This document shows positions 1 to 64,000 of a stretch of 64,000 bases of DNA, piece after piece. Under the pieces are notes generated by a model. That model had not been told where the DNA came from. It searched no databases and saw only the letters and a list, made by a program, of their open reading frames with translations. Within the stretch, counting starts at the first letter, position 1; every line of letters begins with the position of its first letter. The stretch comes from an uncultured Gammaproteobacteria bacterium. GTDB lineage: Bacteria > Pseudomonadota > Gammaproteobacteria > Pseudomonadales > Pseudohongiellaceae. The translations under genes and the position numbers were made by a program. The stretch lies in contig CAIOZF010000235.1 in the NCBI GenBank assembly GCA_903862645.1, positions 55,599 to 119,598 on the forward strand. Direction: 5' to 3'.

Positions 1-663
1 GGCGGACTTCTAACTCATCTGCTTGATGATGGGGTGACGCTGGTGACGACATCGAATGTAGAGCCGGATTTTCTCTATGAGAATGGACTGCAGCGGGAAC
101 GATTTCTGCCTGCCATCGCCCTGCTGAAACGCTACACAGACGTCGTTGAGCTGGGTGGTGGGGTTGACTATCGCCTGCGCAGCCTCCAGCAGGCCAGCAT
201 TTACTACAGCCCACTGGGTGCCGAGGCTGACCGGGAGCTGGCGGCCAGCTTTCGACGGCTGGTGACGGAACACGCTGAGCTGCATTCGGGTGAAATTATT
301 GCAGTGTTGCGGAGACCAATATTGTCGCGCCGGTGTGCAGAGGATGTGGTCTGGTTCGACTTCGCAGAGTTGTGCGGGGGCCCTCGAAGCGCCTACGACT
401 ACATTGAATTGGGCAAGGTTTACCACACGGTTCTGCTTAGCAATGTCCCGCAATTGAAAGCGGAGAATGACGATATGGCACGGCGTTTTGTGAGCATGGT
501 CGATGAGTTCTATGACCGAAATGTAAAGCTGATCATATCTGCTGAGGTACCGCTATTACAGTTATACGATGGGAGTGCCTTGGCATTCGTGTTTGAAAGA
601 ACCAGTAGCCGACTCCTGGAAATGCAATCCCGCGACTACCTTGCCCGCGAGCACAAGGCTTGA
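1..663 (+). CDS. zapE: Cell division protein ZapE (AFG1-like ATPase), 5' truncated by window edge
   Basis: Frame open from base 1 (GGLLTHLLDDGVTLVTTSNVEPDFLYENGLQRERFLPAI...), typical of AFG1/ZapE; sits upstream of rplM. Confidence 0.9.
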   Translation, partial: GGLLTHLLDDGVTLVTTSNVEPDFLYENGLQRERFLPAIALLKRYTDVVELGGGVDYRLRSLQQASIYYSPLGAEADRELAASFRRLVTEHAELHSGEIIAVLRRPILSRRCAEDVVWFDFAELCGGPRSAYDYIELGKVYHTVLLSNVPQLKAENDDMARRFVSMVDEFYDRNVKLIISAEVPLLQLYDGSALAFVFERTSSRLLEMQSRDYLAREHKA

Positions 664-804
664 TTGCTATAGAGTCTGCTGGCTGTGGATGCGGTTTGTG
701 GCACAGGGCTTTGCTATGTTTTTGGCTATTTAGTGCTTGAACAATTGAAGTTGCTTCGGTAGTATTCGCGCTCCTTGAAGACAATGCTCCTTTGGTGAAA
801 GTAA

Positions 805-1233
805 ATGAAGACCTTTATTGCGAAACCGCAGAATGTTGAACACAACTGGCTGTTGCTGGATGCCGAAGGGCTGACTCTGGGCCGCATGGCCGCTGAGATA
901 GCCAGCCGTCTGCGCGGGAAGCACAAGCCAGAGTACACCCCTCACGTTGACACCGGCGATTACATTGTCGTGATCAACGCTGAGAAAGTGACCGTTACCG
1001 GCAAGAAGGAAAAAGACAAGATTTATCATTCCCACTCTGCATTCCCGGGTGGCTTGAAGACAATCGCTTTTGGCAAGCTGATCGACAGAGCGCCCGAGCG
1101 CGTACTTAAGCTGGCGGTTAAGGGTATGTTGCCGCGTACTCCTCTTGGCAGAGCGATGTTTAAGAAACTGAAAGTGTATGCGGGTACAGAGCATCCCCAC
1201 ACTGCACAACAACCGCAAACGCTGACACTGTAA
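805..1233 (+). CDS. rplM: 50S ribosomal protein L13
   Basis: [61 protein letters not shown] is a clear L13. Confidence 0.98.
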
Positions 1234-1252
1234 AGAGGTTCACTGAATAGCT

Positions 1253-1645
1253 ATGTCTACGACACAATATTACGGCACGGGTCGACGCAAAACAGCTACT
1301 GCCCGAGTGTTCCTGACTAAAGGGACTGGCACCATTTCCATCAACAAGCGCACCCTTGATCACTTCTTTGGTCGTGAAGTGGCCCGAATGGTTGTGCTTC
1401 AGCCGCTTGAGCTGGTTGATCTGAAAGACAAATTCGATGTAACCGTAACTGTTAAAGGTGGCGGTTCATTTGGCCAGGCTGGCGCCATTCGTCACGGTAT
1501 CACCCGTGCTCTGATGGAATACGACGGTGAACTTCGTCCTACACTGCGTAAGGCGGGTTTTGTGACTCGTGATGCGCGTGCGGTGGAAAGAAAGAAAGTG
1601 GGTCTGCGCAAGGCGCGCAAGAAGCCACAGTTCTCCAAGCGCTAA
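1253..1645 (+). CDS. rpsI: 30S ribosomal protein S9
   Basis: [16 protein letters not shown]...[15 protein letters not shown]-terminus; follows rplM. Confidence 0.98.
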
Positions 1646-1721
1646 TATCGCTGCCTGCTCATGTGGTGAAGATAAAAGCGGTGGTGCTGCAAGGGCTGCC
1701 ACTGCTGTTAAACAAATTTAT

Positions 1722-1760
1722 AAAAGCGCTTTTGCCAATCTGGTGAGGCGCTTTTTTTTT
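1722..1760 (+). terminator. Rho-independent terminator after rplM-rpsI
   Basis: aaaagcgc ... gcgctttttttttt stem followed by T-tract. Confidence 0.7.
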
Positions 1761-1983
1761 GGAAAAAAATAAAAATTTTCCACCTGAATCAATCTGTTGC
1801 CCGTATATTTAGAGGGCTTATGCTTGAAAAAAAGAGAGAACTTCACTACCATTCGCGACATTTGTGAGACCGCTGCATGTCGAGGGGCCAAGGGCTTCTT
1901 GTTTCTAATTTTCTAATCTGGATTCTCTCCTCGTTATGCCCGGAGAGAGTTCTTAACATTGCCAATGCTCAGGAGATAATACG

Positions 1984-2583
1984 GTGAGTGAAGACGGTAC
2001 TGATTCTGGCCGCAGACGATTTTTATTGGGGTCGACCTCGGTTGTAGGGGTTGCCGGAGTGGTGGGGGCCTTAGTGCCTTTTGTCGGATCGTGGAATCCG
2101 AGTGCCAAGGCGCGGGCTGCTGGTGCTGCTGTCAGGATTGACATCAGTCAGGTTGAGGAGGGCGCCATTATGGGGCCGATCCCTGCTTGGCGCGGCAGAC
2201 CGATTTTCATTGTCAGGAGAACAGCTGAGGCGCTGGCAGCACTGCCAGAAGGAGCTGATCGGCTTCAGGATCCAGACTCCACCCAGCCGGAACAGCCAGA
2301 GTACGCAACGAATCTTCACCGCTCACGTGAGCCGGAAGTATTGGTTCTGGTTGGTCTGTGTCCGCATCTTTTCTGTTCACCCACTCCTCATATCGAGTTG
2401 CGTGCTGAGCCGTTCGACGAAAACTGGAAGGGCGGATTTTTCTGTCCTTGTCACGGTTCACGCTTCGATCTGGCTGGCAGGGTTTATCAGGGCTCTCCTG
2501 CTTCACGGAATATGCAAGTGCCGCCCTATTATTACGAGTCAGAGTCAGTCCTTGTAATTGGTGAAGATGGGGTAAATGCATAA
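1984..2583 (+). CDS. petA: Ubiquinol-cytochrome c reductase iron-sulfur (Rieske) subunit
   Basis: TAT-like N-terminus (GRRRFLLGS) and Rieske motifs CPHLFC...CPCHGSRFD; GTG start. Confidence 0.95.
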   Translation: MSEDGTDSGRRRFLLGSTSVVGVAGVVGALVPFVGSWNPSAKARAAGAAVRIDISQVEEGAIMGPIPAWRGRPIFIVRRTAEALAALPEGADRLQDPDSTQPEQPEYATNLHRSREPEVLVLVGLCPHLFCSPTPHIELRAEPFDENWKGGFFCPCHGSRFDLAGRVYQGSPASRNMQVPPYYYESESVLVIGEDGVNA

Positions 2584-4589
2584 TGAGCGCATCGAATAAG
2601 CCTGGTTTGATAGTGTCCGCACTGGTTGGTCTCAGAGACTGGACCAACGAGCGCCTTGCAATTGTGCCTGCGTGGGAACAGCACATGAGCAAGTACTATG
2701 CGCCGAAAAACTTCAACGTCTGGTATTTCTTCGGAGTCCTGTCACTGGTGGTGCTGGTAATGCAGTTGCTGACCGGTGTTTGGCTCACCATGAGTTACAC
2801 CAATAGCGCAGAGGCAGCGTTTGCTTCTGTCGAATACATTATGCGTGACGTGGAATGGGGTTGGTTATTGCGATATCTGCACTCCACCGGCGCCTCAGCG
2901 TTCTTCATTGTCGTGTATTTGCACATGTTCCGTGGCCTGATGTACGGCTCCTACAAGAAGCCGAGGGAGCTGGTCTGGGTCTTCGGTATGGCCATTTATC
3001 TGGTGCTTGTCATCGAAGGCTTCATGGGCTACGTGCTGCCGTGGGGTCAGATGTCCTACTGGGGTGCGAACGTAATCGTATCACTGGTCGGTGCGATCCC
3101 TGTGATAGGTGAAGATCTGTTGGTATGGGTGCGCGGTGACTACCTGATCTCCGGTGCCACGTTGAACCGTTTCTTCGCGCTGCATGTCGTTGCTCTACCG
3201 ATCGTACTGCTGGCTCTGGTTGTGTTGCACATCTTGGCGCTGCACGAAGTAGGCTCCAATAACCCGGACGGTATCGATATCAAGAAGAACAAGGGCCCGG
3301 ACGGTATTCCTCTAGATGGTATTCCATTCCATCCCTACTACACGGTGCATGATCTGGTCGGTGTCACGGTATTCTTTTTTGTGTTCTGCTTTGTTGTGTT
3401 CTTCGTGCCTGAAATGGGCGGCTATTTCCTTGAGCACGCCAACTTCCAGGAAGCAAATCCGCTACTGACTCCTGAGCACGTGCCTCCAGTCTGGTACTAC
3501 ACTCCTTTTTACTCCATGCTGCGCGCCGTGACGGTGCCATTGTTCGGCATTGATGCGAAGTTCTGGGGTCTGATCGTAATGTTCGGTGCCATCGCTATCC
3601 TGTTCGTGTTGCCTTGGCTTGACCGCAGTCCGGTGAGATCAATGCGTTACAAAGGCTGGGGAAGCAGAATAGGACTGCTCGCATTCATCGTGAGCTTCCT
3701 GATTTTGGGTGTACTGGGCACGATGTCGGTCAGCCCCGCGCGTACAGCGCTGGCGCAGATTATGACGGTCGTCTACTTCGGTTTCTTTTTCCTGATGCCA
3801 TGGTTCACAGCGAAGGAAAAGACTCTACCTGAGCCTTCTCGTGTTACCGGCCGCTGGATCACCTGGAAGCAAATGATCATTACTCTGGCGCTGCTGGCTG
3901 CGCTGGTGGTACTGCCTCTGAAGGCGGTCGGTGCGGAAGCCAACGTCGAGCTTGATCACGTGGAATTGGACGTGACCAATCAGGAGTCTCTGCAGACCGG
4001 TTTCAAGTACTACATGAGCTACTGTGCCGGTTGTCACTCGTTGCAGTACGCCCGTTATGAGCGCACTGCCAACGACCTTGGCATCCCCATAGATTTGGTG
4101 TTGGATAACATCATATTCAATGATCACCAGATTGGTGACCTGATGGAGAACTCCATGTCGGTCGATAACGCCAAGAACTGGTTCGGTGCGTCGCCGCCAG
4201 ATCTGACGTTGATTGCTCGAGTGCGCAGCCCTGATTGGTTGTACACCTATCTGCGTTCGTTCTATGCCGACTCTTCTCGTCCCTGGGGAGTCAACAACTC
4301 CGTGTTCCCGAATGTCGGTATGCCGAACGTGATGCATGAACTGCAAGGGGATGTTGTTTGTCAGGGTGAAGCCGGACACTGCGAGCTGGAGAATGTCGCA
4401 GGCACTGGTTCGATGACCCCGGAAGAGTTCGATTCGACCGTCGCTGATATGGTGAACTTCCTGTACTACATTGGCGAGCCAATGCGTGCAGAGCGTCAGA
4501 ACATGGGCTTTTACGTCCTTGGATTTCTGGCGATTCTGTTTGTGTTCGCGACCTTGCTGAATCGTGAGTATTGGAAAAAGATTCATTAA
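2583..4589 (+). CDS. Cytochrome b / cytochrome c1 fusion of the bc1 complex (FbcH-like polyprotein)
   Basis: 668-aa single ORF: N-terminal cytochrome b (residues about 1-420), then an internal signal-like helix (MIITLALLAALVVLPLKAVGAEA) and cytochrome c1 with CAGCH haem motif and C-terminal TM; ATG overlaps the petA stop. Confidence 0.93.
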   Translation: MSASNKPGLIVSALVGLRDWTNERLAIVPAWEQHMSKYYAPKNFNVWYFFGVLSLVVLVMQLLTGVWLTMSYTNSAEAAFASVEYIMRDVEWGWLLRYLHSTGASAFFIVVYLHMFRGLMYGSYKKPRELVWVFGMAIYLVLVIEGFMGYVLPWGQMSYWGANVIVSLVGAIPVIGEDLLVWVRGDYLISGATLNRFFALHVVALPIVLLALVVLHILALHEVGSNNPDGIDIKKNKGPDGIPLDGIPFHPYYTVHDLVGVTVFFFVFCFVVFFVPEMGGYFLEHANFQEANPLLTPEHVPPVWYYTPFYSMLRAVTVPLFGIDAKFWGLIVMFGAIAILFVLPWLDRSPVRSMRYKGWGSRIGLLAFIVSFLILGVLGTMSVSPARTALAQIMTVVYFGFFFLMPWFTAKEKTLPEPSRVTGRWITWKQMIITLALLAALVVLPLKAVGAEANVELDHVELDVTNQESLQTGFKYYMSYCAGCHSLQYARYERTANDLGIPIDLVLDNIIFNDHQIGDLMENSMSVDNAKNWFGASPPDLTLIARVRSPDWLYTYLRSFYADSSRPWGVNNSVFPNVGMPNVMHELQGDVVCQGEAGHCELENVAGTGSMTPEEFDSTVADMVNFLYYIGEPMRAERQNMGFYVLGFLAILFVFATLLNREYWKKIH

Positions 4590-4636
4590 TCAGCGATTGA
4601 TGAAAGTCAGCAAATCCGAAAATTGAGGTTGAGAGT

Positions 4637-5269
4637 ATGGGTGTGGTCGCAAAACGTTCTTCAATGACGTTCTATTCCGATGGTGCTAGTCAGTACAGTC
4701 ATCGTGTGAGAATAGTGTTGGCCGAGAAGGGAGTAACGGTCGAGACTATCGACGTTGATCCGGACAGAAAGCCTGAGGACCTCGCGTCTCTCAACCCCTA
4801 CAACAGTCTGCCAACACTAGTTGATCGTGATCTTGTGCTCTATGAAGCCAACATCATGATGGAATACCTGGATGAGCGCTTTCCTCATCCGCCACTGTTT
4901 CCTGTATACCCAGTAGCCAGGGCACAGAGTCGTCTCTGGATGTTCCGCATTCAGCGCGACTGGTGTGCTCTGGTCGATTTCATCATGACGGGGAAAGGAA
5001 CTCCGGCAGAGCTGGACAAGGCGCGCAAGGAGCTGAAGGAGAGCCTGACGTCGATTGCACCGATCTTCTCCGAAAAACCCTATTTTATGAGTGACGAATT
5101 CACTATCGTGGATTGTTGCGTGACGCCTATTCTCTGGCGTCTGCCCGCAATGGGTATCGAGCTCTCCGATTCGAAGGCCCTGCAGCCCTTGCTGGAGTAT
5201 CGTGCGCGCTTGTTCACGCGTGATTCCGTGCGAGCTAGTCTGTCGGAACAGGAAAGGGAGATGGTTTGA
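4637..5269 (+). CDS. sspA: Stringent starvation protein A (GST-like)
   Basis: [33 protein letters not shown]; followed by sspB. Confidence 0.95.
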
Positions 5270-5320
5270 CGGTATCAAGGTGCAGTGTCCCGCAGGTGAT
5301 AGTCCTAATTGGTACATAGC

Positions 5321-5743
5321 ATGACTATGACATCCAGCCGTCCTTACATTCTTCGGGCACTCTATGAGTGGATCGTGGAGAATGGCTGCACTCCCTACAT
5401 CCTTGTCAATGCCTTTGGTCCCGGTGTCAGGGTGCCACAAGAGCATGTCAAGGATGGACAAATTATCCTCAATATTTCGCCTTCTGCTGTTAATGGCTTG
5501 CGCATCATGGATGAAGCAATTGATTTCAGTGGCAGATTTGCAGGCATTCCGACGCCGGTCTATGTGCCAGTCGGCTCTGTAATGGGGATATATGCTCGCG
5601 AGAATGGACAGGGCATGGTCTTCGAGCCTGAGAAATCTCAGCCTCAGCCGCCCGTTCCTCCCGCGCCGCAGCCAGTTGGAAGTGCCGGGAAGTCTACTTC
5701 CAAAGAGACGACCAAACGCCCTACGCTGCGAGTCGTTAAATAG
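5321..5743 (+). CDS. sspB: ClpXP protease specificity-enhancing factor SspB
   Basis: SSRPYILRALYEWIVENGCTPYILVNA...; ATG at 5321 preferred over the upstream TTG at 5309. Confidence 0.95.
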   Translation: MTMTSSRPYILRALYEWIVENGCTPYILVNAFGPGVRVPQEHVKDGQIILNISPSAVNGLRIMDEAIDFSGRFAGIPTPVYVPVGSVMGIYARENGQGMVFEPEKSQPQPPVPPAPQPVGSAGKSTSKETTKRPTLRVVK

Positions 5744-5831
5744 CTCACTAGGCTTTCAATTGATGTGACCGTTTCAGGATCAATCGCCGCACTCTGGGCG
5801 ACAGATCCTCAGAGGGCCGGCTCTTCGGATG

Positions 5832-7018
<1,187 letters not shown>

Positions 7019-7119
7019 CTAGCCTGCTGAAACTGGCCGCCATTTTACTTTAATTTTCTGAACTGTACATGAATCAGCGAGCGAATTGGGCCGAAACCTC
7101 TAGAGCGCATCGGCTCACG

Positions 7120-7503
7120 CTAACCCAGCTCAAATGCTCCTTGAATCCAATCGAACTGAAGTGATTGATCGGAATCTCCGGGAGATATTCCCAGGATGTC
7201 AAAGCGGCAGGGAATGCGATTGGTCAGACGCAGAGCGCTCAGGTAGCATTGTGCGGTTTTCCATAGCTTGCGCTGTTTGCGGTAATTGACGCTCTCGACG
7301 GCGGAGCCAAAAGCGCTGGATCTGCGATAGCGTACCTCTACAAAAACCAACTCCCTGGTAGTGCGCATGATCAGATCAATCTCACCGAGTTTGCATTGAT
7401 AATTCATGCACACCAATTGCAGGCCTTGTTCTGCGAGATATTGTGCAGCCACTTTTTCCTGCTGTTCGCCAAAGGCACGCGGGCCCCTTGAGAAATTTGT
7501 CAT
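7120..7503 (-). CDS. yraN: YraN family protein (UPF0102, predicted endonuclease fold)
   Basis: GEQQEKVAAQYLAEQGLQLVCMNYQCKLGEIDLIM...LVFVEVRYR. Confidence 0.92.
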   Translation of the reverse strand: MTNFSRGPRAFGEQQEKVAAQYLAEQGLQLVCMNYQCKLGEIDLIMRTTRELVFVEVRYRRSSAFGSAVESVNYRKQRKLWKTAQCYLSALRLTNRIPCRFDILGISPGDSDQSLQFDWIQGAFELG

Positions 7504-7566
7504 CAGTTCACATCCAATGTGAGGCCGAAGGGAAACTACTTTCTGAGTATAGCAGTCAGCTGAAAA

Positions 7567-9399
7567 TCAGCGTGGCAGGACGCTGGCGACACCGTTGACG
7601 ATGACGGCATTGCTGAGTTCGCGGCGGATACCGCCATCGGGTTTCATTGTCAGAACTCCTGTGGCACCACTGATGCGGGTATAAGGGAACCGGCGCAACT
7701 GTTCCAGGCGCAGATAGAGCCTGAAACTATCGACGCCCATGGCGCGCAGACGCTGTATCGGACCCGAGGCGGCAGCCCAGGTTGCAGTGGCGTTCTGCTT
7801 GAGAGGATCGCTATCGCTGAGTATCCAGGGAGCATCGTTGAAAACGATACCATTCAGGTCGCGGTTGGCGGTTGGACTGCTGCCAGCGTCAAAAATGGAC
7901 GGCATCGCGTAAACTGGAACATCCCCCGCGAAGTGGAACGACAAGGTTGGTTTGATCTGGCGACCTTCTGAGGGGTTTGCCAGCAGAAAGATGAAATCCA
8001 CATCCTGCCGTCTTCTTGGTACAAACTGAATGGTGCTGCGTGGGATCAGATTCCTGATTCTGGCGGCCCGCGCTTCACTGGCGTCGATACTGAAAAGTCT
8101 TTTCACCATCGGGGAATATTCACTTGCGCTTCCAAAAGTGTCGACGGAGACGATCTGGCCGCCCAGTGCTGTCCAGTAATTGATGAAGGTGTCCTGAATG
8201 CGCTGATAGTCTTCTCCTGTGGGCGTGAGTACCGCAGCGTTGCGATGACCTTCTTTCCAGGCGGTATCGGCTGCCTGCATGATCTCGTCCTCGGGAGCCA
8301 GCCCGAACTGGTAAAGACCTGCCGGAGCCCCGCCTCCCAGATCGCCATAGTTCAGGGCCAGGGTCGGGACGGGCATTGGATCGCTGGATCTCTGCATTCT
8401 GCGCACAGCGTCCTTAAGTAACGGCCCAATGATCATGTTGACGCCATCCGCCACGGCCTGGTCATAAAGCGCCATTACGTCAGTGCGGAAACTGCTGTCG
8501 TAAATATGGACCTGCGGGACGTCATGACCGTTGGAGATTGCGTCATAGTACGCGCTAAGAAAACCTTCGCTGATGGCTTTGCCGAGAGGCTCCTGAATGG
8601 GCAACACCAGGGCAATCTCGCGGGGGCGCTGTTCCCAGATGTCATAGATGATGCTCAAGCCATCCGGCAGACGCGCCGAAGCGCGATGTTGGTTCCAGGT
8701 ATTACGCCACTGATCAATGGCGCTCATCTGGGTCTGCAGGTTGTATTGATTGGAATTGACCAGTCGCAGTAGTTCGAGCCAGCCGCGCAGTTCATAAGAC
8801 TCAACATTGTTGCCTGCGCTGGTCAGCGCGCCAGTAGGGGCGTTGGAGAGCACTTCCCAGATTGCATTGTTGTTGGCTTGCAGTTCCTCGCCTTCAATCT
8901 GTGGCGAAAGCTCGATTCGCTCGCGCACAGCAGCGAAGTGTTGTCCTGATTTGAAGAGGCTGTCCGCGCGTAATTGCCGCAGCGTGATCTGCTGCTCCCG
9001 CGTGAGAGTGCTCAGCGGCACCAATGGTGTTGAGCTCAGTATTTCCAACGCGGCGGTTGATTCTCCTCGCAACTGGGCCAGCAAGGCGCGGGCGAAGGCC
9101 TGTCTGACCTGCAGTGGCTGGGGAAGCGTTGCTATCTGCACCGCCGAGAGTTGGCTTTCAGCTTCTTCCAATCTGCCAGCTTCAAACAGGAGGTCTACCG
9201 CATCCAGCAAATAGTCCTCTGCCTCCGGGGAGGGACTGCTGCGCGCCAATAGCAGAAGTGCATCAATTGGATTGTCGGGAACTGCCAGTGTCACTGCCTC
9301 TGCAGGCTCAACAGGCTCTAGTTGAGGTGCCGTGCCCGAACAGGCGGCCAGCAACAGAAGAAGGAATAGTGGCACTGCACGTTGCGCCAGAGACGTCAT
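7567..9399 (-). CDS. lpoA: Penicillin-binding protein activator LpoA (lipoprotein)
   Basis: Lipobox LLLLAAC, periplasmic-binding-like LppC/LpoA domain, position between yraN and rsmI; ATG at 9399 preferred because it directly precedes the signal peptide. Confidence 0.88.
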   Translation of the reverse strand: MTSLAQRAVPLFLLLLLAACSGTAPQLEPVEPAEAVTLAVPDNPIDALLLLARSSPSPEAEDYLLDAVDLLFEAGRLEEAESQLSAVQIATLPQPLQVRQAFARALLAQLRGESTAALEILSSTPLVPLSTLTREQQITLRQLRADSLFKSGQHFAAVRERIELSPQIEGEELQANNNAIWEVLSNAPTGALTSAGNNVESYELRGWLELLRLVNSNQYNLQTQMSAIDQWRNTWNQHRASARLPDGLSIIYDIWEQRPREIALVLPIQEPLGKAISEGFLSAYYDAISNGHDVPQVHIYDSSFRTDVMALYDQAVADGVNMIIGPLLKDAVRRMQRSSDPMPVPTLALNYGDLGGGAPAGLYQFGLAPEDEIMQAADTAWKEGHRNAAVLTPTGEDYQRIQDTFINYWTALGGQIVSVDTFGSASEYSPMVKRLFSIDASEARAARIRNLIPRSTIQFVPRRRQDVDFIFLLANPSEGRQIKPTLSFHFAGDVPVYAMPSIFDAGSSPTANRDLNGIVFNDAPWILSDSDPLKQNATATWAAASGPIQRLRAMGVDSFRLYLRLEQLRRFPYTRISGATGVLTMKPDGGIRRELSNAVIVNGVASVLPR

Positions 9400-9590
9400 G
9401 CAAGGTCTTCGAGGTGAGCGTTTGAGCAACATTGGCTGGCATGACATGGCGACGTAATCGGGCTGAGAAGCTTATTACAGATACCTAATGTGAGCAACAC
9501 GGCCACTGGCATGCGCCTGATCTGGCGGATGTGTATACTGCCCGCTCACTTGCATTGCCTCGATCAGTCTCATCAGGAGTCTCCAAAACC

Positions 9591-10451
9591 ATGTCGGAAA
9601 ATAGCCAGTCCAAGGCGTCGCTTTATATCGTCGCTACCCCAATCGGGAATCTGGCCGACATGACGGGTCGAGCGATCGAGATTCTCAAGTCGGTGGATCT
9701 AATCGCTGCCGAAGATACCCGCCATAGCGGCCGTCTGCTGCAGCATTTCGGCATCGGCACAAGAATGATGTCGTATCACGACTTCAGCGAGGATTACCGG
9801 GTCGATAGTCTGCTGGAGAAATTGTCGAGCGGCCTGTCGGTGGCGCTGATTTCCGATGCAGGTACACCCTTGATTTCAGACCCAGGTTATCGTCTGGTAG
9901 TGCGAGCCCGTGCAGCAGGAATCACAGTAGTGCCTGTACCCGGCGTGTGTGCATTGACCACTGCACTGAGCGTGGCCGGCCTGCCCAGCGATCGTTTCGC
10001 ATTTGAGGGGTTTGTATCCTCCAAACGCGCGGCCAGAGTCAAGCAGTTTGAAGAATGGTTGCCGGAGGCCAGGACCATGATTTTCTATGAGTCTCCGCAT
10101 CGCATTCTGGAGTGTGTGGAAGATATGCTGACTGTCTTCGGCCCTGATCGTCATGTCGTGCTGTGTCGCGAGCTGACCAAGACTTTCGAGACCATTCATG
10201 GTGATAATCTTGGTGACCTGCTGCCCTGGATGCAAAATGACAGCAATCAGCAGCGTGGTGAGTTTGTTGTCTTGATCAAGGGGGCAGAAGCACCAAAAAG
10301 TGAGGAAGTGGATGCCGAAGCATTGCGCGTTCTGGCAATACTTCTGGAAGATTTATCGGTGAAACAAGCGGCCTCATTGGCCGCCCGTATCACTGGAGTT
10401 AAGAAGAATCTGCTCTATCAAAGAGCCCTGCAGGGCGTTATGGCTTCCTGA
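9591..10451 (+). CDS. rsmI: 16S rRNA (cytidine(1402)-2'-O)-methyltransferase RsmI
   Basis: SLYIVATPIGNLADMTGRAIEILKSVDLIAAEDTRHSGRLL; ATG at 9591 preferred. Confidence 0.96.
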   Translation: MSENSQSKASLYIVATPIGNLADMTGRAIEILKSVDLIAAEDTRHSGRLLQHFGIGTRMMSYHDFSEDYRVDSLLEKLSSGLSVALISDAGTPLISDPGYRLVVRARAAGITVVPVPGVCALTTALSVAGLPSDRFAFEGFVSSKRAARVKQFEEWLPEARTMIFYESPHRILECVEDMLTVFGPDRHVVLCRELTKTFETIHGDNLGDLLPWMQNDSNQQRGEFVVLIKGAEAPKSEEVDAEALRVLAILLEDLSVKQAASLAARITGVKKNLLYQRALQGVMAS

Positions 10452-10788
10452 CCCACTGACCTGGGCTGGCCTCAACGAAGTTGCCCGCGCCGGTGTTTTC
10501 CAAGGCTCGGGTGAAAGCCAGTTTGGCGACATCCTGGACGGAGATATTGTTTTCTTGGGCGATCTGCTCGTAACGTGCTTTGCGCTGCGCGTTAACGCTA
10601 TCAACCAGAGCTGCGACATCGGCAGGCACGTTGCTGTGCACCAGGCCGATGTAGCCATCCTGTTTCTCGCCGATCTGTCCCGCCGTCTTGGCTTCGTCCA
10701 ATGTCGCGGCGAAGGCGCCGCCCACTCCAAGTAACATCAGCAACAGGCTGAAGCTAAAAATCTTGCCGAATTTCTTTGCCAATTTCAT
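10438..10788 (-). CDS. ydbL: YdbL family (DUF1318) periplasmic protein
   Basis: Signal peptide, then LDEAKTAGQIGEKQDGYIGLV..VNAQRKARYEQIAQENNISVQDVAKLA; next to ynbE and ydbH. Confidence 0.85.
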   Translation of the reverse strand: MKLAKKFGKIFSFSLLLMLLGVGGAFAATLDEAKTAGQIGEKQDGYIGLVHSNVPADVAALVDSVNAQRKARYEQIAQENNISVQDVAKLAFTRALENTGAGNFVEASPGQWVRKP

Positions 10789-10802
10789 GAATTTGTCTCC
10801 GC

Positions 10803-10994
10803 TTAGAATAGACCACTGTCTTCGTCGAACATGTCATCCAGCTCCCGCTCTACCTTTACCCGAATTTCGTGTTCAATACGCACATTCAGATTGATAGTGA
10901 TGGGCTCGTTGGGCATCGCGACTTGTACAGTTGGGGTGCAGGCAAAGAGCCCCGTCAGGAGCGCGAACGCAAAGCTTAGGGTTCTAATCTGCAT
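10803..10994 (-). CDS. ynbE: YnbE family small lipoprotein
   Basis: Start at 10994 (MQIRTLSFAFALLTGLFACTPTVQVAMPNEPITINLNVRIEHEIRVKVERELDDMF), typical YnbE. Confidence 0.85.
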   Translation of the reverse strand: MQIRTLSFAFALLTGLFACTPTVQVAMPNEPITINLNVRIEHEIRVKVERELDDMFDEDSGLF

Positions 10995-11173
10995 AATGTT
11001 CTCGTTTCGGTTTGCCAAATTTGTGTTTGCCAAAGGAGTTGGTGCCTTGTCGGAATGATCGACTCTGATGACACCATGGTCTGCACTATAGCAGACCAAA
11101 CTGAATCCAGACTGAATTTCGCCGCAGACAGGCGACCCTTCTGTTGTTTGGTCCTGCAAAGTTTGGCCTGTGT

Positions 11174-13843
11174 TCAACGCTTCTGCAGTTCGCGCTCCAG
11201 TGTATCGGTGATAGAGCGACTCGCCTGCAGGCTTTGCAGCAGGGAGGGGATGTTGTCACTGATATTGAGGTTGAGATTGATCCGTTGTCCCTGATTCATG
11301 TCAGGGTTGGCCCCCTGCAGTTTGACAGCAAGATTCAAGTCTCCACTCGGGAGGTAATTCACAGCGGCTTCAAGGCTGTCGTATTGATAGTTGCTAAGTG
11401 CCTGATTAACCAAATCAAGCGCCGCGTTGCGACTGTTGCCTGCGTTGCCTGACTGATACTGGATACTGCCTCCGGGGGCTTCTATGTGCAATGTTCCTTC
11501 CGCTACGGAAATGGCGCTACCTTCTATGCGTACCGGGATACTGCCGCTGAGGATGCCGCTGGCTTGTATGCCTTCGTAGGCGCCCATGTCCAGTAAAGTG
11601 CCTAGATCGAGGCGTTCCAGTGTCAGCGTCAAATTGTTTTCCGCCGCAGACAATTGGTAAGTAGTACCCGCTGAGCGCAGGGTGCCTTCGAAGAGAGTAG
11701 CCTGGAAATCGGTTAGGTCCAGGGTCTGCTGGAGGGTATCAATACCATAAGTAAATTCGATGTTCTCGACAGGCAGGCCGGGGTTGATGCTGCCTATAAA
11801 TGCCCGCTGCGTCGGTGAGCTGATGAAGCCACCCGAGTCAACGAATGCGCCGTTGAGGTTCGTAGAAAAATCGACAAGAGCCGTATCTGTATAGAAACCG
11901 CTGAGCTGTGCAGCATCGAGCCGCACGGGACCGACCATCACGAGTCCAGCATTGTCATCGAGTCTCAGGCTGAGATCAGCACTTGCTGTGACACTGCCCG
12001 AGACGATGTCAGCGTCAATGGGGAGGTTTTGGAACAGATAGGCGAGACTTTCGTTGTTCATCCCGAACTGCAAGCGCGGAATCTTTATATTGATTTGTGC
12101 CGCGCGGCCTGTAAGCGCAGCGCTGCCCTCCATGGTTAGAAGGTCACGTTCGGCTGCACGGAATACGGCATCGGCTTTAAGGGTGTTGTTGCTGAGCTGT
12201 AAAAGTGCAGTCGCCTCTGGGTTGCGTAATTCAAACGGGAGCAGATCGATTCCGAATGACCTCGCGTCAAGTTGCACATTCACCTCAGGGGTGGTGCCCG
12301 GCACCGAAGGCCACTGTGCCTGCATTGAACTGGCTCTTATGGCAGCGTGTCCACTGCTTGCACCCACACGTATTGTTGGCATAAAAAGCTCCACGCCATT
12401 TCCGGTGATCGAGATATCCAGGGTCTCGTTCAGGCTGATTGTTATCGCTTCCTGCATCAGGAGATTGGCATGTTCCAAGGCTATATCGCGTGCCTGGATG
12501 TTTGCTGCTCCAATGCGCGATCCTTGTGCCAAAGTGGCTGTCAGAGTCGCGTCCTCGATGCCCAGTGTTATCGCGCTATCGGCGCTGATACCTTCGATGA
12601 CAAATTCTCCGTAGGAAAAAGTGGGCATGCGCAGAGTCGCGGAGACGGTTGCTGTGCAGCGCAATGGCTGGATGCATTCTCCAGTAGCCTCAGTGATGTC
12701 GAGCATCCCAGTCTGAACTGCGGCGACGGACAGCTGTGTCGCCGTCAAGCTTTGCCTTGTGTTATTGAGAGTCATGACAAAATCCCCTGGTGTATAAATT
12801 CCGGATACTGTCACTGGTTCATCAGCATGCCATGCAATGGTGTTGGTTATATTGGGTGATGTGGTGGGTAGTGATACGCGGGCGGATGAGTCTGCCAGAA
12901 TCGCCAGTGAGATATCCAAGTGCTGATCGACGTGACCCTGTGCGTTGCCGGAAAAATAGAGGGTGCCGTCGTAGTTCCCAGCTGCTTCAGATAGTAGATG
13001 CAGTGACTCGAGCAGCTGCTTGCCCGGCGCCAGATGAAGGGTACCGGAAGTGTCCGCAAGTAATTGCCCCTGCTCTTCGCTGACCGTGAATTCTCCTTGC
13101 AGAACCGACTCTTCGTTGTTCTCCAGCCGAATGCTCCCGGTAACAGCCTGGGGAAAAAATTGATGTGCAGGCAATTTATCTGTCGGGATGAAATAGCTGG
13201 AGACAAACTGATCATCATGCCAGTTCATTCGCAAATCGAGACTGGCTCTGTCGTGCTTGATCTGGGTAATGATTTCGTGCTTGCTGTGAGTCAGCCGGAC
13301 GCTGGCGTCATTGGCCATGTCCGCTACGCTGAGGCGCTCAATATATAACGAATCAAGGGGCAGGGCTTGCAGGGTTGCGAGCCACTGTGTGACATCCAGT
13401 GCAACACCGGCGCTCTGCGCCATATCAGCAGGAAACTGGTCTGCGGCGGCGGTGTTCTTGGCCGCAGGATTGATGAGTGTCAACGCCTCAATCTCGACTG
13501 TTCTGAACTGGCCTTTCAATAATTGTGCAGGTGAAAACCTGACTGACAAATTTTCGACAACACTTTCCAGATCAGAGCTATCAGATATATCCGCCGAGAT
13601 GTAGGCGAAGCGGATAATTTCAGCACTGACGGTGCTACTTGAGACGCGCAGGCCTTCTATTGCGCGCAGCTCTAGTCCTGGAGGTGCCAGATAGGCGTTG
13701 GCAATGCGGATGGCAAAGAAGCTTGTAAAGAAATACAGGACGGCGCCACCAACGACAGTGGCTGTCATGAGAAGTGCCATGACGCCGATGAGCCACCGCG
13801 TTATGGTTCTCGTCCGTTTTCTGGAGATGCTCGGCGTGCTCAT
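11174..13843 (-). CDS. ydbH: YdbH family AsmA-like protein
   Basis: 889 aa, N-terminal TM, beta-rich AsmA/DUF748-like repeat body; operon with ynbE and ydbL. Confidence 0.82.
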   Translation of the reverse strand: MSTPSISRKRTRTITRWLIGVMALLMTATVVGGAVLYFFTSFFAIRIANAYLAPPGLELRAIEGLRVSSSTVSAEIIRFAYISADISDSSDLESVVENLSVRFSPAQLLKGQFRTVEIEALTLINPAAKNTAAADQFPADMAQSAGVALDVTQWLATLQALPLDSLYIERLSVADMANDASVRLTHSKHEIITQIKHDRASLDLRMNWHDDQFVSSYFIPTDKLPAHQFFPQAVTGSIRLENNEESVLQGEFTVSEEQGQLLADTSGTLHLAPGKQLLESLHLLSEAAGNYDGTLYFSGNAQGHVDQHLDISLAILADSSARVSLPTTSPNITNTIAWHADEPVTVSGIYTPGDFVMTLNNTRQSLTATQLSVAAVQTGMLDITEATGECIQPLRCTATVSATLRMPTFSYGEFVIEGISADSAITLGIEDATLTATLAQGSRIGAANIQARDIALEHANLLMQEAITISLNETLDISITGNGVELFMPTIRVGASSGHAAIRASSMQAQWPSVPGTTPEVNVQLDARSFGIDLLPFELRNPEATALLQLSNNTLKADAVFRAAERDLLTMEGSAALTGRAAQINIKIPRLQFGMNNESLAYLFQNLPIDADIVSGSVTASADLSLRLDDNAGLVMVGPVRLDAAQLSGFYTDTALVDFSTNLNGAFVDSGGFISSPTQRAFIGSINPGLPVENIEFTYGIDTLQQTLDLTDFQATLFEGTLRSAGTTYQLSAAENNLTLTLERLDLGTLLDMGAYEGIQASGILSGSIPVRIEGSAISVAEGTLHIEAPGGSIQYQSGNAGNSRNAALDLVNQALSNYQYDSLEAAVNYLPSGDLNLAVKLQGANPDMNQGQRINLNLNISDNIPSLLQSLQASRSITDTLERELQKR

Positions 13844-14007
13844 GCGCTTTAACTTCAGTGTCCTGGTGCAGGGGTGCAGAGTTGCACGTCAGTGTGCCAC
13901 AGCGGTTTTTTCATTGACAGCCAAGTGCGAGTTGCATGTCGGAGTAAGCGTCTGCGGCGCCCACAAAGTACTTGTATAAAAGGGTGGCCTGGCTTAACCT
14001 GCGCCCC

Positions 14008-14386
<379 letters not shown>

Positions 14387-14614
14387 AGTTTTTTCCTCGT
14401 TTTATCCAATCTCAAAACCACTAAAATCCTTCAACTCTTAACAAACTACTTTAATAGTTTCGTTTAGCGTTTTGATATTCCTGTAATTCCATCTTTCTTT
14501 CTTATCTCTTTCTCGTAACCTTCAGATTTATATACGCATTTTTGCATTGGTCCGTCTGCAAAAAGGGCAAATTCCTCTTGCAGATTGCAATTCGTATGCT
14601 AGAGTGTCGCAGAG

Positions 14615-14649
14615 TGGGAAAAGGTGGAAGATTCTGTAGAAAAGTGGGG
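14615..14649 (+). promoter_or_regulatory. Candidate MraZ operator (four TGGNN-like repeats at 10-bp period)
   Basis: TGGGA-5-TGGAA-5-TGTAG-5-TGGGG, about 55 bp upstream of mraZ. Confidence 0.7.
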
Positions 14650-14703
14650 AACCTAGCGTGAGTTGTCCCATAGCAGGCATGGCACACAACAGGGGGTAGG
14701 TCG

Positions 14704-15159
14704 GTGTTCAGAGGCGTCAACACAATCAGTCTGGATTCGAAGGGGCGGCTGGCTATGCCATCGCGCTATCGAGACCAATTGATGACGCAGTTTGGAGGTC
14801 GACTGGTGGGCACGATCGAACCCATGGCCAAGTGTCTGCTGCTTTACCCGATCGACGTATGGGAAGAGATTCAGAAGAAGATTGAGGGTTTGTCGAGCTT
14901 CAATCCGGATACCAGAAGATTTCAGCGCATGATGATTGGTTATGCGACAGACATGGAGCTGGATGGGAGCGGGCGCATTCTGTTGCCGCAAGTGCTGCGT
15001 GCCCATGCAGAGTTGGACAAGCAGGTGGCGCTGGTTGGCTTAGGCAAGAAGCTGGAGCTCTGGAGTGAAGAAAGCTGGGATGAGCAAAGGAAGCTCTGGA
15101 TGTCGCAGCAGACTGTGGGCGGTGAATTGCCGGCAGAGTTGCAGAGTCTTTCTCTGTAA
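14704..15159 (+). CDS. mraZ: Transcriptional regulator MraZ
   Basis: MFRGVNTISLDSKGRLAMPSRYRD; GTG start; first gene of dcw cluster. Confidence 0.97.
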   Translation: MFRGVNTISLDSKGRLAMPSRYRDQLMTQFGGRLVGTIEPMAKCLLLYPIDVWEEIQKKIEGLSSFNPDTRRFQRMMIGYATDMELDGSGRILLPQVLRAHAELDKQVALVGLGKKLELWSEESWDEQRKLWMSQQTVGGELPAELQSLSL

Positions 15160-15245
15160 ACCGGTTAAGCGCTTCCGGTTTGGTGTGGCGACTCCTAGGC
15201 GTACAAGTACGCATTCTTCTGTAAGCAAACCCTGGTGGAATATCG

Positions 15246-16181
15246 ATGTCAGAACGACCGCAGCACGAAACCGTTTTGTTGGAAGCTGCAGTGGCTGCGT
15301 TGTTGGTGGATGGTGCGGGATTTTATGTGGATGGCACTTTCGGGCGCGGTGGTCATTCCCGACGAATTTTGCAGGGTCTGCAGCCGCAGGGTCGGCTTCT
15401 GGCGATTGACAAGGACCCGGAGGCGATTCGGGTGGCGCGTGCCGAGCTGGGAACTGACACGCGTTTCGAGGTGGTGCAGGGGTCGTTTTCCCGTCTGGCA
15501 GAGTTGGTGGCGAGCGCTGGGCTGACCGGTAAGGTAAGTGGGGTTTTGTTGGATCTGGGGGTGTCTTCGCCGCAACTGGACGAGGCGCAACGGGGCTTCA
15601 GTTTCATTCAGGATGGGCCGTTGGATATGCGCATGAATCCAGAAGAGGGCCAGAGTGCTGCTCAGTGGTTGGCGTCAGCATCCGAGCAAGAGATTGCCGA
15701 CGTCATCTATCGCTACGGAGAGGAGCGCTTCTCCCGTCGCATGGCGCGCGCCTTGATCGAGCACCGCAAGCTCCAGCCCATTGCCACGACACTGCAACTC
15801 GCTGAGATCATCAAGCAGGCCAATCCTGCCTGGGAAAAGCATAAACATCCGGCAACCCGGGCCTTTCAGGGCATTCGCATACACATTAACCGTGAGCTCG
15901 AAGACTTGCAGAGCGTCTTGCAGCAGGCTCTGGATGTTCTGCGTGTGGGGGGGCGGCTGGTGGTAATCAGTTTCCACTCGCTCGAGGATCGGATTGTTAA
16001 GCAGTTCATCAACAAGCAGTCCAAAGGGGATGATTATCCTGCAGGAGTGCCGGTGCAGTACGCCGACCTCAATCCGCGTGTGAAGAAAATCGGTAAAGCA
16101 GTGAAAGCCGATGACGATGAGGTGCGCATGAATCCTCGTTCCCGCAGCGCCATCATGAGAGTGGCAGAGAAAATCGCCTGA
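15246..16181 (+). CDS. rsmH: 16S rRNA (cytosine(1402)-N4)-methyltransferase RsmH
   Basis: [36 protein letters not shown]. Confidence 0.97.
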
Positions 16182-16237
16182 TTGGCGATTTGCATAAGAA
16201 CAACAGTAATCAGAAAGACCGGGAAGTTGAGTTAAGC

Positions 16238-16600
16238 ATGAACATACAAGCAGACAGAAATTCAGCAGACCGCAGCAGCGTGAAGGGGCGCAAGAGCGAG
16301 CAGGCTGTGTTTTCCTGGGTAGAGATATTTTCCGCTCGCACCCAGCTCGTCGTCCTTCTTTTGCTTGCTCTCCTGGTGACAGGGGTTGCGGTTGTCTACG
16401 CCACGTTCAAGAATCGTTATCTCCTGAATGAGCTGCAACTACTCAGAGGCCAGCGTAATGAATTGCAGGTGCAGCGGGGGCAGCTGTTGATCGAGCAAAG
16501 TACCTTCAGTCTTGAGGCGCGAGTCGAGCGCAAAGCAATTGATGAGCTGCAGATGAAAGTGCCTGAATTCGCCGAGATCGTCATGGTGCGCTATGAGTGA
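16238..16600 (+). CDS. ftsL: Cell division protein FtsL
   Basis: Small single-TM coiled-coil protein between rsmH and ftsI; ATG at 16238 preferred. Confidence 0.88.
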   Translation: MNIQADRNSADRSSVKGRKSEQAVFSWVEIFSARTQLVVLLLLALLVTGVAVVYATFKNRYLLNELQLLRGQRNELQVQRGQLLIEQSTFSLEARVERKAIDELQMKVPEFAEIVMVRYE

Positions 16601-18332
16601 GAGAGATTCGGCTTACAAACCGTTAACGTGGCGCCTATACCTGATCTTTGCGGTCATGGTGCTGTGTGTCGCGGCAGTACTCTGGAAGTTGACCACCCTA
16701 TATGTGTTGGAAAAAGATTTTTTACAGGGTCAGGGTGATGCCCGCACCATTCGCACGGAACCGTTGTCTGCGCATCGTGGTGTCATTACGGATCGCAATG
16801 GCGAGGCGCTTGCTGTCAGTACACCGGTGAAGTCCATCTGGGTTAACCCAAAGGAATTATCGCAGGAGTTGCGTGACATCGAGTTGCTGGCAACAGAATT
16901 GCAAGTGGAGCCACAGGCGCTGGCGAGCAACATTGCGGCAAACTCCGAAAAAGACTTCCTCTTCGTCAAGCGTCGAATGTCTCCCGCCGAGGCGGATCGG
17001 GTACTCGCCCTGCGCATTCAGGGTGTCTACGCCCGTCAGGAATATCAGCGGTACTATCCGCAAGGCGAGATTGCTGCCCACGTAGTCGGTTTTACGGATG
17101 TGGATGATCAGGGGCAGGAAGGCCTGGAGCTTGCTTACGATTCCTGGTTGCAGGGTGTGCCCGGTCGCCAACAGGTTATGAAGGATCGTCGCGGGCGTGT
17201 CATCAAAGAGCTGGACACCATTCAGACTGCGCAGCCTGGAAAAGACGTCGAGCTCAGTCTCGATTTTCGCATTCAGAATCTCGCCTATAAAGAACTCAAG
17301 GCAGAGACCCTGCTCAGGGGCGCCAGATCAGCCTCGGTAGTGGTAATGGACGTTGCCACCGGCGAAGTGCTGGCGATGGCCAACCAGCCCTCCTATAACC
17401 CAAATAATCGAGGCTCGATCACTGACTTCAGCGCGCTGCGTAATCGTGCGATGACTGATTTGATCGAGCCCGGTTCCACCGCCAAGGCTTTCACTATCGC
17501 TGCCGCGCTCGAATCCGGGCTGTTCACTCCGGAGACGCTGGTCGATACCAATCCGGGTCGCATGCGTATCGGCAGAGACTGGGTCACCGATGCCACCACT
17601 CGTGACATCAATCACGGCATGCTGACAGTGCAGGGTGTCATCACCAAATCCAGCAACGTAGGAGCGTCCAAACTCGCGTTGGCGATTGGTCATGAACAGC
17701 TTCGCAGCATGCTGGCGAAAGTAGGCTTTGGCGTGGATACGGGCACAGGCTTTCCTGGAGAGCGTGGCGGATTACTGCCGAATCATCGCATCTGGCATGA
17801 CATAGAAACCGCTACCTTGTCCTATGGTTACGGCTTCTCCGTTTCCGCACTGCAACTGGCGCAGGCCTACACCACAATCGCTGATGGTGGCGTGCGCAAG
17901 CCAGTGTCTCTGCTCAAGCTGAACTCACAGCAGCTCGATTCTCTTCCGAGGGAACAGGTCATCAGCGAGGCTGTGGCCCGTCAGGTAATGGCCGCACTTG
18001 AAACCGTCGTTGACAAAGAACGCGGTGGTGGTGCCACGGCCGCCAACATTCCTTTCTACAGCGTGGCGGGCAAGACAGGCACCGCACACGTCGTTGGCGC
18101 TGGCGGTTACGAAGACAGCGTCTATAACTCTTTATTTGTGGGCTATGCCCCGGCCAGTGATCCCAAGGTAGTGATTGTAATTGTTATGAACGAGCCAGGT
18201 GGCACTGAACACTACGGCAGTCAGGTAGCGGCGCCGCTGTTCTCAAAGATTGCCGGAGGTGCCATGCGCATTCTCAATGTACCGCCAGACAAGATCAATG
18301 CTTCGGAAGTCCTGAACCTGAGCGCTTTGTAA
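16593..18332 (+). CDS. ftsI: Peptidoglycan transpeptidase FtsI (PBP3)
   Basis: Transpeptidase motifs STAK, SSN, KTGT. Confidence 0.97.
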   Translation: MSERDSAYKPLTWRLYLIFAVMVLCVAAVLWKLTTLYVLEKDFLQGQGDARTIRTEPLSAHRGVITDRNGEALAVSTPVKSIWVNPKELSQELRDIELLATELQVEPQALASNIAANSEKDFLFVKRRMSPAEADRVLALRIQGVYARQEYQRYYPQGEIAAHVVGFTDVDDQGQEGLELAYDSWLQGVPGRQQVMKDRRGRVIKELDTIQTAQPGKDVELSLDFRIQNLAYKELKAETLLRGARSASVVVMDVATGEVLAMANQPSYNPNNRGSITDFSALRNRAMTDLIEPGSTAKAFTIAAALESGLFTPETLVDTNPGRMRIGRDWVTDATTRDINHGMLTVQGVITKSSNVGASKLALAIGHEQLRSMLAKVGFGVDTGTGFPGERGGLLPNHRIWHDIETATLSYGYGFSVSALQLAQAYTTIADGGVRKPVSLLKLNSQQLDSLPREQVISEAVARQVMAALETVVDKERGGGATAANIPFYSVAGKTGTAHVVGAGGYEDSVYNSLFVGYAPASDPKVVIVIVMNEPGGTEHYGSQVAAPLFSKIAGGAMRILNVPPDKINASEVLNLSAL

Positions 18333-18345
18333 CGGCAGCGACACC

Positions 18346-19896
18346 ATGAATAGAGCGGAAAGAATCGTGTACAAAACCTCGCTTGACCAACTGCTCGATG
18401 GTATCGCAGACCTGTCTCAGGAACTGCCGCCGGAGTTCGACGTTCGGGTCAGCGGCGTGCAGTTGGACAGTCGGCTTGTGAAGACAGGTGACCTGTTCAT
18501 GGCTTGTTTTGGCAGAAATCATGATGCCCGCGACTACATCGATCTGGCTATCGATAAGGGGGCCGTGGCGGTAGTTGCACATGGCGGTGGCGCATGGCAA
18601 GGCGTCAGTGTCAGGCGTGGCGTGATCGTGATGGCTGTAGATAATCTCTCGGCAAGAACCGGTGAGATCGCTGCGCGTTTTTATGATGATCCCAGTGCCG
18701 CCATGACCATGATCGGTGTTACCGGCACCAACGGCAAGACCAGTTGCACGCAGTTTATTGCCCAGGCGCTGAGCACCATGCAGCGGAAGTGTGGCGTTAT
18801 TGGCACCATCGGTTACGGACTGTATGGAGACTTGCAAGAGTCGGCGTATACCACTCCCGATCCAGTATTTCTGCAATCCGTGTTGGCACAGATGCGTCTG
18901 CAGGGCGCCGACACGGTGGCGATGGAAGTGTCGTCGCAGGGTTTGCATCAGAATCGCGTAAACGGCGTACGCTTCGATGTCGCCGTGTTTACCAATCTGA
19001 CCCGTGATCATCTGGATTATCACGGCAGCATGGAAGCGTACGCCGAGACCAAGACTAGGCTGTTCATGATCGATAGTCTCAGCAACGCGGTGGTCAATGT
19101 GGATGATCCTTATGCGCCGACTATCCTGAACTGTGTTGCTCCAACGGTGAGGACGCACACGTTCAGTGTCACCAGTCCACACGCCGACGTGTACGCCCTG
19201 CAACTGGAGTTGCACCGCACAGGTTACAAGGCGCTGGTGCGTACGCCTTTTGGTGACGGCACGATGAATGGTCGGCTGCTGGGACGCTTCAATTTCAGCA
19301 ATCTGCTTGCCGTACTGACTACTCTGATCGCCACTGAATCAAGCCGCAGTGATTTCAGGCTCGATACGCTTCTGGATCGTCTCTCATGTTTGCAGCCAGT
19401 GACTGGCCGTATGGAGATTGTGGGTGACAGCACCGATATTACCGTCGTCGTGGACTACGCACACACGCCAGACGCTCTGCGCAGCGCACTCATCGCTCTC
19501 CGGGAACACTTCAGTGGCAACGTCTGGTGCGTTTTTGGCTGTGGCGGTAACCGAGATCAGGGTAAGCGGCCCATGATGGCAGAGGCCGCAGAGCACTACG
19601 CCGATCGCCTGATCGTCACGGATGACAATCCGCGTAGCGAGTGTGCCGATGACATCATCAGGCAGATATTGCTCGGTATCGAAGACAGTTCGCGAATGGT
19701 GGTGGAGCGGGACCGGGCGAAAGCCATTACGTTGGCGATCACGAGTGCTGTTCCCGGTGATGTGGTTCTGATCGCTGGCAAGGGCCACGAGAATTATCAG
19801 GATGTGAACGGTAAAAAGATGGTGTTCAGCGATGTCGCGCAGGCGCGTCTAGCCCTGCAGGCAAGAAATAAATCCACCTATACAGTGAGCAGGTAA
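18346..19896 (+). CDS. murE: UDP-MurNAc-L-Ala-D-Glu:meso-DAP ligase MurE
   Basis: GVTGTNGKTSCTQF and DNPRSE motif. Confidence 0.97.
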   Translation: MNRAERIVYKTSLDQLLDGIADLSQELPPEFDVRVSGVQLDSRLVKTGDLFMACFGRNHDARDYIDLAIDKGAVAVVAHGGGAWQGVSVRRGVIVMAVDNLSARTGEIAARFYDDPSAAMTMIGVTGTNGKTSCTQFIAQALSTMQRKCGVIGTIGYGLYGDLQESAYTTPDPVFLQSVLAQMRLQGADTVAMEVSSQGLHQNRVNGVRFDVAVFTNLTRDHLDYHGSMEAYAETKTRLFMIDSLSNAVVNVDDPYAPTILNCVAPTVRTHTFSVTSPHADVYALQLELHRTGYKALVRTPFGDGTMNGRLLGRFNFSNLLAVLTTLIATESSRSDFRLDTLLDRLSCLQPVTGRMEIVGDSTDITVVVDYAHTPDALRSALIALREHFSGNVWCVFGCGGNRDQGKRPMMAEAAEHYADRLIVTDDNPRSECADDIIRQILLGIEDSSRMVVERDRAKAITLAITSAVPGDVVLIAGKGHENYQDVNGKKMVFSDVAQARLALQARNKSTYTVSR

Positions 19897-19901
19897 ATCC
19901 T

Positions 19902-21263
19902 GTGATAAAGAGCATGACACTCTCGGCATTGAACAGCGTACTGAAAGGGCGATTGAGTGGCCCCGACGCGAGCTTTCTGCGAGTGTCTACAGACACCAGG
20001 ACGCTGTGCGCTGGAGACCTTTATGTTGCTCTGGTGGGTGAGAGTTTCGATGGCAATGAATTCATTGCGCAGGCATTTGCAAAAGGGGCCTGCGGCGCTG
20101 TCGTTAATGAATTGATTGCAGGCGACTGGCCGCAGTTGAGCGTCGCGGACACAACTGTCGCACTCGGGGAGATTGCACGGTGTAATCGTCTGGAGTCTCA
20201 GGCTCAAGTGATCGCAGTGACTGGCAGCCAGGGCAAGACTACGGTGAAAGAAATGATCGGCTGCATTCTGGGTGTTAATCATCCGGTGCTGGTGACGAAG
20301 GCTAATTTCAATAATCACGTGGGCGTTCCACTGACACTGCTGGAACTGAACAGTACGCATCAGCGAGCGGTGATTGAATTGGGGGCGAGTGGCCCCGGCG
20401 AGATCGCCTACACCGTAGAAATGGTCATGCCGCATGTCGCTGTTCTTACCAACGCCGCAGCGACCCATATTGAAGGCTTTGGTGATCTGCAGGGTGTTGT
20501 CAGAACCAAGGGCGAGATTATTGATGGACTGCCCGCCGCAGGGATCGCAGTGCTGAATGCGGACGATGCCAATATTCAATCGTGGATCGATCGTGCCGCC
20601 AGGCGTCGTGTATACACCTTCGGTATGAATTCAGCGACTGCCGATTACTTCGCTACCCAGATACGCGGTGGCGGTGGCACAGGTTCCATTTTCACTCTTA
20701 ATACTCCGGCTGGATCGATTTCGATCTCGCTTGCTTTGCTTGGTTTGCATAACGTCGTCAATGCCGTCGCGGCCGCCGCGGCATGCACTGCGGTCGGATG
20801 CACACTGGAAGAGATCAAGACGGGCCTGGAGCGCATCAAATCAATACCCGGGCGCATGCAAATGCTGACCGGAGTACGCGGAGCGGTGCTGATTGACGAT
20901 AGTTACAATGCCAGTCCCTCCTCGTTTCACGCGGCTATCGATGCGCTTGCGGCGCATATCGGCCACAGGATTCTTGTGGTGGGAGACATGGCGGAGCTGG
21001 GATCGCAGTGTGAGTCAGCGCATGCCGAAGTCGGACGCTACGCCCGCACACACGGGATCGACACTCTCTGGTCGGTGGGGCAGTTCAGCGCGCTGGCCTC
21101 TGCGGCATTTGGCAGTAACGGCAGGCATTTTGACAATCAGAGAGCACTCATTGAGCAGGCGCGCACAGTGTTCGGGCCTGGTGTCATCGCTCTGGTAAAA
21201 GGTTCTCGCAGTGCGGAGATGGACAAAGTGGTCGAACAATTGAAAAGCGGGGAGCCCTCATAA
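19902..21263 (+). CDS. murF: UDP-MurNAc-tripeptide:D-Ala-D-Ala ligase MurF
   Basis: [23 protein letters not shown]. Confidence 0.97.
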
Positions 21264-22345
21264 TGCTGGTTTGGCTAGCAAGTTATCTGACTCAGTACGA
21301 CAGCGGATTTGCTGTGCTGCAGTACATTACCGTGCGCGGCATCTTCAGTATTTTGACCTCATTGATGATCTCGCTGTTGATCGGTCCCTGGATGATCCGT
21401 CGACTCAATCTTTTGCAGATCGGACAGGTGGTCAGAGACGATGGGCCGAAGAGCCACCTCAGCAAGGCTGGGACTCCCACTATGGGCGGCGCCCTTATCT
21501 TGGTCAGCGTTGCCGTCAGCACACTGCTCTGGTCAGACCTCAACAACCATTACGTCTGGACAACACTGATCGTTACGCTCTTGTTTGGTGCGGTTGGCTG
21601 GGTGGACGACTACCGCAAGGTCATCGAGAAAAATCCGAAGGGCCTGGCGGCGCGTTGGAAATATTTCTGGCAATCGGTGGTCGGTCTGGGTGCTGCACTG
21701 TTTCTGTACTACAGCGCCGTCGGCCCCGCCGAGACCCATTACATCATTCCCTTCTTCAAAGACGTCTCGCTTAATGTCGGCATCCTTTATGTGGTGATCA
21801 CATATTTCGTCATCGTTGGCAGCAGCAACGCGGTCAATCTAACCGATGGTCTGGATGGGCTCGCCATCATGCCTACCGTCATGGTTGGTGGCGCACTAGG
21901 CTTGATCGCCTACTTGTCCGGTCATGTGGAATTTTCTGATTATCTGCGTATTCCCTACGTTGCCGGTGCCGCTGAGTTGGCGATCTTCTGCGGGACGCTG
22001 GTGGGTGCTGGGCTGGGTTTCCTCTGGTTCAACACCTATCCCGCCCAGGTATTCATGGGTGATGTGGGAGCACTGGCGCTGGGTGCTGCGCTGGGGGTTG
22101 TCGCCGTGATCTCCAGGCATGAAATCGTGCTGTTCATCATGGGCGGAATTTTCGTCATGGAGACAGTATCCGTGATTCTCCAGGTTGGCTCTTTCAAGCT
22201 GCGCGGCAAGCGCATCTTCCGCATGGCGCCACTGCATCACCATTATGAATTGAAGGGTTGGCCTGAGCCGCGGGTGATCGTGCGCTTCTGGATCATTACG
22301 GTAATGCTGGTGCTTTTCGGGCTGGCGACACTGAAGTTGCGTTAA
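21263..22345 (+). CDS. mraY: Phospho-MurNAc-pentapeptide transferase MraY
   Basis: [26 protein letters not shown] motifs. Confidence 0.98.
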
Positions 22346-22411
22346 TGGAGGCGATGCGAATCGCTGCTAAAAGATCACACAGATAAACGATAGAAAAGGG
22401 CGGAAATTCAG

Positions 22412-23758
22412 GTGACTGACAGGAAACGAGTGATAGTGGGGTTGGGGAAAACAGGGTTGTCCTGTGCCCGCTACTTTCATTCGCTCGGCCAGGAATTTGC
22501 CATGGTGGACAGTCGGCAGAATCCACCGGGGCTCGCAGAGTTTCGCGCGGAATTTCCGCACGTCATTCTGGAGCTGGGTGGTTTCCCCGAGGCGCTGCTG
22601 GCGAGCGCTGCCGAGTTGATTGTCAGCCCCGGCATCAGTCTGAAGACACCGGCAATTCAAGCAGCCATGGCGGCGGGAGTCAGCGTCTGTGGTGACATCG
22701 ATGTCTTCAGCCGGGCCGCGCACAAGCCGATCGTTGCGGTCACTGGCTCCAATGGCAAGTCGACCGTGGTGACTCTGGTCGGTGAGATGGCAAAGGCTGC
22801 CGGTATCAGCGTCGGCGTTGGCGGTAATCTCGACGGCGCAGGTGCTGCACCCGCGCTCGATCTACTGCTTAACGGTGGCCACGATCTCTATATTCTGGAA
22901 CTTTCCAGTTTTCAACTGGAGACGACCCATCGTCTCGGTGCGGAAGTGGCTGTCATTCTCAATCTCAGTGAAGACCACATGGATCGTTACGCAACCATGC
23001 AGGAATATCTCGCTGCCAAGCAGAGAATATTTCTTGGTTGTCGCCAGATCGTCGTCAATCTTGATGACAGTGATAGTGCTCCACAGACTCACTCCCACGC
23101 GATAGCACATCATTACGGGCTGGATGCTTCCGGTACACAAAATTGGGGCGTACTGCGTGAAGCCGGACAGGAATTTCTGGCCTTTGGCAGTGAGAGGTTG
23201 ATGTCGGTCAGAGAGTTGAAGATCGCCGGCAAGCACAATGTCTCCAATGCTCTTGCTGCTCTGGCGCTAGGAGAGGCAATTGGCCTGCCGCGCAACAGCA
23301 TGCTGGAGACCTTGAAAATATTCCCCGGTTTGCCGCACCGTTGTCAGTGGGTTCGTAACCTGCAAGGAGTGGATTTCTATAATGATTCAAAGGGCACCAA
23401 TGTCGGCGCCTCATTGGTCGCAATCGAGAGTCTCGGTGAGTTGGTGACGGGCAAACTGGTGTTGATCGCTGGAGGAGTCGATAAAGAAGCTGAATTTTCC
23501 GGAATGGCGGCGCATGTGAGCAGATTCGTGAAGCTGCTTGTCCTCATCGGTCGTGATGCCGGCAATATCGCCGCAGCGTTGCGTGGTACCACCAGAATGG
23601 TCTTCGCGGCAAGCCTGCAAGAGGCTGTCGCCGTCTCGGCGGCTGGGGCGTGTGCAGGAGACGCTGTATTGCTTTCGCCTGCGTGCGCAAGCTTCGACAT
23701 GTTCACCGATTTCACGCATCGTGGGCGCGTATTCATCGAAGCGGTGGAGGCATTGTGA
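22412..23758 (+). CDS. murD: UDP-MurNAc-L-alanine:D-glutamate ligase MurD
   Basis: VTGSNGKSTVVTL, FYNDSKGTN. Confidence 0.97.
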   Translation: MTDRKRVIVGLGKTGLSCARYFHSLGQEFAMVDSRQNPPGLAEFRAEFPHVILELGGFPEALLASAAELIVSPGISLKTPAIQAAMAAGVSVCGDIDVFSRAAHKPIVAVTGSNGKSTVVTLVGEMAKAAGISVGVGGNLDGAGAAPALDLLLNGGHDLYILELSSFQLETTHRLGAEVAVILNLSEDHMDRYATMQEYLAAKQRIFLGCRQIVVNLDDSDSAPQTHSHAIAHHYGLDASGTQNWGVLREAGQEFLAFGSERLMSVRELKIAGKHNVSNALAALALGEAIGLPRNSMLETLKIFPGLPHRCQWVRNLQGVDFYNDSKGTNVGASLVAIESLGELVTGKLVLIAGGVDKEAEFSGMAAHVSRFVKLLVLIGRDAGNIAAALRGTTRMVFAASLQEAVAVSAAGACAGDAVLLSPACASFDMFTDFTHRGRVFIEAVEAL

Positions 23759-24993
23759 TGAATACACAGTCGTCTTCCGCCAATTTTTCCAGAGTTAATC
23801 CACTCGGCACACTGCAGCAGCGCGTGCATGCTCCCGGTCAACCCAACACGCTGTTGATCGTAATGTTCCTGTTGATGACGATTGGCCTTCTGATGATGAC
23901 CTCTGCATCAATCGAGATCTCGAACAGTGAGTACAACGATCCGTTTTTCTATTTTAAGCGTCAGCTTTTTTTTACAGGACTGACAGCTTTGCTGGTGATG
24001 ATAACGCTGACGATTCCGGTGCGTTTCTGGTACTCGATCAGTCTGACTCTATTGCTTGCGTCGTTCGCGTTGCTGGCGTTGGTGCTGGTTCCCGGCATAG
24101 GGCATGTGGTCAATGGCAGTGCGCGTTGGATCGATCTCGGTTTCTACAATCTGCAACCTTCTGAAGTGGCCAAGATCTTCATAGTCGTCTATCTCGCGGC
24201 TTACATGGAGCGCCATCGCTACGCTGTTATGGAGACTTGGGTTGGTTTCATCAAGCCGATGGTGATATTGGCTGGCGCCATTGTGCTGTTGCACTTCGAA
24301 CCGGATCATGGCGCCATGGTGATTTTGATCGGCACGACTTTCAGTATGATCTTCCTGGCGGGAGCAAAATTGCATCGCTTCGCGCAGGTATTGATGCTCT
24401 GCGTTTTTGCGGTGGCCGCGCTGGCGATCATGAAGCCGTATGTGTTGGACCGCTTCTCCTCATTCCTCAACCCCTGGGCTGAGGAGTATGTCTATGGCGA
24501 GGGATACCAGTTGACGCAGGCGCTGATTGCCTTCGGTCGTGGTGGTTGGTTTGGTGAAGGCCTCGGTAACAGTATTCAGAAGTTGTATTTCCTCCCCGAG
24601 GCCCACACCGATTTTGTTCTGGCAATAGTCGCAGAAGAATTTGGTTTTGTCGGCGTCAGTGTGGTGGTGACCTTGTTCATCACACTGGTGGCACAGGCGT
24701 TCAAGATCGGCAAGCGTGTAGAGATCACTGGCAATCTGTTTCCTGCCTATCTTGCCTACGGCATCGCGATGTTGTTTGCCTGTCAGACTCTCATCAACGT
24801 GGGAGTGAACATAGGCTTGTTGCCCACCAAGGGGCTGACTCTGCCATTCCTCAGCTATGGCGGAAACAGTCTGCTGGTCAGCGGCTTTATGGTAGCTGTG
24901 CTGGTGCGCATCGACTACGAATATGCGCAAAGCAGCTTGAAGGCCGCCGCGCAAAACATGGTGGCGAGTTCTGGCAAGCGAGGTCAACGATGA
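23758..24993 (+). CDS. ftsW: Peptidoglycan glycosyltransferase FtsW
   Basis: SEDS family; NGSARWIDLG, LPEAHTDFVLAI, PFLSYGG; ATG at 23758 overlaps the murD stop. Confidence 0.96.
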   Translation: MNTQSSSANFSRVNPLGTLQQRVHAPGQPNTLLIVMFLLMTIGLLMMTSASIEISNSEYNDPFFYFKRQLFFTGLTALLVMITLTIPVRFWYSISLTLLLASFALLALVLVPGIGHVVNGSARWIDLGFYNLQPSEVAKIFIVVYLAAYMERHRYAVMETWVGFIKPMVILAGAIVLLHFEPDHGAMVILIGTTFSMIFLAGAKLHRFAQVLMLCVFAVAALAIMKPYVLDRFSSFLNPWAEEYVYGEGYQLTQALIAFGRGGWFGEGLGNSIQKLYFLPEAHTDFVLAIVAEEFGFVGVSVVVTLFITLVAQAFKIGKRVEITGNLFPAYLAYGIAMLFACQTLINVGVNIGLLPTKGLTLPFLSYGGNSLLVSGFMVAVLVRIDYEYAQSSLKAAAQNMVASSGKRGQR

Positions 24994-26117
24994 ACCACAT
25001 CGCCAACATCGCCTCTGCCAATGCTATCGGCACCGTGTTGATCATGGCAGGTGGTACCGGAGGTCACATCTATCCGGCACTCAGTATAGCCCGCAACCTT
25101 CATTCCCGAGGGTATCGCACAGAGTGGCTCGGCACGGCACGCGGATTGGAAGTCGATGTGCTACGCGACACCGATATTCCCCTGCATTTCATCGACGTCA
25201 AGGGCGTGCGTGGCAAGGGACTGAAGAGCATCCTGTTGGCGCCGTTCATGATTTTTTCTTCGGTGCTACAGTCCCTGCGCGTGCTGCGCCAGGTCAATCC
25301 GTGCTGCGTGCTAGGCATGGGCGGCTACGTGACCGGTCCTGGAGGTGTTGCTGCGAGACTGGCGGGCCGGCAATTGTTGATTCATGAACAGAACGCCATC
25401 GCTGGATTCAGCAATCGTCTGCTGGCCCCTATCGCCAATCGTGTGATGGAGGCTTTCCCTGGAACCTTCCGTGCTGCTCCGAAGGTGATCTGCACGGGTA
25501 ATCCTGTGCGCACCGAGATTGTCGCCCTGACCGGGTCGGCGCAAAGGCTGCGTGAGTCCGGAGAGTCCCTTCGAATTCTGGTAGTTGGAGGGAGTCTTGG
25601 CGCAGTGGCCATCAATCGACTGATTCCAGCTGCGCTGAAGCTTTTGGAAGGAGTCAACCGACCGCAGGTCTGGCACCAGACGGGTCGCAGTAACCTCGAA
25701 GAGACCCGCACGCTCTATGCCAATGCCGACCTGAGTATCAACGATGCATGCCGGGTCGACGCCTATATTCACGACATGGCCGCCGCCTACGCCTGGGCAG
25801 ATATGGTGATCTGTCGGGCTGGTGCCGCGACGGTTAGCGAGATTGCGGCGGCTGGCCTGCCTTCTCTGCTGGTGCCTTTTCCTCACGCGGTCGATGATCA
25901 TCAGACACGCAATGCCCAGTGGTTGAGCACAGCGGGTGCGGCACTGCTGATGCCGCAGAACGCATTGAATGCAGTGGCGCTCGCTGCGCGGTTGCAAGAA
26001 TTTATGAATGACAGAGGCCTGCTGCTGTCCATGGCTGGATCTGCCCGCGCGCTTGCGCGTCCCGAGGCGAGTGATCTGGTGGCGTTGGAATGCATGGAGG
26101 CCTGCAAAGGCAAATGA
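24990..26117 (+). CDS. murG: UDP-GlcNAc:lipid I transferase MurG
   Basis: [31 protein letters not shown]. Confidence 0.97.
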
Positions 26118-26121
26118 AGTT

Positions 26122-27558
26122 ATGACGAATCAAACCCACAAGGACAGATTGCATTTTGTTCCGGAAATGCGCCGCATGAAGACGATCCATTTCGTTGGCA
26201 TCGGGGGTGCCGGCATGTGTGGTATTGCCGAAGTCCTGCTGAACCAGGGCTACCGGATCACCGGTTCCGATCTCAAGGGATCGGCTGTCACTCAGCGACT
26301 GATCGGTCTGGGTGTCACTGTGTTTATTGGACACAGCGCTGAGAACGTTGCAAGCGCCGATGTGGTGGTGTACTCCAGCGCAGTGAGGCCGGGCAATCCA
26401 GAACTCTGCGCGGCCCGCGCGGTGGGCAAGCCCATAATTGCTCGTGCGGAGATGCTCGCTGAACTGATGCGCTATCGTCATGCCATTGCGATTGCCGGTA
26501 CTCATGGCAAGACAACGACTACCAGCCTTGTCGCATCGATCTTTGCTGAGGCGGGTCTCGATCCGACCTTCATCATCGGTGGTCTGCTCAAAAGTGCGGG
26601 TGCCAATGCCAGACTTGGTGAGAGTCGCTATCTGGTGGCCGAAGCTGATGAGAGTGACGCGTCTTTCCTGCACCTGCAGCCCATGGTGGCGGTGGTGACC
26701 AATATCGACGCCGATCATATGAGTACCTATGAAGGCGACTTCAACAAGCTGAAAAAATCCTTCATCGAATTCCTCCACAATCTACCTTTCTATGGTCTGG
26801 CAGTGCTGTGTACGGATGACCCCGTCGTGGAGGAAATTCTGCCGCTGGTTTCTCGGCCGATTCTGACCTATGGCTTCTCAGAGAGTGCGGATTATCAGAT
26901 TCTCAATCTACATCAGAATAAGCAATGTACCGAGTTCGAGATCGCTCGGCCGGAGCGGGCAGGAAATCTCAAGGTCAAGTTGAGCATCCCTGGTCGCCAC
27001 AACGCGCTCAACGCAACTGCTGCCGTTGCGATTGCCAGCGATGAAGGCATCAGCGATGAGCACATCTGCGCCGGTTTGCAGAAATTCCAAGGCGTCGGAC
27101 GACGCTTCGATATTCAAGGTACTTTCCCGCTGCGCGAAGGTAGCGCAATGCTGCTGGATGATTACGGGCATCACCCACGTGAGGTCGCTGCCACTGTCGC
27201 AGCTCTGCGTGGAGGTTGGCCCGAAGCTCGTCTGGTCATGATTTATCAGCCACACCGTTTCACAAGAACCAAGGATCTATATGAAGATTTCGTGAAGGTT
27301 CTGTCCGACGTCGATGTGCTGTTGATGCTGGAAGTGTACTCCGCCGGTGAGGACCCGATCCCTGGAGCGGACTCCCGTAGCCTGTGCCGCAGCATCCGCG
27401 CGCGCGGAAAAATTGATCCGGTATTTGTGCAGGATGATGAAGACATCCGCAAGGTCTTGACAGGGATATTGCGTGACGGGGATATCGTCATAACCCAGGG
27501 AGCCGGCAGTGTGGGTCTACTGGCCAAACAGTTGAGCGAGCAGGGACTGATTCTGTAA
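26122..27558 (+). CDS. murC: UDP-MurNAc:L-alanine ligase MurC
   Basis: [30 protein letters not shown]; start at 26122 preferred. Confidence 0.97.
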
Positions 27559-27599
27559 TCAGGTCGCCAATACGCTCACCAATAAAATCGAAAGAGTGA

Positions 27600-28538
<939 letters not shown>

Positions 28539-28588
28539 GACCAGCGACATTCTAACCATCGAAAGATTGCAGGGCGTGACACAAGACA

Positions 28589-29422
28589 ATGAAGACAACG
28601 GTAAACAGCAACTCATTTTCTGCGCGTGGCGGCATGCGGGGCATTCCCCGTGGAGCAGTGCCCTTGTCCAGAAACGAGCCGCAGAAGGTACAGCAGAAAC
28701 CAGGCAAGAGTCATATGGGGATTTTGCTGGGTCTGCTGGCCTTGAGTGTGCTCTTGTTGTTCAGTCAGTACGCAACCGAACTGCGCGGCATTGTGAACAG
28801 GCCAGTACAGACAGTGTTGATGGCGAATCCCCTGCAGAAGGTCGATGAACAGAATGTGCGAGCCGTATTGGCAAGTCATCTGGATGTCGGCTTCTTTGCT
28901 CTGGATGTGCAGGCAATCAAGGCCGCGCTGGAAGCTGACCCGTGGATCGAGAGGGTCACGATCTCCCGTATCTGGCCAGACACGCTGTCAGTTGCCATCA
29001 CCGAGGAGATGGCCATTGCCCGTTGGGGTGACAGTGCTCTGCTGAATCAGTTCGGCGCCACTTTCGAACCTTACTCTATGGCGGACGATCAAGCCCTGCC
29101 GCTGCTGCGTGGGCCGCAAGAACAACAGCGTCGTGTGATGGAGCAGTACAAGACTTTCAGTCAGATGCTGTTTTCTTCAGGTTTGCGTATCCGCGAGCTG
29201 AGTTTGAATGACCGCGGCAGCTGGAGTCTGCGTCTGCACAATGATGCAGAAGTGATGATAGGCCGCAACGAAGTGGTCGAACGCATGCAGCGCTTCGTCA
29301 AACTTTATGATCGTCATCTCTACAGTCAGCTCGATCAGATCGAGGCATTTGATCTGCGTTACAACAATGGAATCTCAATCAGGAAAAAGTCAGATATGGC
29401 AGTCGGGATAGTCTCAAAATGA
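28589..29422 (+). CDS. ftsQ: Cell division protein FtsQ
   Basis: Single TM plus POTRA/FtsQ domain; position between ddl and ftsA. Confidence 0.94.
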   Translation: MKTTVNSNSFSARGGMRGIPRGAVPLSRNEPQKVQQKPGKSHMGILLGLLALSVLLLFSQYATELRGIVNRPVQTVLMANPLQKVDEQNVRAVLASHLDVGFFALDVQAIKAALEADPWIERVTISRIWPDTLSVAITEEMAIARWGDSALLNQFGATFEPYSMADDQALPLLRGPQEQQRRVMEQYKTFSQMLFSSGLRIRELSLNDRGSWSLRLHNDAEVMIGRNEVVERMQRFVKLYDRHLYSQLDQIEAFDLRYNNGISIRKKSDMAVGIVSK

Positions 29423-29525
29423 ATTGCATCAATATGAATAGCAGTCTGGTCAGCAACTGCAAGGAAAAATTCTTGCGTGCCGGTTACGCGGTTGGGGTTA
29501 TCACATCACGGGGAGCACGCGGGTA

Positions 29526-30761
29526 ATGAGCGATTCAACACGCGGAAATCTGATCGTCGGTCTGGACATTGGCACTTCGAAAGTCGTGGCGATAGTGGGA
29601 GACATCAAGGCGGATGGCAGTCTGGATATCGTTGGAATCGGCAGTCATCGTTCACGCGGCCTGAAGAAAGGCACTGTGGTCAATATCGAGTCAACAGTGG
29701 AGTCGATTCAGCGCGCGATCGAAGAGGCGGAGCTGATGGCAGGATGTCAGATTCACTCGGTGTACGCAGGCATCGCCGGCAGTCATATTCGCAGCATGAA
29801 TTCCCATGGCATCGTCGCGATCCGCGATGGCGAAGTTACCCGTGCTGACATCGAGCGGGTCATTGATGCGGCGCAGGCTGTGGCGATACCCGCGGACCAG
29901 AAAGTGCTGCACATACTGCCGCAAGAATACATCATCGATGCACAGGAAGGGGTCAAAGAACCACTGGGAATGTCCGGTGTGCGTCTGGAAGCCAAGGTGC
30001 ATCTGGTGACCTGTGCCATCAATGCCGTCCAGAATATCGAGAAGTGCATCAAGCGTTGCGGGCTGGTCACGGAAGAGATAATTCTCGAACAGCTTGCGTC
30101 CAGTTATGCCGTACTCACGGAAGATGAGAAAGAGCTGGGTGTTTGTCTCGTCGACATCGGAGGTGGAACGTCCGATATCGCCGTGTTTACCGAGGGTGCA
30201 ATCCGTCATACAGGGGTTATTCCCATCGCCGGTGATCAAGTTACTAACGATATTGCTATGGCTTTGCGAACTCCTACTGAAAATGCAGATGAAATTAAGA
30301 TAAAATACGCTTGTGCTCTGACTCAGCTTGCCAGTGCCGGGGAAACCATTCAGGTTCCCAGTGTGGGTGACCGGCCCCCTCGTGAATTATCACGACAGGC
30401 TCTGGCCGAGGTGGTCGAGCCGCGCTACGACGAATTGTTCACGCTGATCCGTGCCGAACTGCAGCGTAGTGGGTACGAGAAAATGCTGGCCGCCGGTATA
30501 GTACTGACTGGAGGCACGAGCAAGATGGAAGGTGTGGTGGAGCTCGCAGAAGAGATTTTCCACGCACCAGTGCGGATCGGTTTTCCGCAGAATGTGAACG
30601 GACTGTCGGACATCGTCAGGAACCCGATTTATTCGACCGGAGTAGGATTGCTTCTCTACGGATTGAAGCAACAGCAGGACAAAGAGTACCAGACTCCTGT
30701 CAAGGAACCCCGGATCGGTTTGATGGAGCGCTTGACTGGCTGGATCAAGAAAAATCTTTGA
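29526..30761 (+). CDS. ftsA: Cell division protein FtsA
   Basis: LIVGLDIGTSKVVAIVGDI; actin-like; C-terminal amphipathic GLMERLTGWIKKNL. Confidence 0.97.
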   Translation: MSDSTRGNLIVGLDIGTSKVVAIVGDIKADGSLDIVGIGSHRSRGLKKGTVVNIESTVESIQRAIEEAELMAGCQIHSVYAGIAGSHIRSMNSHGIVAIRDGEVTRADIERVIDAAQAVAIPADQKVLHILPQEYIIDAQEGVKEPLGMSGVRLEAKVHLVTCAINAVQNIEKCIKRCGLVTEEIILEQLASSYAVLTEDEKELGVCLVDIGGGTSDIAVFTEGAIRHTGVIPIAGDQVTNDIAMALRTPTENADEIKIKYACALTQLASAGETIQVPSVGDRPPRELSRQALAEVVEPRYDELFTLIRAELQRSGYEKMLAAGIVLTGGTSKMEGVVELAEEIFHAPVRIGFPQNVNGLSDIVRNPIYSTGVGLLLYGLKQQQDKEYQTPVKEPRIGLMERLTGWIKKNL

Positions 30762-30859
30762 TCGCCTCTAATTGATCAGAACGAATTGACAGACCGGATT
30801 GGATTGCGATTCATAAACTGCAGGACGTGTTTTCAAAATTTTAAAAACCAGGAGGCCGT

Positions 30860-32035
30860 ATGTTTGAATTAGTCGATAGTATTCCGCAGAACGCAGTTAT
30901 CAAGGTGATTGGTGTAGGCGGTGGCGGCGGCAACGCGGTGCGTCACATGATTGCCAGCCATGTCGAAGGCGTTGAATTCGTCGGTGCCAATACAGACGCT
31001 CAGGCCTTGAACAATTTGCGAGCCAAGACACTGCTGCAGATGGGCAGCTGTATCACCAAGGGACTAGGTGCTGGAGCCAATCCCGAGATCGGTCGTCAGG
31101 CCGCGCTGGAAGATCGCGACGAGATCGCACAAATACTCGCGGGGGCAGACATGGTCTTCATCACTGCGGGTATGGGGGGGGGGACTGGAACTGGTGCCGC
31201 ACCGATCTTCGCAGAAGTAGCCAGAGAATTGGGTATTCTGACGGTGGCTGTGGTCACCAAACCATTCCCGTTCGAAGGCAAGAAGCGCGCAAAAGTTGCA
31301 GAAGAAGGAATCCGTGCGCTGTCTGAACACGTCGACTCACTGATTACCATTCCGAATGAAAAACTTCTGTCTGTCCTTGGCAAGGACGCATCACTTCTGG
31401 ATGCCTTCAAGGCCGCCAACGATGTGCTGCTCGGCGCAGTGAAGGGCATCGCCGATTTGATCATGCGTCCTGGCATGATCAACGTGGACTTTGCCGACGT
31501 GCGCACCGTGATGTCGGAGATGGGCATGGCGATGATGGGAACCGGTTACGCCTCTGGTGTGGGGCGTGCGCGTGAGGCCGCAGAGGCCGCCATACGCAGC
31601 CCGCTGCTGGAGGATGTCAATCTGCATGGCGCACGCGGCATTCTGGTCAATATCACTGCGGGTGAGAATTTGTCGCTCGGCGAGTTCACCGAAGTGGGTG
31701 ACACCATCGAGGAATTTGCGTCTGACGATGCGACCGTCGTGGTTGGCACAGTTATAGATCCAGACATGGGCGACGAAATTCGCGTTACCGTAGTGGCGAC
31801 CGGTCTGGGCTTGCGCGCCGCTGCCGCTGTTGCACCGGTCAAAATGGTTGAGGCTGTGCTAGCTCCCAAAGCTGTTGTGACTGACTACCGACAGCTGGAT
31901 CGTCCGGTGGGCATGAGGACTCGTCCTGCTTCTGCGCACACGATGCCCCAGACCGGTCTGGCCCGTGCAGTGGGTTCGGATACCGATATGGACTATCTGG
32001 ATATTCCCGCATTCCTGCGTCGTCAGGCGGATTGA
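30860..32035 (+). CDS. ftsZ: Cell division protein FtsZ
   Basis: Tubulin signature [11 protein letters not shown]-terminal [14 protein letters not shown]. Confidence 0.98.
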
Positions 32036-32162
32036 TTGCCCGGGTTGCTCCGGAGCTTTCCGGTTGCAAGATTGGGTTATTACATGACCTTTGCAATCAT
32101 CCGGCCTGCGCTGGAGTGGCTGGACAGGCAGGCATCACACTAAAACGGGAAAGATGACATTT

Positions 32163-33074
32163 ATGCTAAATCAAAGAACCTTGAAGAACGTGATCAGAGC
32201 TACTGGCGTGGGCCTGCACACCGGTGAGAAAGTCTATCTGACGCTGAAGCCTGCGCCTGTTGACACCGGGATCGTCTTCATCCGCACGGATCTCGATCCG
32301 ATGGTGGAGATCCCGGCCAAGGCCGTTTATGTAGGAGACACCACCCTTTCCACGACCCTCGTCAAAGATGATGTCCGAATTTCCACAATCGAACACCTGA
32401 TGTCTGCCATGTCCGGACTCGGCATTGACAACGCTTATATCGAAGTGAGTGCTCCGGAGGTGCCGATCATGGATGGCAGTGCCGGCCCATTCGTGTTCCT
32501 GATTCAGTCCGCTGGTATCGAAGAGCAGTCAGCACTCAAGAAATTCATTCGCATCAAGAAGACCGTGCGCTTGGATGATGGTGACAAATCGGTGAGTTTG
32601 GAGCCTTTCGACGGGTTCAAGGTCAGCTACACACTGCTGTACGATCACCCCGTCTACCGCAAGTACACCAAGACGGCGAGCGTGGATTTCTCCAGCACTT
32701 CTTTCGTCAAGGAAGTCAGTCGTGCCCGTACTTTCGGATTCATGCATGAGTTTGATGAGTTGCGTAATCGCAACCTGGCCCTGGGTGCCAGCATGCACAA
32801 TGCCATTGCAGTAGGGGATTACAAAGTGCTGAACGAGGACGGTCTGCGCTACGAAGACGAGTTTGTAAAGCACAAGATTCTGGATTCCATCGGTGATCTT
32901 TACCTGTCCGGCCACAGTCTGATCGGTGAGTTCAAAGGATATAAATCTGGACACGCCCTGAATAATGCATTATTAAGAGCGCTGGAAGTAAATAAAGACG
33001 CCTGGGAAATTGTCAGTTTCGATACTGATGTGAACGTACCTATTTCCTACATGAAACCCGTATTGGCAGCCTGA
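32163..33074 (+). CDS. lpxC: UDP-3-O-acyl-N-acetylglucosamine deacetylase LpxC
   Basis: [35 protein letters not shown]; start at 32163. Confidence 0.97.
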
Positions 33075-33195
33075 TACAGAAATGTTTACCGTTACTCTTT
33101 GCTAACCCATTGTTTTTGCGGGTTTTAGTTTGACGTGTTGCTGCCTTACCCGGCTCAGGTGTTCTGGTACACGCATTTTGAGAACAGCCTGAACC

Positions 33196-34125
33196 ATGAA
33201 AGTTATTCTTGTTGACCAGCGTCATGGTCATACCCGAACTATTGTCCTGAAAGGATGGCTGAAAGGCCTCCTTTCGGTGTGCATTCTGGGTGCACCGGTG
33301 GCACTCGGCTATCTCGGCTATCAGGTGGCCGTCTCCCTCGATCCCCATGAATACTCCCTCGAAACCGCTCTGGAATGGAATGAGGAAATCGAGACTCAGG
33401 CGGATGCCGTTGCCCGCCTGAAGCTGGAATCCGAAGAGCAGCTGGAAGCCCTCACTTTGCGTTTGGGCATGCTGCAGGCACGTCTTCAGCGCCTCGAGGC
33501 ACTGGGCGAACGCATCACGACGGTAGCCGAACTGGATGTCGGTGAGTTCAATTTCAGTGATGATCCTGCCGTTGGTGGCCCCTTCGTCGAAGACACCGCG
33601 CAATATGCGCGTCCCGATTTCATCGAGGCCATTACCGACCTCGAGACTCAGATCGCTGATCGTGCCCAGCAGTTGGAAATTCTTGAAGGCCTGATGGCCG
33701 AGCGTCAGTTTGAGGCCGATGCATCTCTGTCTGGTCGCCCCGTCAGCAAGGGATGGATTTCTTCGCCATTCGGTCGTCGTACCGATCCCTTCAATGGTCA
33801 GCTTGCGTGGCACACAGGCATTGATTTCGCCACCGCCGCCGTCGGAGCAGATATCGTGTCCGTCGCAGCCGGGGTAGTAACGGCAGCGGGTGAACGTCAG
33901 GGTTATGGGCTCACTGTCGACATCAACCACGGTAACGGCTACGTCACGCGTTACGGCCATGCGGAAAAGCTGCTGGTGGATGTTGGCGAGATCATCATGA
34001 AAGGGCAGGCCATTGCCTTGGTTGGCAGCACGGGGCGCTCTACCGGGCCTCATGTCCATTTCGAAGTCTACAAGAACGGCAGGGTTGTTGACCCCGCCTC
34101 CTACATACACCGTACGGTGCGCTAA
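33196..34125 (+). CDS. M23 family metallopeptidase (LytM/peptidoglycan DD-endopeptidase-like)
   Basis: HTGIDFA...GHAEKLLVDVG...GSTGRSTGPHVHFEV M23 motifs; N-terminal TM and coiled coil. Confidence 0.92.
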   Translation: MKVILVDQRHGHTRTIVLKGWLKGLLSVCILGAPVALGYLGYQVAVSLDPHEYSLETALEWNEEIETQADAVARLKLESEEQLEALTLRLGMLQARLQRLEALGERITTVAELDVGEFNFSDDPAVGGPFVEDTAQYARPDFIEAITDLETQIADRAQQLEILEGLMAERQFEADASLSGRPVSKGWISSPFGRRTDPFNGQLAWHTGIDFATAAVGADIVSVAAGVVTAAGERQGYGLTVDINHGNGYVTRYGHAEKLLVDVGEIIMKGQAIALVGSTGRSTGPHVHFEVYKNGRVVDPASYIHRTVR

Positions 34126-34263
34126 TCATCCATTCCTGATATGCCGTGGAGTTGCCATTGCTTGCAAGAGCAGATGGGCTGCTTCATGGCACCAGTTATT
34201 TTCGTTCCGATTTTCCGTAAACAGGTCCAGCAATGGGACCACGAGATGAGTTAAAACACTATC

Positions 34264-37032
34264 ATGGATTTTAAATTCTTTAAGGCAATTTTTGGCAGCA
34301 GTAATTCCAGGCAGCTCAAGAAGCTTCAAAAAAATGTAATTAAAATCAACGCGTTGGAAACGCAGTTCGAGGCCCTCGACGAGGCGCAGTTGAAGGCAAA
34401 GACGGTTGAGTTCAAAGAGCGTTTCGACAAAGGGGAAACCCTGGATCAGCTTTTGCCCGAAGCTTTTGCTGTGGTTCGCGAGGCCAGCAAACGCACCATG
34501 GGTATGCGCCACTTCGACGTTCAGTTGATCGGCGGCATGGTGTTGCATGAAGGCAATATTGCCGAAATGAAGACGGGTGAAGGTAAGACTCTGGTAGCCA
34601 CTCTGCCCGCATTTCTAAACGGGCTGACAGGTCATGGTGTGCATATCGTGACCGTGAACGATTATCTGGCTATGCGCGATGCCAATTGGATGCGGCCGCT
34701 CTATGAGTTCCTGGGACTGAGCGTCGGCGTGATCGTGGCCGGGCAGACTCCGGAACAAAAACGTGCTGCCTATGAATCCTCGATCAGTTACGGTACCAAC
34801 AACGAGTTTGGTTTCGATTACCTGCGGGACAACATGGCCTTCCGTCTGGAGGACAAGCTGCAGAAGAAATTGAATTTCGCCATCGTGGACGAGGTGGATT
34901 CCATTCTGATTGACGAGGCGCGTACTCCGCTGATCATCTCCGGCGCCGCCGAAGATAGCTCCAAGCAGTATATGGCCATCAATGCGCTGATCCCCAAACT
35001 TGAGAGAGGTGCGCCGCGTCCGGAGAAGTCCGGGTTCAATCTCGATCGGGACAACGAGTTTGTGGAGACAGGTCACTTCCTGGTAGACGAAAAGAGTCGC
35101 CAGGTAGAGTTGACGGAGGCTGGCCATGAACTGCTCGAAAACTTGCTGACAGAAAAGAAAATGCTCAACGAGGGGGAGAGTCTCTACGCTGCGACCAACC
35201 TCGGTCTGCTGCACCATATCCATTCGGCGCTGAAGGCTCACTATTTGTTTCACAAGGATGTCGAGTACATCGTTCAGAACAAGAAGGTAGTGCTGATCGA
35301 CGAGCACACAGGCCGTACGATGGAAGGGCGTCGCCTCTCCGAGGGGCTGCATCAGGCGATTGAAGCGAAAGAAGGGCTGGCGATCCAGAGTGAGAGTCAG
35401 ACACTGGCTTCAACCACTTTCCAGAACTACTTCCGCCTGTATCGGAAACTGTCCGGGATGACCGGTACTGCTGACACCGAAGCCTTTGAATTCAAACAGA
35501 TTTATAACCTCGACGTAGTGGTCATGCCCTCCAATCGACCGATGCTGCGTGTCGACAAAAATGACCTTATTTTTCTGTCCATGGAGGAGAAATTCGAGGC
35601 CATCGTGCGTGACATCAAGGAGTTGAGTGCAACAGGAGCACCCGTTCTGGTCGGCACTGCATCGATCGATACTTCGGAAACGCTGTCGGCTTTTCTCAAG
35701 AAGGAGAAGATCGAGCACGAGGTATTGAACGCTAAATTCCACGAGAAAGAAGCCTACATCATTGCGCAGGCGGGACGTCCAGGTGTGGTTACAATTGCCA
35801 CCAACATGGCCGGTCGTGGTACGGACATCGTGCTGGGAGGTAATCCGGAGCACGAGATCGCTGCGTTGGAGGCGCCGACGCCGGAGCAGATCGAACAGAT
35901 CCGTGCTCACTGGCGTGAGCGTCATCAGCAGGTGCTGGCGGCAGGGGGGCTGCATATTATCGGTACTGAACGCCACGAATCGCGCCGCATCGACAATCAG
36001 TTGCGCGGCCGCTCCGGTCGTCAGGGCGACCCTGGCTACTCCAGGTTCTATCTGTCGCTGGAAGATAACCTCATGCGCATCTTCGCCTCTGAGCGCGTCA
36101 AGAACTTCATGCAGGCTCTGGGTATGGACCGCGGTGAAGCGATCGAGCACAGCATGGTATCCAAGTCGATCGAAAAGGCGCAGCGCAAGGTGGAAGGTCG
36201 CAACTTCGACATGCGCAAGCAGCTTCTGGAGTATGACAACGTTGCCAATGACCAGAGAACAATTGTGTATCGTCAGCGTAACGAATTGATGGCCAGCGTG
36301 AATGTGTCAGATCTGATTACCGGCATGCGCCTGGAAGTCGCTCAGCAGGTGGTCGGTAGTCACATTCCACCACAGAGTGTTCCAGAACAGTGGGATGTCA
36401 GCGGGTTGGAGCAGGCCATTGAGGCGCAGTTCGCGAAAAAACTACCTGTACAGCAGTGGCTGGACGAGGATGAGAAGCTCTTCGAAGAAACGCTCAGGGA
36501 AAAGATTGTGGCTGTGCTGAACGAAGACTATGAAAGGAAGTCAGCGATTGTAGGTGAAAAGATTCATCTGTTAGAGAAGCAGATAGTATTGCAGATCCTC
36601 GACAACCTCTGGAAGGAACACCTCGCCGCGATGGATCAGTTGCGTCAGGGTATTTTCCTGCGCAGCTATGCCGGGAAGAACCCCAAGCAGGAATACAAGC
36701 GCGAAGCTTTTTCTTTGTTCCAGGAGCTGCTTTCGAATCTGCAGCATGAAGTAGTGCGTTTCCTGAGCCATGTCCAGATCAGGACCACGGAGGAGATTGA
36801 GGCGCTTGAGAGGCAGCGTGAGGAAGAGCGCGCCCGCGAGAAGATGAAGTTCGAGCACGCCCAGGCACTCTCGTTGCAGCAGGAGGCGCTGGCGGCAGCT
36901 GCCGAGTTGATACCGCAGCAGAATGCCGATAACACCCCCTTTGTACGCGATGACAAGAAAGTAGGTCGCAACGATCCATGCTTCTGTGGTTCGGGCAAGA
37001 AATTCAAACAATGCCACGGGAGATTGAGTTGA
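34264..37032 (+). CDS. secA: Preprotein translocase ATPase SecA
   Basis: [34 protein letters not shown] zinc motif [17 protein letters not shown]. Confidence 0.99.
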
Positions 37033-37037
37033 CCAAC

Positions 37038-38258
37038 ATGAGTGAATCCCACATCAAGGCGGAAGATTTGCATAGAGTGGAAGGCGTGCGCGTCGCGGCA
37101 GTGCAGGCGGGCGTGCGTTACCAGAACCGCCTGGATCTGGTGGTTATGGAGATCGCACCAGGCTCCACGGTGGCGGGTGTCTTTACTCGCAACGCGTTCT
37201 GCGCCGCACCGGTGCAGTTGTCACGAAAGCATCTCAAAGACAGCGCGGGGCAGATACGTTACCTGTTGATCAATACGGGTAACGCTAACGCAGGCACGGG
37301 GCAGAAGGGACTCGACGATGCCCTGGAGTGTTGCGCAAGCGTCGCTGCACAGGCTGGAGTTTTGGTGACTGCGGTCTTGCCATTCTCCACCGGAGTGATC
37401 GGAGAAAATCTGCCAGTCGACAAGATTGTGAACGGTATCCCCAACGCCTTGCATACCTTGGGTGACAACTGGCTGGACGCCGCCAAAGGCATCATGACCA
37501 CCGACACTCGCCCCAAGGCTCGCTCTGTCGTGGTCGATTGCGATGGTCGTCAGGTAACTATCACCGGCATCGCCAAGGGCGCGGGCATGATCAAGCCCAA
37601 TATGGCCACTTTGCTGAGCTTTGTGTTTACGGACGCCGGCATTGCCCAGCAGCAGTTGCAGGAAATGCTCAACGGCGCGGTAGATCAATCGTTCAACAGA
37701 ATCACCGTCGATGGGGATACCTCGACGAACGATTGCTGTGTGCTGGTCGCTACCGGCAAGAGCGGCGTGAACCTTAGCGATGCGGATGTCGCGGTATCTT
37801 CCTGCTTTGAAGATGCGTTGCAGGAGCTGGTCAAAGAACTCGCTAAAGACATCATCCGTGATGCTGAGGGTGCCAAGAAATTCGTCACGGTGGACATACA
37901 GGGAGGAGCTGACACGGGTGAGTGTCTGAAGGTGGCGTATGCGATTGCCGAATCGCCACTGGTGAAGACGGCACTTTCCGCGTCTGATCCGAACTGGGGT
38001 CGCATCCTGGCTGCTGTCGGCAGAGCAGGGCTGCATGAGCTCGATGTGGGACGCATCTCTATTCATCTGGGAGAGGTGTGCATTGTCGCCAACGGGACAC
38101 TCGCGACCACTTATCGTGAAGCGCTTGGACAGGCTGAAATGAGCAAGCCCGCCATCGACATAACCGTGAATCTGGCTCGTGGCAACGCCCGCGAAATCGT
38201 TTGGACCTCTGATCTGTCGGAAGACTATGTCCGCATTAATGCCAGCTATCGCAGCTGA
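37038..38258 (+). CDS. argJ: Bifunctional glutamate N-acetyltransferase / amino-acid acetyltransferase ArgJ
   Basis: GAGMIKPNMATLLSFVFTDA; start at 37038, 5 nt after secA stop. Confidence 0.97.
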   Translation: MSESHIKAEDLHRVEGVRVAAVQAGVRYQNRLDLVVMEIAPGSTVAGVFTRNAFCAAPVQLSRKHLKDSAGQIRYLLINTGNANAGTGQKGLDDALECCASVAAQAGVLVTAVLPFSTGVIGENLPVDKIVNGIPNALHTLGDNWLDAAKGIMTTDTRPKARSVVVDCDGRQVTITGIAKGAGMIKPNMATLLSFVFTDAGIAQQQLQEMLNGAVDQSFNRITVDGDTSTNDCCVLVATGKSGVNLSDADVAVSSCFEDALQELVKELAKDIIRDAEGAKKFVTVDIQGGADTGECLKVAYAIAESPLVKTALSASDPNWGRILAAVGRAGLHELDVGRISIHLGEVCIVANGTLATTYREALGQAEMSKPAIDITVNLARGNAREIVWTSDLSEDYVRINASYRS

Positions 38259-38282
38259 GTTAAGCGTGTAACGGGAATCGTC

Positions 38283-39272
38283 GTGTTGCGAATCGTCCAT
38301 GTGGCTGTTGGAGTAATTGTTGATGGCACTGGGCGAGTCTTGATCGCGCTGCGCCCCGAGGGTGTACATCAGGGCGGGCTATGGGAATTTCCCGGTGGCA
38401 AGTGTGAACCTGGGGAACGCGTTGAAGACGCCCTGCGCCGGGAGCTGCAAGAAGAGCTTGGAATCACGGTATTGCGGCAGCAGCCGTTTTGCCTGATACG
38501 CCACCACTACGGCGACAAGGAGGTCCTGCTTGATGTGCACAAAGTCGACAGTTTCTCCGGTGTACCAGCGGGTCGCGAGGGGCAGCCGATCCGGTGGGCC
38601 GAGGTCTCCACGCTGGAGCCGTCGCAGTTCCCGGCTGCCAATCGTCTAATCATCAAACGTCTGAAGCTGCCGCCGTTTATTGCCATCACCGGCACGGCGC
38701 TTGATGAGACTGATTTTCTAGATCGATTTACGCGCCTGCTGAAGCACGTTCCTGCAACGGTAGCCCTGAGCGCAGGTCGACAGCTTGTCGTACAACTGCG
38801 CGCTCCCGGGCTCACAGAACCATCGTTTGCCGAACTCGCGCGCTATTGCGCCCAGCTGTGCCGACATACCGGCGTCCTCCTGCAACTGAATACTGACCCT
38901 GCCGCATTTTCCCGTTTGAACGCGGACGGTCTGCACGTCAATGCCCGTAACCTCATCGCGCTACAGCGGCGTCCCGTTGCAGAGAATCTATTGTTCAGCG
39001 CCTCTTGTCACAGTCTCGAGGAGTTGCGGCATGCCGAGAAGGTGGGGGCCGATTTCGTCTACCTCTCGCCGGTGAACGCAACTTCTTCCCACCCGGGTCA
39101 GACTTCGTTGGGTTGGGATATCTTCAGGGAATTGGTGAAGTCAGTGAACGTGCCAATCTATGGGTTGGGTGGACTTGGAGTGTCCGATATCGATACCGCG
39201 CTGGCGCATGGCGGAGTAGGGATTGCCGGAATTTCCGCATTCTGGCCTCAAGAGTGTGAGTCAAATCACTGA
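38283..39272 (+). CDS. mutT: Nudix hydrolase MutT with C-terminal thiamine-phosphate-synthase-like domain
   Basis: Nudix box GGKCEPGERVEDALRRELQEELGI; C-terminal TenI/ThiE-like TIM barrel (SCHSLEELRHAEKVGADFVYLSPV). Confidence 0.93.
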   Translation: MLRIVHVAVGVIVDGTGRVLIALRPEGVHQGGLWEFPGGKCEPGERVEDALRRELQEELGITVLRQQPFCLIRHHYGDKEVLLDVHKVDSFSGVPAGREGQPIRWAEVSTLEPSQFPAANRLIIKRLKLPPFIAITGTALDETDFLDRFTRLLKHVPATVALSAGRQLVVQLRAPGLTEPSFAELARYCAQLCRHTGVLLQLNTDPAAFSRLNADGLHVNARNLIALQRRPVAENLLFSASCHSLEELRHAEKVGADFVYLSPVNATSSHPGQTSLGWDIFRELVKSVNVPIYGLGGLGVSDIDTALAHGGVGIAGISAFWPQECESNH

Positions 39273-39434
39273 TTTTTCAGGTAATGGCTTGAATTTATTA
39301 GCTTTGATAGGATGCTTCATAAAGCTACGCAAACGTGTGGCCACATATTTGCAGGCAGCTCTGCATACATTCGGGCGCGCCGAACAGGATCTCCATTCTT
39401 GATTTCCATTCGGGACCTTCAGCAAGGATCAGTG

Positions 39435-39870
39435 CTCTGACGACAGGCTTTTTGAGGATACTGTTTTGCAGGGCATTGGTGAGGAGCGCTCTTCAGGCCG
39501 GTTTGGTTGCCGTGGGCAGCGTTGTTCTCGGTGCTAGTGCTTTGGCAGATCAGGCGCGAATGGTTGAGGAGTCAGTCCTGGTAGAGGCCAATCCCAAGGC
39601 CGAGGAACCGGCTTTCAGGGCGCACTACCAATCCGGCAGCGGCTGGGAAGTCACCAGTCCAACCTATATTGACACGGTGGTAGTAGTCTTCGATTTTGGA
39701 ACCACCAAGTCAGTCAGTCAGGCCGTCATCTGACAGCAGCGGGGCAATGCTGATTGCTACCGATGGGGCGCTCTATTACTTCGATGCCGCGCAACATGGA
39801 CTTCTGAAGAGCTATCCGCCGGGGTTTCCAGCGGGCGAGGTGGTAAAGCAGATACGGCCATCAATGGACG
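39435..39870 (+). pseudogene. Possible remnant of an exported protein, split across two frames
   Basis: Frame 2 ORF (39335..39733) contains a plausible signal peptide (ALVRSALQAGLVAVGSVVLGASALADQ); frame 0 ORF continues from about 39696 (AMLIATDGALYYFDAAQHGLLKSYPPGF) and runs into antisense yacG; no family recognised. Confidence 0.25.
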
Positions 39871-39874
39871 GGGT

Positions 39875-40060
39875 TTACTCGTCCTCATCTTCCCTGGGCA
39901 GCATGCTCTCTCCGGCGATAGTGTTCCTCTCGCTGGCCCAGTCTCCAAAATCGATCAGTTTGCAGCGTTGTGAACAGAATGGGCGATAGGGATTGGCCTC
40001 GGACCACACGACGATTTCCTTGCAGGTGGGGCAGTTTATTTTCAGTACTCTCTCACTCAT
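39875..40060 (-). CDS. yacG: DNA gyrase inhibitor YacG
   Basis: [36 protein letters not shown]; start at 40060. Confidence 0.95.
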
Positions 40061-40065
40061 GTCTT

Positions 40066-40698
40066 TCACTCGGATTGGTTGGCAGTGCACATGGCACAAT
40101 AGGCTTCATGCATGGCACGCACTCTGTCTCGCAGTTGCTCCAGCTTGCCGTCGTTCAGGATAACATCATCGGCTCTGGCCAGGCGCTGGTTGCGATTCCA
40201 TTGTGAGGCCATGATAGTCGTGACGGCATCGGTAGACGTGTTGTCTCGCAGGCGTGTGCGCTCCACTTGCAGTGTTTCCGGAGCATCGATCAGTAACACG
40301 CGATCGGTCAGGGCGTCCTGGCCCGTTTCCAACAGCAGGGGAGATGAGAGTATCGCGTAGCGGGAACTGGAACTGTGCAGACGCTTCTCTATTTCCTGTC
40401 GAATCAGCGGATGAAGGAGGCCCTCCAGCCATAGTCTCTCTGTATGGTCGGCGAAGACGCGCTGGCGCAGAGCCGAACGGTCAAGACTGCCGTCCGCGAG
40501 TAGAATTTTCCGCCCGAAGTGTTCGGCGATGGAGTGCAGAGCGGGCTTGCCACTTTCCACGACGACCCGGGCCATGACATCTGCATCAATCACTTCAATA
40601 CCGAAGTCTGAGAAGAAGTGCGTCGCGGCACTCTTGCCGCTGCCTATCCCGCCAGTCAGACCGATGATGAGGTGTGGAGGCGTGGCTCTGACAGTCAT
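40066..40698 (-). CDS. coaE: Dephospho-CoA kinase
   Basis: [29 protein letters not shown]. Confidence 0.96.
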
Positions 40699-40719
40699 GT
40701 CAACAACCCCGGTCCCACG

Positions 40720-41619
40720 TCAAGGGACCATGCTGGAAATATAAAGTCCGGTCAGCACATCGCCCCACATCAGCGAGATGAAACCGGCGCCCGCCAGATA
40801 AGGGCCGAAGGGAATCGGAATACTGCGGTCGCGACCGCGGAAAACCAACAAACCGATGCCGACGATGGCTCCTACCAGCGAGGACAGGATAACAATCAGC
40901 AGAAGACTCTTCCATCCCATCCATGCCCCCAGTGCTGCGAGTAATTTGAAGTCACCATAGCCCATGCCTTCTTTGCCCGTCAGCAGCTTGAATGCCCAGT
41001 ACAGAGACCACAGAGACAGATAGCCGAAGATCGCTCCCAGCACGGCATCGGCCGCTGGCACGGTCGATTCTGGCAGCAGGGTGTTGACCAGCAGGCCCAG
41101 CCAGAGCAGTGGGAGGGTGATATTGTCCGGCAACAGTTGATGATCGAAATCGATCATTGTCAGAGCGATCAGGCACCAGGTAAGCACGAGCGCACTCAGC
41201 GTGAACCACGTGGCACCAAAATGCCAGGCGACGAATCCGGACAGCAGCCCTGTGACCAGTTCGATGATGGGGTAACGCATGGAAATGGGCTTTTGGCAGC
41301 CAGCGCATCTGCCACGCAACAGCAGGTAACTGATGATTGGAATATTCTGCCAGGCGCGCACAGAGGCGTTGCACTGCGGGCAGTGCGAATCGGGCTTCAC
41401 CAGATTGAACACTTTGTGCATGGAGGTAGGGTCATCCTTCCTGAACTTCTGCTCGTCCAACTCAAGAAATTCACAGCACTGCTGCCGCCATTCGCGCTGC
41501 AGCATCACTGGAATTCGATAGATCACCACGTTCAGAAAACTGCCGACCGTTAAACCGAGGACGATGGAAAGCGCAATCAATACGGTGGTGTTACTGGCAA
41601 TAAGTTCTAGCACTGTCAT
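40720..41619 (-). CDS. pilD: Type IV prepilin peptidase / N-methyltransferase PilD
   Basis: CPQCN..CAGCQ zinc motif, GYGDFKLLAALGAWMG catalytic motif. Confidence 0.96.
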   Translation of the reverse strand: MTVLELIASNTTVLIALSIVLGLTVGSFLNVVIYRIPVMLQREWRQQCCEFLELDEQKFRKDDPTSMHKVFNLVKPDSHCPQCNASVRAWQNIPIISYLLLRGRCAGCQKPISMRYPIIELVTGLLSGFVAWHFGATWFTLSALVLTWCLIALTMIDFDHQLLPDNITLPLLWLGLLVNTLLPESTVPAADAVLGAIFGYLSLWSLYWAFKLLTGKEGMGYGDFKLLAALGAWMGWKSLLLIVILSSLVGAIVGIGLLVFRGRDRSIPIPFGPYLAGAGFISLMWGDVLTGLYISSMVP

Positions 41620-41640
41620 GGAAATTTCACCTGCATAAAA

Positions 41641-42870
41641 TCATACGACCTGTCCGAGCTGGAAGATTGGCAGGTACATCGCGATCATTAGGCCTCCGAT
41701 CAGCGTGCCCAGCACCGACATGATGAGTGGCTCCATGAGGGAGGTCAAACCATCCACGGCATTGTCAACTTCTGCCTCATAATACGTTGCGCACTTGTCG
41801 AGCATTCCGTCAAGCGCACCTGATTCTTCGCCGATGCCAACCATCTGGGTGATCATGACGGGGAACAGGCCGGTGGTTCTAATGGCGAAATTGAGTTGCT
41901 GGCCCGAGCTGACATCGTCCTTGATCTTCCTGGTCGCGGTTGAGTAGACAATATTGCCGGTTGCTCCCGCCACCGATTCGAGTGCCTCGACGAGCGGAAC
42001 TCCGGCGGCAAACGTGGTGGAGAGGGTGCGTGTAAAGCGGGCGTAGCAGGATTTTTCGACGATGGGACCGATAATTGGCAGCTTCAGGGCCAGTTGATCC
42101 ACCGCATTGGCGAAGCCCTTTGACCGCAGCTTGGCTTCCTTGAAGGCATAGCCGGCGATGACCAGCAGGATAATGACCTTCCACCAGTGTGCGATGGCAA
42201 TATCGGACAACCCTAGTACGAACAGTGTAAATGCCGGCAGATCAGCGCCAAAGTTGGAGAAGGTCTCTGCGAACTGCGGTACGACCTTGACCAGCAGGAT
42301 GCCGGTCACGACGAGGGCGACCACCACGACTGCGATCGGATAATTCATAGCTTTCTTGATCTTGGACTTGAGCGCTTCAGTCTTCTCTTTATAAGTGGCG
42401 ACGCGATCCAGCATGGTTTCGAGTGCACCGGATTGTTCGCCGGATTCCACCAGGTTGCAGAACAGTTCGTCAAAATAGCGTGGATGCTTGCGAATGGAGT
42501 CAGCAAAGTTGTTGCCTGCGGCGACATCATCGCGCACCGAACGCACCAGCTCCGCCATTGATGCGTTCTCAAGGCTGTCGCCGACTATCTCGAAAGATTG
42601 CACCAAAGGGATACCGGCCTTCATCATGGTCGCCAGTTGACGGCTGAAAATCGCTATGTCTCCAGGCGTGATCTTCTGTTTCCTAGGCCCAAACAGGTCT
42701 TTGGGCTTGCGTTTGATCTTGGTGGCAATTACGCCTTGCTTGCGCAGCTGAGCCTTCACCAGGGCCTGACTGGCCCCCGGCATCTCGCCCTTGGTCTTCT
42801 TACCGTGCTTGTCCGTGCCAAACCATAGATATATGGTTTGATTGGAAGGAGAGGGTGCTTGAGCTGCCAT
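41641..42870 (-). CDS. pilC: Type IV pilus inner-membrane platform protein PilC
   Basis: T2SSF family; IAIFSRQLATMMKAGIPLVQSFEIV. Confidence 0.96.
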   Translation of the reverse strand: MAAQAPSPSNQTIYLWFGTDKHGKKTKGEMPGASQALVKAQLRKQGVIATKIKRKPKDLFGPRKQKITPGDIAIFSRQLATMMKAGIPLVQSFEIVGDSLENASMAELVRSVRDDVAAGNNFADSIRKHPRYFDELFCNLVESGEQSGALETMLDRVATYKEKTEALKSKIKKAMNYPIAVVVVALVVTGILLVKVVPQFAETFSNFGADLPAFTLFVLGLSDIAIAHWWKVIILLVIAGYAFKEAKLRSKGFANAVDQLALKLPIIGPIVEKSCYARFTRTLSTTFAAGVPLVEALESVAGATGNIVYSTATRKIKDDVSSGQQLNFAIRTTGLFPVMITQMVGIGEESGALDGMLDKCATYYEAEVDNAVDGLTSLMEPLIMSVLGTLIGGLMIAMYLPIFQLGQVV

Positions 42871-42915
42871 GATCTGCCCCGGTGTTGAATATGTTGCCGT
42901 TCTCGTGCAATGGAT

Positions 42916-44616
42916 TCAGGTGACGCGATTCGCTTCTTCCAGACTGGTCAAACCATTCGCCACCTTCAGCAGCGCGGATTGCCGAAGGCTGTTGAAGCCC
43001 TCCTTGCGCGCCTGGTCGGCAATCTCGATCGAGTTGCCATCCTGCATGATAATACGCGAAATGCCATCGGTGATGGGAACCACTTCATAGATTCCCAGTC
43101 TGCCCTTATAACCTTCATTGCAGGCGTCACACCCAACCTGGCTGAAGAGTCCTAATCCTGGCAGTTGCTCCGGAGTGAAACCGGCGTCAAGCAGTACCTT
43201 TTCAGGAAGCTTCAGTGGCACCTTGCAGTGATTGCACAGGCGTCGACAGAGACGCTGGGCGATGATCAGTGTGACCGATGTGGCTACATTGAAGGAGGGG
43301 ATGCCCATGTTGCGCAGGCGTGTCAGGGTTTCCGGCGCACTGTTGGTGTGCAGGGTCGACAGCACCAGATGACCGGTTTGAGCGGCCTTGATGGCAATCT
43401 CGGCGGTCTCGAGATCACGTATCTCGCCGACCATGATGACGTCAGGGTCCTGCCGCAGGAAGGCGCGCAGGGCCATGGCGAAGGTGAGGCCGATTTTGAC
43501 ATTGACTGGCACCTGGTTGATGCCTTCCAGATTGATTTCCACCGGATCTTCCGCGGTGGAGATATTGGTCTCCGGTGTATTGAGGATATTCAGTCCCGTG
43601 TACAGGGAGACTGTTTTGCCACTACCGGTCGGTCCTGTGACCAGAATCATGCCTTGACTCTGTTGCAGTGCGTTTAGGAAGAATTTCTTTTGACTCTCTT
43701 CGTAACCCAGAGCGTCTATCCCTAACTGCACGCTGCCAGGATCCAGAATCCTCAAGACAATTTTCTCGCCCCAGAGTGTAGGCAGGGAGTTGACGCGAAA
43801 GTCGATGGCTCTGGTCCTGGAGACCTTCATTTTAATGCGACCGTCCTGGGGCAGCCGTCGTTCCGAGATGTCCATCTGCGACATGATCTTCAGGCGCGAG
43901 GCTATGCGATTGGCGATGTTCAGGGGAGGCCTTGCAATTTCCTTGAGGATGCCATCGGTACGGAAACGAATGCGGTAGGTTTTTTCGTACGGTTCGACGT
44001 GAATATCAGAGGCGCCAGTGCGTATGGCGTCGAGAAGTACCTTGTTGACGAAACGCACAATCGGAGTTTCATCTGCGGCATCGACAGCATCCCGCGAGGA
44101 ATCTTCGGAGTGGGCCAGTTCGATGTTCAGGCTTTCGAGCTCTGCCTCATCCAGCAAGCCGAGCAGCGCATCGCTTCCTTCCATTTGCTCAATGACCAAC
44201 TCTATGGCCGGTGACAGCTTGTTCTCGTCCACGATGATGACGTCGGTGCTCAATCCGGTATGGAACTTGACCTCGTCGAAAGCGCTGATATTCGTAGGGT
44301 CAGAGGCGGCCAGAAATAGGCGATTGGCGCGTCGGAACAATGGCAGTACGCGGTGCTTGCGCAGCAGTTTGGGATCAACCAGATCCCTTGGGCATTGCCG
44401 CAGGTCAAAGGCTGAGAGATCCAACAGCGGTGCGCCAAATTCCTCGGAAGCCGCCATCGCGATACGGCCGGAGTCGGCAATTTTGTGCTTCACCAGATGT
44501 GTGACGAATGGAATCTTGTCATTACGCGCGAGCCGTAACGCCTCCTCGGCCTGTGTCTCAGTCAACAGACCGTCAATTACGAGTCGTTTAGCAAGGCCGC
44601 TGATGGTAATAGACAT
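42916..44616 (-). CDS. pilB: Type IV pilus assembly ATPase PilB
   Basis: Walker A GPTGSGKTVSLYT, RDPDVIMVGEIRD, tetracysteine CNHC..CDAC. Confidence 0.97.
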   Translation of the reverse strand: MSITISGLAKRLVIDGLLTETQAEEALRLARNDKIPFVTHLVKHKIADSGRIAMAASEEFGAPLLDLSAFDLRQCPRDLVDPKLLRKHRVLPLFRRANRLFLAASDPTNISAFDEVKFHTGLSTDVIIVDENKLSPAIELVIEQMEGSDALLGLLDEAELESLNIELAHSEDSSRDAVDAADETPIVRFVNKVLLDAIRTGASDIHVEPYEKTYRIRFRTDGILKEIARPPLNIANRIASRLKIMSQMDISERRLPQDGRIKMKVSRTRAIDFRVNSLPTLWGEKIVLRILDPGSVQLGIDALGYEESQKKFFLNALQQSQGMILVTGPTGSGKTVSLYTGLNILNTPETNISTAEDPVEINLEGINQVPVNVKIGLTFAMALRAFLRQDPDVIMVGEIRDLETAEIAIKAAQTGHLVLSTLHTNSAPETLTRLRNMGIPSFNVATSVTLIIAQRLCRRLCNHCKVPLKLPEKVLLDAGFTPEQLPGLGLFSQVGCDACNEGYKGRLGIYEVVPITDGISRIIMQDGNSIEIADQARKEGFNSLRQSALLKVANGLTSLEEANRVT

Positions 44617-44927
44617 AGGTCTTCTGTGCTGTTGGACCCGCAGAAGGGCCTGGGTTCGGAGGGCCGCAAGCGGGCCCGATAACCAGAGTATAGATTAGCA
44701 TCGCACTTTGGTATAAGACGGGCGGAAGAGGGGTGTCTCATGGGTCTTCTTGAGCAATCTGGGTCGATGATTGCCTTTTCAGGGCAATAAGTGACAAAAA
44801 AGGTCAGTTCGGTTGCATGCTGTTCTGTGACGTGCTTATCAGTCTATTTTGGATCATAACTGGGGTGCGAATATTATGTGCATTAATTTCAGATGGTTAA
44901 TGAGAGCCCTTGGCGGGCTTTAAAAAG

Positions 44928-44944
44928 TTGGCACACGTTGTGTA
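44928..44944 (+). promoter_or_regulatory. Weak candidate sigma-54 promoter upstream of the pilin locus
   Basis: tTGGCACacgttGTGTa: good -24 element, poor -12 element (GTGT instead of TTGC). Confidence 0.25.
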
Positions 44945-45028
44945 CATCACTTACAACCGTTTCATAATCAGGCGGGATTGTGCAGGACCCTGACGTCCAA
45001 ACCTTTTTCCAAACCAAGGAGCAATAAA

Positions 45029-45489
45029 ATGAAGATGAATACCCAGAAGCAGCAAGGTTTTACACTTATCGAATTGATGATTGTAGTAGCTATCATTGGC
45101 ATCCTGGCTTTACATTAATCGAGCTCATGATCGTGGTGGCGATCATTGGTATTCTCGCTGCGGTCGCCATGCCGGCCTATCAGACCTATACACAGCGTGC
45201 CCGCTTCAGCGAAGTCATTCTGGCGACGACGCCTTTCAAGACAGCGCTTGGCCTTGCAATTCAAAGCGGCCGGATTACAGCTCTGGCTGGAGCTGACTCC
45301 GGTACCAATGGTATCCCCCCAGCCCTGGGTGCCAGTGGCTGGCTCGCCTCTGCGGTGGTTGACGAAGGTGTCATCATTGCTATCGGCACGGCTGACGTGG
45401 ATAGCCACACCTATACCTTGACTCCCTCGTTGACGCCGCCGGTGCAATGGACTGAGGGCGGCACCTGTGTCGACGTGGGATTGTGCTAA
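45029..45489 (+). pseudogene. pilA: Type IV pilin gene disrupted by a double, out-of-frame N-terminus
   Basis: AAGGAG SD, then [29 protein letters not shown] (45029..45118); a second prepilin motif starts at 45106 in another frame: [37 protein letters not shown]...CVDVGLC* (ends 45489). Confidence 0.85.
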
Positions 45490-45524
45490 AAGCGCGGCCG
45501 ATTGTTACTGATTCCTATGCCTCT

Positions 45525-46227
45525 ATGATTCCCAGCACCGTTCAGATCTCCAATCGGTTCACGGCCACGGTAGTGCATTTCTTCATCAGCCTGGTCGTTT
45601 TTGTTGCTTTGATCGGCATACTCCTGTTTTCCTGGTATCCCAGTCCCTACTTTTCCGCCTCCGGTGGCTGGCAAGGTCTGCGTCTTGTCGCTGCCGTGGA
45701 TCTGGTATTGGGAACCCTGATGACATTGATTATCTTCAATCCGCAGAAGTCCAGGCGGGAGCTGGCCGTTGACCCTTGTGTTTCTCGACAGCAGCTTTTA
45801 TCGCGTTCCAGCGCTTGCAATTACCAGCCAGGGAATCGATCTCGATGTGCTGAATCCTTTTGGAGAAGAACGCCCTGTTCTGGTCTTCGCCGAACGACCG
45901 AAGGAAGAGGGCGAAGACTTTGCACGCTTTGTCACGGTCATCCGTGAGCAACGTGTTCCCCCACACGAACAAGCTTGGCTTTATCGCTCCTAGTCTGACA
46001 ACTTTTCGACCGTCGTCAGGTCTACGTTGGACACTGAGGAAATTGTGACCACCAACGCCGCCATGAGCACTGAACTGGAACGATTGCTGGTGCGTATCCA
46101 ATCTGAAATGCAAGAAAACTACTATCTTGCATTGACTTCACGCTACCGCAATATTGTGCTGGTATTCGACGTTGCGGGTTACGTGCTGGGCAGTATCAGT
46201 GCCCCGTACAAGACTGGAGAGCTCTGA
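45525..46227 (+). pseudogene. TfpX/TfpZ-like type IV pilin accessory protein, apparently degraded
   Basis: N-terminal TM part (MIPSTVQISNRFTATVVHFFISLVVFVALIGILLFSWYP...NPQKSRRELAVD) in frame 0, then frame 1 (TLVFLDSSFYRVPAL...HEQAWLYRS), in-frame TAG at 45991, then SDNFSTVVRSTLDTEEIV...YRNIVLVFDVAGYVLGSI in the same frame. Confidence 0.6.
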
Positions 46228-46459
46228 AATCAGAAGCGTTGCTGGGCCAGCTGAGCGGCTTGATTAATGCCTATAGGTGGTTTATGTTAGCGCGCTTTTG
46301 CGCAGACGAGTGGTATAGCGGAGAGTGCCGTGGTTCGGGTGTTCCGTGGCAGGTGAGGCGTAACGTTGGCCGTGTTCAGGCTTCATTCAGTCTCAGTTGC
46401 TAGTATAGAAACCGTAAGAAAGTGAATCAGTTGCACTGCATGTGCCGGAGTAATCGGAA

Positions 46460-46861
46460 ATGAAAAATGTAAGACTCTCAATCGCGACAATCATGACAGC
46501 AATACTGACGAGTGCCGCTTGTGCCGATGCCGGTGCAGCACCGACTTCTCTTGGTGCTGGCGTGTACTCAAAAGAGCAGGCCGAAATTGGCAAAGCGGTT
46601 TTCAGCCAGAATTGTTCAAGCTGTCACAACGCCGACTACTACAAGACTGTGCTGCAAACCTGGCGCGGACAGCCAATGACCTATCTGTTCGAGCAGGTCA
46701 TGAGTGCAATGCCTGCCGACAAACCCGGTGCATTGCTGGAAACTGAATACGAAGATGCGTTTGCTTATATTTTTGAGATGGTTGGTTTCCCAGCTGGTGA
46801 GACCCGCTTGGAATACGCCAATGGCATGATGGACGACATTTCTCTGGAGCCGGCTCCGTAA
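46460..46861 (+). CDS. Small exported c-type cytochrome
   Basis: Signal peptide, FSQNCSSCHNADYY haem motif, downstream Met residues. Confidence 0.8.
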   Translation: MKNVRLSIATIMTAILTSAACADAGAAPTSLGAGVYSKEQAEIGKAVFSQNCSSCHNADYYKTVLQTWRGQPMTYLFEQVMSAMPADKPGALLETEYEDAFAYIFEMVGFPAGETRLEYANGMMDDISLEPAP

Positions 46862-46901
46862 TCAGAGCCGCTCTTTGAGCGCAGCAAGACCGCTTTTCTG
46901 G

Positions 46902-46938
46902 CAAGGCTGGGTTCTTTGGAATCCGGCCTTGTTTTTTT
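46902..46938. terminator. Hairpin terminator between the cytochrome and the convergent HNH gene
   Basis: caaggctgggttc-ttt-ggaatccggccttg-ttttttt. Confidence 0.75.
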
Positions 46939-47662
46939 AGTCCACCCCGCAATCGCGCAGCAGTAAGGTGATGCGATTGCGATCCTGATTCGCCAGCCGC
47001 AGTTCGTATTTTTCAGCTATTGCCAGCCACTGGTGTGCATAGTCGCAGTGATATTCTTCTCGGGGCAGGTATTTGCTGGGGCCGCGATCACCCTTTTTGC
47101 GCAGTTCGCTGCGCTCAGTCAGAATCAGATTGCCCGGATCATTGGCGAAAGCGATCTTCTTTTCCGGGGGCCAGACGTCACCTCCCTGATTGTGGGCATA
47201 GCGTAAGGGGATGACGTGGTCCAGATCGATCTGCGCTGCGACCGTGAAGGTCTTGCCGGTATATTCATCGAACCAATCACCGATGCGAACCTCGCAGTTA
47301 CGTGGATTCGTGAAGCGGACAGCGGCCCGGCTGGTAACAGACAGGATTTCATTGCGGGTGTTCTGGCAGTCACCGTCAAAATCGAGATCGTATTCCCAGT
47401 CCACGCTGTTGAAGAATTTGTCACGACTGTCAGGATCGAAGAAAAAACTGTCGGGGCCGCCACGGGAGAAAGTGTCCGGTTCTTCGCAACCTGGCATTTC
47501 ACAGTGGTAGCTTTGGCCGTCGTAATGCCCGCCGTTCTCGTCGATCTGTCCGGGGTGTGCGTGGGAGATACCGCTCAACATTGAAATAGTCAGCAGCATG
47601 AGCCACTGCCAGTGTCTCGCGACTTTCGCCGTTGTGGTGAGGGTTGGTTCAGCGGTTCTCAT
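46937..47662 (-). CDS. Exported HNH-family endonuclease
   Basis: Signal peptide (WLMLLTISMLSGISHA), LDHVIPLRYAHNQGG...FANDPGNLILTERSELRKKGDRGPSKYLP HNH/DUF1524-like core. Confidence 0.8.
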   Translation of the reverse strand: MRTAEPTLTTTAKVARHWQWLMLLTISMLSGISHAHPGQIDENGGHYDGQSYHCEMPGCEEPDTFSRGGPDSFFFDPDSRDKFFNSVDWEYDLDFDGDCQNTRNEILSVTSRAAVRFTNPRNCEVRIGDWFDEYTGKTFTVAAQIDLDHVIPLRYAHNQGGDVWPPEKKIAFANDPGNLILTERSELRKKGDRGPSKYLPREEYHCDYAHQWLAIAEKYELRLANQDRNRITLLLRDCGVD

Positions 47663-47717
47663 CCTGCCTCCTTATCTTGTTGCCAGTGGAATTCGTCAAT
47701 GTGGTCGAAGTGTCCGT

Positions 47718-48557
47718 TCATCCGAATAGCATCGACAGGTCAATCGCCTTGCAGTCCTTGGTGAGCGCCCCGATGGAGATGTAGTCCACCCCCGTTTCGG
47801 CGATGGCCACCAGAGTGCCCTGATTGATTCCGCCAGAGGCTTCCAGGCGGACGTGCCCCGCATTGAGCATGACCGCTTCACGCATGGCATTCAATTCAAA
47901 ATTGTCCAGCATAATGGTCTGTGCCTCTGTCGTCAGAGCCTCCCGGAATTGCGCCAGCGTCTCGACTTCCACCTCTACCGGCTTGTCTGGATACAGCGCT
48001 CTGGCACGGGCAACGGCAGCGCTGATGGAGCCACAGGCACTGATGTGGTTCTCTTTGATGAGAAACGCATCGTACAGCCCCATGCGATGATTGTGACAAC
48101 CGCCAACGGCGACCGCATATTTCTGCGCGGTACGCAGCCCGGGCAGAGTCTTGCGGGTGTCCAGCAGCCGGACCGAAGTATGGGACACCAGGCTGGCATA
48201 GTGACGGCTGATTGTTGCGGTCCCCGAAAGCGTCTGCAGGAAGTTCAACGCGCAGCGCTCTGCAGTCAGCAGATGACGGGCGCTGCCGTGCAGTGTGGCC
48301 AGTCGCTGATTCGGTATGACATCTTCGCTGTCCCGTGCATGCCAGACTATCCGCAGGTCGGGGTCTACTTGTCGCAGTACCTCGTCCACCCACGCGGTTC
48401 CGCAGAGCACCGCCGGTTCCCGGCTGAGGATGCAGGCATAGGTCTGGGTCGACTCGGCGATCAGCTGTGCGGTGATGTCGCCGCTGCCGACGTCTTCACG
48501 CAGGGCATTGGCTACCGTCGTGGCTAGGTCGACTGGGACTGCGGTTGTGCTGCTCAT
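47718..48557 (-). CDS. nadC: Nicotinate-nucleotide pyrophosphorylase (carboxylating)
   Basis: [40 protein letters not shown]; start at 48557. Confidence 0.97.
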
Positions 48558-48621
48558 CGCGGCGTGCTTCCTTGTGCATTGCTGAATATTCTTAAATATG
48601 CGAGCGGTCATGACTTTTTTC

Positions 48622-49152
48622 TTAGGGGATATAGCGCAGCGTCAGTGCATCACCACGCTGCATAAATTCAATATGGCGCAGCGCGCTCATGCCCAGTAGT
48701 ACGGTTTTGCCAGTCATGGCGGGGTTGATACTTGCCCTGACGTCCGTGAGTAAAATGTCGCCGATCTGCAATTCTGCGATGGTGGCTGCGTACACGACCA
48801 CGTCGCCATTGGCGGTGCTGGCACGGGACGGGTAGCCGCGCTCCAGACCGGCAGTCTGCGCGAGCTCTTCGGGCAGTACGACGTCGGTTGCGCCGGTATC
48901 TAGCAGGAAGACTGCGCGGGAGTCATTGACGAAACCCCCGACCACATAATGCCCCTGAGGATTCCTGCGCAATTCCACGACGACACTGCCGTCGTTACCG
49001 GTGGTGCTAACAGGGTTTTGATTGGGATTTTCGCGACGCTCCAGCAGGTTATCGAAAAACAGCGTCAGCAGCCCTATGCCCAGGACGCAGCTGATAATCA
49101 GCATGGAAAGGCCGATGGGACGTGCTGAATGCGACTGCTCTGGTGGACTCAT
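48622..49152 (-). CDS. Retropepsin-like clan AA aspartic protease, membrane anchored
   Basis: [25 protein letters not shown]-terminal [23 protein letters not shown]. Confidence 0.88.
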
Positions 49153-49317
49153 GAGGCCTGTGATGCATTTTGTTGTGATGAAATTTCCTGACTAAATTCA
49201 GTGACCGAAATTATGTCCCATTCAGGAGGTGATTGGTAGTTGGACGCCGGGCGCAATCACGTCGTCATGGATTGCGTGGCCGCAGCCGTATAGAATCAGT
49301 GCGCAGCGCTTGCCTGC

Positions 49318-49872
49318 TTGCCGGAGACAACATTGATCGTCGACCACTGCCTCAGCTTTGCCCGTCAGGTAACCTCGCCCAATTGCAGCGAGAGGTCAGA
49401 GGCCGCCCGGATTGATCTGCTGGTGATTCACAACATCAGTCTGCCTCCGGGAAAATACGGGGCAGGTCACATCGATGAACTGTTCTGCAATCATCTGAAC
49501 CCGGACGAACATAGCTACTTTACGGAGATAGCCCACCTGCACGTCTCTGCCCATTTGCTGATTGATCGCAAGGGCGCTGTCACTCAGTACGTCCCTTTCA
49601 ACATGAAGGCGTGGCATGCGGGCGCTTCCAGTTTTTGTGGGCGCGACAATTGTAATGAGTACTCAATAGGTATTGAATTGGAGGGCACTGATTTCGAGCC
49701 CTTTACCGCTGCCCAGTATGAACAGCTAATATGGGTGACGGAGCTGCTGCGGCACGAATACCCGCAAATTACGCCCGCGCGCATCGTCGGTCACAGCGAC
49801 ATTGCACCAGGCCGCAAGACGGATCCGGGCCCCTGTTTCGATTGGCAGCACTACCGCTCCCGGTGTGCCTGA
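49318..49872 (+). CDS. ampD: 1,6-anhydro-N-acetylmuramyl-L-alanine amidase AmpD
   Basis: LLVIHNISLPPG..., HVSAHLLIDRKG, AWHAG, GHSDIAPGRKTDPGPCFDW; exact start uncertain. Confidence 0.94.
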   Translation: MPETTLIVDHCLSFARQVTSPNCSERSEAARIDLLVIHNISLPPGKYGAGHIDELFCNHLNPDEHSYFTEIAHLHVSAHLLIDRKGAVTQYVPFNMKAWHAGASSFCGRDNCNEYSIGIELEGTDFEPFTAAQYEQLIWVTELLRHEYPQITPARIVGHSDIAPGRKTDPGPCFDWQHYRSRCA

Positions 49873-49887
49873 GCGAGGATACCCTGC

Positions 49888-50853
49888 ATGAAATTTCTGG
49901 TCATATTGCTGGCTTTGATCATCAATCATTATTGGACGCGCGACCGGGATGTTTTGAATGACAGGTGGTTCGTGAAATTCCAGGTGTGGCTGGCGCAGCG
50001 AATTAATGGTCTTCCGGAACACCTTGCGCAGATCCCTTGGCTCTACCCCTTGCTGGTACTTGCCCTACCCACACTGTCTCTGAGCCTGCTGTTGGTGCTG
50101 ATCGATGGTGTCGCGCTGGGGCTGGTCACCCTGCTGGTCCATGTTGCAGTGCTGCTGGCGCTGTTCGACCATGTCAATGTCAACGGCCTGACTGCTCGCT
50201 ACCTGGATAGTTGGCGCCGGGGTGATTATGAGTCAGCTTTTCTGCTGTTGCAGCAGCGTTGGCATCAGGTGTCCCTGGACACCTGCGATGATCGCAGCAG
50301 CCTCCATGAAGAATTCTGCCGCTTCCTGTTGTCCAGTTTCTTCGAGAGACTCTTTGCGGTGCTGTTCTGGTATGTCCTCCTGGGGCCGGTCGGTGCGCTG
50401 TTCTACCATCTCGGATTTCTCTATCGCAGTCGTGTGTCGCCCCATGTTGCAATCCATGCCAGTGAACTGGTCTTGCGCGCTGTATATCTCTTGGAATGGC
50501 TGCCGGCGCGGCTGCTCGGATTGACCTTCTCGCTGGCAGGGGACTTCGTAGCGGCATTTGCGCGACTACGGGTCGTGATGCTGGATCTGGATCGCAGCGC
50601 CGTCAGCGTGGTGCATGCCTGTGCGCTGGCCGCTCTCAGCGCCACCCAGCGTATGCTGCTGGTTCGTGAGGAAGCTGGTGATGCAGGAGAGGCGACTACT
50701 GTGTTGATTGATGCAGAAAACACTCTGGATGAGGCGGCCTTCGGTCCTTATGCAGGTCAGCAGATCGAGGCGCTTCTGGCGCTTCTGCATCGCAGTCAGG
50801 TGATTTGGGTCAGTGCTCTAGCGCTGCTCGCTCTGTATGGAATCGATAGCTGA
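49888..50853 (+). CDS. ampE: Regulatory signalling modulator AmpE
   Basis: Multi-TM protein directly downstream of ampD; MKFLVILLALIINHYWTRDRDVLNDRWF. Confidence 0.88.
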   Translation: MKFLVILLALIINHYWTRDRDVLNDRWFVKFQVWLAQRINGLPEHLAQIPWLYPLLVLALPTLSLSLLLVLIDGVALGLVTLLVHVAVLLALFDHVNVNGLTARYLDSWRRGDYESAFLLLQQRWHQVSLDTCDDRSSLHEEFCRFLLSSFFERLFAVLFWYVLLGPVGALFYHLGFLYRSRVSPHVAIHASELVLRAVYLLEWLPARLLGLTFSLAGDFVAAFARLRVVMLDLDRSAVSVVHACALAALSATQRMLLVREEAGDAGEATTVLIDAENTLDEAAFGPYAGQQIEALLALLHRSQVIWVSALALLALYGIDS

Positions 50854-50932
50854 CGAGCTTGTAGTTTAACTACATTTGAAGCTTTTTCGACGTTGAAAAA
50901 CGGCGTTGAAGTCGGTTAAAATCCAGCCACAA

Positions 50933-50976
50933 TGTAAAATATTTACAAAACGGTATGGTCCTTCGCGGCCGTTTTG
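50933..50976 (+). promoter_or_regulatory. Two adjacent inverted repeats in the aceE leader
   Basis: TGTAAA-ATA-TTTACA (50933-50947) and CAAAACGG...CCGTTTTG (50946-50976). Confidence 0.45.
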
Positions 50977-51024
50977 AATACCCAAAGCCCTGTAGGGCAA
51001 AGTATTAAACGAGAGCCTTAGCCT

Positions 51025-53715
51025 ATGAGTCATCACAAAGAAGATACCAATCCCGTCGAAACTAAAGAATGGCTTGATGCTCTGGGCTCAGTCATCGACG
51101 AGGAAGGCGCGGAGCGTGCCCATTTCCTGCTGGGTCGGTTGTCCGAAGAAGCCACCCGCACGCAGTCACTGCCGTATTCAACAGTCACCACACCTTACCG
51201 CAACACCATTCCTACCCGTGAAGAAGAGAAGATGCCTGGCGACATGTTCATGGAACGCCAGATCCGCGGCATTATCCGCTGGAATGCGCTGGCCATGGTG
51301 ATGCGCGCCGGCAAGAAACCTGGTGCCGATCTTGGTGGACACATCTCCACATTCTCATCTGCTGCGACGCTGTATGACGTCGGTTTCAACTACTTCTTCC
51401 GTGGCGTCAGTGACGGTCATGGTGGCGACCTGATTTACTTTCAGGGCCACTCGTCTCCCGGTATCTACTCACGCTCCTTCGTGGAAGGACGTCTGAGTGC
51501 GGAGCAGCTGGACAATTTCCGTCAAGAGGTCAATGGCAATGGCCTGTCCTCCTACCCGCATCCCTGGCTGATGCCGGATTACTGGCAGTTCCCCACCGTG
51601 TCCATGGGGCTTGGCCCGATTGCAGCGATCTATCAGGCGCACGTCATGAAATACCTGACCAACCGTGGCCTGATGGACAACAGCGACCGCAAGGTGTGGG
51701 CTTTCCTGGGTGACGGAGAGACTGACGAGCCTGAATCACTGGGTGCCATCGGCAAGGCCGGGCGCGAGAAGCTCGACAACCTGATCTTCGTCATCAACTG
51801 CAACCTGCAGCGACTGGATGGTCCGGTGCGTGGCAATGGCAAGATCATCAACGAACTGGAAGGTATCTTCCGTGGTGCCGGCTGGAATGTGATCAAGGTC
51901 GTGTGGGGTCGTCACTGGGACGCACTGCTGGCCGCCGACAAAGACGGCATGCTGCAGCAGCGCATGGACGAAGTGGTAGACGGCGAATATATCAACTACT
52001 GGGGCCGTGGTGGCGCCTATACCCGTCAGCATTTCTTCGGCAAGAGTCCGGAGTTGCTGAAGATGGTTGAGCATCTGACCGATGACGACATCATGAACCT
52101 GAACCGTGGTGGCCATGACCCGTTCAAGGTCTACGCGGCCTATGCGCAGGCAGTGAAATCCAACGGCAAGCCCACTGTGATTCTGGCGAAGACAGTCAAG
52201 GGCTACGCCTTCGGAGCTTCGGCAGAGGCGCAGAATGTGACCCACTCAGTCAAGAAGCTCGATATCGAAGGCCTCAAGGGCTTCCGTGATCGCTTCAATA
52301 TTCCAATCCCGGATGATCAGATTGAGTCGGTGCCTTACTACCGTCCGGCCGAAGACAGTCTCGAAATGCGCTACATGCGCAAGCGTCGCGAAGCGCTCGG
52401 CGGCCCCGTCCCCAAGCGTCGTGTCGAAGCGCAGACCCTGCAGATTCCTGATCTGAGCACCTTCGCCCCGCAAATGCAGGGCACCAAGGATCGCGAGATC
52501 TCCACGACAATGGCGTTCGTGCGCATCATTTCGTCGCTGTGCAAGGACAAGGAAATTGGTCAGCGTATTGTGCCGATCGTTCCCGATGAGGCGCGTACTT
52601 TTGGTATGGAGGGCATGTTCCGCCAAGTGGGCATCTATTCCTCTGTGGGTCAGCTCTATGAGCCGATGGACTCCAATCAGGTGATGTACTACCGCGAAGA
52701 CACCAAGGGACAAATGCTGGAAGAGGGGATCAGTGAGGCTGGTTCGTTCTCGGCGTGGCTGGCAGCTGCGACCTCCTACAGCGTCAATGATTATCCCTTG
52801 GTCCCTTTCTACATTTACTACTCGATGTTCGGGTTCCAGCGCATTGGCGATCTGGCCTGGGCGGCAGGTGACTCGCAGGCGCGTGGCTTCCTGATCGGCG
52901 CCACCGCTGGCAGAACTACTCTCAACGGCGAAGGTCTGCAGCATCAGGATGGCCACAGTCATCTGCTGGCATCGACCATTCCCAATTGTGTGACCTATGA
53001 CCCGACTTACTCCTATGAGCTGGCGGTGATCATCCAAGACGGCCTGCGCAGGATGTATCAGGAGAAGGAATCCGTTTACTACTACATCACCACGATGAAC
53101 GAAAACTACACCCACCCGGACATGCCGGCGGGCGCGGAAGCGGGTATCATCAAGGGGATGTATCTGTTGGAAGACGGCGGCTCCAAAGAATATAAAGTGC
53201 ACGGCAAAGCGATGTCCGATCAACGCATCCGTCTGCTTGGCAGCGGTACCATTTTGCGTGAAGTCAGAGCGGCAGCGCAGATTCTACGTGACGAATACAA
53301 AGTGGCGGTGGACGTCTGGAGCGTGACCAGCTTCAATGAGCTGCGCAAGGATGGCATGGCCACTACGCGCTGGAATATGCTGCACCCGACCAAGAAAGAA
53401 AAGGTCAGCTATGTGAGCAAGTGCCTGTCCGGCGTGGCCGGGCCTGTCATTGCCTCCACCGATTACATGAAAGTACATGCCGACCAGATTCGCGAATTTG
53501 TACCGGATAGCTACCGTGTTCTGGGTACCGATGGTTTTGGTCGCAGCGATACCCGCGAGAATCTGCGTCACTTCTTTGAGGTGAACCGCCATTTCGTGGT
53601 GCTGGCCGCACTGACTGAGCTGAAGACGCGCGGGGTGGTTACGGGCGAAGCGATTGCCAAGGCCATGAAGGCGATGGGCATCAATCAGGACAAAGCGGAT
53701 CCGTTGACTGTATAA
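51025..53715 (+). CDS. aceE: Pyruvate dehydrogenase E1 component
   Basis: 896 aa; homodimeric E1 sequence, GDGETDEPESLGAIGKAGREKLDNLIFVINCNLQRLDGPVRGNGKI. Confidence 0.99.
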   Translation: MSHHKEDTNPVETKEWLDALGSVIDEEGAERAHFLLGRLSEEATRTQSLPYSTVTTPYRNTIPTREEEKMPGDMFMERQIRGIIRWNALAMVMRAGKKPGADLGGHISTFSSAATLYDVGFNYFFRGVSDGHGGDLIYFQGHSSPGIYSRSFVEGRLSAEQLDNFRQEVNGNGLSSYPHPWLMPDYWQFPTVSMGLGPIAAIYQAHVMKYLTNRGLMDNSDRKVWAFLGDGETDEPESLGAIGKAGREKLDNLIFVINCNLQRLDGPVRGNGKIINELEGIFRGAGWNVIKVVWGRHWDALLAADKDGMLQQRMDEVVDGEYINYWGRGGAYTRQHFFGKSPELLKMVEHLTDDDIMNLNRGGHDPFKVYAAYAQAVKSNGKPTVILAKTVKGYAFGASAEAQNVTHSVKKLDIEGLKGFRDRFNIPIPDDQIESVPYYRPAEDSLEMRYMRKRREALGGPVPKRRVEAQTLQIPDLSTFAPQMQGTKDREISTTMAFVRIISSLCKDKEIGQRIVPIVPDEARTFGMEGMFRQVGIYSSVGQLYEPMDSNQVMYYREDTKGQMLEEGISEAGSFSAWLAAATSYSVNDYPLVPFYIYYSMFGFQRIGDLAWAAGDSQARGFLIGATAGRTTLNGEGLQHQDGHSHLLASTIPNCVTYDPTYSYELAVIIQDGLRRMYQEKESVYYYITTMNENYTHPDMPAGAEAGIIKGMYLLEDGGSKEYKVHGKAMSDQRIRLLGSGTILREVRAAAQILRDEYKVAVDVWSVTSFNELRKDGMATTRWNMLHPTKKEKVSYVSKCLSGVAGPVIASTDYMKVHADQIREFVPDSYRVLGTDGFGRSDTRENLRHFFEVNRHFVVLAALTELKTRGVVTGEAIAKAMKAMGINQDKADPLTV

Positions 53716-53748
53716 AAGAGACTCAGAAATATTCAGGAGCATTGATCA

Positions 53749-55410
53749 GTGGCAGTTGAAAGCATAAAAGTACCGAATCTCGGCGATTCGAAGGATGTTG
53801 AGGTCATTGAACTGCTGGTGAAGCCAGGCCAGACCATCAAGGAAAACGATTCCATCATGGTGCTGGAGAGCGACAAAGCAGCGATGGAAATCCCTTCGCC
53901 CAAGAGCGGTGTAGTGAAGAGCGTGAGCGTCAAGCTGGGCGACCAGGTCTCTGAAGGCGATGAGATTCTGATGCTGGAAGTGGAAGGCAGTGCGGCTGCT
54001 GTTGAGGCACCCAAGGCCACTGCACCAGCGCCTGCGCCCGCTGCAGCACCTAAACCGACCGCTGCACCAACACCGGCAGCAGCGCCAGCCCCAGCCCCGC
54101 AGGCAGGTGCGCCGGCAACGGCCGACGTGGAGACAATCACCGTCCCCGATCTGGGTGGTGACAGCGATGTCGAAGTGATCGAGATTCATGTCAAGGTGGG
54201 CGATATCCTCAAGGCCGAAGACGCACTGATAACACTGGAATCCGACAAAGCGGCGATGGAAATCCCGACACCGAAGGGCGGTGTGGTCAAGGCCCTGAAG
54301 ATCAAGGTCGGTGACAAGGTCTCCAAGGGCGCCGCGATTCTGGAGCTGGAGGTCGTTGGCGGTGCGCTGGCGCCTGCGCCTGCTGCCGTACCTGTCGTAC
54401 CTGCCCCCACAGTGCAGGCCGCTCCGGCAGCGGCTCCGGCCGCACAGAAAGTAGAAGTGCCGGCAGCCCCATCCGCTCCGGTGGCTGCACTGGTTGGCGG
54501 TGAAAAGGTCGAAGTCTATGCTGGTCCGGCTGTGCGCAAACTGGCCCGCGAGCTGGGTGTCGAACTCGCTCAGGTCGCCGGTAGTGGTGCCAAGGGACGC
54601 ATCCAGAAGGAAGATCTGCACAGTTTTGTAAAGACGCGTCTACAAGCCCCGATAGCTGCGGTAGGTGTAACAGCCGCTGTTTCTGCGGTCCCCGACATCG
54701 ACTTCAGTCAGTTCGGCCCGATCGAACAGTTACCGATGAGCAAGCTGCACAAGGTGACGGCTGTGAACATGCAGCGTAACTGGTCCACCGTGCCGCAAGT
54801 CGCGCAGTTCAACGAGGCTGACATTACCGAGCTGGAAATTTTCCGTAACGAGCTGAAGGCCGAGGCTGACAAGAAAGGCGTCAAGCTGACCTTGCTGCCG
54901 TTCCTGCTCAAGGCTTGCGCTAAGGCGCTGCAGGAGTACAAACAGTTCAATGTCTCCCTGCATTCCTCCGGTGAGTATCTGATTCAGAAACAATACATCA
55001 ACATCGGTGTCGCGGTGGCGACAGAGGCCGGTCTGGTGGTGCCTGTGATTCGCAACGTCGACAGGAAGTCGCTGTGGGAGCTGGCGGCCGAACTAGCGGT
55101 GATGAGTGATAAGGCCAAGCAGCGCCGCCTGACCAAGGACGATATGCAGGGTGCCTGCTTCACCATCTCCAGTCTCGGCGCGCTTGGAGGCACGGGTTTC
55201 ATTCCTATCGTGAATGCACCGGAAGTGGCCATTCTCGGCGTCGCCAAGACACAGGTGAAGCCAGTGTACATAAATGGACAACTGGTGCCGAGGCAGATGT
55301 TGCCAGTCACGTTGTCCTACGATCACCGTGCCGTTAACGGAGTGGATGGCGGGCTGTTTGCTACCTACCTGGCGAAAGTGCTGGGGGATATCAGGCTGTT
55401 GTTGCTGTAA
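53749..55410 (+). CDS. aceF: Pyruvate dehydrogenase E2 (dihydrolipoyl acetyltransferase), two lipoyl domains
   Basis: Two ESDKAAMEIP lipoyl motifs with Ala/Pro linkers, E3-binding domain, catalytic SYDHRAVNGVDG; GTG start. Confidence 0.98.
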   Translation: MAVESIKVPNLGDSKDVEVIELLVKPGQTIKENDSIMVLESDKAAMEIPSPKSGVVKSVSVKLGDQVSEGDEILMLEVEGSAAAVEAPKATAPAPAPAAAPKPTAAPTPAAAPAPAPQAGAPATADVETITVPDLGGDSDVEVIEIHVKVGDILKAEDALITLESDKAAMEIPTPKGGVVKALKIKVGDKVSKGAAILELEVVGGALAPAPAAVPVVPAPTVQAAPAAAPAAQKVEVPAAPSAPVAALVGGEKVEVYAGPAVRKLARELGVELAQVAGSGAKGRIQKEDLHSFVKTRLQAPIAAVGVTAAVSAVPDIDFSQFGPIEQLPMSKLHKVTAVNMQRNWSTVPQVAQFNEADITELEIFRNELKAEADKKGVKLTLLPFLLKACAKALQEYKQFNVSLHSSGEYLIQKQYINIGVAVATEAGLVVPVIRNVDRKSLWELAAELAVMSDKAKQRRLTKDDMQGACFTISSLGALGGTGFIPIVNAPEVAILGVAKTQVKPVYINGQLVPRQMLPVTLSYDHRAVNGVDGGLFATYLAKVLGDIRLLLL

Positions 55411-55430
55411 AAAATGTTGCCAGGATTGTT

Positions 55431-55491
55431 ATCGCGGGCGAGGCCCGCTCCCACATGCACCAACCTCGTGGGAGCGGGCCTCGCCCGCGAT
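55431..55491. repeat. REP-like palindrome pair (perfect 24-bp inverted repeat, 13-nt loop)
   Basis: ATCGCGGGCGAGGCCCGCTCCCAC / GTGGGAGCGGGCCTCGCCCGCGAT. Confidence 0.88.
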
Positions 55492-55519
55492 TGCTTTGTC
55501 CCAAGCCTTTTCGTCAATC

Positions 55520-56305
55520 TCACGCAGGAAAGAACACACTTCCGCCCTCATAGGCGACCTGCCGGATCTCACAGCCATAGGCGCGTGACAGATTCTCCGG
55601 CGTCAGTATTTCGTGCGTTGCTCCCAGCAGAAATTCGCCGTCCCCAGTCAGCAGAAGAATCTGGTCGCAGAATCGTGCAGCCAGGTTTATATCGTGGGTC
55701 GCCATGCACAGGCCTAGCCCTTCGTTCACCACTCTTTGACGCATCACTTCCAGTGACCTGATCTGAAAGGCGATGTCCAGATGATTGCCAGGCTCGTCCA
55801 ACAGATACAGTTGTGGGCGCTGTGTCAGCAGAGAGGCGATAGCCACGCGCTGACGTTCACCTCCAGAAAGGGTGGTGATGTCGCGCTCCGCCAGTGCCTC
55901 AAGATTCATTTCGGTGAGTGCGTTGCGTGCCTGAGCGATATCCTCGGCGTCTTCCCAGCGCCATTTGGCCAGATGCGGGTGACGTCCCAGCAGTGCGGTT
56001 TCCATCACCGTCGCGGGCATGTCGTCGGTACCGCTTTGAAAAAGTATGCCGAGGCGTGTGGCCAGTTCTCTTCTGGACCAGGCGTTCAGGTGATGCCCCA
56101 GCAAAAGAATTTCACCACTATCTGTCGGGCGAAAATTGATGAGGGTATGCAACAGCGTGGTCTTGCCGGTGCCGTTCTGCCCCAGCACGCCGATACATTG
56201 GCCTGCTTCGATTGTCAGATTGAGATCGCGAAAAAGCGCACGTGTGCCGATGGTCAGACTCAGTGACAGGGTCTGCAGGATGGGAGTTGTGACAGTGCTG
56301 ATCAT
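55520..56305 (-). CDS. ABC transporter ATP-binding protein, FecE/BtuD family
   Basis: GVLGQNGTGKTTLLHTL Walker A, LSGGERQRVAIASLL signature; start at 56305. Confidence 0.92.
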   Translation of the reverse strand: MISTVTTPILQTLSLSLTIGTRALFRDLNLTIEAGQCIGVLGQNGTGKTTLLHTLINFRPTDSGEILLLGHHLNAWSRRELATRLGILFQSGTDDMPATVMETALLGRHPHLAKWRWEDAEDIAQARNALTEMNLEALAERDITTLSGGERQRVAIASLLTQRPQLYLLDEPGNHLDIAFQIRSLEVMRQRVVNEGLGLCMATHDINLAARFCDQILLLTGDGEFLLGATHEILTPENLSRAYGCEIRQVAYEGGSVFFPA

Positions 56306-57294
56306 TGCTCGGTGTCCCGTCGCTGGCTGCCACGCAGTATCAGCAGGAAGGTAGGGACTCCGATAATGGCGGTGACCACCCCCACGGGTAGTTGCAGTGG
56401 TGCGACCACCGAGCGTGCGAAGCTGTCGGCGATCATCAGAAAGCTGCCGCCGAGCAACACCGAGGCGGGAATCAGCACGCGATGATCGCGAGCCCCGAGC
56501 AGACGCAGCATGTGGGGGATCACGAGTCCGACAAAGCCAATCGACCCGGCGATGGTGACCGCGCATGCGGTCAGCACCGAGGCTGTGAAGTACAGCAGCA
56601 GTTTTAGACGAGCGACGTCCACGCCCAGAGCAGCAGCCTGCAGGTCGCCCCTGGCCAGCACGTTCAACGCTCTGGCCTGCAGCATCATCAATGCAAAACC
56701 TGCCGACAGAACCAGCGCACTGAAAGGGCCCGCGCGACTCTGGCTCAGGTCTCCCATCAGCCAGAACAACATGCTGTACACGCTATTGTTGGAGCTGGTG
56801 GTGAGCAGGATGTTGATCATGGCGCCCCAGCCGGCAGAGACCACCACACCGGTCAACAGGAGTCGGGTAGCGGACCATTGATTGCGCGAGCGTGCCAGAC
56901 CAAACACGATGAAGATCGACAGCATGGCGCCGCCAAATGCGGCGTTGGAAATCCATGCGCCACTCAGCCCCAGCAATATGGTGGCGAGTGCCGCGACGGC
57001 TGCACCACCGGAGATGCCAAGAATATAGGGGTCGGCGAGAGGGTTGCGTAGCAGCACCTGCATGATGACGCCAGAGAGTGCCAACAGGCCCCCAGTAATA
57101 AAAGCGGCAATGCTGCGAGGGATGCGCAGCTCAAACAGCACCTGTTGCTGCAGTCCCGCCTCGGGATTGAGCAATTGCTGTAGAACCGTGCCGAAGCCGA
57201 GATCGATGCTGCCGCTACTGAAGGAAACCAGAAAGCTGAACACTGTCAGCACCAGCAGCAGTGCCAGCAGTATGTAATGGTGACGCGTTATCAA
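56302..57294 (-). CDS. FecCD/BtuC family ABC transporter permease
   Basis: 330 aa polytopic; GSIGFVGLVIPHMLRLL, LADPYILGISGGAAV. Confidence 0.95.
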   Translation of the reverse strand: MITRHHYILLALLLVLTVFSFLVSFSSGSIDLGFGTVLQQLLNPEAGLQQQVLFELRIPRSIAAFITGGLLALSGVIMQVLLRNPLADPYILGISGGAAVAALATILLGLSGAWISNAAFGGAMLSIFIVFGLARSRNQWSATRLLLTGVVVSAGWGAMINILLTTSSNNSVYSMLFWLMGDLSQSRAGPFSALVLSAGFALMMLQARALNVLARGDLQAAALGVDVARLKLLLYFTASVLTACAVTIAGSIGFVGLVIPHMLRLLGARDHRVLIPASVLLGGSFLMIADSFARSVVAPLQLPVGVVTAIIGVPTFLLILRGSQRRDTEQ

Positions 57295-57300
57295 TTATTG

Positions 57301-59004
57301 CTATCCAACGGGGAATTGCGTGGCCTGACCGGCCACGATATACCAGCTGACAAACAGGGCGTTGATGAACGCGCCGGGCAGGTAACTGGCAGTGCGACGA
57401 TACGTATAGGTGCTGATGATAGCGACGATTGTCAGCAAGGGCACGAACTGTATCATCACGATGGTATTCAGCGACTCGGCCGGGGTGAGCAGTGTGCCAC
57501 GCAGGAACAGGCTCCCGTATTGCAGCAACAGGAAGGCCAGAAAACCACCCATCAGCGCCAGCACATTGCTTCCGTACTGCTGCAGGCGCGAATCACTGGT
57601 GACGGTCAGTCCACTGTGCAGAGCGCGCAACGCCAGCACGAAAAACCCGGTGAACGGCAGCAGGTAGACGAGCATGATCTGAAGTTGCGTGAGGCTGAGT
57701 GCCTTGACGCCGACGAACCAGAAGCGGAAATCAACCAGAAAGAAGTATTGCGCGAGCAGCACGGCGATATAGCCGATGGCGACGGAGGCGAGGCTGATCA
57801 GCAACATAGGCAACAGTGCCCTGGCGAAACGGACCGGACCGGCACGCAGCACCAGCCCCATCCCGGTAAAGATCAGCCCATTGACCACGCCCCAGAATGC
57901 CACCTGAGTGGTAATGGTTTGCGGCAGCCAAGCCGATGCGCCCAGCAGTTGTCCGCCCCAACGCATCAGGGGGTAGAACGTCACGACGGGGATGGCTGCG
58001 CTGAGGACGGCGGTCAGCCACCAACGGGCAGAGCGAGAGCCGTATGCGAAGGTCTCCGGAACGCGTCTCAGGCTGGCGAACGCGGGGGTTGCCAGCAGCA
58101 GGTTGAAACTGCCACACAGCAGTGTCACGAAACCGATCAGAGCCAGCAGCGTGCCCAGCTCCTTGTAGAACCAGATCTGGTCGGAGGCGGGGAGCGCGGT
58201 GCCACCGTCCAGCGTCTGCGCGAACCAGTCCAGCGCGTGGCCGATGGCGACATGGGAGATATGGTCGCCGGGGTGGGTGACGGGTGGCGAATGCAGAATG
58301 CGGGCCGTGCCCTGCGTGATGTCACCGTACAGACGATCAGTGACTACGGTGCTGCCCGTGCCGAACAACGCCTGCAGATTTGCACTGCTGCCGACCTCAC
58401 TGCCACGAGGTACCTGCCACATGCTCGGCGCAAATTCATCAAACTGGGAGAATACTACTGCGACATTGCGCGGCCACTGCGGGGCGCCAGGTGCCGATCG
58501 ATTGCCGCCCGTGCTGGCGCCCTCCAGCACCATAGCTTTGTAGCCGTCGGGGAAGGCATTCGCCGCCGCCAGTATGGCCCAGCCACCCATCGAGTGACCT
58601 TCCAGACCGATGTTGTCCTTGTCGACGATGTCGAGACTGCGCAGATAGGTCAGGCCCGCGGGGCCGCCGTAGCCATTCGCGAAGGCCGGTGCATCGGAAT
58701 AGCCATGGCCAGCCTGATCCATCGCCAATACGACATAGCCGCGTCGTGCAAATTCGATGGCGAAGCCGGACTGCACTTCGCGGGAATTGATGTAACCGTG
58801 GACCGCCAAAATACCAGGCGCGGGCTCCTCTGGAGTTACACCTGCAGGAATGTAGAGGTGTGCAGCGAGAGTCTTGCCACCGGTGCCTGTGAAGCGCACA
58901 TCCTTGATGGTGATGCCGCCAGAAGTCTGAATGAAGTGAGCCAGCAGCGAGCCGGTCACAATCAGAACCCATCCAAACACGAACGTGCGCCATTGCTGCT
59001 GCAT
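57301..59004 (-). CDS. Membrane-embedded alpha/beta hydrolase (dienelactone hydrolase-like)
   Basis: HGYINSREVQSGFAIEFARRGYVVLAMDQAGHGYSD, nucleophile elbow GHSMGG, followed by several TM helices. Confidence 0.85.
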   Translation of the reverse strand: MQQQWRTFVFGWVLIVTGSLLAHFIQTSGGITIKDVRFTGTGGKTLAAHLYIPAGVTPEEPAPGILAVHGYINSREVQSGFAIEFARRGYVVLAMDQAGHGYSDAPAFANGYGGPAGLTYLRSLDIVDKDNIGLEGHSMGGWAILAAANAFPDGYKAMVLEGASTGGNRSAPGAPQWPRNVAVVFSQFDEFAPSMWQVPRGSEVGSSANLQALFGTGSTVVTDRLYGDITQGTARILHSPPVTHPGDHISHVAIGHALDWFAQTLDGGTALPASDQIWFYKELGTLLALIGFVTLLCGSFNLLLATPAFASLRRVPETFAYGSRSARWWLTAVLSAAIPVVTFYPLMRWGGQLLGASAWLPQTITTQVAFWGVVNGLIFTGMGLVLRAGPVRFARALLPMLLISLASVAIGYIAVLLAQYFFLVDFRFWFVGVKALSLTQLQIMLVYLLPFTGFFVLALRALHSGLTVTSDSRLQQYGSNVLALMGGFLAFLLLQYGSLFLRGTLLTPAESLNTIVMIQFVPLLTIVAIISTYTYRRTASYLPGAFINALFVSWYIVAGQATQFPVG

Positions 59005-59075
59005 ATTGTTCTTTTCCTCGCAGTGGTGGTTTTTGACTCTCTGGGCAGGAATGGTAAGGGATCGGCCCGCTGGCA

Positions 59076-60035
59076 TCAATCAATGCTTTTGCGCTGATCA
59101 TTCAGCGCGTGAAAGCGTTGCATAATTAACTGGTTGGCGCTGCAATCGCGTCCGTGGCTGCGGGCTAACTCACACAGATAATCGTTCAGCTGAGACAGCT
59201 CGGATACCTTGCCGCTCCGAAAATCCTGGAGAGTAGATGAGAAATTCTGCGCAGTGGCCTTGAGCACAGAAGCAACCTGTCCGACCAGGTCGTTGAGTCG
59301 AGGAGTCTCTGGGAGCGCAGCATACAGCGTTTCGATCTCGGCACACACCGCGAGAAGCTCCTCCCTTGCCTGCGGATGTGCCAGCAGCTCACCATTGGGA
59401 CAGTCATACAAAACCGTAAGTGCATTGACGGCGCAGTTGACTGCCAACTTGCGCCATAGCCTGCTTTCAATGTCCGCATCTGTGGTGATGCCCATGGCCT
59501 CGATGGGAAGGCTCTGCAGGAGCGTGGCATCGATCGTATCGCTTTGGCCGAGTTGCCCCAGCCAGGTTTCACCGCTGCCCGCATGTACAACGTGAAAGGG
59601 CGCTCGCAGCCACGCTCCCTGACTGGTGCTTAGACAATAGACGCGGCGTGGTCCGAAGTCGACGAAAACCTGGCGCTGTACCTTGATGCCGTTCTGCAGC
59701 ATCACGATATGGGTCTGCGGCGTGATGGCGTGCCGCACGCTGGCCAATGCCGCTTCGGCATCCTGTGCCTTGGTGGCTAACAATAGCAGTTGGATTGGCT
59801 CGGACAGCTCCGGGGCGGTGCTGGCGCCGACAGCGAAATGTTTTACTGCGTCCTGCTCTTCCAGAGAGAGTTGTCCGCCAGCGTGCGTCATAAAACGCCG
59901 CACGTCGCCGTCAGAGCGCAGCACCAGCGTGACGCTGGCGCCGATCTGACAGAGGCGCGCTGCCCACAGACAACCCATGGCACCGGCACCGAGAACGTGC
60001 CAGTGCGGAGAAGTGAGGGCGGGTGTTGGGTTAAT
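59076..60035 (-). CDS. 2-dehydropantoate 2-reductase (PanE/ApbA family), probable ATT start
   Basis: Called ORF starts inside the Rossmann motif; in-frame extension to ATT at 60035 gives (I)NPTPALTSPHWHVLGAGAMGCLWAARL. Confidence 0.82.
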   Translation of the reverse strand: MNPTPALTSPHWHVLGAGAMGCLWAARLCQIGASVTLVLRSDGDVRRFMTHAGGQLSLEEQDAVKHFAVGASTAPELSEPIQLLLLATKAQDAEAALASVRHAITPQTHIVMLQNGIKVQRQVFVDFGPRRVYCLSTSQGAWLRAPFHVVHAGSGETWLGQLGQSDTIDATLLQSLPIEAMGITTDADIESRLWRKLAVNCAVNALTVLYDCPNGELLAHPQAREELLAVCAEIETLYAALPETPRLNDLVGQVASVLKATAQNFSSTLQDFRSGKVSELSQLNDYLCELARSHGRDCSANQLIMQRFHALNDQRKSID

Positions 60036-60080
60036 GGTGTATTTCCTTTACAGATTACGAGGCGGCCGTTCGATTGCGCA

Positions 60081-60120
60081 ATCGCGGGCAGGCCTTTATG
60101 ACCTCTGGGTACGCTCCCAC
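60081..60120. repeat. Interrupted REP-like element
   Basis: ATCGCGGGCAGGCC - 17 nt - CGCTCCCAC, matching the first arm of the 55431 element. Confidence 0.5.
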
Positions 60121-60191
60121 ATCCGGGCGCGCGGTGGTAGTATGGGCGGCATGTTTGCGTTTTCAGTTGAGGATAGTCAAGAGGTCAGATC

Positions 60192-60674
60192 ATGCCAACG
60201 TTCGACATCGTGTCAGAAGTAGATATGCCGGAAGTGAACAACGCCCTGGATCAGGCGCGCCGCGAAGTGGGGACGCGTTTTGACTTCAAGGGAGTCGATG
60301 CCACCTTTGACCTCAAGGATAAGGAGATTACGCTCACGGCTGAATCTGATTTCCAGCTGGAGCAGATGCTGGACATCCTCCAGGGCAAGCTGGTCAAGCG
60401 TAACGTCGATGTGAAATCCCTGGAAATCGGTGAACCCAAGCAGTCCGGCAAGCAAGCCTTGCAGATTGTCACGATCCAGCAGGGCATCGAGGCCGACGTG
60501 GCCCGCAAGGTCGTCAAGCTGATCAAGGAATCCAAGTGCAAGGTGCAGGCCGCCATTCAGGGCGACAAGCTGCGCGTCACCGGCAAGAAGCGTGACGATC
60601 TGCAGGAATGCATCGCGCTGGTGCGGGAGAGCAACCTCGACGTTCCCGTGCAATTCAACAACTTCAGGGATTGA
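60192..60674 (+). CDS. yajQ: YajQ family nucleotide-binding protein
   Basis: [34 protein letters not shown]. Confidence 0.97.
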
Positions 60675-60691
60675 GCCTGCCAGAGCCCCAG

Positions 60692-62431
60692 ATGAGCCAA
60701 GGCAAAGCCGTTCCCGCTGTCGGTATGACTACATGGAGAGCCTTGGCTGTCTATCGTGAGCGTACCGCCGTGGTCATGCTGCTGCTTGGCTTTGCCGCGG
60801 GTCTGCCCTTCCTGCTGATCTTCGATACGCTCTCTGTCTGGCTGCGCCAATCCGGCCTGTCGCTACAGACCATCTCTATCTTCGCACTCGCTACCCTCAG
60901 CTATGCCCTCAAGTTTGTCTGGGCGCCCTTGCTCGACCGCATCCGCCTGCCAGTGCTGGATCGCCTGCTGGGCCGCCGTCGTGCGTGGATGCTGGCGATG
61001 CAGTTGCTCATCATGACGGGGTTGTGGCTGATTGCCGGGTCAAGTCCCGAACTCAATATCTGGCGAGTAGCTGCGCTGGCGGCATTCGTGGGTTTTGCCG
61101 GAGCTACCCAGGACATTGCCATCGATGCCTGGCGTATCGAGGTCGTGGACGAGAGCCGCTCCGGTGCCATGGCGGCCGCCTATCAGTGGGGTTATCGCCT
61201 GGCGATGATCGTCGCGGGTGCAGTGCCGTTGTTGCTGGCTGAGGCGTTCAGCTGGAACCTTTCCTATGCGGTGATGGCGGGCTTGATGAGTGTCGGCATC
61301 GCGGGTGTGCTGCTGGCGCCGCGAGAGAAGGAGAGCGCAGTTCCTCTGCGGCCGCTGGCCCGCCTTGCCAGTGATTTACCGAGCCGTCCGCTGACCGAAA
61401 TGCTGGAGTGGACGTTGCGTCTGGCGTTGATCGTGTTTGCCGCACTTGTCATGGGCTCGGGTCTCTCGGGCAATGCAATGCTGTTGCAGGACATGCTGCG
61501 GCTGCTGGGCGCCTCGGCCGAGGCGGGTGAAGCGCTGCTGGTCGTCTGGCGCACCGTGCCGGGAGGCGTTTATCTGCAGGTGGCTGCCGTGCTGCTGGGA
61601 CTCGCCATGCTGGCCATGGCCTGCGTGCCACTGCCCGGCGTGAAGACGCGTCCTGGTGTGCATTTGAAGAGCGCTTACGGCGAGCCACTGGCCAACTTCT
61701 TTGCACGTTTCGGAACCCGGCTGGGCGTGCTTATCCTGGCGCTGATCTGTCTCTACCGCCTGTCGGACTTTGTGCTGAACCTGATGGGGCCATTCTATCT
61801 GGATATGGGGTTCAGCCTGACCGAGATCGCTCAGGTTCGGAAGATCTTTGGCGTGGTGGCGTTGATTACTGGCGTGGCAATCGGCGGTTTCTGCGTGGTA
61901 CGGCTAGGCATGCTGCGCACCATGCTGATCGGCGTGTTTGCCAGTCCTTTCTCGAATCTGGTGTTTCTGTGGCTGGCGACGCAGGGGCCTGAGCTTGGTC
62001 CACTTTACGTGTCCATCACGATAGATAATCTGGCGACAGGGTTTGCTGGAACTGCGCTGATTGCCTACATGTCGTCACTGACTTCCGCTGGCTTCACCGC
62101 CTCGCAGTACGCGCTGTTTTCGTCGTTGTATGCACTGCTTGGCAAGCTGGTGGCCTCACAGAGCGGTCGCATCGTGGAAGCGTCGGCGCGCTCGGCCGAG
62201 GCTGGTGGTCCGTTGTCTGGCCTGATGCCCCTGTTTGCCGATCTGCCACCGCAATCGCTGGCCAACGGCGCCGCCACTGTTGGCGTAACGCCAGCCGCAC
62301 TGGGGGCGGGGTATGCAACTTTTTTCATTTATTCATTCGTTATTGGTTTGGTCGCTATTGCACTGGCTTTTATCGTCGCCAGGCGACAGCGTGATGTTGA
62401 AGTGGCGGGACGGTCCGCTTTGAGCGCCTGA
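60692..62431 (+). CDS. ampG: AmpG family muropeptide MFS transporter
   Basis: GFAAGLPFLLIFDTLSVWLRQSGLS..., FVGFAGATQDIAIDAWRIE; start at 60692 preferred. Confidence 0.93.
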   Translation: MSQGKAVPAVGMTTWRALAVYRERTAVVMLLLGFAAGLPFLLIFDTLSVWLRQSGLSLQTISIFALATLSYALKFVWAPLLDRIRLPVLDRLLGRRRAWMLAMQLLIMTGLWLIAGSSPELNIWRVAALAAFVGFAGATQDIAIDAWRIEVVDESRSGAMAAAYQWGYRLAMIVAGAVPLLLAEAFSWNLSYAVMAGLMSVGIAGVLLAPREKESAVPLRPLARLASDLPSRPLTEMLEWTLRLALIVFAALVMGSGLSGNAMLLQDMLRLLGASAEAGEALLVVWRTVPGGVYLQVAAVLLGLAMLAMACVPLPGVKTRPGVHLKSAYGEPLANFFARFGTRLGVLILALICLYRLSDFVLNLMGPFYLDMGFSLTEIAQVRKIFGVVALITGVAIGGFCVVRLGMLRTMLIGVFASPFSNLVFLWLATQGPELGPLYVSITIDNLATGFAGTALIAYMSSLTSAGFTASQYALFSSLYALLGKLVASQSGRIVEASARSAEAGGPLSGLMPLFADLPPQSLANGAATVGVTPAALGAGYATFFIYSFVIGLVAIALAFIVARRQRDVEVAGRSALSA

Positions 62432-62469
62432 ATTGATGCCAATGTATTGACCGTGTTGAGGAGAGAGTA

Positions 62470-62961
62470 GTGCGTTTTTCTTTGTTCTTTTTCGTGATTA
62501 TCCCCTTTGTGGAGATCATGCTGTTGCTGGAAGTCAGTGAACGCATTGGTGGCTGGAATACCGTGCTGGTCGTGCTGGGCACGGCGGTGCTCGGCATCAG
62601 CCTGCTGCGTCGGCAGGGCTTCAGCACGATGACCCGTTTTCAGCAACGGCTGCGCAGTGGCGAGCTGCCCGCGCAAGAGATAGTCGAAGGCATGATCATC
62701 GCGTTTTGCGGTGCACTGTTGTTGGCTCCTGGGTTCATCACCGACAGTGTGGGCATCCTCGGGCTGCTGCCGCCGGTGCGCAAGGCCATAGCCAGGCGCA
62801 TCCTGCGTTCGGGCGGGGCGTTCATGAGTGGTGGTCCATTCACCATGGGCAGCCAGTTTCAGTACCGCGAGACGCGCTTCGATGATGGCGACATCATCGA
62901 GGGGGATGTTGTCGATGAAGAGCCTCGTTCCAAGCACGGACTAGGAAAAGACGGCGAATAA
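62470..62961 (+). CDS. fxsA: FxsA family membrane protein
   Basis: VIIPFVEIMLLLEVSERIGGWNTVLVVLGTAVLGISLLRRQG; upstream of groES. Confidence 0.93.
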   Translation: MRFSLFFFVIIPFVEIMLLLEVSERIGGWNTVLVVLGTAVLGISLLRRQGFSTMTRFQQRLRSGELPAQEIVEGMIIAFCGALLLAPGFITDSVGILGLLPPVRKAIARRILRSGGAFMSGGPFTMGSQFQYRETRFDDGDIIEGDVVDEEPRSKHGLGKDGE

Positions 62962-62963
62962 AA

Positions 62964-62989
62964 TTGTGGGAGCGGGCCTGCTCCCACAA
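62964..62989. repeat. Short REP-like palindrome
   Basis: TTGTGGGAGC-gggcct-GCTCCCACAA between fxsA and groES. Confidence 0.7.
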
Positions 62990-63136
62990 GTTAGTCGAAG
63001 GAAATTTGCAAAATTTTTCGTGGGAGCCATTGAAATGCCATGCCTGAGCCCCATTTAGTATCCACCATTTAAGTTTCAGGGCTCGCGCGCAATCTGTGCA
63101 AGAGCGCTATTCATTTGAGTCAGGAGAAAAAAAGCA

Positions 63137-63427
63137 ATGAAAATCAGACCGTTGCAGGACCGTGTAGTAGTACGCCGCAAGGAAGAAGAAACTAAATCAG
63201 CGGGAGGTATCGTATTGCCTGGTTCGGCTGCCGAGAAACCAGCTCAGGGTGAAGTGCTGGCAGTAGGCCCCGGCAAGATCATGGAAAATGGCGATAAACG
63301 CCCCGTCGACCTGAAAGTGGGTGATACCGTGGTATTCGGCAAGTACGCGAGTAACACCGTCAAGATCGACAACGAAGAGCTGCTCATCCTCAGCGAGAGC
63401 GAAATTTACGGCGTCATCGAGTCCTGA
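63137..63427 (+). CDS. groES: Co-chaperonin GroES
   Basis: [35 protein letters not shown]. Confidence 0.99.
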
Positions 63428-63452
63428 TTCGCAGGCTTTGACCCCCGTTTGA

Positions 63453-64000
<548 letters not shown>

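Follow-up and report, generated by a model that had tools for sequence, protein, structure and literature searches.

A type IVa pilus cannot be assembled if the prepilin is incomplete, and it depends on full-length PilM and PilQ for its alignment complex and its outer-membrane pore. Assembly of the cognate pilin is known to be promoted by an accessory protein in Pseudomonas aeruginosa, and the TfpY-like proteins, which possess three membrane helices and are absent from the fibre, are proposed to deliver the first major pilin to the complex of minor pilins (PMC11841053). Pilus and competence genes also become pseudogenes in natural strains: natural genomes of Legionella and Acinetobacter have been scored for disrupted competence genes (PMC11472951). 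The window analysed here is a stretch of 64,000 nucleotides belonging to a genome of 3.1 Mb (254 contigs, 95% complete). The feature at positions 45525–46227 of this window is most probably a pseudogene that once encoded a type IV pilin accessory protein of the TfpX/TfpY/TfpZ-like kind, left within a recent loss of the whole pilus. Translation resolves the tfpZ-like gene into three pieces, all on the + strand of the window between 45525 and 46227, which are separated by two lesions as follows.

45525..45765, + strand: 5' piece of the tfpZ-like pseudogene, containing TM helices 1 and 2, up to ...KSRREL; matched by NF041437 and aligned with intact congeners
45764..45766, + strand: junction of a 77-bp deletion, with ~26 residues gone and the frame changed; alignment with G009, G011 and G013
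~45766..45990, + strand: middle piece of the tfpZ-like pseudogene in the shifted frame; 64–67% identity to sister species over 72 codons
45991..45993, + strand: in-frame TAG stop in the tfpZ-like gene; a sense codon in all aligned intact congeners
45994..46227, + strand: 3' piece of the tfpZ-like pseudogene to the natural stop; 70–74% identity to sister species over 77 codons

The 5' piece, in the frame of 45525, reads MIPSTVQ...NPQKSRREL and begins MIPSTVQISNRF. One frame on, the middle piece reads TLVFLDSSFYRVPAL...HEQAWLYRS and ends at the TAG of 45991–45993, and the 3' piece keeps the frame of the middle piece to finish with ...SISAPYKTGEL and a stop at 46225–46227. The first 84 residues match the NCBIfam TfpX/TfpZ model NF041437 through residues 11–82 (E=6.5e-18, 65 bits). 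No family was matched by the middle and 3' pieces when these were searched alone; together they correspond to residues 100–251 of the intact gene of a congener with 68% identity and one stop. Intact orthologues of 251–258 aa occupy the same position in nine congeners, the copy of a tenth running off its contig, and their proteins align with nearly the whole of the model at 135–147 bits (E 4e-39 to 7e-43). The curated cut-off of NF041437 is 200 bits and lies above both the window piece and the intact congener proteins; the name TfpX/TfpZ-like was therefore chosen, since these proteins are related to the model yet score under its cut-off. Chance similarity is excluded because all three pieces are collinear with and similar to the intact gene and the gene order is conserved.

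In the alignment with the three sister species the frame switch coincides with a single gap of exactly 77 bp, the ends of which have ~2 bp (GG) in common. A structure model of the intact protein of G009, of modest confidence (mean pLDDT 64), and its hydropathy indicate three N-terminal helices at residues 2–30, 40–63 and 70–98 followed by strands and helices, the latter part being predicted to fold as a mixed beta domain and then a helix leading into a three-stranded sheet. On this model the 77-bp deletion would amount to the loss of the third N-terminal TM helix (70–98). Three TM helices joined to a periplasmic alpha/beta domain were found only in the intact congener, the window copy being without helix 3. 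The gene carries truncating lesions relative to intact orthologues and has no intact second copy, as expected of a pseudogene, and no Rfam match to a structured RNA was obtained at the pilin/tfpZ locus. The preliminary description had recognized a TfpX/TfpZ-like accessory gene next to the broken pilin gene, with a frame change near 45765, some 25–30 residues missing at the switch and a TAG at 45991–45993 followed by the same frame, and had counted two independent-looking lesions. All of this is borne out: the gene by the NF041437 match and the intact orthologues at the same place in congeners, the homology of the joined fragments by their collinearity with the intact congener gene, and the lesions by the 77-bp deletion and the TAG seen in translation.

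The tfpZ-like remnant lies directly downstream of the remnants of two pilin genes, in a neighbourhood composed of the following genes.

45029..45118, + strand: pilA1 remnant, from the start codon through codon 27, then two foreign codons and a stop; N_methyl match, E=3.4e-11
45106..45489, + strand: pilA2 remnant, complete from GFTLIELM to the stop, without start codon and leader; 90–95% identity to pilA2 of sister species (135 aa)
42916..44616, − strand: pilB, intact, divergent from pilA1; 566 aa, 92% identity to G013
41641..42870, − strand: pilC, intact; 409 aa, 95% identity to G013
40720..41619, − strand: pilD prepilin peptidase, intact; 299 aa, 86% identity to G013
46460..46861, + strand: small cytochrome-c-like gene, intact, at the end of the pilin locus, following tfpZ in congeners; 84–90% identity to sister species

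The ancestral order of the locus, displayed by nearly all congeners that possess it, is pilB (− strand), pilA1, pilA2, tfpZ and the cytochrome gene, and the pilA1, pilA2 and tfpZ remnants of the window keep this order. Full-length pilA1 encodes ~136–143 aa in congeners. Comparison of coordinates with the congeners reveals a deletion of ~486–509 bp that places the GFTLIE motif of pilA2 directly behind codon 27 of pilA1, in the wrong frame, so that neither gene encodes a complete prepilin. A functional fused pilin was considered and rejected: the pilA2 frame is open upstream to 45028 but contains no start codon and no plausible leader. The full ORFs of pilB, pilC and pilD agree with the earlier statement that these genes are intact. 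No replacement major pilin was found among the 13 prepilin-type N-termini detected in the genome by N_methyl matches, all 13 being accounted for by the pilin locus, the type II secretion cluster and the minor-pilin clusters, and such a replacement could sit in the missing 5% of the assembly.

The preliminary description had offered active variation as a counterpart to decay. Under this reading recombination would turn the pilin module off and on, in the manner of silent pilin cassettes. Two similar tandem pilin genes supplied a substrate, coding sequence for the conserved N terminus recurs at the junction, and pilin genes are variable in other bacteria. Against this, the locus contains no long direct or inverted repeats, the deletion junctions have only ~2 bp of sequence in common at their breakpoints, and neither silent cassettes nor a homopolymer tract occur at the lesions. 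The lost pilin sequence is on no other contig, and no second or silent copy of what the pilin and accessory genes have lost was found anywhere in the genome. The second, independent stop in tfpZ and the breakage of pilM, pilQ and pilE, which are not variable antigens, also speak against switching, and this proposal found no support; we regard it as extremely improbable.

The pilM, pilQ and pilE lesions are located on two other contigs of the same genome. A 1-bp deletion causes a frameshift in pilM, pilQ contains an in-frame TGA at codon 96, and pilE has an in-frame TAG at position 124 of its 152 residues. Internal stops were absent from the matched regions of pilQ and pilE in congeners, pilE being matched in nine of them. 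At least six pilus genes (pilA1, pilA2, tfpZ, pilM, pilQ and pilE) are thus broken, at three places in the genome, and the earlier view that decay does not reach beyond the major-subunit module has to be abandoned, as the frameshifted pilM and the stops in pilQ and pilE lie elsewhere. Read-through of the stops by another genetic code was also rejected: the stops are TAG in two of the genes and TGA in another, they lie beside frameshifts and deletions, and ~210 compared genes are normal. The genes pilB, C, D, N, O, P, T, U and F, pilY1, those of other minor pilins and comEC are open; that most pilus genes remain so counts against loss of the whole machine, and, pilD aside, these genes may simply not yet have been hit.

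A gene-by-gene survey set 464 kb of this genome against 490 kb from its sister G013, giving 222 comparable genes with 232 kb of coding sequence. The survey covers ~15% of the genome, frameshifts near gene ends may escape it, and flags arising from contig edges, shadow ORFs and different start codons were set aside. About 210 of the 222 genes were clean, and every stop codon or small frameshift detected in the surveyed set fell within a pilus gene. Pilus genes represent ~5% of the surveyed coding bases yet carry all four point lesions (chance ~8e-6, which is a guide and not an exact test, the regions having been picked for holding pilus or related genes, although the denominators come from the same regions). 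The sole lesions surveyed outside pilus genes affect a biotin cluster and one gene of unknown function, both eroded. A gene of 692 codons that is intact in G013 is reduced in the window to a remnant at 39452–39872 by a ~1.5 kb deletion, a frame change and a ~0.1 kb deletion. The biotin cluster, comprising bioA, bioB, bioF and bioD in G013, persists as short scraps at G000:C182 ~31465–32962 (L103–L105). The genus comprises 14 genomes here, of which 9 have no bioB, so loss of biotin synthesis is frequent among them.

The survey bears directly on the question of whether the lesions are assembly or sequencing errors, that is, absent from the cells or created where a contig joins reads of different strains. 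The assembly is fragmented into 254 contigs, and any one lesion taken singly might be erroneous; the congener tfpZ-like gene interrupted at a run of eight C (G004) and the split pilM of G010 look like possible errors. Errors, however, would be expected at random, yet ~210 genes are clean and the stops and the small frameshift sit in pilus genes. Three of the lesions are stops in otherwise well-conserved sequence and not homopolymer slips, a k-mer assembler makes no joins at 2-bp matches, and no other contig carries the lost body of the pilin. A misassembly that put the absent pieces elsewhere was rejected, none being found in the genome. Error as the general explanation is thus very unlikely.

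The age of the losses can be read from the remnants. Pairwise dN/dS values against sister species are ~0.02 for pilA2, ~0.04 for pilQ and ~0.02 for pilM, like those of intact genes. The third piece of tfpZ gives 0.12–0.16, the same as between intact relatives, and the synonymous sites of the gene are otherwise nearly saturated, so that tfpZ dN/dS alone says nothing on relaxed selection. The low dN/dS of the remnants, in which strong purifying selection is still visible, indicates that the losses are recent relative to the split of the sister species. The nearest relatives, G009, G011 and G013, display ~75% nucleotide identity at the pilin locus.

Decay is the reading that fits, with lesions that are exact relative to intact congeners and concentrated in pilus genes. 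Judged from gene sequences, the locus in all likelihood records a recent pseudogenisation that extends across the type IV pilus system of one lineage, an ordinary gene loss involving no new mechanism, and this lineage very probably lost its type IV pili recently. One first inactivating hit would most likely have been followed by relaxed selection and further hits across the pilus genes. Lacking a major pilin, and with neither the secretin nor the PilM of the alignment complex at full length, the cell presumably could build no pilus. A TfpZ devoid of helix 3 and of the C-terminal domain could not be expected to help deliver the first major pilin to the complex of minor pilins. Retention of pilD may be explained by this genome's type II secretion system, which needs PilD.

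A variant of this explanation concerns the cause and holds that pilus loss was selected, for instance by pilus-specific phages, and did not drift in after disuse. Bacteriophages use type IV pili as receptors (PMC11841053), the losses are recent while the sequences still look conserved, and gene after gene of the same machine has been hit. One loss-of-function hit suffices for resistance, however, and the extra hits point to later relaxed selection; the biotin cluster and another gene were lost by deletions in the same genome, as in general erosion. Selection for pilus loss, for instance by such phages, appears unlikely as the cause.

Other members of the genus, which are uncultured Gammaproteobacteria, MAGs where named, and include at least two from lakes according to isolate names, also show departures at pilus genes. 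G005 (L065) contains a single pilin of a different type and has no accessory gene at the locus; pilin content therefore varies within the genus. In G004 (L062) the tfpZ-like gene is frameshifted at the run of eight C and otherwise open, reflecting an assembly error or a slippery tract, and pilU (G004:C4:122015-122725) apparently lacks ~100 residues. In G002 pilU (G002:C337:10585-11603) has an apparent frame change near residue 107. The pilA1 of G008 (L061:4258-4593) is interrupted by an in-frame TAG, after which the rest continues in the same frame, and pilM of G010 (G010:C87:2931-4045) is split into two frames near residue 186. Single pilus lesions are thus seen in four congeners: in tfpZ and pilU of G004, pilU of G002, pilA1 of G008 and pilM of G010. 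A wider proposal, that type IV pilus loss is recurrent and perhaps selected in a freshwater genus, its genes being dismantled and perhaps regained by exchange under phage pressure, is quite unlikely.

Under the preferred explanation, recent loss across the system in this lineage, two isolated pseudogenes in one window become evidence for loss of a whole machine. An early stage appears to have been caught, with most subunits open and conservation high, which is useful for following the order in which a multi-gene machine decays. The presence of pilB, pilC, pilD or pilT would be a poor guide to pili, twitching or DNA uptake in this lineage.

The system resembles the type IVa pilus system in that pilABCD, pilMNOPQ, pilT, pilU and minor pilins were all found, in the usual clusters. 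The divergent orientation of pilA and pilBCD is shared with Pseudomonas. In contrast to a type IVa pilus system, at least six genes here (pilA1, pilA2, tfpZ, pilM, pilQ and pilE) are truncated or frameshifted. The Legionella and Acinetobacter study worked within species, with many genomes and phenotypes, whereas the present case concerns one assembly of an uncultured lineage and genes alone. Compared with TfpY, TfpX and TfpZ of P. aeruginosa, the window copy is broken, the congener copies score below the curated cut-off and the congener gene follows two tandem pilins, not one. Similarly to these proteins (PMC11841053), the intact congener gene is located directly downstream of the pilin and encodes ~250 aa, and its product is predicted to comprise three N-terminal helices, a mixed beta domain and a helix leading into a three-stranded sheet; like TfpZ, the intact congener proteins match the TfpZ model over nearly its full length.
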